Shown: positions 1 through 53,880 of the stretch, one piece after another
Layout: each line of letters opens with the position of its first letter
Numbering within the stretch: the stretch's first letter is position 1
Translations under genes and position numbers: made by a program
The notes under the pieces: model-generated
What the model was told of the DNA's origin: nothing
What the model saw: the letters and a program-made list of their open reading frames with translations, nothing else
The model's database searches: none
NCBI GenBank assembly: GCA_014379585.1
Contig: JACMLN010000017.1
Location: 1 to 53,880, forward strand
DNA length: 53,880 nucleotides
DNA from: Gloeobacterales cyanobacterium ES-bin-313
GTDB taxonomy: Bacteria; Cyanobacteriota; Cyanobacteriia; Gloeobacterales; Gloeobacteraceae
Reading direction: 5' to 3'

Positions 1-273
1 CCAGCCAGAAATGCCCAGAGACCAGAGGTAGCGGGAGATCTTTTCTAGTTGCATGGGATCTGTGAGTTCTGAAAATTCGATACCCAAAGCACCATTCAGT
101 TGCAGATCCACCAGACCACGGCTCACCCATCCACCCGCCATATCGATGGTTTCGTCTGCCTCCGCCAAGGGCTGATTCTGAGGATCGACCCGCAGCAACT
201 TTCCTTGATCGTCGAAGACCAGCGTACAAAGTCCCTTTTGTCCCGCCAATCGGGCATTGCTAATCTGGAGCAT
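1..273 (-). CDS. nagA: N-acetylglucosamine-6-phosphate deacetylase, N-terminal part (cut by window edge)
   Basis: The first 91 codons are visible, from an ATG at 273 reading leftwards off the window. The protein begins MLQISNARLAG and carries the block GGWVSRGLVDLQLNGALG, which matches the N-terminal beta-sandwich and the start of the metal-dependent amidohydrolase barrel of NagA (usual form PGxIDLQxNG). NagA removes the acetyl group from GlcNAc-6-phosphate in amino-sugar and cell-wall recycling. The metal-binding and catalytic histidine/aspartate residues lie outside the window, so activity cannot be judged. Family assignment rests on this one conserved block; another amidohydrolase is possible but less likely. 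Confidence 0.75.
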   Translation of the reverse strand, partial: MLQISNARLAGQKGLCTLVFDDQGKLLRVDPQNQPLAEADETIDMAGGWVSRGLVDLQLNGALGIEFSELTDPMQLEKISRYLWSLGISGW

Positions 274-433
274 CTCGCTTTCCCAAGCAGTTATCGCTCA
301 TCAATTTAAGCTTACTGGAATCAAAGCAATTTCGGCAGATAGGTCGCTTCAGGCAAAACTCGCATGATCTTCCACAAAGGGTGCCATAGCGATTCAATAT
401 AATGAGGCTATGCCAAGAGGAGAAGCAGAAACA

Positions 434-1045
434 ATGACAAATCTCCAAATTCGAACTGAACCAGGATCAATGACAGTGGACATCTCCTCACTCATGGCCT
501 TACCGCAGATGAGCGAGGCTCAGTTTTATGAATTTTGCCGTTGCAACCGAGATCTACGTATCGAACGCAATCATAAGGGTGAAGTCATCGTTATGCCCCC
601 AGCTTTTTCTGACACTGGAAATCGAAATAATCAAATCAGCTATCAGTTGACTCGCTGGGCAGAAGAGGATGGTACAGGCGAGGTCTTTGACTCTAGCTCA
701 GGATTTACATTGCCGAATGGAGCGATGAGATCGCCCGATGCTTCATGGATCAAACGCGATCTTTGGAATGCACTTACGGAGGATCAAAAAGCCTCCTTTG
801 CCCCGATTTGCCCAAATTTTGTGATCGAACTTCGTTCCTCTAGCGATACACTCAAAAGTCTGCAAGAAAAGATGCACGAATACATCGAGAATGGCGTGAG
901 TTTGGGGTTATTAATCGACAGACAGAATCTCATGGTTTACTGGTATCGAGCTGATCGATCGGTTGCGGTGTTGCATCAACCTGATTTTGTGAGTGGCGAT
1001 CCAGAATTGCCTGGTTTTAATCTAAAAATGGCAAAGATTTGGTAG
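434..1045 (+). CDS. Uma2 family (DUF820) putative endonuclease-fold protein
   Basis: A protein of about 203 residues with the DUF820/Uma2 pattern: EFCRCNRDLRIERNHKGEVIVMPP near the start, SGFTLPNGAMRSPDASWI in the middle, then FVIELRSSSDTLKSLQEKMHEYIENGVSLGLLID. The spaced D (SPDAS), E (IELRS) and K (LQEKM) correspond to a PD-(D/E)xK-like catalytic core. These proteins are very numerous in cyanobacteria and their true role is unknown. I start at ATG 434 because GAGGAGAAG lies a good distance upstream; an in-frame ATG at 410 would add eight residues ahead of that site. The gene stands alone, between nagA (divergent) and the repeat-bearing spacer. Confidence 0.8.
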   Translation: MTNLQIRTEPGSMTVDISSLMALPQMSEAQFYEFCRCNRDLRIERNHKGEVIVMPPAFSDTGNRNNQISYQLTRWAEEDGTGEVFDSSSGFTLPNGAMRSPDASWIKRDLWNALTEDQKASFAPICPNFVIELRSSSDTLKSLQEKMHEYIENGVSLGLLIDRQNLMVYWYRADRSVAVLHQPDFVSGDPELPGFNLKMAKIW

Positions 1046-1172
1046 GACAACTAGAACTGGATCGCGGTTTTCCTCAGGAAACACTCAGAGATCTGGATTT
1101 CTGGTGCTGTCGAGCTTGAGTTGGTCTTGTCTAGGTTCATAAAGCTGTCCTCTCGCTCGAAACCTCGTGGCT

Positions 1173-1250
1173 CGACGCGAAGTGCCCCGAAGCGCCCTGC
1201 AAGAAGCACCCCGACGCAAAGTGCCCCGAAGCGCCCTGCAAGAAGCACCC
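1173..1250. repeat. 39-base direct repeat, two copies
   Basis: Two adjacent 39-base units, 1173-1211 and 1212-1250, both of the form CGACGCRAAGTGCCCCGAAG followed by CGCCCTGCAAGAAGCACCC. They differ at one base (G/A at the sixth to seventh position). They sit in the 370-base spacer between the Uma2 gene and cruE, which has no credible gene. The small ORFs drawn through the repeat on both strands are by-products of its periodicity. Confidence 0.9.
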
Positions 1251-1286
1251 TTGGGGTGTCCCCTGGGATTGGGGTGTCCCCTGGGA
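1251..1286. repeat. 18-base direct repeat, two copies
   Basis: TTGGGGTGTCCCCTGGGA occurs at 1251-1268 and again at 1269-1286, directly after the 39-base repeat. Each unit holds the short palindrome GGGGTGTCCCC, so the block can form small hairpins. Exact tandem copies this short suggest recent slippage. No function is evident. The rest of the spacer to 1415 is featureless and should contain the cruE promoter, which I could not pinpoint. Confidence 0.9.
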
Positions 1287-1415
1287 TTGTGCCGAAGGTT
1301 ATTGACGCTTTGGATTTAATTCTCTCTAAAGATTCTCAGAACCCGAAATGGTTAACACGTAAGCTATCTTCGATGAGAGAAAGCTCGCTACACCTGTTTA
1401 CCTCGTCATTTCTAT

Positions 1416-3326
1416 ATGCAAAATTCTTCGATGCCGCGTATTTCCCGTCGTTCAGTATTCAAATGGCTAGGAATCGGAACTACAGCCTTTGCCCTTGATG
1501 CCCCACTCGCTAAACCGCAGCCGACAATTTTTGAGCAAGATCTTCTTCGACTTCCCCGCGATCTCCAACAAGCAAAAAGTGTGGTTGTCGTTGGCGCTGG
1601 TCTGGCTGGCCTAGCTTGTGCCTACGAGCTGACCCAACGCGGCTTCCAAGTCACCCTTCTCGAACAAGCCCAGCAACTTGGCGGGAAACTCGCCAGTTGG
1701 CCAATCAAGGCTCTGGGTGAAACTTTTACTGTCGAGCACGGGTTTCACGGTTTCTTTCCTCAGTACTACAATCTCAACGATTTGGTGAAGGAACTGGGCA
1801 TCACCGAGCATTTCGTTCCCCTCAAAACCTACTCGATGCTCTATCAGGACAAAAGCTATCAGCCTGAAGTGTTTCGTTCTTCCAGTGCAGGCTTTCCTTG
1901 GAACTTGATGGAACTGGCTCTGTCCTCTCCGAATATGCTGCGGTGGGGTTTGAATCTGACCAGTATTGATCACTGGCACCTGTTCCGGGCCATTACAGGC
2001 TTTGCTGTGACCGACTGTTATGCCCAACTGGACAACCTCTCTGTGGCGGATTGGGTAGCGAAAAACTTTCCGAAGGGCTTGCACGACCTCTACTTTTTGC
2101 CCTTTGCTAAGTCCAGCCTGAATGCGGTGGATGAATTTAGCGTTGCGGAGATGCTGCAATTCTTTCACTTTTATTTCTTTGGCAACCCCGAAGGGTTGGC
2201 GTTCAAGGGCACGCGCCAGGACATGGTGACGAGCCTGATTCGACCGATTGCCGATGCGATCGTAAAGCAAGGTGGCCAGATTTTAACCGGGGTGAACATC
2301 ACCACCATGCAAGCGCAAACAGGCAAAGTTACCGGCATGAGCTATCAAAAAGGCCAGGGTCAACCAGCGCTCTGGGTCGAGCGTCAATCAGGCGACATTT
2401 ACGGGACAGAAGAAGAGCGTTTTGCGGTTCAGGCTGAAACCCAAGCGGGCGTGTCATTGCGCTGTACCCATCAAGGGTGTTTTGTCAAACCCGAGACCGA
2501 TGGCCAGTACCGCTGTCCTTGCCACGGTTCGCGCTTCGACAAACAAGGAAAAGTGCTGCAAGGTCCAGCCCAACAAAATTTGCCACGGGTGAAAGTTGTG
2601 GCTAATGATGGCGTGCGCCTTCAACTAGCAGGGGTGGGGGGAACGATTGAAACCCTCAAGGCCGATTACTATGTCCTGGCTGCGGATATTCCAGGGATGC
2701 AGCGCCTTTTTCAATCGGTTCAGGGAGAAATGTCCTCTGAGGTTGTTGCTCAGATCAACAGCTTGCGCGTCGCGGATCCCTTTGCAGTTTTGCGACTCTG
2801 GTTCGACAAGGATTTTGCCTGGGAGCACAGCGACTTCACCTCGATCTCCGGCTATCGTCTTGTGGATAGTATTACGCTTTATCACCGTATCCAAGATGAT
2901 TACATCAATTGGGCAAAGCGCACTGGCGGAAGCGTCGTTGAATTGCACGCCTACGGATACAAAGAAAAAGACTTTCCGAATCAAGAGGCGATTATAGCCA
3001 CTTTTCTTGAAGAACTTTTTAAAATTGTTCCTGAACTCAAAGAGGCGAAACTTTTGCATCAGGAATTGGTCAATCAGAAGAATTTCGCGGGCTTTCCACC
3101 GGGGAGCGATACCCTGCGTCCCCGAACTGCCAGTGCGATCCCCAATTTATTCTTTGCTGGGGACTGGGTGAAAATGCCATTTCCCTGTGGACTGATGGAA
3201 CGCGCCACCAGCAGCGGTTTTTTGGCGGCCAATGCAATCTTGAAAAATAACGGACTACAGCGGCGGATTCTCTACTCGGTAAACCCGGAAGGGGCGTTGC
3301 ATGCCATTGGCAAGTGGTTGCCGTGA
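1416..3326 (+). CDS. cruE: FAD-dependent carotene desaturase/methyltransferase-like protein with Rieske domain (CruE/CrtU family)
   Basis: A 636-residue protein with an N-terminal flavin-binding amine-oxidase fold (VVVVGAGLAGLACAYELTQRG, about residues 53-73) interrupted near residues 345-385 by a Rieske [2Fe-2S] site (CTHQGC ... CPCHGSRFD), and ending with LFFAGDWVKMPFPCGLMERA, the FAD-binding C-terminal motif. A desaturase fold with an internal Rieske centre is typical of CrtU/CruE enzymes, which convert beta-carotene end rings to aromatic chi rings (isorenieratene/renierapurpurin). The N-terminus reads PRISRRSVFKWLG, a good twin-arginine signal, suggesting export or membrane targeting. A second in-frame ATG at 1431 would still keep it. 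The next gene overlaps, supporting a two-gene pathway. A different Rieske-flavin oxidoreductase cannot be excluded. Confidence 0.7.
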   Translation: MQNSSMPRISRRSVFKWLGIGTTAFALDAPLAKPQPTIFEQDLLRLPRDLQQAKSVVVVGAGLAGLACAYELTQRGFQVTLLEQAQQLGGKLASWPIKALGETFTVEHGFHGFFPQYYNLNDLVKELGITEHFVPLKTYSMLYQDKSYQPEVFRSSSAGFPWNLMELALSSPNMLRWGLNLTSIDHWHLFRAITGFAVTDCYAQLDNLSVADWVAKNFPKGLHDLYFLPFAKSSLNAVDEFSVAEMLQFFHFYFFGNPEGLAFKGTRQDMVTSLIRPIADAIVKQGGQILTGVNITTMQAQTGKVTGMSYQKGQGQPALWVERQSGDIYGTEEERFAVQAETQAGVSLRCTHQGCFVKPETDGQYRCPCHGSRFDKQGKVLQGPAQQNLPRVKVVANDGVRLQLAGVGGTIETLKADYYVLAADIPGMQRLFQSVQGEMSSEVVAQINSLRVADPFAVLRLWFDKDFAWEHSDFTSISGYRLVDSITLYHRIQDDYINWAKRTGGSVVELHAYGYKEKDFPNQEAIIATFLEELFKIVPELKEAKLLHQELVNQKNFAGFPPGSDTLRPRTASAIPNLFFAGDWVKMPFPCGLMERATSSGFLAANAILKNNGLQRRILYSVNPEGALHAIGKWLP

Positions 3327-4360
3327 AAGATCTGCGCCAACTGCCACCCAGCCTCGACCACTGGTACGCTGTGGCTACTAGTGCTGAGTTGAGAAAACAA
3401 CTTCTCTCAGTAACACTTTGGGAGAAAGATATTGTACTTTTTCGCCGTCCGACGGAAGAAGTGCGGGCATTAGAAGACCGTTGCCCCCACCGACTGGTGA
3501 AATTGAGCGGGGGGAGTTTGAAAGGGGATCAATTGGAATGCCCTTATCACGGCTGGCGCTTCGCGGCAGATGGCCAATGTCTGCATGTTCCAGGCATGAA
3601 ACCTGACGATTTTCGTTACTGCAAAATTCAGAGTTATCCAGTGCTTGAGCGCTACGGATTTATCTGGATTTTTCCGGGCAGATTGGAGATGGCAACTCAG
3701 CGAGAGCCGATAGCAATACCGGAGTGGGAACATCTCAACCAGATCGGCAGTATTGCCCCAATGCACTGCGCTGCCCATTTTTCTTACGTCATCGAAAATT
3801 TGATGGATATGCACCATAGCCATTTGCATCGTGCTTCTCAGGCATGGAGCGATGCCGAGTTAGAAAGGATCGAAGAGGATTCAGATCGGGTCGATGCCTA
3901 CTATCAAGCGACAAACTATTACAAAATCGACCAAATTTGGTCAGCGGCTCAATTGTTTATTCCAGCTCTTCGGCAACCCCACAGATCGCCCCTTGTGAAT
4001 CACTATTTTTATCCCCATTGGCGGACAACCCTTGGGAAGGATTTTGCGCTCTACTGTTTAATTTGCCCGGTGAATAAGACACAAACCCGTGCCTGGATGT
4101 TGCACTTCACCTCTTTGGAAGCGTTTCCTGCCCTGCATCGATTGCCCAAAGTTATTCGGCACATAGTGAAAAAAAGTCTGACCCATTCGGCACGTCCCCT
4201 ACTGAAAAAGTTGGTTGATGAAGATATGTCGATGATGGTTCAGGAGCAACAAGCTTATCAACAAGAACCAGAGCGTCGATATTGGCAAACGAATCGCACA
4301 CTTGCCGCTGTCCAACGGGTGATTCATGGACAAGCAATGGCCTACCCAAAAACAGACTAG
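3314..4360 (+). CDS. cruH: Rieske-type ring-hydroxylating monooxygenase (CruH-like)
   Basis: 348 residues. The N-terminal Rieske domain has CPHRLVKLSGGSLKGDQLECPYHGWRF (about residues 57-83, CxH ... CxxH), followed by a catalytic domain of the pheophorbide-a-oxygenase/choline-monooxygenase type. The mononuclear iron motif is visible as ENLMDMHHSHLHR (about residues 162-174). Paired with a CruE-like gene the best reading is CruH, the chi-ring hydroxylase of synechoxanthin synthesis known from Synechococcus sp. PCC 7002. The start is either GTG 3314 or GTG 3323. The latter forms a GTGA overlap with the cruE stop, so translational coupling is likely. The link to synechoxanthin is inference from the pair; chlorophyll-degradation-type oxygenases are the main alternative. 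Confidence 0.65.
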   Translation: MVAVKDLRQLPPSLDHWYAVATSAELRKQLLSVTLWEKDIVLFRRPTEEVRALEDRCPHRLVKLSGGSLKGDQLECPYHGWRFAADGQCLHVPGMKPDDFRYCKIQSYPVLERYGFIWIFPGRLEMATQREPIAIPEWEHLNQIGSIAPMHCAAHFSYVIENLMDMHHSHLHRASQAWSDAELERIEEDSDRVDAYYQATNYYKIDQIWSAAQLFIPALRQPHRSPLVNHYFYPHWRTTLGKDFALYCLICPVNKTQTRAWMLHFTSLEAFPALHRLPKVIRHIVKKSLTHSARPLLKKLVDEDMSMMVQEQQAYQQEPERRYWQTNRTLAAVQRVIHGQAMAYPKTD

Positions 4361-4422
4361 AAAGTCTTGAAACAGTAGCCACCAACTAGACCGTTTCACC
4401 CAGAAAGAAGTATGGCCATGTC

Positions 4423-4442
4423 GGGGCGCAGCGTGCTGCACC
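4423..4442. repeat. Dispersed palindromic repeat, degenerate copy
   Basis: GGGGCGCAGCGTGCTGCACC is an imperfect version of the palindrome seen at 19412-19435 and 49645-49672. It lies in the 238-base spacer between cruH and the glutamine synthetase-like gene. The central GCAGCRTGCTGC is kept while the outer arm has drifted. Confidence 0.75.
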
Positions 4443-4505
4443 TGTCCTTAAAGTAATACGGACACAGAACAATCCGCTCAAAATCGGTATTCCCGTCGCA
4501 AAAGT

Positions 4506-4518
4506 ACCTGAAACAGGT
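4506..4518. promoter_or_regulatory. Inverted repeat with AAA centre upstream of glutamine synthetase-like gene
   Basis: ACCTG-AAA-CAGGT is a perfect 5-base inverted repeat, flanked by GT on the left and TAC on the right, 80 bases before the ATG at 4599. It resembles an operator. It does not have the GTA-N8-TAC spacing of an NtcA site. Function is unproven. Confidence 0.4.
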
Positions 4519-4598
4519 TACATTTTCTAAGGTTTCTGCTGATTCCCTCAACCACCAATCAGTAGGTTTTTCCAACTCAGTTCACTTTAGGATATACC

Positions 4599-5981
4599 AT
4601 GACGACCACTTCTAGTTCTGATGCGAATTCAATCCAGGCAAAATCTACAGCACTCAAATCGTTACTTCAAGAGCAAGGTGTAAAGTATGCTTTGTCCAGC
4701 TATGTAGATTTGCACGGAATGTGCAAAGCCAAGATGGTTCCCATCAGTCATCTTGAACAAATGCTACAAGGTTCAGAACTATTTACTGGTGCGGCTTTGG
4801 ATGGAGTTCCACAATCAGTTCATGATGAAGAAGTCGCCGCACACCCTGATCTAGAAAGTATGATCATCCTTCCATGGAATCGGGAAGTGGCATGGTTTGC
4901 CAGTGATTTGCATTTGAAAGGTCAACCCTTTGAAGCCTGTTCTCGAAACATTCTCAAGCGTGTGCTCACCCAGGCTGAAGCATTGGGATACACCTTCAAT
5001 TTGGGCATTGAAACGGAGTTCTTTATTCTGCGAGATACAAAAGACGGCAAGTTTGCAACCGTCAGTGAGCGCGATAACTTAGCGAAAGCAGCCTACGATG
5101 TTCCCACTCTATTGGATAACTATCAAGTTATCGATGAACTTGTTTCCGCCATGAATGCGTTGGGCTGGGATGTTTATTCCTTTGACCATGAAGATGCGCA
5201 GGGACAATTTGAAATTGACTTTAACTATTGCGATGCCCTATCGATGTCGGATCGCTTCACCTTTTTTCGATTGATGGCCAAAGAAATAGCGAGACGTCAC
5301 GGATATTTTGCTTCGTTCATGCCAAAGCTCTCTTCCAATACTACAGGCAGTGGTGCCCACTACAATATGTCTCTCGCAGACAAAGTAACGGGTAAGAACT
5401 TGTTTGTTGATCTCGACGATCCCCGTGGTTGCAAACTTTCGAAACTTGGCTACCAATTTATTGCGGGTGTTCTCAGACATGCACCTGCAATCTGTGCAGT
5501 CACTTGCCCAACCGTCAATAGTTATAAGCGACTTGTTCGCCAAGGCGCTATGTCAGGGTCAACCTGGGCACCTGTGTATATTTGCTATGGCAATAACAAC
5601 CGAACCAACATGCTACGGATTCCGCTTGCCGGTGGCCGAGTTGAATGTCGCGCTGCCGATATTTCCACCAATTTGTATCTGGGTGCCGCGATGATTCTTG
5701 CGGCGGGATTGGAGGGTGTTCGGGAAGGCTTAGATCCAGGCGAACCCCATACTGAAAACATGTATGAGTACACTTTGGATGCATTAAAAGCCTTGGGAAT
5801 CGAAACCTTGCCACGCACATTGGGAGAAGCGATTACAGCATTCGCGACAGATCCGCTCAGTCAATCAGTCATGGGTGCTGAAATGTATCAGTCTTACATC
5901 AACTACAAAGAACGGGAGTGGGAGGAATATCATACTCACGTTTCAGACTGGGAAATTCAGCGCTATTTGAAGTTCTTCTAG
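4599..5981 (+). CDS. Glutamine synthetase-like protein, type III/GlnT subfamily
   Basis: 460 residues. The N-terminus reads VKYALSSYVDLHGMCKAKMVPISHLE, the opening of the GlnT-like (type III glutamate-ammonia ligase) group rather than classical GlnA. The catalytic GS domain is intact: GIETEFFI (metal-binding glutamates), GQFEIDFNY, TGSGAHYNMSL (the catalytic histidine region), NNRTNMLRIP (ATP/substrate arginines) and VECRAADISTNLYL. GlnT-type enzymes ligate ammonia or an amine to the gamma-carboxyl of glutamate; the exact amine here cannot be read from sequence. The gene converges on an ABC binding-protein gene that carries a guanidine-type riboswitch, which raises the possibility of a nitrogen-compound role, but the two are on opposite strands. 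It is not adjacent to glnB or ntcA. Confidence 0.8.
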   Translation: MTTTSSSDANSIQAKSTALKSLLQEQGVKYALSSYVDLHGMCKAKMVPISHLEQMLQGSELFTGAALDGVPQSVHDEEVAAHPDLESMIILPWNREVAWFASDLHLKGQPFEACSRNILKRVLTQAEALGYTFNLGIETEFFILRDTKDGKFATVSERDNLAKAAYDVPTLLDNYQVIDELVSAMNALGWDVYSFDHEDAQGQFEIDFNYCDALSMSDRFTFFRLMAKEIARRHGYFASFMPKLSSNTTGSGAHYNMSLADKVTGKNLFVDLDDPRGCKLSKLGYQFIAGVLRHAPAICAVTCPTVNSYKRLVRQGAMSGSTWAPVYICYGNNNRTNMLRIPLAGGRVECRAADISTNLYLGAAMILAAGLEGVREGLDPGEPHTENMYEYTLDALKALGIETLPRTLGEAITAFATDPLSQSVMGAEMYQSYINYKEREWEEYHTHVSDWEIQRYLKFF

Positions 5982-6023
5982 ACTTTGCATCCTGCTGAAG
6001 GTGCGGGTTTTTGGCTGCAAAGC

Positions 6024-6058
6024 AAAAAGTCATGGCCAAATTTGTATTCGGCCATGAC
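6024..6058 (-). terminator. Rho-independent terminator for the ABC binding-protein gene
   Basis: GTCATGGCC at 6029-6037 pairs with GGCCATGAC at 6050-6058 in a perfect 9-base stem. On the minus strand the stem is followed by TTTTT (plus-strand A-run 6024-6028). It therefore terminates the leftward transcript from 7064, and may serve the converging glutamine synthetase-like gene in part. Confidence 0.85.
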
Positions 6059-6077
6059 CTGCAGGACCAGTTTGGTT

Positions 6078-7064
6078 TTAAGGCTTCGCGACTTTCTTAA
6101 CAAATCGATCATCGTAAAGGCTTTCTAAGTCCGGTTTCTGTTTTGCGAGACCAGCTTTGACTAAGAAGTCTGCAATGATCTTGCCTTGAAAGCGAAGATT
6201 GGTTGGATCTTTTGTCTCAGGGCCGAGAGCGGCTATGTTTTGGGCGAGGGTAAAGATACGGGTACCACTGTCGTAGGCACGATAGTCCGCCTCACTGGTA
6301 TCTCCCTGTTTCGCCATGATCTTGATGGATTCTTCGGGATTCTTCTTAATGTAGTCGAGGGTATCGAACCAGGTTTTAACGATCTTTTGAACTTCGTCGG
6401 GATGGGCTTTCACAAACTGGGCACTGAACACCAGATGGTCAGAAACCGCTCCTGGATAGTCTTTGGAACTAAACAGCACTTTGCCTTTTTTGGTGCTGAG
6501 TGCTTTTGTGGTGAATGGAGCATAGACACCAACTGCATCGACGCGACCAGCGGCGAAGGCAGCGGCGGCGGCGCCAGTTTCTAGGGGTGTGAATTGAATA
6601 TCTTTTTGGGTCAGTCCTGCTTTTTGCATACCCAGCAGAAGCAGATAGTGATCGACCGTTCCAAGTTCTGCCGAGACGCGCTTGCCTTTGAGGTCTTTGA
6701 CCGTCTTAATTTCCGGTTTAACAATGATTTGATCGTTGCCTGTGGAGTTGTCGTTGACCAAAACGATCTTCAACTTCGCTCCGGCTGCGGCAGGGGCAAT
6801 CGTATCGTTGAGGGTCTGGCAGTTGGCATCTAGCTTGTTTGCTGAAAGTGCACCGATGGAGTCGCCGTAGTTGACGAACCAGACCATCTGGACATCAACA
6901 CCATTCTTCTTAAATAAGCCTTTCTCTTCGGCTATTTTCCAGGGGAACCAACCTGGCCAAGCGCTATAACCAATTTTGATCGGGGCTGCGAAACTCGGTA
7001 AGCTAAGACCGATCCACAAACAAGCAACAAGCAGACTTCGACGGAACAATTGAATTTTGAGCAT
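6078..7064 (-). CDS. ABC transporter substrate-binding protein, NitT/TauT (NMT1/SsuA-like) family, probably guanidine-related
   Basis: 328 residues starting at ATG 7064, which has GGAGA seven bases upstream and opens a clean signal peptide (MLKIQLFRRSLLVACLWIG...SFAAP). The mature protein begins IKIGYSAWPGWFPWKIAEEKGLFKKNGVDVQMVW, the hallmark of periplasmic NitT/TauT-type binding proteins, and continues with FTPLETGAAAAAFAAGRVDAVGVYAPF, the ligand-cleft region. These proteins deliver nitrate, taurine, sulfonate or similar small molecules to an ABC importer. The upstream leader contains a ykkC/guanidine-I-type riboswitch, so guanidine is the best-supported ligand by association. No permease or ATPase gene lies next to it: the downstream neighbour is convergent. 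The partner genes must be elsewhere, or it is an orphan. Confidence 0.8.
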   Translation of the reverse strand: MLKIQLFRRSLLVACLWIGLSLPSFAAPIKIGYSAWPGWFPWKIAEEKGLFKKNGVDVQMVWFVNYGDSIGALSANKLDANCQTLNDTIAPAAAGAKLKIVLVNDNSTGNDQIIVKPEIKTVKDLKGKRVSAELGTVDHYLLLLGMQKAGLTQKDIQFTPLETGAAAAAFAAGRVDAVGVYAPFTTKALSTKKGKVLFSSKDYPGAVSDHLVFSAQFVKAHPDEVQKIVKTWFDTLDYIKKNPEESIKIMAKQGDTSEADYRAYDSGTRIFTLAQNIAALGPETKDPTNLRFQGKIIADFLVKAGLAKQKPDLESLYDDRFVKKVAKP

Positions 7065-7097
7065 GGAGATCTCCGAGAAATCAGGCATATAGGGCAA

Positions 7098-7202
7098 TGA
7101 CTCTCCCGGGCTTTTTTCCCGCCGTGCGACCAGATAACTCTGGTTTGCCTCTCTCGGACCAGCCGCCTTTCAGCGCGGAACCCTAGAGACCCCCTTGGGG
7201 TC
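7098..7202 (-). promoter_or_regulatory. ykkC-family riboswitch (guanidine-I type)
   Basis: Read on the minus strand the leader contains, in order, CTAGGGTTCCGCG, GGCTGGTCCGAGAGAGG, and CACGGCGGGAAAAAAGCCC GGGAGAG. These are the conserved blocks of the ykkC leader, including the GCGGG/CCCGG hairpin and the terminal GGGAGA. Subtype 1 of this fold binds guanidine. Subtype 2 variants bind other ligands such as ppGpp or PRPP. The ABC binding protein downstream favours guanidine, but I cannot exclude subtype 2. A further small hairpin (GACCCC/GGGGTC) lies at the 5' edge around 7188-7202. The aptamer ends about 35 bases before the ATG at 7064, so regulation is probably at translation or by early termination; no obvious terminator is visible between them. 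Confidence 0.88.
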
Positions 7203-7334
7203 CTATTGGACACCTTTAGCCACTATGCTTCCGTTACAACTGTTACTGTTGTCTACCCAACGGTATATCGCTTCATGAAGTGGACTGTGTAAAATATGAA
7301 CATTTCCTATCTGCCCATGGGCTAATTAACCGAC

Positions 7335-7961
7335 ATGAGAACGTCTGCAATGGTTAGAGCACAAGTGAATCCGAAGAGCGCCCTATGGCTCGCTTGTTTC
7401 GGGTGTTTTTTGGCAACTTCTGGAGCACTCGCCCAGCCCAGATTGATGAAGATCGAGAAATCAACAGCATCCTATTCCAGTCGTGATGCCCTCTACAACT
7501 GGACGGGGACAACTTCGGGAGTTTCAGGAACCCTCAGTTTTGATGATCAGACTGGGGAAATTTTGAAAGCAGAGGTAGAAGTAGATCTCGCCACTCTTGA
7601 TTCAGGAAATGGCCTGCGGGATGGGCGGATGCGCAATGAATTTTTACAGACGGATAAGTTTCCGAAGGCAACTTTGACGATCGATAAGTTGGAGGGTTAT
7701 CCGAAGTTTTCTGAGTGGAAGAAGTGGGGTACAAAACAGACTGGAAAGATCTATGGTCAACTGACGATCCGAAATATTACACGCCCGGTGATTTGGGACG
7801 CGGAAGCAATTTATTTGGGCAAAGAACTGAAGGTGAATGCGAAAGGGCAAATCAAAATGACGGATTTTGGGATTACGCCGCCTTCTCTGGCCTTCGTCAC
7901 AGTAGAGGATAATGTCGGTCTTCAAGCGACAATCCTAGCCAGACGCGTTGAATCACCCTGA
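7335..7961 (+). CDS. YceI-like family secreted protein
   Basis: 208 residues with an N-terminal signal peptide (hydrophobic ALWLACFGCFLATSGALAQ, cleavage near residue 35) and a YceI lipocalin-like domain. Diagnostic parts are GVSGTLSFDDQTGEILKAEVEVDLATLDSGNGLRDGRMRNEFLQTDKFPKATLTI and the following GQLTIRNITRPV. YceI proteins are small periplasmic beta-barrels that bind long isoprenoid or lipid chains; the physiological ligand here is unknown. The gene is divergent from the riboswitch-controlled gene. ATG 7335 and ATG 7350 both keep the signal peptide. A shared terminator follows. Confidence 0.85.
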   Translation: MRTSAMVRAQVNPKSALWLACFGCFLATSGALAQPRLMKIEKSTASYSSRDALYNWTGTTSGVSGTLSFDDQTGEILKAEVEVDLATLDSGNGLRDGRMRNEFLQTDKFPKATLTIDKLEGYPKFSEWKKWGTKQTGKIYGQLTIRNITRPVIWDAEAIYLGKELKVNAKGQIKMTDFGITPPSLAFVTVEDNVGLQATILARRVESP

Positions 7962-8014
7962 ATCGTGAGGTTCGGATGCTACTGGCCTTGTGCCAATAGA
8001 GTGTTCACTCGCAA

Positions 8015-8037
8015 ACCCCCGGCCTTGTGCTGGGGGT
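8015..8037. terminator. Bidirectional terminator-like hairpin between convergent yceI and POT genes
   Basis: ACCCCCGGC and GCTGGGGGT form a 9-base stem with one G.T pair around a CTTGT loop, in the gap between two converging genes. There is only a weak T-rich tail (TAATTG), so efficiency is uncertain. Confidence 0.55.
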
Positions 8038-8076
8038 AATTGACTGCTATAACTTGCTAGTTTGTGAAACCGATGA

Positions 8077-9471
8077 TTAATCCTGGTGACTCATCGCTTT
8101 TTTGAGAGGACTACTGAAAGCCCAGATTGCGAGAGAAGTCGCTAAGGCGATGCCTGTCATCAGTAAGAAAAAATTCTCTTTGGGCATCTTTTCCCATAAC
8201 GTACCTAAGTTTCCACCCAGAGAGTTTCCGCCAAAGACAGAGAGGAACCAAAGACCCATCATCATCGAAACAATTCTTGGAGGAGAAACCTTAGTGACGA
8301 GGGAAAGTCCAACGGGAGAGACGTACAACTCCCCAATCGTCAGGAATACGAAAAAGCCGATCAAATACCAAGCACTGGTCAAGTTGGTGCCTGTGAGAGT
8401 CTTTGCCGAGAAGAACATCACCATATAGGAAAGAGCAACAAAGAAAAGGCCAAGGGCCATCTTGTTGACAGTGGGTGTTTCTTTGCCACGGCTGGCCTGC
8501 TGATTCCAAAGCAAAGTGAGAAATGGGGTGAAGGCGAAAATAAAGAAGGGATTGACCGACTGGAACCACGTAGACGGCATCTCCCAACTGGTACCAAAGA
8601 TATGCCGATCCGTTAATTTGTCGGCCCAGAGTGCAATCGTGTTGCCTTGCTGTTCATACACTGCCCAAAAGAAAACATTCAAGACGCACAGAGCCATCAG
8701 ACCACCGATCCGAACCCACTCGCTACGGGTAAGGGGCTGCTTTTCGGTCTTACCTGCCAGTTGATTGGCTTTCATCTCCATTAAATTGTCAGGAGCAAGA
8801 TACTTTTGACCAGCAATATAGACGATTAAACCAACGACCATGCCGATGCCTGCTGCACTAAAGCCATAGTGCCAACCCATGGTCTGCCCCAAAGTTCCAC
8901 AGACAAGGGGCGCAAAGAAGGCTCCCAGATTGATCCCGACATAAAAAATTCCGTAGGCACCATCCCGGCGCGGATCGCCTTGGGGGTAAAGTCCGCCTAC
9001 CTGGGTCGAAACGTTCGGCTTGAAACAGCCATTTCCAAGAATAATCAGCAACAGAGCTGGGAAAAAGAAAGATTCAATCGCCATCAAAAAGTGCCCACAG
9101 GCCATCAGGACTCCGCCGAGCACGACGGTTTTGCGCTGACCAATGATGCGATCTGCCAGAATTCCACCCAAAAATGGCGTGAGGTAAACGAGGGCTGTGT
9201 AGTTGCCGTAGATCTGGGAGGAGAGCGCTTGGGCACTTGGATTGCCAAAAAAGTTTTGAATGGCGCTATAGCCCAGTACCCCAGCGCCGATCTCTGGTTT
9301 TGAAAGATAATTCACCATATAGAGCGTCAGAAGGGCGCGCATTCCGTAGTAAGAGAAGCGTTCCCACATCTCGGTAAAAAAGAGGACGTAGAGACCAATC
9401 GGTTGCCCAAAAAGCGTGGGTTCGGCGCTTGGCACACCGGTACTAGGAAGTTCCGCTTGAAAATTGCTCAT
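8077..9471 (-). CDS. Proton-dependent oligopeptide transporter, POT/PTR family
   Basis: 464 residues with about 12-14 hydrophobic segments. The N-terminal signature FFTEMWERFSYYGMRALL (ExxERFxYYG) carries the proton-coupling and peptide-binding residues. The second PTR signature lies around GNGCFKPNVSTQVGGLYPQGDPRRDGAYGIFYVGINLGAF. Length is normal for the bacterial DtpT-like branch. It imports di- and tripeptides, driven by the proton gradient, in the cytoplasmic membrane. A YgjP-type metallopeptidase gene follows the same direction 120 bases upstream. Cyanobacteria rarely live on peptides, so peptide recycling or an atypical substrate is possible. Family assignment is firm. Confidence 0.92.
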   Translation of the reverse strand: MSNFQAELPSTGVPSAEPTLFGQPIGLYVLFFTEMWERFSYYGMRALLTLYMVNYLSKPEIGAGVLGYSAIQNFFGNPSAQALSSQIYGNYTALVYLTPFLGGILADRIIGQRKTVVLGGVLMACGHFLMAIESFFFPALLLIILGNGCFKPNVSTQVGGLYPQGDPRRDGAYGIFYVGINLGAFFAPLVCGTLGQTMGWHYGFSAAGIGMVVGLIVYIAGQKYLAPDNLMEMKANQLAGKTEKQPLTRSEWVRIGGLMALCVLNVFFWAVYEQQGNTIALWADKLTDRHIFGTSWEMPSTWFQSVNPFFIFAFTPFLTLLWNQQASRGKETPTVNKMALGLFFVALSYMVMFFSAKTLTGTNLTSAWYLIGFFVFLTIGELYVSPVGLSLVTKVSPPRIVSMMMGLWFLSVFGGNSLGGNLGTLWEKMPKENFFLLMTGIALATSLAIWAFSSPLKKAMSHQD

Positions 9472-9594
9472 GTTTTGTGGGTTGAGAAACTACAACAACA
9501 AAAAGCTTCCCTACAGAAAGCCCTGATTCATCACAACACCATACCCTCAATCGATTCGGTGATCTACATAGCGAAACGACAGCAAATCGACCAA

Positions 9595-10095
9595 TTAAGT
9601 TTCACTCTCCACGTCTTCCAACCCAAGCGCCATCAAGTAGCCCCGTGCGCGCTCTGTGCGCGCATAGCGATTCACCAAGTTCCAGAAGCGAGCACTATGG
9701 TTGGCCTCGACAAGATGAGCCAGTTCATGGACGATCACATAGTCCTGAACAAAAGTGGGTGTCTTCGCCAATCGCGCCGAAATGCGAATCGTGCGCAACC
9801 CTGGAGTGCAACTCCCCCATAGGCTCTGTTGATTGGTGGACCAACAGATCGATTCCCACTTGAGGCTGCCATCGAAGTAAGTACGGTTGAGGGCTTGGGC
9901 GCGGCGGTGTAGGTCGCTGTCATCCAAGTCGCCGCTTAAGTGTTTTTTCCGCCAGCGCTCTTGAAGTTTTTCAATGATCGGCGCCAACTCTGCATCGCTC
10001 ATGCCAAGGGGAGCACGGACAACGAATAAACCCGCCTCCCCACGACCACTGATCGTGCGGTTGCGCTTGGCGCTGCGAATGACTTTGACTTCCAT
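9595..10095 (-). CDS. YgjP-like (DUF45/M48-fold) metallopeptidase domain protein
   Basis: 166 residues. The zinc site HELAHLVEANHSARFW (HExxH plus the downstream NHS.xFW block) is the signature of the YgjP/WLM-type zincin family. The conserved LNRTYFDGSL and SLWGSCTPGLRTIRISARL segments precede it, as in UTP pyrophosphatase-annotated YgjP proteins. YgjP-like proteins are found widely and have no settled substrate. The start ATG 10095 is divergent from thrC, with an inverted-repeat pair lying between the two genes. There is no signal peptide, so it should be cytoplasmic. Confidence 0.82.
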   Translation of the reverse strand: MEVKVIRSAKRNRTISGRGEAGLFVVRAPLGMSDAELAPIIEKLQERWRKKHLSGDLDDSDLHRRAQALNRTYFDGSLKWESICWSTNQQSLWGSCTPGLRTIRISARLAKTPTFVQDYVIVHELAHLVEANHSARFWNLVNRYARTERARGYLMALGLEDVESET

Positions 10096-10133
10096 GGGTT
10101 CAAACGAGGAAAAGCAAAATCATCTTACCGAAA

Positions 10134-10171
10134 ATTGTCAAAGACAATACCCGACTAAAATAGTCGGGTAT
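10134..10171. promoter_or_regulatory. Two adjoining AAA-centred inverted repeats in the ygjP-thrC divergent spacer
   Basis: ATTGTC-AAA-GACAAT (10134-10148) is followed, sharing two bases, by ATACCCGACTA-AAA-TAGTCGGGTAT (10147-10171). Both are perfect, with arms of 6 and 11 bases and the same AAA centre. The spacer separates two divergent genes, so these could be regulator operators. As RNA, the longer one would be a stable hairpin, but the plus side lacks a T-run. Confidence 0.6.
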
Positions 10172-10231
10172 ATTTGAAAACAATTGACAGGCTGTGATAA
10201 GGTGCAACCACCATCACCACCCACACCACCG

Positions 10232-11524
10232 ATGACCCAAGTTTCTGTCCGTTCGACCTCCACCCTTAAGGGATTGCGCTGCCGCGAGTGCGGTGAAGCC
10301 TACCCTGCGGAAGCGCGCCACGTCTGCGAATTTTGCTTCGGTCCCCTTGAGGCAGTTTACGATTACGATGCCATCCGTGCTCTGACGACCCGCGAGAGTA
10401 TTGCCGCTGGTCCGCACTCGATCTGGCGCTATCGGAATTTTCTACCTGTCACTGGCGAACAGGTGATCGACGTGGGCACGGGGATGACACCGTTGATTCG
10501 CTCCCACCGTCTGGCTCGTCAACTCGGACTCAAGGCGCTCTACATCAAAAATGACGCGGTCAATGCCCCCTCGTTGAGCTTCAAGGATCGGGTGGTCTCT
10601 GTGGCGCTGACACGGGCACGGGAACTCGGTTTCACAACAGTATCTTGCGCATCGACAGGGAACTTGGCCAATTCCACCGCAGCGATTGCCGCTCAAGCTG
10701 GTTTAGAGTGCTACATCTTTATTCCCTCGGATCTTGAGGCGGGGAAAGTACTTGGTACGTTGGTCTACGGTCCTCAGGTGATGGCTGTCGAGGGCAACTA
10801 CGACCAAGTCAACCGCCTCTGCTCAGAAGTGGCTGATCGTCACGGTTGGGGCTTTGTGAATATCAACTTGCGTCCTTACTACTCAGAAGGATCCAAAACC
10901 CTCGGCTTTGAAGTCGCCGAACAACTCGGTTGGCAACTTCCCGATCACGTCGTCGCTCCCATTGCTTCTGGTTCTCTCTTTACGAAGATCCACAAAGGCT
11001 TCCAAGAACTGATCAAGGTTGGCCTTGTGGAGGATAAGCCTGTGCGCATGAGTGGTGCCCAAGCGACGGGTTGTTCGCCGGTATCCCAAGCTTTCCGCGA
11101 AGGACGGGACTTTATTTCGCCCGTGAAACCATCGACGATTGCCAAGTCCATCGCCATTGGCAACCCAGCCGATGGGGTCTACGCCATCGATTTGGCTCGC
11201 AAGACCAATGGCAACATCGAAGACGTATCCGATGCTGAGATCATTGAAGGGATTAAGCTCTTGGCACAGACCGAAGGTATCTTCACCGAAACCGCTGGCG
11301 GAACGACCATTGCTGTCCTCAAAAAACTCTGCGAACAGGGCAAAATTCGCCCCGACGAAACAACGGTCGTTTACATTACAGGAAATGGCCTCAAAACCCA
11401 AGAGGCGATCAGCCCGTATGTCGGCGAACCCTTACACATCGATGCCAGTTTGGAGAGTTTCGAGCGTGCCCTTGAGCGTTCGCGCACCCTCGAACGCCTA
11501 GAATGGCAACAAACCTCCGTCTAA
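10232..11524 (+). CDS. thrC: Threonine synthase
   Basis: 430 residues from ATG 10232; an in-frame TTG at 10184 is less likely. The N-terminus has a cysteine pair cluster, CRECGEAYP ... CEFC, as in the zinc-ribbon-bearing cyanobacterial/actinobacterial ThrC type. The PLP-dependent fold follows: NAPSLSFKDRVV contains the Schiff-base lysine, CASTGNLANSTAA binds PLP phosphate, and GSLFTKIHKGF and TAGGTTIAVLKKL complete it. It converts O-phosphohomoserine to threonine. A MoaD/ThiS-like sulfur carrier gene starts 40 bases downstream, an association seen in other cyanobacteria whose meaning is unclear. Inverted repeats lie just upstream of the start. Confidence 0.93.
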   Translation: MTQVSVRSTSTLKGLRCRECGEAYPAEARHVCEFCFGPLEAVYDYDAIRALTTRESIAAGPHSIWRYRNFLPVTGEQVIDVGTGMTPLIRSHRLARQLGLKALYIKNDAVNAPSLSFKDRVVSVALTRARELGFTTVSCASTGNLANSTAAIAAQAGLECYIFIPSDLEAGKVLGTLVYGPQVMAVEGNYDQVNRLCSEVADRHGWGFVNINLRPYYSEGSKTLGFEVAEQLGWQLPDHVVAPIASGSLFTKIHKGFQELIKVGLVEDKPVRMSGAQATGCSPVSQAFREGRDFISPVKPSTIAKSIAIGNPADGVYAIDLARKTNGNIEDVSDAEIIEGIKLLAQTEGIFTETAGGTTIAVLKKLCEQGKIRPDETTVVYITGNGLKTQEAISPYVGEPLHIDASLESFERALERSRTLERLEWQQTSV

Positions 11525-11564
11525 TTGAATAGTCACAAATTTTAGCCCAAAGAAGGATCAGCTT

Positions 11565-11840
11565 ATGTCTGTCACTGTCTTAATCCCCGGCGCACTGCGC
11601 AAACTGACCAATGACTCGCCGACCCTAGAATGCACTGGTGCAAACATTGCTGAGGTGATCGATGCCCTGGATCGATCCTGCCCTGGTATCAAAGCCCGCC
11701 TCTGTGGTGAAAATGGCGAACTGCGACGCTTTGTCAATTTCTATGTGAATAGTGAAGATATTCGTTTTTTGCAAGGGAGGGAAACCCAACTGCACGATGG
11801 TGACGAAGTGAGTATCGTTCCAGCTATTGCTGGGGGGTAA
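11565..11840 (+). CDS. MoaD/ThiS-like ubiquitin-fold sulfur carrier protein
   Basis: 91 residues ending in the essential diglycine ([10 protein letters not shown]). The beta-grasp pattern is clear: [17 protein letters not shown], then [18 protein letters not shown], then [36 protein letters not shown]. Members are activated at the terminal glycine and carry sulfur for molybdopterin, thiamine or, as CysO in mycobacteria, cysteine. RFVNFYVN and the length resemble CysO/MoaD2 more than ThiS. The ribosome site AAGGAT precedes the ATG. Co-transcription with thrC is likely, given the 40-base gap. No moaE or E1-like activating gene is in the window, so which pathway it feeds is not determined. Confidence 0.85.
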
Positions 11841-11891
11841 TTGCGGCAATTGCGGATTATGATCACAGGTAGTTACTGTCGGTTGCGCTGA

Positions 11892-12773
11892 ATGGCCAGA
11901 CGAACAAACGCTCGGGATTGTCCAAATTGCCGGAGCCACAAAGTTAACTACCGTCACCGTAAGCCTTGGGAGAGGTTTTTGGCTGCAACCTTGAGTTTTC
12001 AGTACTTCAAATGTAGTAATTGCGGCGAGAATTTCACGCGCACCAATGCCCAACTGACGGGCACATTGATTACCGAGGATGCCAAGGACACCATACTCCT
12101 GCCTTTGATTGGCAGACCTCGCAATCTTGTGTTGCTCGCACTCGCGATTTTTTTGCCGACTTGGTTGGCTTGGCGCTTCCTACAGTTACAACTGGCGATG
12201 GCCGAACCCCCTTCAGCGATTGCGGTCATTGGTGGAGGGCCACCACGGGAAATTGCCGCAGCCCAACTTGCCCAAAAATATCCTGACTTACCCGTGATCG
12301 TCCTCGGCGGTTCATCTTTGGGGTGCCTCAATCAAATTTTTTTTCAAGAGCGCAAAGTGGCTTGGCAACGGGTAATTGCTGACTATCGTTCCGCTTCCAC
12401 CCTCACGAATCTGACGACCTTACTGCCCTACTTAAAGTTAGATCGCCCCAGTAAGGTGATTGTGGTGACGGATACGGGGGGCTGGTCGCGGGCAAAAACC
12501 CTCGGTTCTGTGATCTTAGGAGGCCATGGAGTTGCCATGGTGCCTGCTCTGGTCGATGGAGAAGGCAGCTCACGGGGAGAGTCAACTCCCAAAATTGTCG
12601 CAGAGGTCTTTCTCGCGATTGGCTGGACACTCTTCGGCGATGCCAGTTTGCCGAGTGGCTTTTTTAACTCCAACTATATGGCTGAGGTCGTAGCCAATAC
12701 TCCATCAGGAAATTGCACCAAGGGCTACAACAATTTTTATCCTGTCTTGGATGGCTCGGAAATTGATCGATGA
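11892..12773 (+). CDS. Zinc-ribbon membrane protein with YdcF/DUF218-like domain
   Basis: 293 residues. An N-terminal zinc ribbon (CPNCRSHKVNYRHRKPWERFL ... FKCSNCGENF, about residues 10-47) is followed by one transmembrane helix (NLVLLALAIFLPTWLAWRFL, about 77-96) and a YdcF/ElyC-like domain (SAIAVIGGGPPREIAAAQLAQKYPDLPVIVLGGSS, then STLTNLTTLLPYL, VIVVTDTGGWSRAKTLGSVILGGHG). The DUF218 domain is linked in other bacteria to envelope polysaccharide metabolism; no reaction is established. The ribbon-DUF218 fusion is unusual. Its 3' end overlaps the converging oppA-like gene by 37 bases. Confidence 0.75.
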   Translation: MARRTNARDCPNCRSHKVNYRHRKPWERFLAATLSFQYFKCSNCGENFTRTNAQLTGTLITEDAKDTILLPLIGRPRNLVLLALAIFLPTWLAWRFLQLQLAMAEPPSAIAVIGGGPPREIAAAQLAQKYPDLPVIVLGGSSLGCLNQIFFQERKVAWQRVIADYRSASTLTNLTTLLPYLKLDRPSKVIVVTDTGGWSRAKTLGSVILGGHGVAMVPALVDGEGSSRGESTPKIVAEVFLAIGWTLFGDASLPSGFFNSNYMAEVVANTPSGNCTKGYNNFYPVLDGSEIDR

Positions 12774-14356
12774 GCCTGCCATTGACGATCGATAGAAACG
12801 TATTTTAAAGGGTGAAGGTCTTGTAGGTTTCCTTCCCAGCCTTTCACCCAAGGCTTTTGGAGATATTCGAGACCTGTATGAAAGAGGGGCGCGATGGGCA
12901 ATTGATCCAAAAGCCGCGCTTCTACAACACTTAACAAGGCGAAACGTTGGGCTGGCTGGATCACCTGAGCCGCTTGTTTGAGCAGTTGTCGATAGTTGGC
13001 ATCCTCCCAAGCTGGATAGTTCTGGGGATTGAGGCCATCGTAGAGGTTCAAAAAAGTGGTGGGATCGAGATAATCACCTCCCCAGCGCGCCACTGCGACT
13101 TCATAATCCTGGCGGCGCAGTCGTGCTAGGAAAGTTTGTGACTCTTCGCTCTCGATCTGCACCTCGATGCCAAACTTCTCTTTCCAAGTGCGCTGTAACA
13201 CCTGCACAACGGTTCGATCCGGTTCGCGGTTGGTGGTGTTGATCGTCAATTTCTTGGGCAGGTTTTCTAGACTGGCTGTACCCATCGGCCATGGGGGACT
13301 CTGGTAGCTAGGAATTCCTGGTGGAATAAAGCCTTTGGCTGCAACTGTATCCCCGCGCAGAAATTTTTGGCTAAGAGACTGGCGATCTACAGCACCACTG
13401 AGTTGGCGACGAATATCAGGATTTTTGAAAATCGGATGTTTGCAATTGAAGCTTACGTAGTAAGTGATGTAGCGCCCATCGGAGTAACAATCTTGGTACT
13501 GTCTTAGTTCCCTGAGCAATGGCCTGGGTAATACTCCTCCGATAGTGACATCAAGCTCACTGGTCTGATAAAGATTGACATTTTGTGCTCCTTCCACAAT
13601 CGGGTACAAGTGGACAGCTTCAAGTTTTACCTGTGAACGATTCCAATAAGTCTCTGAGCGTTCCAGGGTGACGACATCGTAGGGACGATGCTCTGCGAGC
13701 ACAAATGCACCGTTGGTCACCATACGTTCTGGCTGTGACCAGGGATCGCCGTCGCGCTTGATCGTCCAAGTGGGGACAGGGCGGAAGATGAAAAATGCAG
13801 TCAGCACAGGAAAATAGGCCGTTGGTTCTGCCATTTCCACCCGCAAGGTGAGGGGATCGATAGCAATGGCTCCCAACTGATCCACAGGAATCGTCCCTTC
13901 GTTAATCTCCCGCCCATTTCGCATATAGTACAGCAAATTAACATAAGGGCAGGCTGTAGCTGGATCCAGTGCCCGTTGCCAACTATTCACAAAATCCTGG
14001 GCAGTACAAGGGGTGCCATCGCTCCACTTCGCTCCTGGTCGCAGCGTAAAAGTCCAGGCACGGGCATCAGCGTCGGGAATCCATCGCAGGGCTAAAGCAG
14101 GTTCCGGGGCAAGGGTACGGGGATTAAACTCTGTCAGCCCTTCGAACAGCGCCATACACAAATTCAGTTCGCCTAGGGCTCCACCCACTTTGTGGGGATC
14201 AAGGGAGCGCGGTTCCGAACCATTGCCCACCCGCAAAATATTGCGATCCGGAATCTGCAAACTACCAAAGTAGGGTGTCTTGGTTCGGCTACACCCAGCG
14301 AGTAAACCAGCACTCAGGGCTAAAATTTGGCGACGTTTCCAATTGGACTTGGACAT
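12737..14356 (-). CDS. Peptide/oligopeptide ABC transporter substrate-binding lipoprotein (family 5, OppA-like)
   Basis: 539 residues. The N-terminus RRQILALSAGLLAGCSRTK has a lipoprotein signal with lipobox LAGC, cysteine at about residue 22. The SBP_bac_5 domain shows RVGNGSEPRSLDPHKVGG, FEGLTEFNPRTLAPEPALALRW, and WTFTLRPGAKWSDGTPCTAQDFVNSWQRALDP, the family signature. The C-terminal part ends SVVEARLLDQLPIAPLFHTGLEYLQKPWVKGW. Such proteins capture peptides outside the cytoplasmic membrane for an Opp/Dpp importer; no permease or ATPase is adjacent. It converges on and overlaps the YdcF-like gene. Confidence 0.9.
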   Translation of the reverse strand: MSKSNWKRRQILALSAGLLAGCSRTKTPYFGSLQIPDRNILRVGNGSEPRSLDPHKVGGALGELNLCMALFEGLTEFNPRTLAPEPALALRWIPDADARAWTFTLRPGAKWSDGTPCTAQDFVNSWQRALDPATACPYVNLLYYMRNGREINEGTIPVDQLGAIAIDPLTLRVEMAEPTAYFPVLTAFFIFRPVPTWTIKRDGDPWSQPERMVTNGAFVLAEHRPYDVVTLERSETYWNRSQVKLEAVHLYPIVEGAQNVNLYQTSELDVTIGGVLPRPLLRELRQYQDCYSDGRYITYYVSFNCKHPIFKNPDIRRQLSGAVDRQSLSQKFLRGDTVAAKGFIPPGIPSYQSPPWPMGTASLENLPKKLTINTTNREPDRTVVQVLQRTWKEKFGIEVQIESEESQTFLARLRRQDYEVAVARWGGDYLDPTTFLNLYDGLNPQNYPAWEDANYRQLLKQAAQVIQPAQRFALLSVVEARLLDQLPIAPLFHTGLEYLQKPWVKGWEGNLQDLHPLKYVSIDRQWQAHRSISEPSKTG

Positions 14357-14486
14357 GAAGTTTTTGTTTGTCTCTCTGACAAGTATGCGCCTTCCTGAGA
14401 CGAAAATTAGAGTGGTAGCTTGCTTACAGACGGACAGAGACCGAAGAGGCTAAAATCCGAGTGCTGTTTGCACGGATTGCCCACCT

Positions 14487-16478
14487 ATGAAGCTGCATAG
14501 AATTCTGCCGTTGATCCTCGGCGCATTGCTCGGTTTCGGATCACAGGTTGCACGGGCAGAATTGCCACCGCTGATCCCACGGGATGTTCTTTTTGGCAAC
14601 CCCGAAAGAACCCGCCCACGCATTTCCCCCGATGGCAAACACCTCGCGTGGCTGGCTCCTGACAATAAAAACGTGCTGCAAGTCTGGGTGAAAACGATCG
14701 GTAAGAATGATGAGCATGTTGTCACCAGCGACAAGAAGCGGGGTATTGGCCAGTATGCCTGGGCCGAAAACAATCACACCCTCTTGTATTTACAAGACAA
14801 CGATGGCGATGAAAATTTTCATCTCTACGGCGTAGATCTTGAAGCAAACAGCGTGAAGGACTTCACACCAACCCCTGGAACGCGCTCAGAAATTCTTGCT
14901 ATTGATCCAAGCTTTCCTGAAGAAATTTTAGTCTCCTCTAACCAGCGCAACCGTGAACTCTTCGATGTCTATCGCCTCAACCTCAAGACAGGCACCCTCA
15001 CCCTCGATACTAAAAATCCAGGAGACGTTTCAGAATTTAAAGCTGACCCAAAATTGCAAGTGCGTGCCGCTCAAATTACTACTCCAAACGGCGGCACAGA
15101 GATCCGCATTCGGGATAACGTAAATGCGCCCTGGAAAACTTGGCTCAAGGTGGGAGCCAATGAAATTCTGAACTTCGTGGATTTCTCCATCGACGGCCAA
15201 TCGGCTATCTTGAATTCCTCCATCGGTGCTGACACCGCTCGGATCGTGATTAGAAATATCAAGACCAACAAAGAAAAAGTTTTGGCCAATAATCGCGAAG
15301 TCGATGCCGGAGAAGTGGTGATTCAGCCGAAAACCCATCTGGTGCAAGCCGTTTCTTTTGCGCCCGGTCGAACCCGTTGGGTGATCGTGTCCCCTTCAGT
15401 GCAAGCGGACTTCAGTGCATTGCTTAAGCTCTACAACGGCGATTTCACGATTGTGAACCGCGATACAGCCGATAAGAATTGGCTCGTTTCCTATACCAGC
15501 GACATTGCTGGGGATCGCTACTACCTCTGGGATCGCACCAAAAAGCAAGGTTCTTTGCTCCTTGTAACCCGCCCAAAACTGGAAAATCTTACCCTTGCTC
15601 GTACTGAGCCTGTCCTCTTTGATGCTCGCGATGGTTTGAAATTGCGCGGCTATTTGACCCTACCTGTCGGAGTGCCTGCGCGAAGATTGCCGATGGTTCT
15701 ATTTGTTCATGGTGGTCCTTGGTATCGGGATACCTGGGGGTTTAATCCGTCTGTACAGTGGTTCGCCAACCGTGGCTATGCCGTGCTACAGGTGAACTAC
15801 CGAGGATCCACAGGCTACGGAAAAACTTTCCTGAACGCTGGGAACAAACAGTGGGGTCTCAAGATGCACAACGACTTGATCGATTCTGTGGATTGGGCAT
15901 CAAGCACAGGTCTCGTCGATTCTAAAAAAGTAGCGATCTATGGTGGATCCTACGGCGGCTATGCAGCATTGGCTGGAGTCGCGTTTACTCCGAAAGTCTT
16001 TGCCTGCGCAGTAGATATCGTTGGCCCTTCCAACTTAAAAACTTTGATCGCTAATTTCCCCGTGTACTGGCAAACCGATCGGGCAATCTGGAATACACGC
16101 ACAGGCAATATTGACGACCCCAATGATGCAGAGTTACTCAAAAATGCCTCCCCACTCTTCAAGGCTGACCAAATCATTAAGCCTTTGCTGATTGGTCAAG
16201 GGGCTAACGATCCACGTGTGACAAAGGTCGAATCCGATCAAATCGTTGAAGCCATCGAAAAAAATGGCGGCAAAGTTACTTATGTGCTCTATCCTGACGA
16301 AGGCCATGGCTTCGCCCGTCCAGAAAATCGCACCGATTTTAATGCCCGCGCCGAGAAGTTTCTCGCCGAGAACATCGGGGGGCGCTACGAACCCTTAAGT
16401 GGTGAAAAAATTCTTGGTTCGACAGCGGTCGTTCGTGAAATTAGTGGTGCAGTCAAAACAGGTTTGGTTAAGCCATAG
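14487..16478 (+). CDS. S9 family prolyl oligopeptidase-type serine peptidase, secreted
   Basis: 663 residues. A signal peptide (LPLILGALLGFGSQVARAE, cleavage near residue 25) precedes a WD/TolB-like beta-propeller (about residues 40-360, with repeated RPRISPDGKHLAWLAPDNK-type blades). A C-terminal alpha/beta-hydrolase domain follows: LFVHGGPWYRD (oxyanion region), GGSYGGYAALAG (nucleophile serine in GxSxGG), GANDPRV (acid) and DEGHGFARPENR (histidine). The triad is complete. It should cleave peptides in the periplasm or outside the cell. It lies alone on the plus strand; the next gene starts 61 bases later and may be co-transcribed. Confidence 0.92.
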   Translation: MKLHRILPLILGALLGFGSQVARAELPPLIPRDVLFGNPERTRPRISPDGKHLAWLAPDNKNVLQVWVKTIGKNDEHVVTSDKKRGIGQYAWAENNHTLLYLQDNDGDENFHLYGVDLEANSVKDFTPTPGTRSEILAIDPSFPEEILVSSNQRNRELFDVYRLNLKTGTLTLDTKNPGDVSEFKADPKLQVRAAQITTPNGGTEIRIRDNVNAPWKTWLKVGANEILNFVDFSIDGQSAILNSSIGADTARIVIRNIKTNKEKVLANNREVDAGEVVIQPKTHLVQAVSFAPGRTRWVIVSPSVQADFSALLKLYNGDFTIVNRDTADKNWLVSYTSDIAGDRYYLWDRTKKQGSLLLVTRPKLENLTLARTEPVLFDARDGLKLRGYLTLPVGVPARRLPMVLFVHGGPWYRDTWGFNPSVQWFANRGYAVLQVNYRGSTGYGKTFLNAGNKQWGLKMHNDLIDSVDWASSTGLVDSKKVAIYGGSYGGYAALAGVAFTPKVFACAVDIVGPSNLKTLIANFPVYWQTDRAIWNTRTGNIDDPNDAELLKNASPLFKADQIIKPLLIGQGANDPRVTKVESDQIVEAIEKNGGKVTYVLYPDEGHGFARPENRTDFNARAEKFLAENIGGRYEPLSGEKILGSTAVVREISGAVKTGLVKP

Positions 16479-16539
16479 GTAAGAGGACTTTTCTTCGCAA
16501 AACTTCGTAAACTGGAGGAGTCCTGTCCTGGATCTTTCT

Positions 16540-17076
16540 GTGCAGACCATCGAACCACGGGAACGCCACTTGATCATTGCTGTCTTCGGGAGTGAATCGT
16601 CCGCTCTAGAAGGATTTCGTTTGCTTCAGCGCTCTGGCTTTTCACCCGAAAATGTAGCAATCGTCGGCAAAGGCTATCGTGATGCGGATGCTGTTGGCTT
16701 CGCGGATCCGGTGAAAGTGGCTAAGGAACGTGCTCTGCGCACCGCTGGCTTCACAGGAATCGTCGGGGCGGTGATGGGATTAACCTTCAACTTGATCACC
16801 CACATTCAGATCGTGCCTAACCAGATCATCACCTGGATGATCGCCGCTTTTTTGGGTGGTATTTCTGGCGTCATGGGTGGACTATTCGTCGGTGGCGGAG
16901 TCGGGCTGATTTTTGAAAGTGGCGAATCCATCTCCTACCGCAACCGCATCGAGAGAGGCAAGTACTTATTATTGGTTGAAGGCAAAGAAGCCCTCGTCCT
17001 CACCGCCCAAGAACAGTTGCGGGAACTGCCAACTGAGTCCTTGGAGCGCTACTACTTTCGGGATGCTCAGGGCTGA
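16540..17076 (+). CDS. General-stress-protein-like (DUF1269/17M type) membrane protein, unknown function
   Basis: 178 residues. The N-terminal part [37 protein letters not shown] resembles the general stress protein 17M/YflT-like fold. Two glycine-rich hydrophobic segments follow ([15 protein letters not shown] and [26 protein letters not shown], about residues 68-120), then a C-terminal beta/alpha element ([25 protein letters not shown]). It is likely inner-membrane or lipid-associated. Start choice is odd: GTG 16540 is the first ordinary start, but GGAGGAG (16514-16520) lies 19 bases away and sits seven bases before an in-frame CTG at 16528. It overlaps hemC by ten bases tail to tail. Confidence 0.6.
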
Positions 17077-18014
17077 CGATTTTCTTTAATAATCACGTCG
17101 AGAATCTCTTGGGCACCCTGGTTCTTGAGTTTCTCCGCAAGGGCAATCCCAATCGCTTCGGCATCCGTTGCCAACCCGCTGTGGGTATCGCGGATCAACT
17201 GTTTACCATCCAAAGAGGCCACCATGCCTTGGAGGGTCAGGTTTTCGCCCTCGATTGCACTGAAGACCCCAATCGGTACCTGACAACCACCTTCTAGAAA
17301 GCGCAGCAGGGCACGTTCAGCAAGGCAGCGTTGGGCGGTTGGGGCATGGTGAAGAACGGAGATCAGACCATGAATTTCGGGGTCTGCGTCGCGGCACTCG
17401 ATCCCCAACGCCCCTTGACCGACTGCGTGGAGGGAAATGTCTGGAGGCAGAATCTGACCGATGCGCTCCGGCCATCCGAGGCGACGCAAGCCAGCCACAG
17501 CCAAAATAATCGCGTCGTACTTGCCTTCGTCGAGTTTGCGGATTCGGGTATTGAGGTTGCCACGAATATCTTCGAATTGAAATTGCGGATAGCGGTGGCG
17601 CAACTGGGCCAACCGACGCAAAGACGAAGTGCCGATCACTGTTCCTTCCGGAAGCGTATCTAAGGTTGCCCCTTGCAGGCGCGGATGAAAAACCACCGCA
17701 TCGGCGGGATCTTCACGTTCTGTAATCGCACCCAGCGTCAAACCTTCAGGCAAGTTCGTGGGCAAATCTTTGAGAGAATGCACTGCTAAATCCGTACGAC
17801 CGTCGAGCATGGCCGTTTCTAGCTCTTTAGTAAAAAGTCCTTTGTCCCCGATCTTGGCGAGGGCGACATCCAGAATTTTGTCCCCCTGGGTTTTCATTTC
17901 CAGGTAACTAAATTGATGGTCGGCGTGGGCTTGTTGAAGTTCAGCGAGCACCCAGCGGGTTTGAACCATGGCCAACTCGGAATCCCGAGTGCCGATACGA
18001 ACGGAGCGAGACAA
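17067..18014 (-). CDS. hemC: Porphobilinogen deaminase (hydroxymethylbilane synthase)
   Basis: 315 residues from a TTG start at 18014, preceded by AGAGGAAG with a six-base spacer; it then opens [21 protein letters not shown], the usual HemC N-terminus. Upstream extension to GTG 18065 adds 17 non-conserved residues. Conserved blocks include [63 protein letters not shown] and [12 protein letters not shown], whose cysteine holds the dipyrromethane cofactor. It joins four porphobilinogens into hydroxymethylbilane, the committed step to heme, chlorophyll and the phycobilins used by the cpc genes in this window. No other hem gene is adjacent. Confidence 0.95.
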
Positions 18015-18100
18015 AACGACTTCCTCTACAAAAGCTTTCCTAGCATAGCCGACAGGTTGATACACAGCGTCACTGTGATCCCGGTTAGACTAGAGTACAT

Positions 18101-18886
18101 TTGCCGGTAACTGGGTTGGTGAGTCTGCGTAAATCGATTGCCAATCGGGTCTCCCGTCGCCGCCAAGCGACCGGAGAAAATCGGCTTAGGGAAAAAATCC
18201 AGTCTTCTCCCAAATGTGGGCAGATTGCTGCTTTCTTCGATATGGATCAGACCCTCGTTGCTGGGAACTCTTCGCTGATCTACGTTCAGCGTGCCATCGC
18301 CGCAGATCGCGCTGGTATTAGCGATCTGTTTAAATCGGTTTACTACTATTTGCTCTACCGACTCAACCGTCTTGCGGTAGATGCGGTGTTGAAACCGACC
18401 TTACAAAGCATTTGTGGGCGGACAGAAGCCGACTTTTCCGATTTTTGTCGTGAAATTGCCCTGAAGGAATTGGTTCCACGGGTTTCTAAACAGGCCAAAG
18501 ATGCCCTGCACTGGCACCAGCAACAGGGCCATCGCTGTGTGTTGTTGACTGCCGCGACGGGCTACATGGGTGATCCTTTGGCAGAGGCATTGGCCATGGA
18601 TGCTGCTCTGTGTACCCGTCTCCAGGTCAAAGATGGTATTTTCACTGGACACCTCAACGCATCGGGTCTTTGCTACGGCGAAGGCAAAGTAGATGCAGCC
18701 CAAGCCTGGGCAAACGTTGAAAACGTAGACTTGCACCAAAGTTTCTTTTATACAGACAGTGCCTCAGACCTGCCCATGCTCGGTGCAGTCGGCGTTCCAG
18801 TCGTTGTCAATCCAGATTGGAAATTAAAGCGTTTCGCCCAAAGACGGGGTTGGCTCGTCTGTCGCTGGAAGTTGCAGCAGCCCTAA
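18101..18886 (+). CDS. HAD-IB family hydrolase (SerB-like phosphatase)
   Basis: About 261 residues from TTG 18101, with a GTG at 18119 as an alternative; no strong ribosome site picks one. HAD motifs: FFDMDQTLVAGNSS (motif I, nucleophile and acid aspartates), LLTAATGYMGDPLAEAL (motif II, Thr) and FFYTDSASDLPMLGAVG (motif IV, DxxxD). The helical cap and the GEGKV lysine block match the HAD-IB (TIGR01490) group, which includes phosphoserine phosphatase-like enzymes and phospholipid-related phosphatases. The substrate is unknown. Its last codons overlap the ssrA promoter. Confidence 0.82.
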   Translation: MPVTGLVSLRKSIANRVSRRRQATGENRLREKIQSSPKCGQIAAFFDMDQTLVAGNSSLIYVQRAIAADRAGISDLFKSVYYYLLYRLNRLAVDAVLKPTLQSICGRTEADFSDFCREIALKELVPRVSKQAKDALHWHQQQGHRCVLLTAATGYMGDPLAEALAMDAALCTRLQVKDGIFTGHLNASGLCYGEGKVDAAQAWANVENVDLHQSFFYTDSASDLPMLGAVGVPVVVNPDWKLKRFAQRRGWLVCRWKLQQP

Positions 18887-18901
18887 ACCACAGGTTATAA
18901 T
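18872..18901 (+). promoter_or_regulatory. Sigma-70-type promoter of ssrA
   Basis: TATAAT at 18896-18901 sits 10 bases before the first base of the tmRNA at 18912. A weak -35, TTGCAG (18872-18877), is 18 bases upstream, inside the end of the HAD gene. Confidence 0.7.
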
Positions 18902-18911
18902 CGTGTTCCTT

Positions 18912-19275
18912 GGGGCTGTAATGGCTTCGACATCCTGAAGAAAACTGTCCACGCAGGCTGGGAGTGAGTCCGAATCCCAATAAATCAGGCTCAAAAACAA
19001 TAAGTGCGAACAACATCGTTCCCTTTTCCCGCGCTCGCGTAGCTCTCGCTGCGTAACAAAACCGGGGCTTACATTTGGACCCACGACGGGTGTAGGCAAT
19101 GCAGTGGGTGCTCTGGAGACCGTCCTCTGTCGCGTAACCAGTTAAGATTTGACAGTGAATCCCGCTAACTGGGACAAAGTTAGTTCCCGCTGCTTGGGTC
19201 AATGCAGCCAAGCCTGTGGATGAGTGGTAGGTAAGTAGGCACGGGTGGACAGGGGTTCGACTCCCCTCAGCTCCA
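18912..19275 (+). ncRNA. ssrA: Transfer-messenger RNA (tmRNA)
   Basis: The 5' end GGGGCTGTAATGGCTTCGAC and the 3' end GGTTCGACTCCCCTCAGCTCCA are the conserved tRNA-like halves. GGGGCTG pairs with CAGCTCC to close the acceptor stem, and the CCA tail is not encoded. The tag reading frame resumes at GCG 19006 and stops at TAA 19056, giving ANNIVPFSRARVALAA. The start ANNIVPF and the AA end are typical of cyanobacteria. It is a one-piece tmRNA of about 364 bases. With SmpB it rescues stalled ribosomes and marks the products for proteolysis. A terminator follows at 19287. Confidence 0.97.
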
Positions 19276-19286
19276 TATACGTTTAA

Positions 19287-19316
19287 CCCTCTGTCTTTGA
19301 AAGTCAGGGGGTTTTT
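19287..19316 (+). terminator. Terminator of ssrA
   Basis: CCCTCTGTCTTT and AAAGTCAGGGGG form a 12-base stem with one mismatch and one wobble, then TTTTT (19312-19316). It lies 11 bases after the tmRNA 3' end. Confidence 0.85.
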
Positions 19317-19411
19317 CGATGACAACATCCATCTCTCAACGATCTTGCCAATTCCGGCAGTCCCGTGAATCCAGGCGAGCTGCCATTGTTTCCACCAATC
19401 CCATCCATTCT

Positions 19412-19435
19412 GTAGGGGCGCAGCATGCTGCGCCC
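19412..19435. repeat. Dispersed palindromic repeat, best copy
   Basis: GTAG precedes a perfect 20-base palindrome, GGGCGCAGCATGCTGCGCCC (19416-19435), in the spacer between ssrA and the cyclotransferase gene. Related copies are at 4423-4442 and 49645-49672. I see no gene in 19317-19552; the ORF at 19319-19510 has no coding features. Confidence 0.88.
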
Positions 19436-19552
19436 ACCATTGCCAATCCCAAAGCACAAAACCGTGGAGAAACTACGGTAAGTCTACGAGTTTACGCTTG
19501 TATTTTATAAAAATAATTGCTAGGGTGGCGATGAGCAGATAAGATAAATCCC

Positions 19553-20104
19553 ATGCAAGACCACGCTCTCGAAAGTGATTTCTACTACTTCGCCTACGGC
19601 TCTTGCATGTGTCCGGTGGACTTGAAGCGTTCGTTGGGAGAGAATGTCTGGCGCTACGTGGTCGGACCTGCTACTTTGCCAGGATACAGATTGGGCTTCT
19701 ACTGGCAAGCCCCCTGGCGCAAATCAGGCACCCTCGATATCGTTTGTGATCCCAAAGCCCTGGTGCATGGTGTTTTGTATAAACTCCCCCAATGCCTGAG
19801 CGAACGGCTCGATGCACGAGAAGCCGTTGCCCAAGGAGGGTATCGCCACGAAGCCGTCGATGTTTTCAGTGGAACCCAACGCTTTCGCAATGTGCGAACC
19901 TACGTTGTCGTCGATAAGTTAGGCCAGGAGTTAGCCCCAGACAATGCCTATTGCGATGTGGTCATGCGTGGTGCTTTAACCTGTGGTTTGCCAGAGCAAT
20001 ATTGCTGGCAGCTATTTGAACACATGCAACGCCTTCAAACCCATTACCAGAATCGTTTAGGCCACCCACTGAAAATTCCCAGATCTCTGTGGCCGACTTG
20101 TTGA
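19553..20104 (+). CDS. Gamma-glutamylcyclotransferase family protein
   Basis: 183 residues. The N-terminus DFYYFAYGSCMCPVDLKRS is the GGCT/AIG2-like substrate-loop motif (YGSNM in classical members; here YGSCM). LPGYRLGFYW and then HGVLYKLPQCLSERLDAREAVAQGGYRHEAVDVF follow, with the catalytic glutamate in LDAREAV. Such enzymes convert gamma-glutamyl amino acids or glutathione-derived peptides to 5-oxoproline. The C-terminal part (PEQYCWQLFEHMQRLQTHYQ) is a helical extension found in cyanobacterial members. It is a monocistronic gene with a convergent secreted-protein gene two bases away. Confidence 0.82.
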   Translation: MQDHALESDFYYFAYGSCMCPVDLKRSLGENVWRYVVGPATLPGYRLGFYWQAPWRKSGTLDIVCDPKALVHGVLYKLPQCLSERLDAREAVAQGGYRHEAVDVFSGTQRFRNVRTYVVVDKLGQELAPDNAYCDVVMRGALTCGLPEQYCWQLFEHMQRLQTHYQNRLGHPLKIPRSLWPTC

Positions 20105-20105
20105 T

Positions 20106-20582
20106 TTACTTGCAGCCAAGCACCTTAAGGGTATAACTCTTGCCAGTGGAAAGGGTGCCACCGAACAGGACGTTGACCTGATAGGGCGAGGTTGTCACAG
20201 ATTCAGGGCTGACTGTGAATTCCAGGGTTTTGCCCTTTCCTAAAGAAACGCCTTTCTTTTCAAAAGCAGTCTGGGCTTTGCCGTTGGCGTATTTCAAGTA
20301 GGAGACGACATCGTACTGGCCATCGCTGTCGGGCGTCAGCAGTACTGTATAACTACTGAACTTGATGGAGTTTGGAATTTCAAAGTCTGTGTTCCAGTTG
20401 TCCTTGGCAACCCCGACTGATGCAGGAGAAATAGACTTACTAATGCTGTTGGCTGCTTTGAGATTTGCGCCTTCAGGATTGCCAACTGGTTTCAAGGGAG
20501 CACAGGATTTTGCAAAGACTGGAGCAGCAGAAAGGCTCACACAGAACACTGCGGAGAGCAAAAACAATTGTTGTAGTCGCAT
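20106..20582 (-). CDS. Secreted protein of unknown function
   Basis: 158 residues from ATG 20582. A signal peptide (LQQLFLLSAVFCVSLSAAPVFA, cleavage before KSCAPLKPVG) leads to a mature domain of about 135 residues with two cysteines (KSCAP near the N-terminus and VLGCK at the very end), suggesting a disulfide between the ends. The rest is beta-strand-like and polar (YTVLLTPDSDGQYDVVSYLKYANG, TLEFTVSPESVTTSPYQVNVLFGGTLSTGKSYTLKVLGCK), reminiscent of immunoglobulin-like or bacterial pre-peptidase C-terminal folds. I do not recognise the family. It is likely periplasmic or extracellular. Confidence 0.6.
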   Translation of the reverse strand: MRLQQLFLLSAVFCVSLSAAPVFAKSCAPLKPVGNPEGANLKAANSISKSISPASVGVAKDNWNTDFEIPNSIKFSSYTVLLTPDSDGQYDVVSYLKYANGKAQTAFEKKGVSLGKGKTLEFTVSPESVTTSPYQVNVLFGGTLSTGKSYTLKVLGCK

Positions 20583-20613
20583 ATACAACCCAAAATGACA
20601 ATACCTCCATTAT

Positions 20614-21138
20614 CTATATCTGAATAGTTTCTAAATCTTCCCAGAGAAATAGGCGAGGGCAGAGATTTTTGGGTTTGCGTCTCAACTCAAGCAGCAGGAA
20701 ACTACCCCGATCTTCCGATTTTTCGAGAAACCAGCCTGAACCTAAGTCCGGCAAATAGACGTTTCCATGATAATTTCCTTTGATCACACTAAGGAAAATT
20801 ACTTCGAGAAAATCTGCGCATTGGGCATATACAGAAGCTCCACCGATCACGTAGAGGTTGCCTTCGCCAGCAAATCGAGGCAGGTCTAAAGCACTTTCAT
20901 AGACAACATTTGCAAAATGCTTTCCTATGCGGTGGGTCAGTACAAAATGATGTCGCTCAGGTAAGGGTCTACCCAATCGCTCAAGGATGCTTTCGAATGT
21001 TGTACGTCCGAGCAAGACTTTCTGGCCAAGGGTGAGTTGTTTAAAGTGCTGCAAATCTTCTGAGCAATGCCAAGGTAACTGATGATCCTGCCCAATCAGG
21101 CCATGGCGATCACAGGCAATGATGGCGTATATCGTCAA
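20614..21138 (-). CDS. folA: Dihydrofolate reductase
   Basis: 174 residues. MTIYAIIACDRHGLIGQDHQLPWHCSEDLQHFKQLTLGQKVLLGRTTFESI carries the LPWH and GRxTFES motifs of DHFR, and LYVIGGASVYAQ is the NADPH-binding GG segment. The substrate acid is D/E at the SEDLQHFK helix. It reduces dihydrofolate for one-carbon metabolism. Start TTG 21138 overlaps the stop of the 70-residue gene upstream (TTGA), so they are translationally coupled. Many cyanobacteria lack a classical folA, so its presence is worth noting. Confidence 0.93.
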   Translation of the reverse strand: MTIYAIIACDRHGLIGQDHQLPWHCSEDLQHFKQLTLGQKVLLGRTTFESILERLGRPLPERHHFVLTHRIGKHFANVVYESALDLPRFAGEGNLYVIGGASVYAQCADFLEVIFLSVIKGNYHGNVYLPDLGSGWFLEKSEDRGSFLLLELRRKPKNLCPRLFLWEDLETIQI

Positions 21139-21347
21139 GGGTTACTCAGCAGTATTCCGCACAGCAGCACAACAGAAAGCATCAACAATCCGAAGATGAC
21201 TATGATCAACATGAATTCTGCTGCACGCAATATGTGAACCCACCAGGGTTGCCGTACATCTAGCTTTTCGGTTGTGATGTTCCACTGGCAGCGCAGACAG
21301 GCGTCCATCAGCGGAATCAGTTCTTGGTTGCAGCGTGGGCAATGCAT
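21135..21347 (-). CDS. Small zinc-ribbon membrane protein
   Basis: 70 residues: a four-cysteine zinc ribbon (CPRCNQELIPLMDACLRC, residues 3-20) followed by a single hydrophobic helix (AAEFMLIIVIFGLLMLSVVLLCGILL, about 42-67). It forms a TTGA-coupled pair with folA downstream, so both come from one transcript. No function is known; zinc-ribbon/TM proteins of this size are often assembly or regulatory factors. The start ATG 21347 is preceded by TAGATTCCT, with no strong ribosome site. Confidence 0.7.
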   Translation of the reverse strand: MHCPRCNQELIPLMDACLRCQWNITTEKLDVRQPWWVHILRAAEFMLIIVIFGLLMLSVVLLCGILLSNP

Positions 21348-21405
21348 AGGAATCTAGAGACTGTTTGCCCTCTATTCTGCGCTACTTTGCGGGTGTCCGC
21401 ATTTC

Positions 21406-21572
21406 TCAAATAGACAGTTTTTACTGTATATTAATGAATGCTAAGTGCTCAAGTGAACTGCGCTTCATTTGAGAGCTTCTCTCCTCGTGGCTCATTGGGA
21501 AATCCTCTAAGCCTCTTCTATATCAGGTGTTGGGTTTTGCTTGTGTAAGAACGGTTACAACTGTCTATTTGA
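21406..21572 (+). promoter_or_regulatory. Inverted-repeat-rich control region of the RND efflux operon
   Basis: Three elements occur before ATG 21595. TCAAATAGACAGTT (21406-21419) and its exact reverse complement AACTGTCTATTTGA (21559-21572) are 139 bases apart. ACAGTTTTTACTGT is a palindrome inside the left site. CTCAAGTGAA-CTGCGC-TTCATTTGAG (21448-21473) is a hairpin with one mismatch. The right site includes TTACAACTGTC, loosely like TACAnnTGTA CopY/BlaI operators. Spaced identical sites fit DNA looping by a metal-responsive repressor; no regulator gene is nearby. Confidence 0.55.
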
Positions 21573-21594
21573 TGCTGTGTATAGAGGATGATTG

Positions 21595-22794
21595 ATGCGT
21601 AATTTTTGGGCAATTGGGCTGTGCGTCTCAACGGTTTTGATCACGGGTTGTAGCGAGACGAAGAAGGCACCAGATGCGACGGCGATGGCGGCGATTTCCC
21701 AACGCAAAATGCCAGCAGATACCGTTGAGCTTTCTCCAGAGTCACTGCGCAATCAAGCACTCCGGGTCGAAACCGTGGGTCGTCGCCAGATCACCGATCA
21801 CAAAGTTTTCCCTGCCTCCATTGAAGAAGCGGCAAACCGCTCTAGTACCGTGTCTGTCCCCATTGCTGGCCGTATTCAGCAGATTTCTGTGGATGTGGGG
21901 AGCCGAGTTCGCGCCGGACAGATTGTGGCCACCCTCAACAGCACCGAACTGGGCAGTGCCAAAGCCGACCTACTCTCGGCTAAGGCGAACTTGTTGGCTG
22001 TGAAGTCGCGGTTACTTGTTTCCAAATCCCAGAGCCAACGCGAAAGTTATTTGGCGGAACGTGGCATCTCTTCCCAACGCGAAAAACAAGAAGCCCAAGT
22101 GCAATTGAGTAGCGCCCAAGCTCAGTACGAAGGGGCAAAGACAGCGATTCAAGCTGCGGAAGCACGGCTTCTCGCCCTCGGGCTTGTCGAGTCAGAAGTC
22201 AGTCAATTGATCAACGGTAAAGATATTACGCCACGGCTCTACGCGAGAAGTCCAGTTGCTGGGCAAGTTCTAGTACGCAAAGCGCGGGTCGGCCAGGTCG
22301 TACAGCCTGGAGAAGCACTTTTTAATATTGCGGATCTCTCGGAAGTCTGGGTCGTGCTGAAGGTTTTTCAGTCGGACTTGGGACGCTTACAGGTAGGAGA
22401 CCGGGTGCGCTTTAGTGTGCGTGGCGAGCAAACAGTGAATGGCCGCGTGTTATTGGTAAGCGATACCCTCGATCCCCAAACCCGAACAGCCGACGTCCGG
22501 GTTGTGATTCCAAACCCAGACCACAAACTCAAGCCGGGGATGTTGGTGCAAGCAGAAGTGGATTTCGGTGGATCAAGTCGGGAAGTGCTCGCTATCCCTG
22601 AACAAGCGATCTATGAAGTGAATGGCAAACGTGTCGTGTTTATCCGCGAGGCAATGGCTCGGTTTGTGGCACGGCCAATCACCGTTGGCAACCGCATTGG
22701 CACCTACGTCGAAGTCCTGAGTGGCCTCAAAGCTGGAGAGGCAATCGTGGTTGAGGGCGGCTTCGTCCTTAAAGCTGAATTACTGAAATCTTGA
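21595..22794 (+). CDS. Efflux RND transporter periplasmic adaptor subunit (CusB/CzcB-like lipoprotein)
   Basis: 399 residues from ATG 21595, with AGAGG seven bases upstream. Signal and lipobox: CVSTVLITGCSETKK, cysteine at about residue 19. Domains: N-terminal barrel-sandwich half (VSVPIAGRIQQISVDVGSRVRAGQIVATLNS), a helical hairpin (about residues 120-195, SAKADLLSAKANLLAVKSRL ...), the second lipoyl-like half (RSPVAGQVLVRKARVGQVVQPGEALFNIADLSEVWVVLKV), then beta-barrel and membrane-proximal domains. No His/Met-rich metal site is evident. It bridges the RND pump that follows to an outer-membrane channel; no TolC-type gene is in the window. Confidence 0.9.
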   Translation: MRNFWAIGLCVSTVLITGCSETKKAPDATAMAAISQRKMPADTVELSPESLRNQALRVETVGRRQITDHKVFPASIEEAANRSSTVSVPIAGRIQQISVDVGSRVRAGQIVATLNSTELGSAKADLLSAKANLLAVKSRLLVSKSQSQRESYLAERGISSQREKQEAQVQLSSAQAQYEGAKTAIQAAEARLLALGLVESEVSQLINGKDITPRLYARSPVAGQVLVRKARVGQVVQPGEALFNIADLSEVWVVLKVFQSDLGRLQVGDRVRFSVRGEQTVNGRVLLVSDTLDPQTRTADVRVVIPNPDHKLKPGMLVQAEVDFGGSSREVLAIPEQAIYEVNGKRVVFIREAMARFVARPITVGNRIGTYVEVLSGLKAGEAIVVEGGFVLKAELLKS

Positions 22795-22803
22795 GGAAAA
22801 GTC

Positions 22804-25800
22804 ATGACTGCTGTGCTCCCGTCGGAAACGCAGAAGCCCCGTGGCTTTTTGCAAAAGTGGGTCTACGGAGCGCTCAAACAGCGTCTCCTCGCCGCCCTTG
22901 CCCTCGTTGTGATTATTGGGCTTGGGATCAATACCCTGAGCCGCTTCCCCATCGACGGCTTGCCGGATATTTCCAATGTCCAAGTCCAAGTGATCACCGA
23001 GGCTCCCGCCCTTGGCCCCCAAGAAGTCGAGCAGTTTATTACTTTTCCGCTCGAAATAGCTCTCACCGGTCTGCCCCGTGCCACCCAGTTACGCTCGATC
23101 TCAAAGTACGGTCTTTCGCAAATTACGATTGTTTTTGAAGATGGAACCAATATTTATGCAGCCCGAACTCTAGTCAACGAAAAACTCGTCGAGGCGAGTC
23201 GTTCATTGCCAGCAGGTTCGGAGCAGCCCGTTTTAGGCCCAGTCAGTACGGGCCTCGGTGAAATTTATATTTTTCAACTCAAGGGTGAGAACAAAACACC
23301 CCTCGAACTGCGCACCTTAATGGATTGGACTGTGATCCCCAGGCTTAAGTCAGTGCGCGGGGTGGCTGAGATCAATCCGATGGGTGGATTTGTCAAGCAG
23401 TATCAAGTCAAGCTCGATCCGGAGCGCTTGTTGGGTTATAACATCACCCCCGAAAAAGTTTTCTCAGCCCTCGAAACCAACAATGCCAACTCCGGTGGGG
23501 GCTACGCCAGTGACAACAGCGGCGAGCAGACTGTTATCCGAGGAGCAGGCTTAATTGTCACCACTGAGGATGTCGAAAATGTGATCGTTTCGCGGGCCAA
23601 CGGCTCGCCTGTCTACGTGCGGGATGTGGCCGAAGTGACCATCGGCCACCAACTGCGCCAAGGGGTGATCACCCGCGACGGCAAAGACGGCATCGTCCTC
23701 GCCACTGTCTTGATGCGTTCGGGCGAGAATGCCAATGGTGTGGTTACCGATGTGAAAAAACGGGTCGCAGAAATTCAAAAAGAATTGCCGGAGGGTGTGG
23801 AAATTGAAGCCCTCTACGACCGCACTTCCTTGATCAAAGCGGCGATTCAAACTGTCTCCCTCAACTTATTTGAAGGGGCATTGCTCGTCACTGCCATTTT
23901 GCTTTTGATGCTCGGCAATATCCGAGGAGCGCTGATTACTGCCTTTGTCATTCCCCTCTCCATGTTGCTAGCGCTCACTGGCATGTTGATCGGTGGCGTG
24001 AGTGGCAACTTAATGAGCCTTGGAGCCATCGACTTCGGTTTGCTGGTAGATGGTGCTGTGTTCATGGTGGAAAATATCATCGCCAAACTGGCTCACGAGC
24101 AGCCCCAGACCCCCAAAGAGCGGATGCAAATTATTGCCAAAGCTTCATCAGAAGTGGCCAAGCCTGTTGCTTTTGCGATCACCATTATCACGGTTGTCTA
24201 TATTCCAATCTTTGGCCTATCTGGTGTTGAAGGGAAACTGTTTCAGCCCATGGCTTTCACCGTCATTTTGGCGTTGATCGCCTCACTGATGTTGACGCTT
24301 TCCCTTGTGCCCTTGGCCTGTTATCTCGCTTTCCCGAAACCGCCCAAAGAACTTGAAACGGTCATTGTTGCCTTCGCTCGCCCTCCCTACGAGTGGCTTG
24401 TCGATCGCTTAATGGGTCAATGGTTGCCGATTTCATCCGTCTGCACAGCGATTTTTCTCGGCGCGCTCACCATCGTTCCACTGCTCGGTTCCGAGTTTGT
24501 CCCCAACCTCTCCGAAGGCTCGGTTGTGATCAATATGCGCCGTCCGCCATCGGCTTCCCTCGAAGAAGGCGCACGTCAGACCAAGATCATCGAGCGGATT
24601 GTCAAAGAATTTCCAGAAGTAGAAGCCGCCTATTCCTTCACAGGTCACCCAGAATTGGCCACCGATACGAATAAGTCCGAGAATTCCGACGTATTTCTGG
24701 CTCTCCAACCCCAAGAAGAGTGGAAGACCGCCAAAACCCAGGAGGAACTGGTCAAAAAGATCGAGAAGCGCTTACAAGGAGCGATTCCAGGGATTACCGT
24801 TGCCTACACACAGCCGATTCAGCAGCGGGTCAACGAGCTTCTTTCCGGGGATCGCCTCGATATTGCTCTGCGCATCTACGGTGCCGACATCGATGCTCTG
24901 AGCACGATTGCCAACCAGGCAGCCTCGATCCTCCAAAAAGTGCCTGGATCTGCAGACGTGCGGGCAGAGGGGATCAAGGGCTTGCCCGTTTTAAATATTC
25001 AGGTTGATCGCCAACGACTTGCTCAGTACGGCATCAACGTCCGCGAGGTCTTAGACACCATCGAAGCAACCCGCGCTGGACGCGTCGTCGGCACCATCTA
25101 CGAAGGTCGCCAACGCTTCAACTTGGCCGTCAAGTTCGACGATGCCGCCCTCAACGATCTTGAAGACACCCGCCGACTCCCCGTCGCGACTGCAGACGGC
25201 AAGATCGTTCCCCTCGGTGCAGTCGTCGATATATCCACCAGCGACGGCCTTGCCCAAATCTCCCACCGCGAAGGCGAGCGGGTGATCACCGTCGGCATGA
25301 ATGTCCGTGGCCGGGATCTTGGTTCCTTTGTGGCTGCAGCCCAAGAAGCCGTCAATAAAGAGATCAATGTCCCGAAGGGTTATCGTCTCGTTTGGGGCGG
25401 ACAATTTGATAACTATCAGTCCGCTATCGAGCGCCTACGCATCCTGGTTCCGATTGCCCTAGCTCTGATTTTTCTATTGCTCTATAGTTCTTTTGGCAAC
25501 CTTCGCCCAGGCATCTTAATTTTCTTGAACGTTCCCTTCTCCCTTGTCGGTGGCCTTGTCGCCCTCTATCTGCGCGGAATGCCCCTGTCCGTTTCAGCCG
25601 GAGTCGGTTTTATTACTCTCTTCGGTGTCGCCGTCTTAAACGGTATCGTCTTAGTCTCCACAATCCGCGAAATCGAAGAACAAGAAGGTCTCTCTCCCGT
25701 TGAATCGGCCCTTAAAGGTGCAAAAGAACGACTCCGTCCCATTTTGACCACCACCCTCGTCGCCAGCATCGGTTTTATTCCGATGGCCATCGCCACCACT

Positions 25801-26028
25801 GCTGGAGCCGAAGTTCAACGCCCCCTGGCCAGCGTCGTTATTGGTGGTCTTGTCACCTGTACGCTTTTCACTCTGTTCGCCCTGCCCGTTTTGTATCCAG
25901 TCGTTTGTGGCAAATCTACCCCCAAGAAGCCCAAGAAAGGTACATCACCTCTCAAGCCAGAGCCTATCCAAGAAAAACCCGTCATTGTCGAAGCCATTGA
26001 AGGAGTCAGTACTGATGGACAAGCATGA
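22804..26028 (+). CDS. Heavy-metal efflux RND transporter permease (CzcA/HME family)
   Basis: 1074 residues with the standard RND architecture: TM1 at about residues 15-35, a large periplasmic loop, TM2-6, a second loop, TM8-12. TM4 reads [18 protein letters not shown], the DFG.xVD pattern of divalent-cation HME pumps (CzcA-type Co/Zn/Ni) and not the copper/silver type. The pair [39 protein letters not shown] is the HME signature after TM1. It couples proton influx to metal export across the envelope. The start is nine bases after the adaptor gene. Its end overlaps the small gene at 26015. The metal is inferred from motif only. Confidence 0.93.
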   Translation: [1074 protein letters not shown]

Positions 26029-26137
26029 ACATGAAACAATCACCCTCAAAGATCGCATTGCCGAAATTCTCGGGCTGATTTTATTTACAGGCTGGGTGAT
26101 TTTCCTGGTGCTCCACAAGATCTTGCATGCCATTTAA
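26015..26137 (+). CDS. 40-residue His-rich-headed membrane protein in RND operon
   Basis: ATG 26015 overlaps the last 14 bases of the RND gene, with AAGGAG nine bases upstream. The product starts MDKHEHETITLKDRIAEI and ends with one hydrophobic helix (ILGLILFTGWVIFLVLHKILHAI). It has histidines at both ends (HEH and LHKILHAI). Size, position and start site argue for a real gene, but I know of no named family. It may be a small accessory subunit of the metal pump, like small proteins known to bind RND permeases; this is inference. Confidence 0.6.
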   Translation: MDKHEHETITLKDRIAEILGLILFTGWVIFLVLHKILHAI

Positions 26138-26153
26138 GCCCTCCCAACAGGCT

Positions 26154-27308
26154 CTAACAAATCTGCTGACAGGCTAAAAGCAATTTACTAATCATCTCTT
26201 GTGTGTGCGTTGCCATGACTGAAAAGCGAATTCGGCTCGTTGGCACTGTTGGCGGACGAATCGCCGGGGCATAAAAGCCCTGTTCAAAAAGCTTCTCAGA
26301 AAACGCACAGGTTGCAGCAATATTGCCGACTTGGCCACAGAGAATCGCCGAATCACTTGGAAAAACGGCAATCCCAATGTGCTGCAAGCCCTCTGAAAGT
26401 TGTGCAATATTTTCCCAAAGTTGGCTGCGCCGTCCCAGTTCTGACTGAGCAAGGCGAACCCCTTCAAGGGCAGCAGCGGCATCACCCGGTGACAACCCAG
26501 TCGTATAGATCCAGGTTCGAGCACGATTTCTGAGGTAATCGATCAGAGTCGAATTGCCACAGACGTACCCCCCCAAACTGCCCAGTGCTTTTGAAAGGGT
26601 TCCGATCTCGATGATGGGAACTTTGAGATTGAAGTGTTCTAAAGATCCCGCGCCACTCGCACCTAACACCCCTGTCCCGTGGGCTTCATCCACAACCACC
26701 ATGCATTCATACTGCTCGGCAAGTTTCATAATCTCTGGAAGTGGAGCCAGATCCCCGTCCATACTAAAAATGCTGTCTACGCAGACCAAACAACGCCGAT
26801 AGCGATTTCGTTCTTTTTCAAGCAGGTTCGCTAAAGCCTCCATATCGTTGTGGGCAAAAAAGTGCTGAGTTGCCCCACTCAGTTCTGCGCCACTTCTCAG
26901 ACTCGAATGGTTGTATTCATCGGACAGCACGAGATCCTTCGGCCCCACTAGAGCCTGGATCGTTCCCAGATTGGCCAAGTAGCCCGACGAAAACAGAAGA
27001 CAGTCTTCTGTGCCTTTCCATCCAGCCAAAGCTTTTTCCAGGTCACGATGAACTGGACGTTCACCGCTCAGTAACCGCGACCCTGTAGCCCCTGTCCCCC
27101 AACGCGCGATGGCATTTTGAGCGGCACTGCCAAGTCGTGGATCGCCGCAAAGTCCCAGGTAATTGTTACTCGCGAATTGAACCACCGCTTTGCCTTCGAC
27201 GATCATCGTCGGGCCAGCCAGACCATCGCTCACCCGGGTTGAGCGGTACCAACCAGCCCGGTGCAAAGTTTTCAGGTCATCCGCTAGCCATTCATAAGGA
27301 TCTGCCAT
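26154..27308 (-). CDS. bioF: 8-amino-7-oxononanoate synthase (or close alpha-oxoamine synthase)
   Basis: 384 residues. PLP-dependent alpha-oxoamine synthase features: FASNNYLGLCGDPRLGSAAQNAIARWGTGATGSRLLSGERPVHRDLEKALAGW, the DEAHGTGVLGASGAG block with the cofactor aspartate, and IGTLSKALGSLGGYVCG with the Schiff-base lysine. It condenses pimeloyl-ACP/CoA with alanine in biotin synthesis. No other bio gene is adjacent. Glycine C-acetyltransferase and related synthases share the fold, so the exact reaction is likely but not certain. It converges on the RND operon. Confidence 0.88.
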   Translation of the reverse strand: MADPYEWLADDLKTLHRAGWYRSTRVSDGLAGPTMIVEGKAVVQFASNNYLGLCGDPRLGSAAQNAIARWGTGATGSRLLSGERPVHRDLEKALAGWKGTEDCLLFSSGYLANLGTIQALVGPKDLVLSDEYNHSSLRSGAELSGATQHFFAHNDMEALANLLEKERNRYRRCLVCVDSIFSMDGDLAPLPEIMKLAEQYECMVVVDEAHGTGVLGASGAGSLEHFNLKVPIIEIGTLSKALGSLGGYVCGNSTLIDYLRNRARTWIYTTGLSPGDAAAALEGVRLAQSELGRRSQLWENIAQLSEGLQHIGIAVFPSDSAILCGQVGNIAATCAFSEKLFEQGFYAPAIRPPTVPTSRIRFSVMATHTQEMISKLLLACQQIC

Positions 27309-27344
27309 GGCATAGTTGAGAAGAGCTTTCCTGAGTATTCTCCC

Positions 27345-27944
27345 TTGTCCAGCCCGCTTTGGCCCTACAAAACCCCTGGAATCCCCGACGAACTGTTCGA
27401 GCGGATCCCAGGCATTCCCTTAAGCCCCAGGGAAGTGCGCATTCAACTGCTGGCTCAACTGCGTCTCCAATGCAATTCAGTCCTTTGGGATATTGGCGCT
27501 GGCACAGGCACTATCCCCGTCGAAGCCGGATTGCTCTGCCCAGAAGCACAGATTATTGCCGTCGAGCGGGATGCTGAAGTTGCCGAGTTAATCACCCGCA
27601 ACTGTGAACGCTTCGGTGTAAAAGGCGTTCAGATTTATCAAGGGAGCGCCCCCGAATGCTTGCAAGAAATCAGCGCCGATCCTGATCGTGTCTGCATCGA
27701 AGGAGGCCGTGCCCTAGCAGATATCTTGCAGGTCGTCTGGCAACGCTTACGGGTTGGTGGGCGCGTGGTGATTGTGACTTCAGCTCTCGAAGGGCTTTAC
27801 CGCGTCGCTGAACAATTTGCCCAACTGCAGGCTCGCCAAGTAGAAATTGTCCAGTCTGGAAATTATCGCCTAGAGCAACGGGGAAACCAGCAGAGTTTCG
27901 TCGCTCTAGACCCCACTTTTGTACTCAGCGGCGAAAAAATCTAA
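27345..27944 (+). CDS. cbiT: Precorrin-8-type decarboxylating methyltransferase subunit CbiT
   Basis: 199 residues. The opening GIPDELFERIPGIPLSPREVRIQLLAQLRLQCNSVLWDIGAGTGTIPVEAGLL is highly characteristic of CbiT/C-terminal CobL, including the SAM-binding GAGTGT motif. It methylates at C15 and removes the C12 acetate side chain during cobalamin corrin synthesis. No CbiE partner domain is fused or adjacent, and no other cobalamin gene is in the window. The start is TTG 27345. It ends four bases inside the converging SWIM-like gene. Confidence 0.9.
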   Translation: MSSPLWPYKTPGIPDELFERIPGIPLSPREVRIQLLAQLRLQCNSVLWDIGAGTGTIPVEAGLLCPEAQIIAVERDAEVAELITRNCERFGVKGVQIYQGSAPECLQEISADPDRVCIEGGRALADILQVVWQRLRVGGRVVIVTSALEGLYRVAEQFAQLQARQVEIVQSGNYRLEQRGNQQSFVALDPTFVLSGEKI

Positions 27945-28327
27945 GCGGCGCACTCAATATATTGAGCCACGCGGATCATGTGTTTGCAGGTTGGGGTCTC
28001 GAGGCCTTTCTGAAGCTGAAACTCCCAATCGGGGCAGGTACAACTTCCCACATGGGTATCGACGATATAGATCTTTTCGGTTTTATGGCTAAAGACCCCA
28101 AAGTGGTTGTCCTGGGATTCGATCACTTCCACCGATGCCGCTCCTTGAAGGCGAAGTGCCAGATGATCCTGCTGAAAAGCTTTGAAACTGATCAAGGTTG
28201 GCCGACGGCCTGCCACCACCACAAAGCAGACATGTTTCCAAGCCTCGAATCGTCGAATATCTGCAATTCGACAGCCAAGAATACGGGCAATGGCGGCCTT
28301 GGAAGGGCGAACGAACTGAAGCATCAT
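27941..28327 (-). CDS. SWIM-type zinc-finger-like small protein
   Basis: 128 residues from ATG 28327, with AGGAG seven bases upstream. The C-terminal half contains SCTCPDWEFQLQKGLETPTCKHMIRVAQYIE, a CxC...CxH pattern as in SWIM zinc fingers, which bind DNA or proteins. The N-terminal part (LQFVRPSKAAIARILGCRIADIRRFEAWKHVCFVVV) is helical and unassigned. There is no other domain, unlike SWIM proteins of transposases or SNF2-associated systems. Function is unknown. It overlaps cbiT by four bases tail to tail. Confidence 0.65.
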   Translation of the reverse strand: MMLQFVRPSKAAIARILGCRIADIRRFEAWKHVCFVVVAGRRPTLISFKAFQQDHLALRLQGAASVEVIESQDNHFGVFSHKTEKIYIVDTHVGSCTCPDWEFQLQKGLETPTCKHMIRVAQYIECAA

Positions 28328-28469
28328 AGATGACTCCTGCAAGTTATAAGAAAATATTTTCTGAGCACTCTGTTGAACGCAACGGAACACAATTCCTAAA
28401 TATTTTCCAGCGATCCAACTCCCTCTATTTTAACATTTTTGCCTTGGTTCTGTGGGGAAAGAGTCACCC

Positions 28470-29381
28470 TTAAAATCTTGATTCGGAAATTGCTACTGTA
28501 CTGGATAATTTAGCCATTGCACGCCGCACAGCAGCGACGGTTACTCCAGGCAATTCTAGTTGGGGAGTTAGTCCAACATCAGCGATCACTTCAAAGCTAG
28601 AAATCTTCTCACTGAGGAGACTTAAGCGCTCACCAATGGCTGGTTCAGCGTAGGTATTTTTTGCTCCCCAGAGGATCGCTGTTGGCACTTTTAGCTTGGG
28701 CAAAGATTCAGCAAGATCGGCAGTAAAATTGCCCTTCAAAAAAGAGTACGCTGCTTCTTTTCCATCTTTTTGTTGCGCAGAAACAAAGTACGCTTCAACT
28801 ATCTCATCACTAATTCGATTTGCCTGTACAAAAAGACGTTCTTCTAAGAATTTTCGGATCGATGCACGGGTCGTAATCACTTGTGAATAGAGAAAATCAT
28901 TCACAAATGGAACTTGACTGGCAAAGGAGAAAAAACTGCCGTTGTAGGATTTACCAAAATCTTCTAGACCACTGGGATTCATAAAAATTAAGCGCTCAAA
29001 AATCTGTGGCTGTTGATTCGCCACTGTCACGCAAAACGCAGCGACAACACTGGAAGCCACAACCGTCACTGGTCTCTGGCAGGTTGCCTTGATAAACTCA
29101 AGAATCGCGGTCTGGTAATCTTGAGCAGTATATTCGCCTGCACGGTGTTCTGAGAAACCCCACCCTGGCAGATCAGGAGCCAGCACCCGGTACTCGGCTG
29201 AGAAGGCAGGATAGACCTTTGACCATTCGTAACTCGAAGAACCACCACCGAAGCCATGGAAAAAGATCACCGTCTCAGCAAAGCTGGGATTGGCTTCGTA
29301 GTAATTGATCTCGCCACTGGAGGTGCGCAAGTTGAGGCGATTAAATCCAGGGGGCTGAAAAAGATGGAGTTCGAAGGTCAT
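28470..29381 (-). CDS. Alpha/beta-hydrolase fold protein with altered catalytic triad
   Basis: 303 residues with an alpha/beta-hydrolase fold: FFHGFGGGSSSYEWSKVYPAFSAEYRVLAPDLPGWGFS, then VTVVASSVVAAFCVTVANQQP at the nucleophile position. The usual GxSxG is replaced by ASSVV, the acid-bearing loop reads ILWGAKNTYAEP (Asn instead of Asp), and the histidine loop reads IADVGLTPQLELPGV (Leu instead of His). The same pattern (VVASSL / GLTPQLE) is, as far as I recall, shared by a cyanobacterial and chloroplast group, so it is probably a conserved non-classical or inactive branch. Role unknown. It is divergent from the NRAMP gene. Confidence 0.75.
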   Translation of the reverse strand: MTFELHLFQPPGFNRLNLRTSSGEINYYEANPSFAETVIFFHGFGGGSSSYEWSKVYPAFSAEYRVLAPDLPGWGFSEHRAGEYTAQDYQTAILEFIKATCQRPVTVVASSVVAAFCVTVANQQPQIFERLIFMNPSGLEDFGKSYNGSFFSFASQVPFVNDFLYSQVITTRASIRKFLEERLFVQANRISDEIVEAYFVSAQQKDGKEAAYSFLKGNFTADLAESLPKLKVPTAILWGAKNTYAEPAIGERLSLLSEKISSFEVIADVGLTPQLELPGVTVAAVRRAMAKLSSTVAISESRF

Positions 29382-29523
29382 TGGACTAGCCTAGAGCGAA
29401 TACTCCGATCCTAAGCGCACAACTTGTACTTTGCTTCCACCTGAAGGAGAGTCAAGGTACCATTCTTGGAAGACCATGAGCAGCCTGCGATAAGTTAGAC
29501 ATCCGCTGTGATGGTGAGTTGCT

Positions 29524-30855
29524 ATGACTTTCTGGAATCTACCGAAAATTCCAACTGCTCCTTTTTGTCCTTCGGAAGTCTCGGGAACAGTGGAGATTCC
29601 AACGACCACAAATCCTTGGCGGAGATTTCTTGCCTTTGTGGGTCCAGGCTTGCTTGTTTCCGTCGGATATATGGATCCAGGTAACTGGGCAACCGATATT
29701 GCTGGTGGTGCACAGTTTGGCTATAGCTTGCTGAGTGTCATCTTCATCTCAAATTTGATGGCAATTATTTTGCAATCTCTCTGTGTCCGCTTGGGGATGG
29801 TTACTGGCCAGGATTTGGCTCAAATGTGTCGTACTCGTTTTCATCCAAACTTAAATTTCATCCTCTGGATCTTTGCTGAAGTTGCAATTATCGCCTGCGA
29901 TCTAGCTGAATTATTGGGCAGTGCAATTGCACTCAATTTGCTTTTTCATATTCCATTGACTTGGGGAGTCTGCCTAACCGCTTTAGATATTTTTATTGTC
30001 TTGCTGCTCCAAGGAAAAAGTTTTCGTTGGCTTGAAGCATTAGTACTTGGTTTGGTGAGTACGATCGGCCTTTGCTTTTTCGTCGAAATTTTATTTGCAA
30101 AACCGGATTGGAACGCCGTGTTTCAAGGCTATATTCCAACCCTCGAAATAGTGCAACAGCCTGAACGTTTGTACTTAGCGATAAGCATCATCGGTGCAAC
30201 AGTTATGCCCCACAACCTTTACCTTCATTCGGCCATTGTCCAAACCCGTTCTTGGCAAAAATCTGATATTTCCCTCAAAGAAGCGATTCGCTTTGCCACC
30301 GCTGATTCAACTATCGCTCTGTTTGCAGCTCTATTTATCAATTCGGCAATCTTAATTGTCGCAGCTGCGGCTTTTCATTTTTCTGGCAATCGACAAGTCG
30401 CTGACATTCGTGATGCCTACAAATTATTAGAACCCCTTCTTGGCACTGGAGCTGCTAGCCTGCTCTTCGGCATCGCGCTCTTAGCCTCCGGCCAAAGCTC
30501 AACGTTTACCGGAACATTAGCCGGTCAGATCATTATGGAAGGCTTTTTGAATCTGCGCATTCCCTGTTGGCAAAGGCGACTGGTTACTCGGGGTTTGGCG
30601 ATTGCACCTGCACTAGTAGGCATTATCTTGCTAGGGGAAGCAGGGGTTGGAAAGCTCCTTGTTCTCAGCCAAGTCATCCTTAGCTTGCAACTACCCTTCG
30701 CGATCTTTCCGCTCATCCTCTTTACGAGCAATAAAAAACTAATGGGCGACTTCGTAAATCAGCTCTGGCTCAAATCTTTTGCTTGGGCAATTGCCTTCAT
30801 GATTACAGGTTTAAATATTTGGTTGTTGGGAGAAGTTTTAGAGCTGATTCGTTAG
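29524..30855 (+). CDS. mntH: NRAMP family Mn2+/Fe2+ symporter
   Basis: 443 residues with eleven hydrophobic segments. The first reads FVGPGLLVSVGYMDPGNWATDIAGGAQFGYSLL with the DPGN metal-binding motif in TM1; GATVMPHNLYLHSAIVQTR gives the MPHN motif of TM6. Both match proton-coupled manganese/iron importers. Mn is central for photosystem II, so MntH-type import is the obvious role. The start ATG 29524 lacks a strong ribosome site. Downstream is the convergent end of the cpc operon (cpcF stop four bases away). Confidence 0.92.
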   Translation: MTFWNLPKIPTAPFCPSEVSGTVEIPTTTNPWRRFLAFVGPGLLVSVGYMDPGNWATDIAGGAQFGYSLLSVIFISNLMAIILQSLCVRLGMVTGQDLAQMCRTRFHPNLNFILWIFAEVAIIACDLAELLGSAIALNLLFHIPLTWGVCLTALDIFIVLLLQGKSFRWLEALVLGLVSTIGLCFFVEILFAKPDWNAVFQGYIPTLEIVQQPERLYLAISIIGATVMPHNLYLHSAIVQTRSWQKSDISLKEAIRFATADSTIALFAALFINSAILIVAAAAFHFSGNRQVADIRDAYKLLEPLLGTGAASLLFGIALLASGQSSTFTGTLAGQIIMEGFLNLRIPCWQRRLVTRGLAIAPALVGIILLGEAGVGKLLVLSQVILSLQLPFAIFPLILFTSNKKLMGDFVNQLWLKSFAWAIAFMITGLNIWLLGEVLELIR

Positions 30856-30858
30856 GCA

Positions 30859-31425
30859 TTAACTAGCCTCAAGCACTTGCGCCAGTTTTAAGCGCACCGT
30901 CCGCTCTGGATCTTCTTTGAGAGCTTCGAGTGTGGTGCGAACCCCAGACTGATGTTGACGTTGTCCAAGTACGAGAACAGCACAGTAGCGCACCGACCAA
31001 TCAGCATCTTTGAGTGCCTCTAAAAGAAGATCTAAAGTGTCTTCGAACTGCCCTAAGCCTTTGACGCAGATCCGCCGCACGCTTGGGGCAATGTCAGCCT
31101 TTAGCCAGTGGGCGTACGAGTTGCGGGGGCGCGAGTCGCCAACACCAACAAGGGCACGAAAAGCTTGGTAGCGCGCACCGTAGTCCATCGCATCTATACA
31201 GTCGAGGATCGGCTGGACAGCGGGTTCACCGATGGCGATCAGCCCAGAAACGACAACTTCAAAGAGTCCAGCATCGTTGTAGCTCAACGCGCGGATCATC
31301 GGTTCAATGCCGCGCGGATCTTGAGCACTCGCAACGATCTGCATCACGGCGATCCGTTCAGCACTGTTATGAACCGTCGCCAATTTTGCGAGGGCTTGTT
31401 CGAAGGTGAGGGAGTTGGTGGTCAT
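30859..31425 (-). CDS. cpcF: Phycocyanobilin lyase beta subunit CpcF
   Basis: 188 residues from ATG 31425 (an upstream extension of the frame into the linker gene is not needed). HEAT/Armadillo-like repeats are clear: FEQALAKLATVHNSAERIAVMQIVASAQDPRGIEPMIRAL, GIEPMIRALSYNDAGLFEVVVSGLIAIGEPAVQPILDCI, ARYQAFRALVGVGDSRPRN, and SVRYCAVLVLGQRQHQ. It resembles CpcF, the partner of CpcE in attaching phycocyanobilin to alpha-Cys84 of phycocyanin. It is the last gene of the operon, 19 bases after the linker gene. Confidence 0.85.
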   Translation of the reverse strand: MTTNSLTFEQALAKLATVHNSAERIAVMQIVASAQDPRGIEPMIRALSYNDAGLFEVVVSGLIAIGEPAVQPILDCIDAMDYGARYQAFRALVGVGDSRPRNSYAHWLKADIAPSVRRICVKGLGQFEDTLDLLLEALKDADWSVRYCAVLVLGQRQHQSGVRTTLEALKEDPERTVRLKLAQVLEAS

Positions 31426-31444
31426 TGATGTTGTGCGGGTAGGG

Positions 31445-32989
31445 TCAAACGATTCCACGACCGGAGCGGAGTAGCTTGTCTGGTTGAACCATGCGCTGTT
31501 GGCCTTTTTGGGCAAGATCTGTATCGCTTCCAGCGTCGCCACCGTAGAGTGTGATCATCCGCTCAAAAGCGGCAGCGGGCTGATTCACTTGGTACTTAAA
31601 GCCCCGGAAATAGGGAACGATGTTTTCACCGAAGGCTTCACGATATTCAGCGCTATCGATGTAGCTATCGATTTCAATGTCGTACCCTTGGGTGTGGTAG
31701 CGGTCAAAGTGCTCGGCAATTTCTGACTGGCTGTAGATCGCTCTACCCAAGAAATGCTTGCAATTGAGCTCGATAAACCGGTTGTTCGAGGTGCTCTGGA
31801 AGAAGCGCTTGTTGTAGAGTTCAGACTTACCGAGAGTCCGCACAAATTCCCGCACAGAAATATAGCAGTTGCGCAGTTGGGATTCAGCCGCAATGAGGCG
31901 CTCGTGCTCGAGAATGTAAGTATTTCCGAAGACCTGCTTGTAAGCGGCTTTAAAGACAGCTTGCAGCTCTTCTTCAGAAAATCGCGTCGGTAATTCAACA
32001 ATATTGTCCGGAGCAACGGAGGTAATCCCAATTTTTTGTTGGCCGTATGCGTCAGGTTTCGCTTCTGAAGAAGGGCGCATAAAGCGCTGCCAATCGCTAC
32101 CAGCTTCGGGAAGCTTTGTTTCGTAGGTGTTGCGACTGAGCAATTCGCGGGCTGCAACCAGCCAGCCACCAAGACCCGCCTCGATCGACAGACGATTCTC
32201 AGTTTTGATCTCAGGGATCGCTGTGTAATCTTCTTTTGAATAGATGAATATTGGCTGCTTGGGCTTGGCAAGATCTTGGGTCAGTCTTGGTTTTTGGCCA
32301 CCCTTTCTCCGGTCACTGTCGCTTCCAGCATCTCCACCATAGAGTTTCAGCATCCGGGGAAATGCAGCAGCAGACTGGTTTACCTGATACTTGAAACCTC
32401 GGTAGTAAGGCACAATGCTTTCACCAAAAGCTTCTTTGTACTCACTACTGTCAATATAGCTATCGATCTCCGCTGCATAACCTTTGGAACAGTAAAGGTT
32501 GAAGTGGAAAGCGATCTCCTGCTGGTTATAGGGAGCGCGGCCAAGGAAGTGCTTGAAATTGAGTTCGATAAAGCGATCATTGTAGGCACATTCAAAAAAG
32601 CGTACCCTGTAAAGATCCGATTGACCCAGAAGGCGAATAAATTCCCGCACTGAGACAGAACCGTAGCGGAGTAGCGATTCTGCATCGACAGGACGATCAC
32701 TTTCAAGAACGTAGGTATTGCCAAAAACTTGCTTATAAATCGCTTGTAGTACGCCTTGGAAGTCCGACTCTGAGAAGCCTGGACGCAATTCGACAAGGTT
32801 GTCAGGTGCAACAGAGGTGATGCCTAATTTTTCTTGACCAGCAGCTTCGGGCTGGGCATCTTTTGCCCCGCGCCGATAATAGCTGGATTGATTATAAACC
32901 TCTTCAAAGTTTCCCTTAGCGGGTAGGCGCGTCGGATTCGTAGCCGAATCAATCTGTCGGGCCATTTGTAAAAACATATCGAGTGACAT
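31445..32989 (-). CDS. Phycobilisome rod linker with two PBS_linker_poly (pfam00427) domains
   Basis: 514 residues from ATG 32989, which has GGAGG eight bases upstream. Two tandem linker domains, about residues 55-225 and 315-490, are internally homologous: each starts LGITSVAPDN(L/I)VEL / KIGITSVAPDNIVELPTRF, holds RFIELN(F/C)KHFLGRA and ends GFKYQVNQ(S/P)AAAF.RM. A basic/proline-rich connector (DRRKGGQKPRLTQDLAKPKQP) separates them. There is no C-terminal CpcD-like domain. It should string phycocyanin hexamers into a rod or rod-core attachment. Tandem linkers are known from early-branching cyanobacteria such as Gloeobacter. It lies between cpcE and cpcF, not next to cpcA. Confidence 0.92.
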   Translation of the reverse strand: MSLDMFLQMARQIDSATNPTRLPAKGNFEEVYNQSSYYRRGAKDAQPEAAGQEKLGITSVAPDNLVELRPGFSESDFQGVLQAIYKQVFGNTYVLESDRPVDAESLLRYGSVSVREFIRLLGQSDLYRVRFFECAYNDRFIELNFKHFLGRAPYNQQEIAFHFNLYCSKGYAAEIDSYIDSSEYKEAFGESIVPYYRGFKYQVNQSAAAFPRMLKLYGGDAGSDSDRRKGGQKPRLTQDLAKPKQPIFIYSKEDYTAIPEIKTENRLSIEAGLGGWLVAARELLSRNTYETKLPEAGSDWQRFMRPSSEAKPDAYGQQKIGITSVAPDNIVELPTRFSEEELQAVFKAAYKQVFGNTYILEHERLIAAESQLRNCYISVREFVRTLGKSELYNKRFFQSTSNNRFIELNCKHFLGRAIYSQSEIAEHFDRYHTQGYDIEIDSYIDSAEYREAFGENIVPYFRGFKYQVNQPAAAFERMITLYGGDAGSDTDLAQKGQQRMVQPDKLLRSGRGIV

Positions 32990-33063
32990 CGCTTTACCCT
33001 CCAAAATGAGACAGTTTCTTGTCGAAAATTGAGATAAGCCTCCCCAAAAACTGGCGGGGGAAC

Positions 33064-33804
33064 TTACAGTAGATCGTCAATCACCTTAAGCACAGAATCG
33101 AGGGAAGCATCTTCAGGTGCAGAATCGACGAGTTGCTTCAAGGCAAAAAGTTTTAAGTTGGCTGTCACTTCTGCTGTTGCGATCTCTGAAACAATCGGTA
33201 GATGGCCGGTCTCAGCAAGGTCAAACAGAGCCGCACGGCGCATATTGATATCACTACTATGTAGGGTAGTGAGAAGTAGGTCGATACAGGTCAAATCCCC
33301 TGTCAACTGAAACAATGCCCGCGCAGCTGCACAACGAAGGCGCTCAGAAGCATCGTTCAAAAACGGGCGAATTAAAGGCACCGCTTCAACCGTTCTAAGA
33401 TCACCCAAAGTCTCGATCAAGACTTCGTAGGGCTGGGTTTGATCACTAGCAAGTAGCGTAAGGAGGGCAGCCGATGCGGAAGGGTCACCAATGCGGGACA
33501 AAGCCCAAGCGGCGGTTTCTCGTAAAAAAAGATCCTCGCACTCTAAAGCCTGAATCAAAGCAGGCACAGCGCGGCGATCTCCGATACGACCTAACGCCTC
33601 CGCAGCCTTGCGCCGCAGAGGATACCCACCCAAGTTTGTACGGTCTGTCTCATCTTTTAAAGCCAGAACTAAGGCATCGATGGACTTTGGATCCTGCATA
33701 GACCCTAGACACCAGGCCGCATAGTACCGCTTTGAAATGTCCGCATCTTGCAGTTGTGCAACAGCGCTCTCCACGGACAGACTGGTATTTGGAGTATTCG
33801 ACAT
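33064..33804 (-). CDS. cpcE: Phycocyanobilin lyase alpha subunit CpcE
   Basis: 246 residues from ATG 33804, four bases after the cpcD stop; the longer frame from 33849 would overlap cpcD. HEAT repeats are clear: AVAQLQDADISKRYYAAWCLGSMQDPKSIDALVLALKDETDRTNLGGYPLRRKAAEALGRIGDRRAVPALIQALECEDLFLRETAAWALSRIG, with the CpcE signature RTxLGGYPLRR. It heterodimerises with CpcF and ligates phycocyanobilin to alpha-84. It is coupled to cpcD and followed after 74 bases by the tandem linker gene. Confidence 0.92.
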   Translation of the reverse strand: MSNTPNTSLSVESAVAQLQDADISKRYYAAWCLGSMQDPKSIDALVLALKDETDRTNLGGYPLRRKAAEALGRIGDRRAVPALIQALECEDLFLRETAAWALSRIGDPSASAALLTLLASDQTQPYEVLIETLGDLRTVEAVPLIRPFLNDASERLRCAAARALFQLTGDLTCIDLLLTTLHSSDINMRRAALFDLAETGHLPIVSEIATAEVTANLKLFALKQLVDSAPEDASLDSVLKVIDDLL

Positions 33805-33808
33805 GGAT

Positions 33809-34021
33809 TTAGGCAACGACCGGTTCGACAGCGAGCACTTTGCCGCCATTGTTTTTGATCAACTGCATCTCAGCAAGCAAACGAGAGAGCGGTACTTTGA
33901 CGCTGTAATTGCTCTGGCTCAAATTTTCAGTATCAAGTCCAGCCGCTTTCGGAAATTGCGCAACAGTTACCATAAAAACTTTGCGACCCCATTCACTGTT
34001 CACTGTTTGATTGTTGTACAT
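33809..34021 (-). CDS. cpcD: Small rod-capping linker with CpcD domain
   Basis: 70 residues containing a single CpcD-like domain: KVFMVTVAQFPKAAGLDTENLSQSNYSVKVPLSRLLAEMQLIKNNGGKVLAVEPV, with the conserved VPxSR and NxxGGKxxxxxP pattern. It caps the distal end of a phycocyanin rod and limits rod length. AGAGGA precedes the ATG. It follows cpcA after 83 bases, consistent with co-transcription. Confidence 0.9.
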   Translation of the reverse strand: MYNNQTVNSEWGRKVFMVTVAQFPKAAGLDTENLSQSNYSVKVPLSRLLAEMQLIKNNGGKVLAVEPVVA

Positions 34022-34104
34022 AATTTTCCTCTAATGCGTTCTCTGCCCCACTCAAACTCAAAACCCATCCCCAGTGAAGAGGATGGGCTTCGAGGAATGA
34101 TCAA

Positions 34105-34587
34105 CTAGCTCAAAGCGTTGATCGCGTAGTCGATGTAGCCATTGGCTTCGGTTGCTGCTTGACCAGACAAACCGGTGCGGCCCTTGATGTACTTGAGGGC
34201 TTCGATGTAGGCGCTAGCTGGGAGGTTGAACGCACGGTTCACTTCGCGCAGACCAGCAACGATGTAATCATCGAGAGGACCTGTACCACCAGCGACCAAG
34301 CTGTAGGTGACGAAACGCAAGTAGTGGCTGACGTCACGGGCGCACTTTGCTTGGTTGGTATCGCCGTAGCCCAGACCACCGGGTTGGGTCAGGTAGGGGA
34401 ACTTGCTGTAAACTTCTTGAACAGCACCCTTGACAAGTGCATCAGCGTTGGAGGTCAACGCCTTAGCAGCTTCCAAGCAGGCAGCACCACGTTGGAAACG
34501 ACCGAAAGCAGAGTTCAGTTCGTTGTTGTTGAGGAAACGGCCTTGGCTATCGGCAGAAGCGATGACTTCGGTAATAACGGTTTTCAT
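34105..34587 (-). CDS. cpcA: C-phycocyanin alpha subunit
   Basis: 160 residues, two fewer than the common 162. [34 protein letters not shown] is the canonical start; the chromophore cysteine is in [32 protein letters not shown] (residue 82, equivalent to Cys84), and it ends [16 protein letters not shown]. The two-residue deletion lies in the loop before the chromophore cysteine ([13 protein letters not shown]). It forms trimers/hexamers with CpcB in the rods. GGGAGAG lies nine bases before ATG 34587; cpcB ends 21 bases upstream. Confidence 0.97.
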
Positions 34588-34608
34588 TTTTTGGCTCTCC
34601 CTGTTGGT

Positions 34609-35127
34609 TTAGGCGATAGCTGCGGCAGCTTTGTCAAAGTAGGTGGCAACTTCGTTAACGAGCGCCGAGCAATCACCCTTGGTGACTTTAGAGGGATCGT
34701 TAACTTTGGCGAGAGCTGCTTCCTTCATGAGTTGCACTCCACGGGCAACCGAACGAGTTGGGGTGCCGAGGGCCAAGTAGGTTTCTTTAAGGCCGTTCAA
34801 GCAGCGGTCTTCAAGAACACTGGAATCGCCAGCAAGCACGGCGTAGGAAATATAGCGGAGGATGATTTCCATGTCGCGCAAGCAAGCAGCCATCCGCCGA
34901 TGCGGATATGCGTTACCGCCTGGACGGATGAGGTCGGTTTGCTCAGCGAACAGCTTGTGGGCTGCATCGGAAATGATGTCAGCAGCGTTGCCGGTGATGG
35001 CGTTGACAGCGTCGAGGCGCTTGTTGCCAGAAGCAATCAAGCTGGACAACTGGGCAACTTCTGTGTCGCTAAGAAAAGATCCACGAAGATCTGCGGACAC
35101 AATGGCTCTGGTGAATGCGTCTTGCAT
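34609..35127 (-). CDS. cpcB: C-phycocyanin beta subunit
   Basis: 172 residues, the usual CpcB length and shorter than phycoerythrin beta. Chromophore cysteines are at residues 82 ([16 protein letters not shown]) and 153 ([13 protein letters not shown]); Asn72 in GGNAYPHRR is the normally methylated asparagine. Bilin at Cys82 is added by CpcS/U-type lyases, and at Cys153 by CpcT, a homologue of which is encoded upstream. AAGGAGA stands seven bases before ATG 35127. It is the first gene of the cpc operon and is preceded by a long leader. Confidence 0.97.
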
Positions 35128-35509
35128 TACATGTTCTCCTTACACATCGAATACGAGCGTAACAGGTCTCTTGCGAGGTGAAAGACCCTTGTTCAGGAAA
35201 GAAAAAAAGTGGTAAACCGATTTTTTCTACCTGACTGTCGGAATCTAAAGAATCGGTAGAGAACTACCAATTGCTCTTCTTGAGCTGTTGGGCTGAAAGC
35301 CGGACAGTGAAGTGTCTTCCTCAAATTTTCTAACATGGAAATTGTGTCATGATTCATTAAATAATGTGAACTGGGCACTGCTAGAGCGGGATATGTTTCT
35401 TTGCAAAGGGAAGACTAAATCGCCGCAGCATTTGCGCCCGCTTCGTGAGTGCGAACAGCGCAAAGCTATACACAGCAGATACTTCACTATTTTTGATTGC
35501 GCAAGCAAG
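35128..35509 (-). promoter_or_regulatory. Leader/promoter region of the cpc operon
   Basis: This 382-base spacer carries no gene. It should contain the strong cpc promoter, but I cannot pick -35/-10 boxes with confidence. On the minus strand it can form several hairpins: an eight-base stem at 35252-35271 (ATTGGTAG/CTACCGAT), a stem near 35165-35187 (GGTCT/AGACC), and TTTGCGC/GCGCAAA at 35431-35464. Long structured leaders are common for phycobiliprotein mRNAs and may stabilise the message. The last may also help end the upstream apcD-cpcT transcript. Confidence 0.45.
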
Positions 35510-35707
35510 CTAGCTGAACTTCTTGTATTGAGCCAATTGTTCAGGGGAGGCTTGGCTCAGGCATTCTTGGTGAATCCGTTCAAGTCCGGCGAGATATTCA
35601 GTATCCTCAGCGAGTTCTGAATTGTTTCGGGTCGAAGCCAAAAAAGCCAGTTGCGCTCGCAAAGGCAAACGGCGAAACACGGCTTGACGGGTTGTATCGT
35701 CGGTCAT
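35510..35707 (-). CDS. Small hypothetical protein coupled to cpcT-like gene
   Basis: 65 residues, MTDDTTRQAVFRRLPLRAQLAFLASTRN... ending EQLAQYKKFS. Its ATG overlaps the stop of the cpcT-like gene as ATGA, so it is translationally coupled. It is charged and alpha-helical, without signal or membrane segment. I do not recognise a family. The coupling and location suggest a phycobilisome-assembly helper or simply a genomic hitch-hiker; the sequence alone does not tell. Confidence 0.55.
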   Translation of the reverse strand: MTDDTTRQAVFRRLPLRAQLAFLASTRNNSELAEDTEYLAGLERIHQECLSQASPEQLAQYKKFS

Positions 35708-36300
35708 GGGCGCGTCAGACTGTAAACTTCTGTTGCGAAATCGACTTGTTTCTTAAAGTAAAAAGGCCCGGAGACAGATCCCCAGACCTGGGTATCCGTC
35801 TCAAGGTCGAAACCTCGATCATGGCTGATATAAGTATCGGCATTTAAAACGGCTTCACCCTGCAAATAAGTCACTTGGCCACGTCGGAAGATGCGGCAAC
35901 CTTTTCCAGGCAGGACATGGCCGTGAAACGCATCGTCCTTACGCTCAAAACGGAACGTGCATCCTGGTAATTGTTCGATCAAGTCTCGGCTCAGGGTTGT
36001 AAGCCGCTCTGGTTCGCGACAGGCGCCGATGTAGAGCGATTCGTCCTTCAATGCGTAGTTTTCCGTGTGGATAGCTCCATCCACATCCACGAGGCGCAGA
36101 AGTCGCACTCTGTAGGGATTCTTCCAGTCGTAATCGTCTGCTTGCTCCGAGTAAAAACCGAGGCCATCAAAAACATGCCAAGGCAAAGGACGCATACACA
36201 GACGGATATGGGCGAAAAAAGCAGGGGCTGCCCAGGACTGTTCGCGGTTGCTCCAGTCACCAGCCAGCCACGCGGCTAGAGTTGTCAGATCTTCGGACAT
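35704..36300 (-). CDS. cpcT: Phycobilin lyase CpcT/CpeT family
   Basis: 198 residues. The N-terminal LTTLAAWLAGDWSNREQSWAAPAFFAHIRLCMRPLPWHVFDGLGFYSEQADDYDWKNPYRVRLLRL is characteristic of CpcT/CpeT lyases (beta-barrel). These attach phycocyanobilin to beta-Cys153 (CpcT) or the equivalent in phycoerythrin (CpeT); with phycocyanin being encoded here and no phycoerythrin gene in view, CpcT is the better call. It sits six bases after apcD, an operon with direct use: attaching bilin to CpcB Cys153. Confidence 0.88.
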   Translation of the reverse strand: MSEDLTTLAAWLAGDWSNREQSWAAPAFFAHIRLCMRPLPWHVFDGLGFYSEQADDYDWKNPYRVRLLRLVDVDGAIHTENYALKDESLYIGACREPERLTTLSRDLIEQLPGCTFRFERKDDAFHGHVLPGKGCRIFRRGQVTYLQGEAVLNADTYISHDRGFDLETDTQVWGSVSGPFYFKKQVDFATEVYSLTRP

Positions 36301-36306
36301 AGGTAA

Positions 36307-36792
36307 TTACTGCATTGCCCCGATCACATAGTCGAAATAGGGGGAGGCCACTTCCGCTTCTGCAGGGCTGAGTAGTTCGAGGGCGTAGAGTTTGAGCAGA
36401 CGCACGGACTCGATCATACCTGGGATGGGCACTTCAAGCATCCGATACATCTCAGAGATTCCCGTCAGTCCGATGCGCTCGACGGGATCTGTATTGCCCG
36501 CCACGATGGAATAGGTAATCAGGCGATAGTACCAACCAAGATCCCGGATACAACTGCCTCGGCGCTGGTCGCCGTAGGCATTGCCCCCTGGAGCAATAAA
36601 GTCGGGGCGGCGTTGAAAGAGTTGCTCACTGGTTTGGCGGACAATGCGATCATTCGCATCACCCAGAGTCTTCGCAATCTTCAGGCGCATTTCCCCATCG
36701 CCCATAAATTGGCGAATGCTCTCTAGCTCACTCACACTGGGATATCGCAATTGATCATCGGCGCTGATAATCGCGTTCAATACGACACTCAT
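36307..36792 (-). CDS. apcD: Allophycocyanin alpha-B subunit (terminal emitter type)
   Basis: 161 residues. It opens MSVVLNAIISADDQLRYPSVSELESI, and the ADDQLRYP and VPIPGMIESVRLLK blocks match ApcD more than ApcA. The chromophore cysteine is residue 81 (RRGSCIRDLGWYYRLITY; the GWYxRL is also ApcD-like). ApcD is a red-shifted core subunit which passes energy to photosystem I/II. It ends PYFDYVIGAMQ, which is shared with ApcA, so divergence from either should be tested. AGGAG precedes the ATG. It lies between mreB (85 bases upstream) and the cpcT-like gene. Confidence 0.8.
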   Translation of the reverse strand: MSVVLNAIISADDQLRYPSVSELESIRQFMGDGEMRLKIAKTLGDANDRIVRQTSEQLFQRRPDFIAPGGNAYGDQRRGSCIRDLGWYYRLITYSIVAGNTDPVERIGLTGISEMYRMLEVPIPGMIESVRLLKLYALELLSPAEAEVASPYFDYVIGAMQ

Positions 36793-36877
36793 GGCGGTCT
36801 CCTATCCTCATACGTCTGCGGCAGAACAAGAACCATCCGAGGACAGTCCAAGTAACACAGCCTGCATTGTACTTTAC

Positions 36878-37906
36878 CTAGCTTCCTTGGAAAGTACCAC
36901 TAAAGACCCGATTCAGGCTTTCCGTTTCAAGGATCTTGCCCGTTCCGAGGACGACGCAGTTGAGCGGGGATTCGGCGATATGGACAGCAATACCTGTTTC
37001 GTGGCTGATCAAGCTGTCGAGTCCTTTCAACAGAGCACCACCACCCGCAAGGACGATGCCACGGTCGTAGATATCGGCTGCGAGTTCAGGGGGAGCTTGT
37101 TCGAGGGTGCGCTTGACTGCCTCGACGATGGCCGATAGCGGCTCACTCATGCTCTCGCGGACTTCAGCCGCGTGGATCATCAGCGTACGGGGTAGGCCAG
37201 ACAACATGTGTAGACCACGCACTTCCATCTTTTGCTCTTCTTCGTTGTTGGGGAAGGCAGAACCGATCTGAATCTTGATCTGTTCGGCAGTGCGTTCACC
37301 GATCACCAAGTTGTGCAGCTTTTTGAGATAAAGGGCGATTGCTTCGTTCATTTCGTCCCCAGCCACTCGCACGGACTCAGAAATAACGCTGCCTTGCAAA
37401 GAAATAATTGCCACTTCGGTGGTGCCACCGCCAATATCGACGATCATGCTGCCCACCGGTTCTGAGATCGGTAAGCCCGCACCGATTGCTGCGGCAATCG
37501 GTTCTTCGACCAAGTACACAGACTTGGCTCCAGCCTGTACTGCTGCTTCCATGACAGCTCGACGCTCAACCCCGGTAACACCACTGGGGATGCCAATGAC
37601 CATGCGCGGGGCTAGCAACGATTTGCCCACGACTTTCTTAATAAAATGTTGCAACATCAACTCTGTCGCATCGAAATCAGCGATCACTCCGTCGCGCAGG
37701 GGTCGCGAGGCCGTAATGTTGCCAGGAGTGCGGCCTAACATTTGGCGAGCTTCTTCGCCGACGGCCAGCAATGTTTTTGTATCGCGGTCAAAGGCGACCA
37801 CGGAGGGTTCTGAAAGGACAACACCTTGACCAGCAATGTAGACCAGCGTGTTGGCTGTGCCTAGATCGATGCCGATGTCGCGCCGAATACGGTTGAAAAA
37901 TCCCAT
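36878..37906 (-). CDS. mreB: Rod-shape-determining protein MreB
   Basis: 342 residues. The actin-like ATPase phosphate motifs are intact: [31 protein letters not shown] at the start, [40 protein letters not shown], and the adenosine motif [25 protein letters not shown]. MreB filaments guide side-wall peptidoglycan synthesis. The mreC/mreD partners, usually downstream, are not here: instead apcD follows after 85 bases. Confidence 0.96.
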
Positions 37907-38103
37907 AAGTTTCTACACCTTTGCCTTGCCGCTACTATATTGCACCATTGCGGAGCCAGTCCCAAGAGTTTACTGCGAACTTCTCAAAAACCTGCCAAAG
38001 GGAAGACGGTAGCTTATGTCACGAATTTTGACAGAGCCGTTCGCAAATAGGGGAGTTCTAGTGCTACTTGTAGAAAGTCCCTCAGTTCGATGTAGGAGTC
38101 CAT

Positions 38104-38436
38104 ATGGGTTGGTTACAGAGGTTGTTCGGTCAAGAAAAAAATGAGCAGCCAGCAGCCAAAGCTGCTGCTGCTGTTCCTGCTACTGACATTCCACCAGAGC
38201 GGGTCGGTCTGAATGGTGAATTTGACCAAAGCGGTCTTGCCAAACGCGTCGCTGCTGCCTTCGACGAAGATCCAGCGATCGACGATATCAACACACTCTA
38301 CGTTGCCCAAACCAGTGGCACCGTTGTTCTCAAAGGTAAAGTGCCTAACCAAGCCATCTTGACGAAGATGATTGCGGTTGCCAAAGGTGTAAGCGGAACA
38401 ACAGCGGTCGATTCAAGCCAAGTTGACATCGGTTAA
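38104..38436 (+). CDS. BON-domain protein
   Basis: 110 residues: a short charged/alanine-rich N-terminus (RLFGQEKNEQPAAKAAAAV) then a BON domain (LAKRVAAAFDEDPAIDDINTLYVAQTSGTVVLKGKVPNQAILTKMIAVAKGVSGTTAVDSSQVDIG) with the GxVxLxGxVPNQAxxxxxxxxAxxVxGT consensus. BON domains bind phospholipids or envelope components. There is no signal peptide, so it is likely cytoplasmic or loosely membrane-attached. AGGAG lies before ATG 38104. It converges on the esterase gene. Confidence 0.85.
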   Translation: MGWLQRLFGQEKNEQPAAKAAAAVPATDIPPERVGLNGEFDQSGLAKRVAAAFDEDPAIDDINTLYVAQTSGTVVLKGKVPNQAILTKMIAVAKGVSGTTAVDSSQVDIG

Positions 38437-38451
38437 CGCAGTGCTTCCTCG

Positions 38452-38476
38452 CCCCCTTCTCTTATTGGGAAGGGGG
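38452..38476. terminator. Convergent-gene terminator hairpin
   Basis: CCCCCTTCTC and GGGAAGGGGG form a strong G/C stem around TTATT between the BON gene (+) and the YqiA-like gene (-), and the left arm overlaps the region next to the minus-strand stop at 38462. No T-run is seen on either side. Confidence 0.55.
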
Positions 38477-39100
38477 TAGCCCGCAAAAAGTGGCAACTTC
38501 GTGCCATAGGGGTTCAAGAACAGATTCCATGCTGTGATCTGTTTCAAAGATTTTCAAATTTACATAAGGGCGATTCTGGGCGAATATTTGGCTGCGTTCT
38601 ACGGGGATCACGGTATCTTGGTGGCCGTGCAAGATCAAAGTTGGGATGGGGCGCGTTAATTGATTCTCATCGTAGAGTGCAGCGTCGTCGAGAATATCGG
38701 GTTTGAGATTGCGCTCCATACCATAGCCGTAGTGATAAACAGGCATCTGCCCTGTTGCTCGCCACAGAGCAATTGTTGCTTCGCCAAGGTCTTTTTGCCA
38801 GCCTTTGATGAATTGAAGTGCTGGTGCCATTAAGACGAGTTTTTCGATGCGCGAGTCGCGAATTGCTTGCAGCACAGCGAGCAGACCACCAAAACTTGAA
38901 CCCAGTAGGGTGGCTGGTTCTTCGGAAAGATTTGCTTCTAAAACGGCAAGTTGTGATGTCACCGTTAAAGTCTCAAAAGAAGGCTGATTGAGATCGAGCA
39001 TCTTGAGGGAGATGCCTAAGTTTTGAAATTGTGCCTGGAGAAAACGCCCTTTTTTAGAGCGGGGGCCAGAGGCAAAACCGTGGAGATAAAGGTAATCCAT
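38462..39100 (-). CDS. YqiA/YcfP-type alpha/beta-fold esterase
   Basis: 212 residues from ATG 39100. MDYLYLHGFASGPRSKKGRFLQAQFQNLGI is the YqiA/YcfP opening (YLHGFxSxPxSxKA), LLGSSFGGLLAVLQA holds the nucleophile serine in GxSxGG, ILHGHQDTVIP gives the acid, and FETDHSMESVLEPLW the histidine. Such enzymes hydrolyse small carboxylic or thioesters; the substrate is unknown. Its ATG overlaps the DUF2808 stop (TGATG), so translation is coupled. Confidence 0.85.
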   Translation of the reverse strand: MDYLYLHGFASGPRSKKGRFLQAQFQNLGISLKMLDLNQPSFETLTVTSQLAVLEANLSEEPATLLGSSFGGLLAVLQAIRDSRIEKLVLMAPALQFIKGWQKDLGEATIALWRATGQMPVYHYGYGMERNLKPDILDDAALYDENQLTRPIPTLILHGHQDTVIPVERSQIFAQNRPYVNLKIFETDHSMESVLEPLWHEVATFCGLPPSQ

Positions 39101-39615
39101 CAATCGATTGAAATTGACCAGGTACCAACATAGCGAAAGATCGGATTCGGTTCAGTCCCCAAAATCCGGGCACCCAATTTGTAAATGCCTTCAGCGCTAG
39201 GATTGCTGACCTGATTGATGATGACGACAATCTCATCGTCTGCGGGTACCGGTTTTTCGAGAGTGATGGTCAAATTGCGATCCTCTTGATCCCATGTGCT
39301 TGAGGCAACTTTGAATGATTTTTGAGAAGTTTTGCCGTTGACTTCGATGGAGCCGGTATTGAAGGAACCATCGAAATTGTCGTCAGGTTGGATCTGAATC
39401 TGCTTGACTGCTACTTTTTGAGGACGCAGATAAAGATAGTAACGATCAGTACTAAAACCGTGGAGCTTCTCTTGGATTCTAAATTCAAGAATGTAGTCAC
39501 TGTCTTTGGCACAGCCGAGAATACAAAGGCCAGATTGCGCATAGGAGGGTAGAACTGTAAACCCCATTCCAATTGATATACAGCTGGCTGCCAGAGCCAC
39601 CCAAAGCTTCCTCAT
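39100..39615 (-). CDS. DUF2808 family secreted protein
   Basis: 171 residues from ATG 39615, with GAAGG seven or more bases before it. A signal peptide (RKLWVALAASCISIGMGFTVLPSYAQ) is followed by a beta-sandwich-like domain with the DUF2808 pattern RYYLYLRPQKVAVKQIQIQP ... STWDQEDRNLTITLEKPVPADDEIVVIINQVSNPSAEGIYKLGARILG. The family is almost confined to cyanobacteria and its role is unknown. One cysteine pair (LCILGC) follows the signal. It is coupled to the YqiA-like gene. Confidence 0.8.
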   Translation of the reverse strand: MRKLWVALAASCISIGMGFTVLPSYAQSGLCILGCAKDSDYILEFRIQEKLHGFSTDRYYLYLRPQKVAVKQIQIQPDDNFDGSFNTGSIEVNGKTSQKSFKVASSTWDQEDRNLTITLEKPVPADDEIVVIINQVSNPSAEGIYKLGARILGTEPNPIFRYVGTWSISID

Positions 39616-39710
39616 TCTCTGCCTTCGATCAACACCGCCACCATAGTAACTGTTTGATCCTCTGGCTGTAATCGCCGTACCATGGAGACAGTTTTCGGGG
39701 AGCAACAACC

Positions 39711-40268
39711 ATGGTCACAGTGCGTCAACAAATGCGACAAGCCTTCACTCATGTAGGCGAGAACGTCGTCGGCCTAGAGCGCAACATCACAGCCCCGGTG
39801 ATCGAGGGGCTCAACTTTCTACTTGCGAGTTACTTCACCCTCTATCACCAGTACCAAAAACACCATTGGGTGGTTGAAGGGACGGAGTTTGGAGATCTCC
39901 ACGCCTTATTCGATAGCAATGGCAGTGCAGTGCGTGGCCATGCGGAATCCCTCGGTGAGCGTATCAATGGCCTAGGTGGAATGCCCGTCAGTACGCCTGT
40001 CAAGCTTCAAGAAATGTCCTGCTTCACCATCGAAGAAGAAGGCGCTTTTGACTGCCGGACGATGATCGTCAACGACTTGGCGGCTGAAACCATGATCGTC
40101 AAGATGCTGCGCCGCCAGATCGCTGGCGCTGCCAGTCTTGGGGATTATGGCACCGAGCATTACCTCAAAGAAGTGCTCCTCAAAGCTGAAGAACGGGCGT
40201 TTCACCTCAATCACTACTTGGCCGACGATAGCCTCACCCTCGATCTTCCTTCAGTCAATGGTCACTGA
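39711..40268 (+). CDS. Dps-family ferritin-like DNA-protection protein
   Basis: 185 residues, a four-helix ferritin fold: GLNFLLASYFTLYHQYQKHHWVVEGTEFGDLHALFDSNGSAVRGHAESLGERINGLGGMP. The Dps signature (KxHWxxxGxxFxxLHxxFDxxxxxxxxxxDxxAERI) is nearly complete, with the ferroxidase His in HHWVVEG and DSN.SAVRGHAESLGERI (aspartate to glycine change next to it). It oxidises and stores iron using peroxide and coats DNA. There is no SD of note; it stands between a divergent DUF2808 gene and the mazG region. Confidence 0.9.
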   Translation: MVTVRQQMRQAFTHVGENVVGLERNITAPVIEGLNFLLASYFTLYHQYQKHHWVVEGTEFGDLHALFDSNGSAVRGHAESLGERINGLGGMPVSTPVKLQEMSCFTIEEEGAFDCRTMIVNDLAAETMIVKMLRRQIAGAASLGDYGTEHYLKEVLLKAEERAFHLNHYLADDSLTLDLPSVNGH

Positions 40269-40288
40269 ATCTTCAAAGGGTCTTCACA

Positions 40289-40366
40289 ATGAGCTATGGC
40301 TCAATCGGTAGCTTGGATTTGGAGAGTTTTGCTTTCCAACCGTCCGGCGGGTTACCTCTTGAGTAG
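40289..40366 (+). CDS. Candidate 25-residue short ORF upstream of mazG
   Basis: ATG 40289 to TAG 40366 encodes a 25-residue peptide starting MSYGSIGSLDLES and ending QPSGGLPLE. AAAGGG stands nine bases upstream. The end of the frame runs through the left arm of the terminator-like hairpin at 40338-40388. It could be a leader peptide of an attenuation switch or a chance ORF. No homology is recognised. Confidence 0.25.
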   Translation: MSYGSIGSLDLESFAFQPSGGLPLE

Positions 40367-40393
40367 GCTCCTCTCCTACCGGACGGTTTTCTT
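40338..40393 (+). terminator. Strong hairpin with T-rich tail abutting the mazG start
   Basis: AACCGTCCGG (40338-40347) and CCGGACGGTT (40379-40388) are perfectly complementary, with a 31-base loop, followed by TTCTT. The mazG ATG follows directly at 40394. It is likely the terminator of dps, or an attenuator for mazG. Confidence 0.75.
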
Positions 40394-41863
40394 ATGCGCC
40401 CACTGTTAACGATTGTCGGTCTTGGCCCAGGGAATATCGACCAACTAACGCCCCAAGCCCTCAAAGCCTTGCAGGGCGCTTCACCAGTGTTTTTGCGCAC
40501 TGCGGTTCATCCTTTGGCCACTAGATTGGGGATACCATTCAGCAGTTTCGATCACTTTTATGAAAAGCTCGAAAGCCTCGAAGCGGTTTACCAGGCGATC
40601 GTGGCTGCGGTGATCGAAGCATTAGAAACCCATACCCATGTTGTCTACGCAGTACCGGGGCACCCTCTGGTTGCGGAAGCGACGACCCAAGCACTAATTG
40701 CTGAACATCGACTTGGTGATTTTGAGCTCAAAATTATCCCTGGATTGAGTTATTTGGAAGCAGCTTATACGAGCCTCGGCATCGATCCTCTCGCCGGATT
40801 ACAGATTGGCGATGCTCTGTACCTTCCGCAGAGTTTAAATCCTCGACAACCATTGCTTCTTGCTCAGATCTATTCGCCGCGAATCGCTTCGGATGTCAAG
40901 TTGCAATTGCTGGACATCTTTCCTGAAACCCACGAAGTCATTCTGCTGAAAAATTTGGGTCTGGACAACGAACAGGTGCAATCACTCCCACTAGTTGAAC
41001 TGGATCGTGACAAACAGATCGATCATCTCTGCACACTCTACGTTCCAGCCCTGGAAAACTTGCCACAAGAAGCCTACGGGATTACCCGTGCTATTTCTGA
41101 ACTTGTTGATGTGGTTCGCCGTCTGCGCGATCCCGTTGATGGTTGCCCTTGGGACTTAGCCCAAACACCCCTCAGCCTCTGCAAGTACATCATTGAAGAG
41201 GCGTATGAAACGGTCGATGCCATTGAATCTAACGATGACTTTGCTATCGAAGAAGAACTTGGGGATCTGCTATTACAAATCGTTCTACAAGCCCAAATTT
41301 TTAGCGAATCCGAAGTCTTCGATCTTGGTGGCGTTGCCGAGGCAATTACCCAAAAGCTGATCCGCCGCCATCCCCACGTTTTTGGCGATGTTACTGTTCA
41401 AGATGCGGAAGAAGTGAACCGCAATTGGGACGCAATTAAGGCCCAAGAAAAAGGCAACACGCCCGAAACTTTGGCAGGCAAACTTCTCCGGCTTTCTCGC
41501 CAAATGCCTGCTTTGATGGCCTCGGCAGAAATTTCCAAAAAAGTCGCCAAGGTGGGATTTGAATGGCCAGATCATCAAGGGGTTTGGGACAAGCTCCAAG
41601 AAGAAATTTCTGAATTAAAAACAGCTATTGCTGAGGAAAGCACTGATCGGCAATCTGCTGAATTGGGCGATGTGCTTTTCACCTTGATCAACGTTGCCCG
41701 TTGGCAACGCATCGATCTTGAAAAGGCATTGCGGGAAACCAATCGCCGGTTTCTCAGCCGTTTCGCTATCGTCGAAGAACTTGCGAATGGCAAACTCGAA
41801 GATTGCAGCCTTGAGCAACTAGAAATCTTCTGGCAGCAGGCAAAACGCCGTTTGAGCGATTGA
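40394..41863 (+). CDS. mazG: Nucleoside triphosphate pyrophosphohydrolase MazG fused to tetrapyrrole-methylase-like domain (YabN type)
   Basis: 489 residues. The N-terminal domain (about 1-215) is SAM-methylase-like: LLTIVGLGPGNIDQLTPQALKAL and VYAVPGHPLVAEATTQALIAEH. The C-terminal half has two MazG repeats: VVRRLRDPVDGCPWDLAQTPLSLCKYIIEEAYETVDAIESNDDFAIEEELGDLLLQIVLQAQI with the EExxE ... ExxD magnesium motif, and KVGFEWPDHQGVWDKLQEEISELKTAI ... SAELGDVLFTLINVARWQRID. It degrades canonical or damaged NTPs to monophosphates. The fusion is the YabN architecture known from Bacillus; the methylase role is not known. The start codon directly follows a hairpin. Confidence 0.93.
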   Translation: MRPLLTIVGLGPGNIDQLTPQALKALQGASPVFLRTAVHPLATRLGIPFSSFDHFYEKLESLEAVYQAIVAAVIEALETHTHVVYAVPGHPLVAEATTQALIAEHRLGDFELKIIPGLSYLEAAYTSLGIDPLAGLQIGDALYLPQSLNPRQPLLLAQIYSPRIASDVKLQLLDIFPETHEVILLKNLGLDNEQVQSLPLVELDRDKQIDHLCTLYVPALENLPQEAYGITRAISELVDVVRRLRDPVDGCPWDLAQTPLSLCKYIIEEAYETVDAIESNDDFAIEEELGDLLLQIVLQAQIFSESEVFDLGGVAEAITQKLIRRHPHVFGDVTVQDAEEVNRNWDAIKAQEKGNTPETLAGKLLRLSRQMPALMASAEISKKVAKVGFEWPDHQGVWDKLQEEISELKTAIAEESTDRQSAELGDVLFTLINVARWQRIDLEKALRETNRRFLSRFAIVEELANGKLEDCSLEQLEIFWQQAKRRLSD

Positions 41864-41865
41864 GA

Positions 41866-42576
41866 TCACCTTCTATAAGGATCAGGGTCGCGCACCAGCA
41901 CTAAAGCAATCAATGCGCCTAAAGCAAATCCACTGGCATGTGCCCAATAGGCAACCCCGCCCTGTTCAACCCCCGTCATCGTGCGAGTGCCCACTGAGGC
42001 AACACCGTTGAAAGCCTGCTGAACAAACCAGAATCCGAGCAGCCAGACCGCCGAAATTTTAAAAGGAATCGGGATGAAGCCGAGGGGAAAAATGGCTTGG
42101 ACTTGAACCCTCGGAAACTTGACGATGTAGGCACCAAGCACTCCAGCGATTGCACCACTCGCTCCTAAGGACGGGATCATGGATTCGGGTGAAAAAATGC
42201 TCTGGATCAGTGAAGCGAATACCCCACAGAGCAGATAAAAGCACAAGTAACCAAAATGACCAAGGCGATCCTCGACATTATCCCCAAAGATCCAGAGGTA
42301 GAGCATATTGCCAGCGACGTGGAGAAAACCGCCGTGGAGAAACATGGCACTCAGCAGTGGCAGGAGTAGAGGTAGCGCACTCAGCTTTCCAGCGAGCACC
42401 TGACCAAATGCAGGCCAAAGTTTGGCAGGGACAACGGCATATTCCATCAAAAATCGATTAAGTTCTCGATCTCCTAAGGTAAGCTCGAAGACAAAAACAA
42501 GGATATTCAACACGATCAATAGGTAGTTAATGAAAGGAACGGTATAGGAGTCGTTATCATCCCGAATCGGAACCAT
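41866..42576 (-). CDS. Rhomboid family intramembrane serine protease
   Basis: 236 residues with six or seven hydrophobic helices. Motif order: NRFLMEYAVVPAKLW, then FLHGGFLHVAGNMLYLWIFGDNVEDRLGHFGYLCFYLLCG (HxxxxHxxxN-like), the catalytic serine in SLGASGAIAGVLGAYIVKFPRVQVQA, and the catalytic histidine in AYWAHASGFALGALIAL. It cleaves membrane-spanning helices in the cytoplasmic membrane. It converges on mazG with a two-base gap. Confidence 0.92.
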   Translation of the reverse strand: MVPIRDDNDSYTVPFINYLLIVLNILVFVFELTLGDRELNRFLMEYAVVPAKLWPAFGQVLAGKLSALPLLLPLLSAMFLHGGFLHVAGNMLYLWIFGDNVEDRLGHFGYLCFYLLCGVFASLIQSIFSPESMIPSLGASGAIAGVLGAYIVKFPRVQVQAIFPLGFIPIPFKISAVWLLGFWFVQQAFNGVASVGTRTMTGVEQGGVAYWAHASGFALGALIALVLVRDPDPYRR

Positions 42577-42700
42577 GGGCGCGCCTCAGCGTGTTCTTGA
42601 GAATTCTATGCCTAACCCTCCTCTTTGACATAGTGCTTAGGAGGTACGGCAATTACACCACCGGGTAGGGGGCTGACCGAACCCTATAGAGGATTGAGGG

Positions 42701-42728
42701 CGTTTAACTTGGAAATCAAGGCTAAACG
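42701..42728 (+). promoter_or_regulatory. Inverted repeat in the dnaK 5' leader
   Basis: CGTTTA-A-CTTG-GAAAT-CAAG-GC-TAAACG forms a near-perfect hairpin ending 18 bases before the dnaK ATG. AAGGAG follows directly (42737-42742). It is not the CIRCE element. It may be an operator or an RNA structure controlling translation of the heat-shock gene. Confidence 0.5.
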
Positions 42729-42746
42729 TTCTCGCAAGGAGAAATT

Positions 42747-44624
42747 ATGGGTAAAGTTGTTGGCATCGACTTAGGGACGACAAACTCTGTCGTGGCAGTG
42801 CTTGAAGGTGGTGTGCCCACCGTTATCGCCAACGCGGAAGGCACCCGCACTACCCCCTCGGTTGTTGCATTCACCAAAAATCATGACCGTTTGGTCGGAC
42901 AGTTGGCCCGCCGCCAAGCTGTTTTGAATCCTGAGAATACTTTCTATTCGGTCAAGCGCTTCATCGGTCGCAAAGTGGATGAGATCACCGATGAGTCGAA
43001 GCAAGTTGCCTATCGGGTTGTGCGCGACGGTAGTAGCGTCAAGCTCAAGAGCACCAACGAAGACAAAGATTTTGCTCCAGAAGAAATTTCGGCTCTTGTT
43101 CTGCGCAAACTCGTCGATGATGCCAGTAAGTATTTGGGCGAAAAGGTAACGCAAGCAGTCATCACCGTTCCAGCCTACTTCAACGATTCCCAGCGCCAAG
43201 CCACCAAAGATGCTGGCAAGATCGCTGGTATTGAAGTCCTGCGCATTATCAATGAACCAACCGCAGCCGCTCTGGCCTACGGTCTCGACAAAAAATCCAA
43301 CGAAACGATCCTCGTCTTCGACTTAGGCGGTGGAACCTTCGACGTTTCTGTCCTCGAAGTCGGTGACGGTGTGTTCGAAGTGAAATCGACCTCCGGTGAC
43401 ACCCACTTGGGCGGCGACGATTTCGACAAGCGGATCGTCGATTGGATGGCCGAAGAATTCAAGAAGCTGGAAGGCATCGACCTGCGCACCGACCGTCAAG
43501 CCCTTCAACGGCTTACTGAAGCAGCTGAAAAGGCGAAGATTGAACTCTCCGGTGTCCCCCAAACTCAGATCAACCTTCCCTTTATCACCGCTGGTGCAGA
43601 CGGGGCAAAGCATCTCGATATGGGTCTGACCCGCGCCAAATTCGAGAGCATCTGTTCTGACTTGTTCAAGCGCATCGAAAACCCTGTAGAGCAAGCTCTC
43701 CGCGATGCCAAGCTGACCAAGGCAAATATCGATGAAGTCGTCCTTGTCGGTGGTTCTACCCGCATCCCAGCCGTCCAAGAATTGGTCAAGCGCTTAATCG
43801 GCAAAGAACCGAATCAGAGCGTCAACCCCGACGAAGTCGTTGCGGTCGGTGCTGCCATTCAAGCAGGGGTTCTATCGGGTGAAGTGCGCGATGTTGTGCT
43901 TCTCGATGTCACACCGCTCTCTTTGGGTGTTGAAACCTTGGGTGGTGTCTTCACGGCGATCATTCCCCGCAACACGACTATCCCAACTCGCAAGTCCGAG
44001 ACCTTCTCGACTGCTGCCGATGGTCAAACCTCTGTAGAGATTCACGTTCTCCAGGGTGAACGCTCCATGTCCAACGACAACAAGAGCCTTGGTCGCTTCC
44101 GTCTCGACGGCATCCCACCTGCTGCCCGTGGCGTTCCCCAAGTTGAAGTTGCTTTCGACATCGACGCAAACGGAATCTTGAGTGTCACTGCTCAGGATAA
44201 AGCCACCAACAAGAAGCAATCGATCAGCATCACAGGTGCTTCCACCCTCTCCAAAGACGACGTGGAAAAAATGGTCGGCGATGCCGAGCGCTTTGCGGGC
44301 GAAGACAAGAAGCGCAAGGAAAATGTCGATCTCAAAAACGAGGCAGATTCCTTGGCCTACCAAGCCGAACGTCAACTGACTGAGTTGGGTGACAAGGTTT
44401 CTAGCTCCGACAAGGCCGGCATTGAGACCAACATTGCTGATTTGCGTTCAGCACTCGCCAGCGAAGACATGGACAAAGTCGCCACCCTCAAAGCAGATCT
44501 GCAAAAGTCTGTCTACGAACTGAGTAGCAAGATGTATGAGCAGTCTGCAAGCAGTGGTGCCCCTACTGAATCCACTAGTGATGGCGACGATGTAATCGAC
44601 GCTGAATTCACCGAATCCAAGTAG
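42747..44624 (+). CDS. dnaK: Molecular chaperone DnaK (Hsp70)
   Basis: 625 residues. Nucleotide-binding domain: [80 protein letters not shown], and [14 protein letters not shown]. Substrate-binding domain: [40 protein letters not shown]. The C-terminus ends [12 protein letters not shown], the EEVD-like acidic tail common in bacteria. The linker [11 protein letters not shown] is intact. AAGGAG lies five to nine bases before ATG. It is not adjacent to grpE/dnaJ, and a terminator follows. Confidence 0.97.
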
Positions 44625-44643
44625 AATCCTGAAGAATTGAGTG

Positions 44644-44674
44644 ACCGCAGAGGATAATCCCTCTGCGGTTTTTT
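44644..44674 (+). terminator. Rho-independent terminator of dnaK
   Basis: ACCGCAGAGG and CCTCTGCGGT form a perfect ten-base stem with loop ATAATC, followed by TTTTT and CTT. It lies 20 bases after the dnaK stop. Confidence 0.95.
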
Positions 44675-44787
44675 CTTGGTCACAGGGCATTTGTCAGAGA
44701 ATCTTATGTAAGATAGCCCTTAAACTGGGAACGATGGACGTACAGTTGCGTCTATAGTGGAAGGTTCGTCTTCCTGGGAATAAGACC

Positions 44788-45852
44788 ATGGGTTTTGTCA
44801 AGACCGCTTCGGCATTCGCTTTGGTACTCTGCCTGAGCAACACACAGCCCATCCTCGCCGCCACGACTCAGCAGTTGGCATCAACCATACAGCAGTCTGG
44901 CCTGATCAGTGGTCAGTTCAAAGTGATCCGCAAAAATCAGACTTTGCTTGTCGAGGCAGACCAGCTATTCGCAAATACTAGTGATCTCAAATCTGCGGTC
45001 GTCCAGTTAGCAGGTCTTCTCAAAAATGCTGAACCTAAATTAGAGCAGCTGACTTTGCGTACAAGCCTTGCCGATCGGCCAAATCCTGTGGAAGCAAGTA
45101 TTCCCACCGGGCTATCTACGCTGCTCGACGACCCAAACATCGCCGAACAAGTCACTCTGAAGGCAGTGAGTCGTGGAACACAAAAACTGATTGCTGTTCA
45201 TCCAGCTGCATCTCCAGGGGATTTAGCGGTTTTGGGAGAATTGAACCCACCAGGAACGTCCAATCTTCCTGTGATCGGCGAGCCACTCTATCCTGGTCAA
45301 AAGACAGTCGGTTCGCTACCCAGCAGCAATCGTAGCTTTACGACGGGATTAAGCGTGCTGCGGGCTGGCAGTGCGGTGCCGATCCTTCTCGACCAAGAAA
45401 TTATAGTCAACAGCGGCGAAAGTACGCCGATCAACGCCAGGATTCTTCAAGACGTTCGAGGCGAAAACGGGGAAGTTGTTATTCCCGGTGGCAGTGAAGT
45501 GCGGGGCAATGTCGAATTTACGGCGGGTGGTGCCCGTCTCGTCCTCAAAGAATTGATCATCAGAGATCGTCAGTACACGATTCGGGCGACAACCTCTGTC
45601 TATCCAACCCGAACTCAAGGAGGGAGGCCGGGTGGAAACCCTTTGTTGGGTGGTGCGATTGGCGGTTTTGGCGGCTACTCCATTGGTCGCATGGTGGATC
45701 GTCAAAGTGGTGGGTTGTGGGGCGGATTGTTGGGTGGTCTACTCGGAAGCATTTTGACCCCATCCGGTTCTCCAGGCCGCTCGGTGGTCACTTTTCCATC
45801 TGGGATGACCAATACCCAACTCCTCGACGATCTTTCCGTCAATAGCAACTGA
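44788..45852 (+). CDS. Secreted TrbI/VirB10-like beta-barrel protein with glycine-zipper segment
   Basis: 354 residues. A signal peptide (TASAFALVLCLSNTQPILAA) precedes an unassigned N-terminal region and a TrbI/VirB10-like motif near residues 195-275 (SAVPILLDQEIIVNSGESTPINARILQDVRGENGEVVIPGGSEVRGNVEFTAGGARLVLKELIIRD). It is followed by a Gly-rich segment (GNPLLGGAIGGFGGYSIGRMVDRQSGGLWGGLLGGLLGSILTPSG) like a glycine zipper, which can insert into membranes. No conjugation genes surround it, so an envelope structural or secretion role is more likely than DNA transfer. I do not recognise a named family. Confidence 0.6.
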   Translation: MGFVKTASAFALVLCLSNTQPILAATTQQLASTIQQSGLISGQFKVIRKNQTLLVEADQLFANTSDLKSAVVQLAGLLKNAEPKLEQLTLRTSLADRPNPVEASIPTGLSTLLDDPNIAEQVTLKAVSRGTQKLIAVHPAASPGDLAVLGELNPPGTSNLPVIGEPLYPGQKTVGSLPSSNRSFTTGLSVLRAGSAVPILLDQEIIVNSGESTPINARILQDVRGENGEVVIPGGSEVRGNVEFTAGGARLVLKELIIRDRQYTIRATTSVYPTRTQGGRPGGNPLLGGAIGGFGGYSIGRMVDRQSGGLWGGLLGGLLGSILTPSGSPGRSVVTFPSGMTNTQLLDDLSVNSN

Positions 45853-45884
45853 TAGACTAGGAACTCAATTACTAGACTAAGCGT

Positions 45885-47507
45885 GTGAACCGCCTCTATC
45901 TATACGACACCACCCTGCGGGATGGCTCCCAGGCTGAAGGTATCAGCTTGTCTGTCGATGACAAATTGCGTATTGCCAGCAAACTCGATGATTTGGGGAT
46001 CCCCTTCATCGAAGGTGGGTGGCCAGGAGCGAATCCAAAAGACGACGCCTTCTTTGCACGCCTTGGTGAGTTGCAGTTGCGCCACAGCGAGGTTGTCGCT
46101 TTTTGTTCGACAAGACGGTCTGGAATGTCCGCCAAAGCAGATCTTGGCCTCCAAAAAGTTTTAGAGGCAAACACCCGTTGGATCACAACTTTTGGCAAAT
46201 CCTGGGATCTGCATGTCCATGAAAGTTTGCGAACCAGCCTCGAAGAGAATCTGGCTATGATCGCCGACACAATTCATTTCTTTCGAGAAGCAGGACGGCG
46301 GGTGATTTTCGATTGCGAACATTTTTTTGATGGCTACCACAAAAATCCTGAATATGCTCTCGCCACAGTTCAAACTGCTGCCGAGGCTGGTGCTGAGTGG
46401 GTTGTTCTCTGTGACACGAATGGGGGCATGTTGCCCCATCAAATTCAAGCCGTTGTCGAAACAGTGCAGAAATTTTGCAAAGAAAAAGCACTTACTTGCG
46501 GTCTAGGCATCCACACCCACAACGACTCAGAAACCGCAGTCGCAAATGCATTGGCGGCTGTGATGCAAGGGGTGCTGATGATTCATGGCACAGTGAACGG
46601 CTACGGAGAACGCTGTGGTAACGCCAACCTCTGTGCCCTTATTCCAAATTTGCAGTTAAAAATGGGCTTTGAACTTTTAAGTTCTGAACAGTTGGCCAAT
46701 CTGACAGCAACTTCCCATTTTGTCAGCGAAGTTGCCAATCTTGCTCCGAATGAACATGCCGCCTACGTGGGTCTTTCTGCTTTTGCCCATAAGGGTGGAA
46801 TCCATGTCAGTGCTGTTCGTCGCAATCCCCAAACCTACGAGCATATCGTTCCTGAAAGTGTTGGTAATAGCCGCCGCATCGTGATTTCAGAGCAGGCGGG
46901 AGCGAGTAATATTCTCCAGAAATTAGCAGATTTCGGACTCTACTTTGAGCGAACCGATCCGAGACTTCAGGAAATTTTGGTCAGGCTTAAGCAGTTAGAA
47001 TCCCAGGGATATCAATTTGAAGCGGCGGATGCCAGTTTCGAGTTATTGGTACGGGAATCTCTCGGTGAACGTAAGCTCTATTTTTCCCTTGAAGGGTTGT
47101 ATACTTCCTGCCAGACTTTCCCGGATCAGTCTGTCCGATCAGAAGCAACCGTGCGGGTGCGCGTCGGCGACAAACTCCAACATACTGCCGCAGAAGGAAA
47201 TGGCCCTGTCTCTGCTTTGGATTCAGCTTTGCGCAAAGCCTTGACCGACTTTTATCCGCAAGTTGCTCATATGCATCTAGCTGATTACAAAGTCCGAATC
47301 TTAGATGGAACCACTGGTACCTCTGCCCTAACAAGGGTCTTGATTGAATTTAGCAATGGCTTAAAACGCTGGACGACCATCGGTGTCTCTCCCAATATTA
47401 TCGAGGCAAGTACCCGCGCCATTGTCGATGGTTTGGAATATGGCCTAATGAGTTCTGGAATGCACCCGACTGAGAAGTGCCTACGGGAAATTCTGCACCA
47501 GAACTAG
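45885..47507 (+). CDS. cimA: (R)-citramalate synthase (2-isopropylmalate synthase family)
   Basis: 540 residues. It opens LYLYDTTLRDGSQAEGISLSVDDKLRIASKLDDLGIPFIEGGWPGANPKDDAFF, the DTTLRDGxQ and ExGxPxxxP-like motifs of the DRE-TIM metallolyase family; GLGIHTHNDSETAVANALAAVMQG holds the metal-binding HxH. The CimA-type C-terminus (residues 410-530) follows, with no LeuA-like leucine regulatory signature that I can name. It condenses pyruvate with acetyl-CoA to citramalate, the first step of the threonine-independent isoleucine pathway. Start GTG 45885. Homocitrate/isopropylmalate synthase are the alternatives. Confidence 0.85.
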   Translation: MNRLYLYDTTLRDGSQAEGISLSVDDKLRIASKLDDLGIPFIEGGWPGANPKDDAFFARLGELQLRHSEVVAFCSTRRSGMSAKADLGLQKVLEANTRWITTFGKSWDLHVHESLRTSLEENLAMIADTIHFFREAGRRVIFDCEHFFDGYHKNPEYALATVQTAAEAGAEWVVLCDTNGGMLPHQIQAVVETVQKFCKEKALTCGLGIHTHNDSETAVANALAAVMQGVLMIHGTVNGYGERCGNANLCALIPNLQLKMGFELLSSEQLANLTATSHFVSEVANLAPNEHAAYVGLSAFAHKGGIHVSAVRRNPQTYEHIVPESVGNSRRIVISEQAGASNILQKLADFGLYFERTDPRLQEILVRLKQLESQGYQFEAADASFELLVRESLGERKLYFSLEGLYTSCQTFPDQSVRSEATVRVRVGDKLQHTAAEGNGPVSALDSALRKALTDFYPQVAHMHLADYKVRILDGTTGTSALTRVLIEFSNGLKRWTTIGVSPNIIEASTRAIVDGLEYGLMSSGMHPTEKCLREILHQN

Positions 47508-47583
47508 TAATCAAAAAATTTCACCATGCACCTCACGGGCATGAGAAACAATCGGAATTTTTCAGTGATTTATGGATCAATAC

Positions 47584-48120
47584 TTATTTTTTGCGTTTAA
47601 GGCGTTCAAGCTCTTGTTCAACTTCCCAGTCACGGAATTTCTTATCTAAGTCGTCGGTAGACTTTGAGCGATAACTTGTCGGATTGGGGCGTTTGGCCTC
47701 TTCTTCTTGCTGAGTAGCCATATGAATTTCAAGTTCTTTGCGCTTGACTTGAATGCGTTCTAGGAGTGTTTGTGTCTGTTGAGCTTGCTGCTTGAAAACG
47801 GTCATCTGCCCCCAAAGTTGGTTGCCTGTGCGCAGAAGTTCATCGGAACGTTCTTTGGCAGATTGGGCTAGGTCGTTGCGGTTACTGGCTCGTGCCTGTT
47901 CGATACGACCCTGCCATTTTTGGACATCGCGAGCCACAGCCATGATCTCTTCTTGAAGTCGTTGAATGTCATTTTGGGCTTGCTGTAACTTGTTTTGTGC
48001 TTCTTCTTCCTGCTGGCGGATATTTTCCATGAGTACCAGCAACTTTAATTTTGGATTTTTTTCCAGAAATTCTTCGAGACGACTTTCTAGAAATTGGCTG
48101 AGATCTTCCCAAACACCCAT
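47584..48120 (-). CDS. TIGR04376 family coiled-coil protein (cyanobacterial)
   Basis: 178 residues. The N-terminus MGVWEDLSQFLESRLEEFLEKNPKLKLLVLMENIRQQEEEAQNKL begins a long coiled coil (about residues 25-150, high in E, Q, K, R), with LLRTGNQLWGQMTVFKQQAQQTQTL, a stretch which matches the conserved core of TIGR04376. The function is unknown; the heptad-like composition suggests a scaffold. The C-terminus is basic (LERLKRKK). It follows the binding-protein/permease gene 26 bases downstream in the same direction. Confidence 0.8.
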   Translation of the reverse strand: MGVWEDLSQFLESRLEEFLEKNPKLKLLVLMENIRQQEEEAQNKLQQAQNDIQRLQEEIMAVARDVQKWQGRIEQARASNRNDLAQSAKERSDELLRTGNQLWGQMTVFKQQAQQTQTLLERIQVKRKELEIHMATQQEEEAKRPNPTSYRSKSTDDLDKKFRDWEVEQELERLKRKK

Positions 48121-48145
48121 GACATATAACAGCGAAACAGTATCG

Positions 48146-49633
48146 CTATCGTAACCGCAGACCCGCTGGGACGATCCAGCGATCTAAGAGATCGAAGCCC
48201 CATTGGACCAGTAATGCGAGAGCCGCCGCTGGAAGTGCACCAGCCAGCAAAGTGGCATTGTCGTTGAGTGCAAGCCCCGTGGCAATTCGCTCGCCAAATC
48301 CACCAGCACCAATAAAAGCCGCAATCGTGGCTGTACCCACATTGATCACAGCGCTGGTTTTGACCCCAGCCAAGATGGTGCGAGCAGCCAGAGGCAATTC
48401 AACCAGTCGCAGTCGAGCGGCAAAGGGCAAACCGAGAGCAAGGGCAGATTCGCGCAGGGAACCGGGAATATCGGAAAGCCCGGTGTAGGTATTTCTGACA
48501 ATTGGTAGAAGTGCGTAGAGGAATAGGGCAATTAAGGCAGGAAGGGTTCCAATCTGTTTGAGGAGGGGAATCAGAAAAGCGAGTAAGGCTAGGGAAGGAA
48601 TCGTTTGGATCAGTCCGACAATCGTGAGGATTGGTTGCGCCAGTTTTCCACGATAAGCGGCCACCACTCCGAGGGGAATTCCGACAAAAATACCAAAGGA
48701 TAAAGAGACAAAAACTAAAAATAAATGCTCTAGCATCAGTCTGGCAAAGTCTTGGCCGAACAGCTTTTCGACAAAACTACTTGATTCAGCCTGAGTGGTG
48801 CCATTGCTCAAAAATGCTTTTGCAATTTCACTAAAAGACTGTCCCTGCAATTCCGCTGCTGCATTCATGGCGATCATCGCCTTCGCATCGACACGACCCT
48901 GCAAGGTTTGAAGGGCTGCCCAAGTCTTTGGAAGCCGATTTGGTAGATCCAATCGATAGAGAATGACCGCTTCATAAGCAGGAAAAAAGTGGCGATCATC
49001 ATCAAGAACGCGCAATTTATACTTGTTGATCTTTGCATCTGTTGAATAGATATCAGTCACATCGATTTGACCTGTCGCAATCGCTTCATAGGCCAGACCA
49101 TGCTCAAGTCCGCGCGGATCGACGCGGAAATTATAGACAGATTTTACTCCTGGCCAGCCATCTTTACGATTCAAAAATTCCTGAGAAAGACCAAAACGCA
49201 ATTCAGGGTGGCGGGCAAGATCTGACAATTTGCGAATATTGAGCTTCTGCGCTTGAGATTCAGCCATTGCAAGGGCGTAAGTGTCATTAAACCCAACGGG
49301 AATGCCGACGCCTAATCCAAGAGGAGCAAGTTGTTTTTTGAGGCTTTCGAGGTTGCTAGGCGTTGTATTCTTGAGGATTTCCTGGTCGATCGTACCCGTG
49401 TATTCGCAGTAGAGATCAATACTGCCATTGCGCAAAGCTGCATAGACAATACCAGTATTTCCTAATCCTTGCTTATGGGAAACTTGACTCTCACCAGCAG
49501 CTTGGGCTGTTTGTCGGAGAATCTCGCCAAGAATATAGGACTCCGTGAAGCGCTTCGAGCCAATGTTGAGGGTTTCCGCCTGCGCGGGCAAACAGAAGAG
49601 CACAAGACCCAAACAGAAAATTGAAAATTTACG
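48146..49633 (-). CDS. Fused substrate-binding/permease protein of a glycine betaine/choline-type ABC transporter (OpuC/ProWX-like)
   Basis: 495 residues from ATG 49633. A signal sequence (KFSIFCLGLVLFCLPAQAE) leads to an OpuAC/YehZ-type binding domain (ETLNIGSKRFTESYILGEILRQTAQAAGE, EYTGTIDQEILKN, FDVTDIYSTDAKINKYKLRVLDDDRHFFPAYEAVIL), followed by a linker and a permease domain (about residues 295-480) with IPLGVVAAYR, VGLIQTIPSLALLAFLIPLL and the EAA-loop region (SLRESALALGLPFAARLRLVELPLAARTILAGVKTSAVINVGTATIAAFIGAGGFGE). It should import an osmoprotectant. The ATPase gene is not adjacent. A fused binding-permease order is known for osmolyte systems. Confidence 0.9.
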   Translation of the reverse strand, partial: RKFSIFCLGLVLFCLPAQAETLNIGSKRFTESYILGEILRQTAQAAGESQVSHKQGLGNTGIVYAALRNGSIDLYCEYTGTIDQEILKNTTPSNLESLKKQLAPLGLGVGIPVGFNDTYALAMAESQAQKLNIRKLSDLARHPELRFGLSQEFLNRKDGWPGVKSVYNFRVDPRGLEHGLAYEAIATGQIDVTDIYSTDAKINKYKLRVLDDDRHFFPAYEAVILYRLDLPNRLPKTWAALQTLQGRVDAKAMIAMNAAAELQGQSFSEIAKAFLSNGTTQAESSSFVEKLFGQDFARLMLEHLFLVFVSLSFGIFVGIPLGVVAAYRGKLAQPILTIVGLIQTIPSLALLAFLIPLLKQIGTLPALIALFLYALLPIVRNTYTGLSDIPGSLRESALALGLPFAARLRLVELPLAARTILAGVKTSAVINVGTATIAAFIGAGGFGERIATGLALNDNATLLAGALPAAALALLVQWGFDLLDRWIVPAGLRLR

Positions 49634-49644
49634 CATAAACAATT

Positions 49645-49672
49645 GTAGGGGCGCAGCATGCTGCACCCCTAC
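49645..49672. repeat. Dispersed palindromic repeat, full-length copy
   Basis: A 28-base near-palindrome, GTAGGGGCGCAGCA / TGCTGCACCCCTAC, with one mismatch. It lies 12 bases before the osmolyte transporter start at 49633 and so falls into its leader. Compare 4423-4442 and 19412-19435. Confidence 0.9.
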
Positions 49673-49711
49673 CTCGTGAAACCGATTATCCGCCAATTTT
49701 TCGGATCAGTC

Positions 49712-50206
49712 TTACCGTATCAACCCTTGGCTCAGTACGGCAGAGAGAATACTTGTGAGCAATCCGCTGTTGCCATAGCCACTTTGGGCGGCGTAGGGGT
49801 TGTAGTTGCCATAGTTCTGCTGGCCGTAGGGATTGTAATTTCCTTGATTGGGGTAGCTCTGGTAAGCGTTGTAATTCTGTTGGTATTGAGGGTACTGGGG
49901 GTACTGCTGGTAGTTGCCATAGTTCTGCTGGTAATTTCCATTCGGAACAGCGTAGTTATTGCCACCAACAACAGTTTGACGCAAGAGGCCAGAGACGACA
50001 GTACCAAGCACACCACTGAGCAGGCCATTGCTCTGGCCATTGTTCTGGTAAGTCTGGTTGCCTTGATAACCGTAATTGGAATTGTAATTCGTATTCGGGT
50101 AGTAGCCAGAATTCGGGTCGTAGCCATAGGGAACATTCTGCGCGGCTGCAGGCAGGGCAACACAGACGGCAAGGGCGGCAGAGGCAAGGACTGGAATGAG
50201 TTTCAT
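49712..50206 (-). CDS. Secreted Tyr/Asn/Gln-rich low-complexity protein
   Basis: 164 residues. A signal peptide (MKLIPVLASAALAVCVALPAAAQ) precedes a mature part dominated by Y, N, Q, G and P, with repeats of NYG, NYQQ, YPQYPQYQQNYN and NPYG. Two hydrophobic stretches interrupt it: GLLSGVLGTVVSGLLRQTVV (about residues 61-80) and GLLTSILSAVLSQGLI at the end. The composition is prion-like or amyloid/adhesin-like. GGAG lies about seven bases before ATG 50206. No homologue comes to mind; a surface or matrix role is speculation. Confidence 0.65.
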   Translation of the reverse strand: MKLIPVLASAALAVCVALPAAAQNVPYGYDPNSGYYPNTNYNSNYGYQGNQTYQNNGQSNGLLSGVLGTVVSGLLRQTVVGGNNYAVPNGNYQQNYGNYQQYPQYPQYQQNYNAYQSYPNQGNYNPYGQQNYGNYNPYAAQSGYGNSGLLTSILSAVLSQGLIR

Positions 50207-50370
50207 GGCTACTCCGGTGAGAATACGCGTGTGGCTGAAGCGAATCTCTTTGATTCAGCTCTTACATCCATCTTACAAAAGTCTATTTCTAGAACCACTT
50301 GCTAATCAGTACATTCTAGTTCCCTAAGCAGAAATCTCGATTGCGCGAAAGCGCAATTGCACGGCAGGAC

Positions 50371-50814
50371 TCAGCTCTGAAGTGCCTTTTTGATCAACTC
50401 GCTGGCTGATTTTCCGTCGTACAGTCCTGGGTACTGCGCTTTCAGAGCAGCCATAATTTTGCCGAGTTGATCGGGCTTTTTTTCGGGCAATTGGGCGACA
50501 AACTCACCAATGACCGCAGTCAACTCTTCGGTACTGAGCTGTTTGGGGAGATAACCGATCAAGATCGCCTTCTCACTTTCCTGCTGCTCTGTAGGGCGGC
50601 CAGATTTTTTGAGCGCTTCGCTCGTCTCTTCAAGACCTTTGAGAAATTTACGAATCACCTGGACGACCTCCTCGTCGGTGGATTCGCGGTTTTCTTTGTC
50701 TTTGCCGACTTTGGACGCTTCAGAGTCGAGGGTGATCAACAAACTGCTGCGCAGGGAATCACCGGATTTACGGGCAGCGAGTTTGTCTGCGCGAATCTGC
50801 TGGAGAATAGACAT
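50371..50814 (-). CDS. yqeY: GatB/YqeY domain-containing protein
   Basis: 147 residues. SILQQIRADKLAARKSGDSLRSSLLITLDSEASKVGKDKENRESTDEEVVQVIRKFLKGLEETSEALKKSGRPTEQQESEKAILIGYLPKQLSTEELTAVI is a typical YqeY protein, with the GatB-tail-like fold at the C-terminus (DQLGKIMAALKAQYPGLYDGKSASELIKKAL). It is implicated in amidated-tRNA/translation functions but has no settled activity. The start is four bases from the acs stop; the three genes rpsT, acs and yqeY form one operon. Confidence 0.93.
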   Translation of the reverse strand: MSILQQIRADKLAARKSGDSLRSSLLITLDSEASKVGKDKENRESTDEEVVQVIRKFLKGLEETSEALKKSGRPTEQQESEKAILIGYLPKQLSTEELTAVIGEFVAQLPEKKPDQLGKIMAALKAQYPGLYDGKSASELIKKALQS

Positions 50815-50817
50815 GAA

Positions 50818-52761
50818 TTAGCTCTCGCGGAGTTTTTCGAGGACAGAAAGATCTTCGAGGGTAGATGTATCGCCACTCATGGCAGTACCGGCAGCCAAAG
50901 AGCGCAGCAAACGGCGCATGATCTTTCCAGAACGGGTCTTGGGCAAGGCATCGGCAAAGCGGATCTCGTCGGGACGGGCCAGTGCGCCAATCTCTTTGAC
51001 GACGTGAGAGCGCAACTCGGCAAGCAAAGCATCGCTTTTTTCGAAACTGCCTTCGAGGGTGACAAAAGCGACAATACCTTCGCCTTTGATGTCATCAGGA
51101 CGACCAACGACAGCGGCTTCGGCAACTGCTGGATGGGAAACCAGGGCTGACTCAATTTCCATGCTGCCAAGGCGGTGACCGCTGACATTGATCACGTCAT
51201 CGACGCGACCCATAATCCAGAAATAACCGTCCTCGTCGCGGCGGGCACCGTCTCCAGCAAAGTAGGCGTGGGGAATGTGGCTCCAATAGTTCTGGCGGTA
51301 GCGCTCGGGATCTTTGTAGACTGTGCGCAACATCGAAGGCCAAGGGTGACGGATCACCAAGTAACCCCCTTCGTTCGCCGGACAGGAGTTTCCTTCACGA
51401 TCCACAACATCGGCAACGATCCCCGGAAACGGCAGGGTTGCTGAACCAGGGCGGGTTGTTGTCGCTCCCGGTAGCGGTGTAATCATGATCCCGCCCGTTT
51501 CCGTCTGCCACCAAGTATCGACGATTGGACAGCGTTCGCCCCCGATCACTTGCTGGTACCAGATCCATGCTTCTGGGTTAATCGGTTCGCCGACTGTTCC
51601 CAAAAGTCTGAGGGAAGTTAAATCAGAAGCGTTCGGCCACTGATCGCCCCATTTCAAAAATGTGCGAATCGCTGTGGGAGCAGTGTAAAAAATTGAAATT
51701 TTGTACTTTTCGATTAACTGCCAAAAGCGCCCTGGATCGGGCTGGTTGGGCGCACCTTCGTACATGAAAGTCGTGGCGCCATTGGACAGAGGGCCGTAAA
51801 CAACGTAGGAGTGACCCGTAATCCAGCCAATATCGGCAGTACACCAATAGACATCGCTGTCTTTAAGGTCGAAGATCCACTTCGTGGTCAGGTGGGTGTA
51901 AAGATTGTATCCGCCTGTTGTGTGGACAACGCCTTTCGGCTTTCCGGTTGTCCCACTGGTGTAGAGGATGAACAGCAATGTTTCCGCATCGAGGGGTTCA
52001 GCGGGACAGTCAGGACTCACCCCAGAGACAACATCACTCCACCAAAGATCGCGACTTGCTTCCATGGCAATTGCCTGACCGGTGCGCTTCAGACAAATCA
52101 CGTGCTCCACACTCGGCGCATCGGCCAAAGCGAGATCGACTTGTTGTTTGAGGGGAACAATGTTGCCCTTGCGCCAACCGCCGTCAGCTGTAACCACAAG
52201 TTTGACTTCTGCGTCGTTGAGTCGATCCCTCAAGGCTTCAGCACTGAATCCGCCGAAAACGACTGAATGGGCAGCGCCGATGCGGGCGCAGGCGAGCATC
52301 GCAATCGCCGCCTCAGGAACCATGGGCATATAGATCGCGACACGATCACCCGTTTGGATACCCAAGGATTTCAATGCATTCGCAAACTGGCAGACTTCCG
52401 TATGTAATTCGCCATAGGTAAGTGCGCGGGTATCTCCCGGCTCCCCTTCCCAAAGCAAAGCCACTTTGTCCCGCTTTGTTTCAAGGTGGCGATCCAGACA
52501 GTTATAAGAAAGATTGATTTTGCCGCCCACGAACCATTGGGCGTTCGGCTCCTGCCAATCCAGCACTTTCTGCCAAGGCGAAAACCAGTGCAATTCAGCA
52601 CTGGCTTGTTCGGCCCAAAAGGCTTCGGGATCAGCGATCGAATGCGCGTACAGGGCTTTGTACGCTTCTGGCCCTTGTATCCAAGCATGTTCAACGAATC
52701 CAGACGAAGGAACGAACTGGCGATCTTCATGGAGGATAGATTCGATTTCGATGCTGGACAT
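50818..52761 (-). CDS. acs: Acetyl-CoA synthetase
   Basis: 647 residues, the expected length. AMP-binding core: [25 protein letters not shown] (P-loop), [31 protein letters not shown] (motif II/III), and [27 protein letters not shown]. The C-terminal lysine motif [17 protein letters not shown] is intact and is the site of acetyl regulation in other bacteria. It activates acetate to acetyl-CoA. Start ATG 52761 lies two bases after the rpsT stop. Confidence 0.96.
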
Positions 52762-52763
52762 GG

Positions 52764-53060
52764 CTAGTCAGCCTTTGTTTGGACTTTCTTGAGGGCAGCA
52801 GCGAGACGAGACTTCTTGCGGGCAGCGGTGTTGGCATGGATAACGCCACTGCTCACGGCCTTGTCGATCTTGCTGAAAGTGTCGTTCAACAAAGTTTTGA
52901 CTTCAGTGAGCGCTTCTTCGGAGGGCTTGGAGTTGTACTCACCCATGCGGGTCAGAAACTTCTTGGTGACAGTCTTCACCGTCGACTTGTAAGCCACATT
53001 GCGCTGACGATTGCGTTCGGCAATTTCGACGCGCTTGATAGCAGACTTGATATTCGGCAC
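52764..53060 (-). CDS. rpsT: 30S ribosomal protein S20
   Basis: 98 residues. [40 protein letters not shown] and [19 protein letters not shown] are the S20 signatures, including [11 protein letters not shown]. The start is GTG 53060, with AGGTTG nine bases upstream. It binds 16S rRNA. It heads the operon rpsT-acs-yqeY; the close coupling with acs is unusual. Confidence 0.97.
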
Positions 53061-53187
53061 GATTCAACCTAAAAACACACAGCACATCATTGTAGATCGT
53101 TGGGTGCGGATTGTGACAAGTTCTTGCATAAATGTAGCCGGGGCGACTGCAGTGGCTATACTGTCCTGAGCTTGTCAGGAAATCTTC

Positions 53188-53448
53188 ATGGACCTAGAGG
53201 CACTGCGGTTAAAGCGGGATCTGCTCTACAGCGAAGCCAGAGAGATCAATGAGAAACGCTTACGTATAGACCGCCACCTACGCCAAATCACAGCAACAGA
53301 TCCCGTTGCCTGCCAACGACGCTACTTGCTTCAGGTTGAATTTGACGAATTAACGATCTGTTTGCGCAAACTTTCTGGGCAGGCGCGCCAAATTACCCAG
53401 CAAATTGACGAAAGTCTTTCTAAACAAGAACTCTGGTCAATAGATTAA
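53188..53448 (+). CDS. Small coiled-coil hypothetical protein
   Basis: 86 residues, MDLEALRLKRDLLYSEAREINEKRLRIDRHLRQI followed by ACQRRYLLQVEFDELTICLRKLSGQARQITQQIDESLSK. It is almost wholly helical and charged, forming a two-helix coiled coil. There is no signal peptide or membrane segment. I do not recognise a family. An inverted repeat (TCCTGA-GCTTG-TCAGGA) lies just before it, and its 3' end abuts the tRNA-array terminator, which faces it. Confidence 0.55.
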   Translation: MDLEALRLKRDLLYSEAREINEKRLRIDRHLRQITATDPVACQRRYLLQVEFDELTICLRKLSGQARQITQQIDESLSKQELWSID

Positions 53449-53453
53449 AAATT

Positions 53454-53488
53454 GTCATAAAAAAAGCGCCCTTGTTGAAGGGGCGCTT
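53454..53488 (-). terminator. Terminator of the tRNA array
   Basis: On the minus strand AAGCGCCC-CTTCAACAA-GGGCGCTT is a perfect eight-base stem (53464-53488) followed by TTTTTTT. It is therefore a strong terminator for the leftward tRNA array and lies 25 bases after the last tRNA. Confidence 0.93.
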
Positions 53489-53513
53489 CGCCGCTTTAGG
53501 AGTGCCTGGACTA

Positions 53514-53588
53514 TGCCCCCAGTCGGACTCGAACCGACACATGAACGAGTTTTGAAGTCGCAGCCTCTACCAGTTGGGCTACGGGGGC
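53514..53588 (-). tRNA. tRNA-Leu(CAA)-like, short variable loop
   Basis: 75 bases. Acceptor GCCCCCG pairs with TGGGGGC (G.T at 7-66), discriminator A, no encoded CCA. The T arm is GTCGG-TTCGAGT-CCGAC, the D arm GCC-CAACTGGTAGA-GGC. The anticodon stem is GCGAC/CTCGT with a C31-C39 mismatch and the loop TTCAAAA, giving anticodon CAA. The variable loop is six bases, whereas leucine tRNAs normally have a long arm. It belongs to the tRNA array, separated by seven bases from its neighbour. Confidence 0.8.
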
Positions 53589-53595
53589 AAAAATC

Positions 53596-53682
53596 TGCGG
53601 GTACCTGGTAACGCTCCAGACCAATGCCAGTGATCTGCTGGATAGAGTTTATAAGGCTCCACTGCGCCTTGCGCCTACCCGC
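53596..53682 (-). tRNA. Divergent tRNA-like element, anticodon possibly UAU
   Basis: 87 bases. Acceptor GCGGGTA pairs perfectly with TACCCGC, then A. Anticodon-like stem GGAGC/ACTCT with loop CTTATAA (TAT at 34-36), a long variable-arm hairpin CCAG-CAGATCA-CTGG, and a T-arm-like TCTGG-AGCGTTA-CCAGG whose loop lacks the usual TTCGA. The D region (GGCGCAAGGCGCAGT) is irregular. It sits exactly in register between two tRNAs, so it is likely a degenerate or specialised tRNA. A pseudogene is possible. Confidence 0.45.
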
Positions 53683-53685
53683 CTA

Positions 53686-53755
53686 TCCCCTCTGTTGGAG
53701 TCGAACCAACCCACGAAATTTAGAAGATTTCAGTCCGTCTCCCACGGAGAAGGGG
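53686..53755 (-). tRNA. tRNA-Arg(UCU)-like, reduced
   Basis: About 70 bases. Anticodon arm GAAAT-CTTCTAA-ATTTC is perfect and gives anticodon TCT; T arm GTTGG-TTCGACT-CCAAC is canonical. The acceptor is CCCCTTC/AGAGGGG with one mismatch and one wobble, then A. The D stem is TCCG/CGGA with a seven-base loop and no room for bases 8-9, so the tRNA is shortened at the D arm. Exact ends are uncertain by one base. Gaps to neighbours are three bases. Confidence 0.7.
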
Positions 53756-53758
53756 CAG

Positions 53759-53833
53759 TGTCCCCGGTCGGACTCGAACCGACACGTAAACGAGGTTTAA
53801 GTTCGCAGCCTCTACCAATTGGGCTACAGGGAC
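53759..53833 (-). tRNA. tRNA-Leu(UAA)-like, short variable loop
   Basis: 75 bases. Acceptor GTCCCTG/CGGGGAC, discriminator A, no CCA. The D and T arms and 3' half are almost identical to the CAA tRNA at 53514. Anticodon stem GCGAA/CTCGT with mismatched top pair (A31-C39), loop CTTAAAC gives anticodon TAA. The variable loop is six bases, unlike ordinary class II leucine tRNAs. Confidence 0.8.
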
Positions 53834-53836
53834 GAA

Positions 53837-53880
53837 TAGGGATGGCGAGAATCGAACTCGCTCGATATCCTGTTCCCGAA
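53837..53880 (-). tRNA. tRNA-Pro(CGG)-like, 3' part only (cut by window edge)
   Basis: Visible on the minus strand are the anticodon loop TTCGGGA (identical to the Pro(CGG) loop), the 3' anticodon arm ACAGG, a seven-base variable loop, T arm GCGAG-TTCGATT-CTCGC, and 3' acceptor CATCCCT plus A. The 5' half lies outside the window. It continues the array. Confidence 0.7.

Follow-up and report, generated by a model that had tools for sequence, protein, structure and literature searches.

A tRNA array of probable stress-type L-array class, with short-armed leucine units, in a Gloeobacterales cyanobacterium

What kind of tRNA array ends in this window (53,880 nt, the entire contig C165 of the 4.26 Mb, 198-contig genome of ES-bin-313), and which enzyme charges those of its units that carry leucine anticodons on class I bodies? 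We conclude, with a probability of about 0.86, that it is a chromosomal, stress-type cyanobacterial L-array of the trn operon type, whose short-armed leucine units are charged by the ordinary LeuRS.

The tRNA array at the end of the window, with its class I leucine-anticodon units, is real. Reading inwards from the window's edge on the minus strand, it comprises the 3′ part of a tRNA-Pro(CGG) (53836..53880, identified by a 141-nt exact contig-end overlap with contig C131, where ARAGORN places the remainder at 12631-12706), a tRNA-Leu(UAA) (53758..53833), a tRNA-Arg(UCU) with a weak acceptor stem (about 53686..53757; ARAGORN 53686-53752, with the 5′ end lengthened by eye), a degenerate Ile(UAU)-like unit (about 53596..53682) and a tRNA-Leu(CAA) (53513..53589). 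Units are spaced about 2-6 nt apart, and the array's 3′ end is marked by an intrinsic terminator (53459..53489, minus strand), a 9-pair GC-rich hairpin followed by a T-run (-14.8 kcal/mol, z -1.8). The original prediction of at least five tightly spaced minus-strand units ending at a terminator is thus borne out by ARAGORN, by reading by eye and by the hairpin fold. ARAGORN called three of the window units, Leu(UAA), Arg(UCU) and Leu(CAA). The Ile(UAU)-like unit was read by eye from its anticodon loop; its T-arm is disordered, neither ARAGORN nor Rfam recognized it, and its folding is at shuffle level (z -0.01). Rfam matches to plastid ycf2 and BjrC68 within the array fell below threshold and were disregarded.

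We then have two leucine units whose bodies are 87% identical to each other. The covariance model RF00005 accepts both, at 48.0 bits for Leu(UAA) and 42.7 bits for Leu(CAA) against a cut-off of 29 bits, and these scores together with the ARAGORN calls led us to reject a chance or pseudo-tRNA status. Position-by-position reading confirmed the six-base variable loops (TTACGT and TCATGT) and the 31-39 mismatch described earlier, which is A31-C39 in Leu(UAA) and C31-C39 in Leu(CAA); no long class II arm appears in either unit.

The array was expected to run off the window, and it also leaves the contig. Because the final 141 bases of C165 are identical to the final 141 bases of C131, the window units form the 3′ end of a larger array, the rest of which lies at C131:10142-12784. 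The two contigs, joined here by this overlap alone, appear to be adjacent; a shared end of this kind is what a k-mer assembly graph gives for neighbouring contigs. ARAGORN recognized 29 tRNAs in the joined array, and about six further interrupted or degenerate units were found by eye. On C131 the latter include a Cys(GCA) unit (about 10068-10140), an Asp(GUC)-like unit (about 10527-10602), a unit resembling a Y RNA or tRNA-Asn (10935-11068), a Leu(UAG) unit whose T-loop carries a long insertion (about 11838-11936) and a further unit at about 12100-12192; the Ile(UAU)-like unit of the window is also counted among them. The T-loop of the Leu(UAG) unit measures about 28 nt in place of 7; a stretch of 24 nt from the insert was found just once in the genome, and its being a dispersed repeat was rejected. 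A short-armed leucine unit with a comparable T-arm disruption is present in the array of Nostocales LEGE 12452. The Leu(CAG) unit (C131:11587-11662) has a divergent D-loop from which the customary GG is missing, and its T-loop is also unusual; judged by these features it may be non-functional.

With the Ile-like, Leu(CAG) and Leu(UAG) units degenerate, not every unit of the array is functional. Degenerate units and insertions of this sort would also be seen if the whole array were decaying and out of use. We consider this improbable, as most array units score well over the Rfam cut-off, the promoter-side boxes and the terminator are intact, and the leucine determinants are conserved. C131 also bears ORFs that, from reading their translations, we take to be ndhC-ndhK-ndhJ and plastocyanin, and the array therefore appears to be located on the chromosome.

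L-arrays are recognized by at least 20 closely spaced tRNAs of many specificities, by being supernumerary to the housekeeping set, and by an upstream TrcR-type box accompanied by a TrcR homologue in the genome. The ARAGORN count of 29 lies above this number, with many specificities represented. Outside the array the genome encodes 42 distinct tRNAs, among them all five normal leucine tRNAs, so that the array is supernumerary; the search for a second, normal leucine set thus returned a full class II set elsewhere in the genome (CAA, CAG, GAG, UAA and UAG, 81-88 nt). Both the box and the homologue are also present, the orthology of the latter being judged by indirect comparison.

We found the paired box TGTAGTAY N0-20 TGTAGTAT at three places in 4.26 Mb and at none in a reversed control. 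One precedes the array, where the predicted promoter is weak (9 of 12), and another precedes an HNH endonuclease gene upstream of the array (C131:9263-9751; PF01844, E 1.5e-15), whose nearest plasmid homologues are 52-58% identical and belong to Nostocales and related cyanobacteria. The third tandem TGTAGTAT box stands before an AAA ATPase gene at L384 (C61):1580-2782. In Anabaena PCC 7120 the 26-gene trn operon is repressed by TrcR, which binds TGTAGTAT where it covers the -10 box of trn; TrcR likewise represses the HNH gene all8564, which is released in a trcR mutant, and the AAA ATPase gene all0263 is up 24-fold without trcR (PMC10272220). By analogy, the AAA ATPase on C61 is a candidate counterpart of the TrcR-controlled all0263. 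Other cyanobacteria, too, have TGTAGTAY boxes next to HNH genes and in front of tRNA arrays.

The putative repressor is encoded by a 111-aa TrcR-homologous ORF on contig C133. It matched no family in Pfam, with no RHH match, or in NCBIfam; its only phage matches are in Nodularia phages, including both TrcR carriers named in PMC10272220, and it is 34% identical to the phage TrcR homologues. A ATACTACA..TGTAATAC box lies at -50 to -33 relative to its start, and the published TrcR footprint spans 28-53 nt before trcR (PMC10272220). This indirect comparison, through the phage homologues and through the box and its position, suggests that the ORF may be the orthologue of TrcR (All0854).

Taken together, the HNH gene, the tandem boxes, the TrcR homologue and the boxes in other cyanobacteria place the array in the stress-inducible L-array class. 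An Anabaena-type tRNA array had been proposed, and the 29-tRNA array, supernumerary to the normal set, with its upstream boxes and TrcR homologue, agrees with that proposal. The HNH gene, the tandem TrcR-type boxes and the homologue also fit the suggested link to stress, by analogy with Anabaena. We infer repression, induction and charging in ES-bin-313 as follows. The array would probably be transcribed as a single polycistronic transcript of about 30-35 tRNA units, and would probably be silent in ordinary growth, held by a TrcR-type repressor on the tandem TGTAGTAY/TGTAGTAT boxes; these would act close to the promoter, upstream of both the array and the neighbouring HNH gene. Impaired translation would lift the repression, and the array would then supply extra tRNAs. 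Its leucine units would decode UUA and UUG, with CUN covered by other array units, and would receive leucine from the ordinary LeuRS of the cell, which would read A73, A15-U48, G18G19 and A20a.

The closest known system is the trn operon of Anabaena sp. PCC 7120, a TrcR-repressed operon of 26 genes on plasmid delta. Both it and the ES-bin-313 array are long, tight and supernumerary beside a housekeeping set, and both have an upstream TGTAGTAT box, an HNH gene preceded by that box and a TrcR protein or homologue. The ES-bin-313 array differs in lying on a contig with chromosomal genes, in having at least 29 tRNAs and tandem boxes, and in containing an internal Y-RNA-like unit; the likeness is drawn from these general features. 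L-arrays, their HNH genes and their control by TrcR are already known. Having the TrcR-type array, boxes, HNH gene and repressor homologue together in one genome, on a chromosome-like contig, helps to generalize the Anabaena system.

Arrays of similar appearance exist in mycobacteria (M. avium linear plasmids and the M. mucogenicum clade), with up to 26-27 tRNAs, an embedded HNH gene and class I tRNA-Leu. These are actinobacterial, whereas TrcR has been reported as limited to cyanobacteria and two cyanophages (PMC10272220). A putative antidefence role has been assigned to the mycobacterial arrays (PMC12803027), and phage tRNAs escape defences aimed at tRNAs (PMC10264068). Short-armed leucine tRNAs are common in viral contigs bearing tRNA arrays; the tRNA cluster of Synechococcus phage S-CBWM1, for instance, has a short-armed Leu(UAA) among other tRNAs, as in the window, but it lies in a phage genome and its other leucine units have a different D-arm. 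The ES-bin-313 array could accordingly be pictured as a phage-type counter-defence tRNA bank, a phage or plasmid relic whose tRNAs stand in for those that anticodon nucleases cut. We regard this as unlikely, though a serious candidate: the array contig bears ndhC-K-J and other chromosomal genes, the boxes are of the host TrcR type, which argues for domestication, and inspection of the array's surroundings showed no phage genes. It concerns origin and trigger, and is in part compatible with a stress-type L-array.

We next consider which enzyme charges the leucine units. The original prediction allowed for something other than LeuRS, and a non-LeuRS synthetase acting on these units would recode UUA and UUG under stress. 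Such a scheme would draw on their lacking the long arm normal for bacterial tRNA-Leu and on their distance from the housekeeping tRNAs, the genome's own class II leucine units being 64-66% identical to them. The E. coli LeuRS determinants are A73, the A15-U48 pair, G18G19 and A20a; the long arm is unneeded, armless variants are still charged, and human mitochondrial tRNA-Leu(UUR) is likewise without it (PMC9976931). Both window units carry U8, A14, A15, G18, G19, A20a, U48 and A73 by position-by-position reading. The genome has one bacterial LeuRS gene, split over the ends of contigs C123 and C109, with no second LeuRS above cut-off, and no synthetase gene was seen in the flanking ORFs scanned.

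The D-arm itself provides a further line of evidence. We scanned viral and genome collections with the pattern TAGCCCAAYTGGHAGAGGC, which describes the D-arm only and holds no anticodon information. It recovered at least 225 ARAGORN-recognized tRNAs, and all of those listed (225/225) bear leucine anticodons. The parsed tRNAs among the matches listed have A73 in 223/224 cases, U48 in 219/224 and a variable loop of 5-6 nt in 222/224. A looser D-arm pattern, applied among 2,206 tRNAs, was present in 299 leucine tRNAs and in 0 of about 1,760 non-leucine tRNAs. In arrays of at least five tRNAs, leucine units that lack the search pattern are also more often short than long, by 45 to 26 in the IMG/VR loci listed and by 25 to 2 in the GTDB loci listed.

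In whole-genome Rfam matches, the sole Leu(UAA) and Leu(CAA) tRNAs of Mycolicibacterium sediminis and of Corynebacterium pelargi are short-armed. Unless a gene was missed, these are the only UUR readers in both actinobacteria, and their LeuRS must therefore charge them. Such actinobacterial chromosomal genes share the D-arm type and determinants of the window units (at most 88% identity to the window CAA unit), and differ in being single housekeeping genes rather than array members. From the E. coli LeuRS biochemistry and the two actinobacterial genomes, we do not treat the long arm as defining tRNA-Leu. With the determinants present, a D-arm exclusive to leucine and the actinobacterial cases, charging of the window units by another enzyme is very unlikely on sequence grounds, and recoding of UUA and UUG, of all the readings weighed here, is the most remote.

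The short-armed type is widespread in phage and bacterial arrays, and this seems little remarked. A short variable loop in a mycobacterial cluster tRNA-Leu(TAG) was noted in 2019 (PMC6582537). In the part of the literature covered we found no paper treating the short-armed leucine tRNAs as one family or dealing with their housekeeping function in Actinobacteria, and we make no claim to priority. Among sampled cyanobacterial genomes the exact D-arm occurs patchily, in 16/292, a distribution compatible with the horizontal transfer that has been reported for L-arrays. Bacterial tRNA-Leu without the long arm, frequent in phages and arrays and the sole UUR decoder found in two actinobacterial genomes, is a testable point: it gives the textbook class II rule for bacterial tRNA-Leu a large and coherent exception, consistent with LeuRS biochemistry.

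One array unit, at C131:10935-11068, has a separate interest, since it contains GGGCCGAAGTGGGAGGGTTATCG within a tRNA-like frame. This sequence is similar to the motif by which Y RNAs bind Ro. Its sole other site in the genome, allowing at most one mismatch, is at C196:23638, immediately ahead of a TROVE (Ro60-family) gene; with only these two places, the insert was rejected as a dispersed repeat. The C196 site matches a nematode sRNA family in Rfam (39.4 against a cut-off of 38), a family that we take to be related to Y RNAs, and looser copies of the motif lie beside it (L441 (C196), about 1262-1565). The array unit matched no Rfam family and folds at shuffle level (z -1.08), and the exact pattern is absent from the 291 other sampled cyanobacterial genomes. 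A looser scan of all loci gathered gave 9 matches, compared to 6 in a reversed control; six of the nine are copies from the genome itself (two of them counted twice) and three lie away from tRNAs. The Y-RNA-like reading of this unit is thus a lead, not a result.

A bolder scheme would connect these elements. Short-armed tRNA-Leu would be a mobile lineage that lost its arm under selection, remaining charged by LeuRS while evading toxins or nucleases that recognize the long arm, and the array would be a stress-released backup whose Y-RNA-like unit is tied to the Ro60 pathway. We hold this to be a long shot, and prefer the reading of a stress-type L-array with LeuRS-charged leucine units. Elsewhere in the window, at 18912-19275, ARAGORN identified a tmRNA gene with the tag ANNIVPFSRARVALAA.
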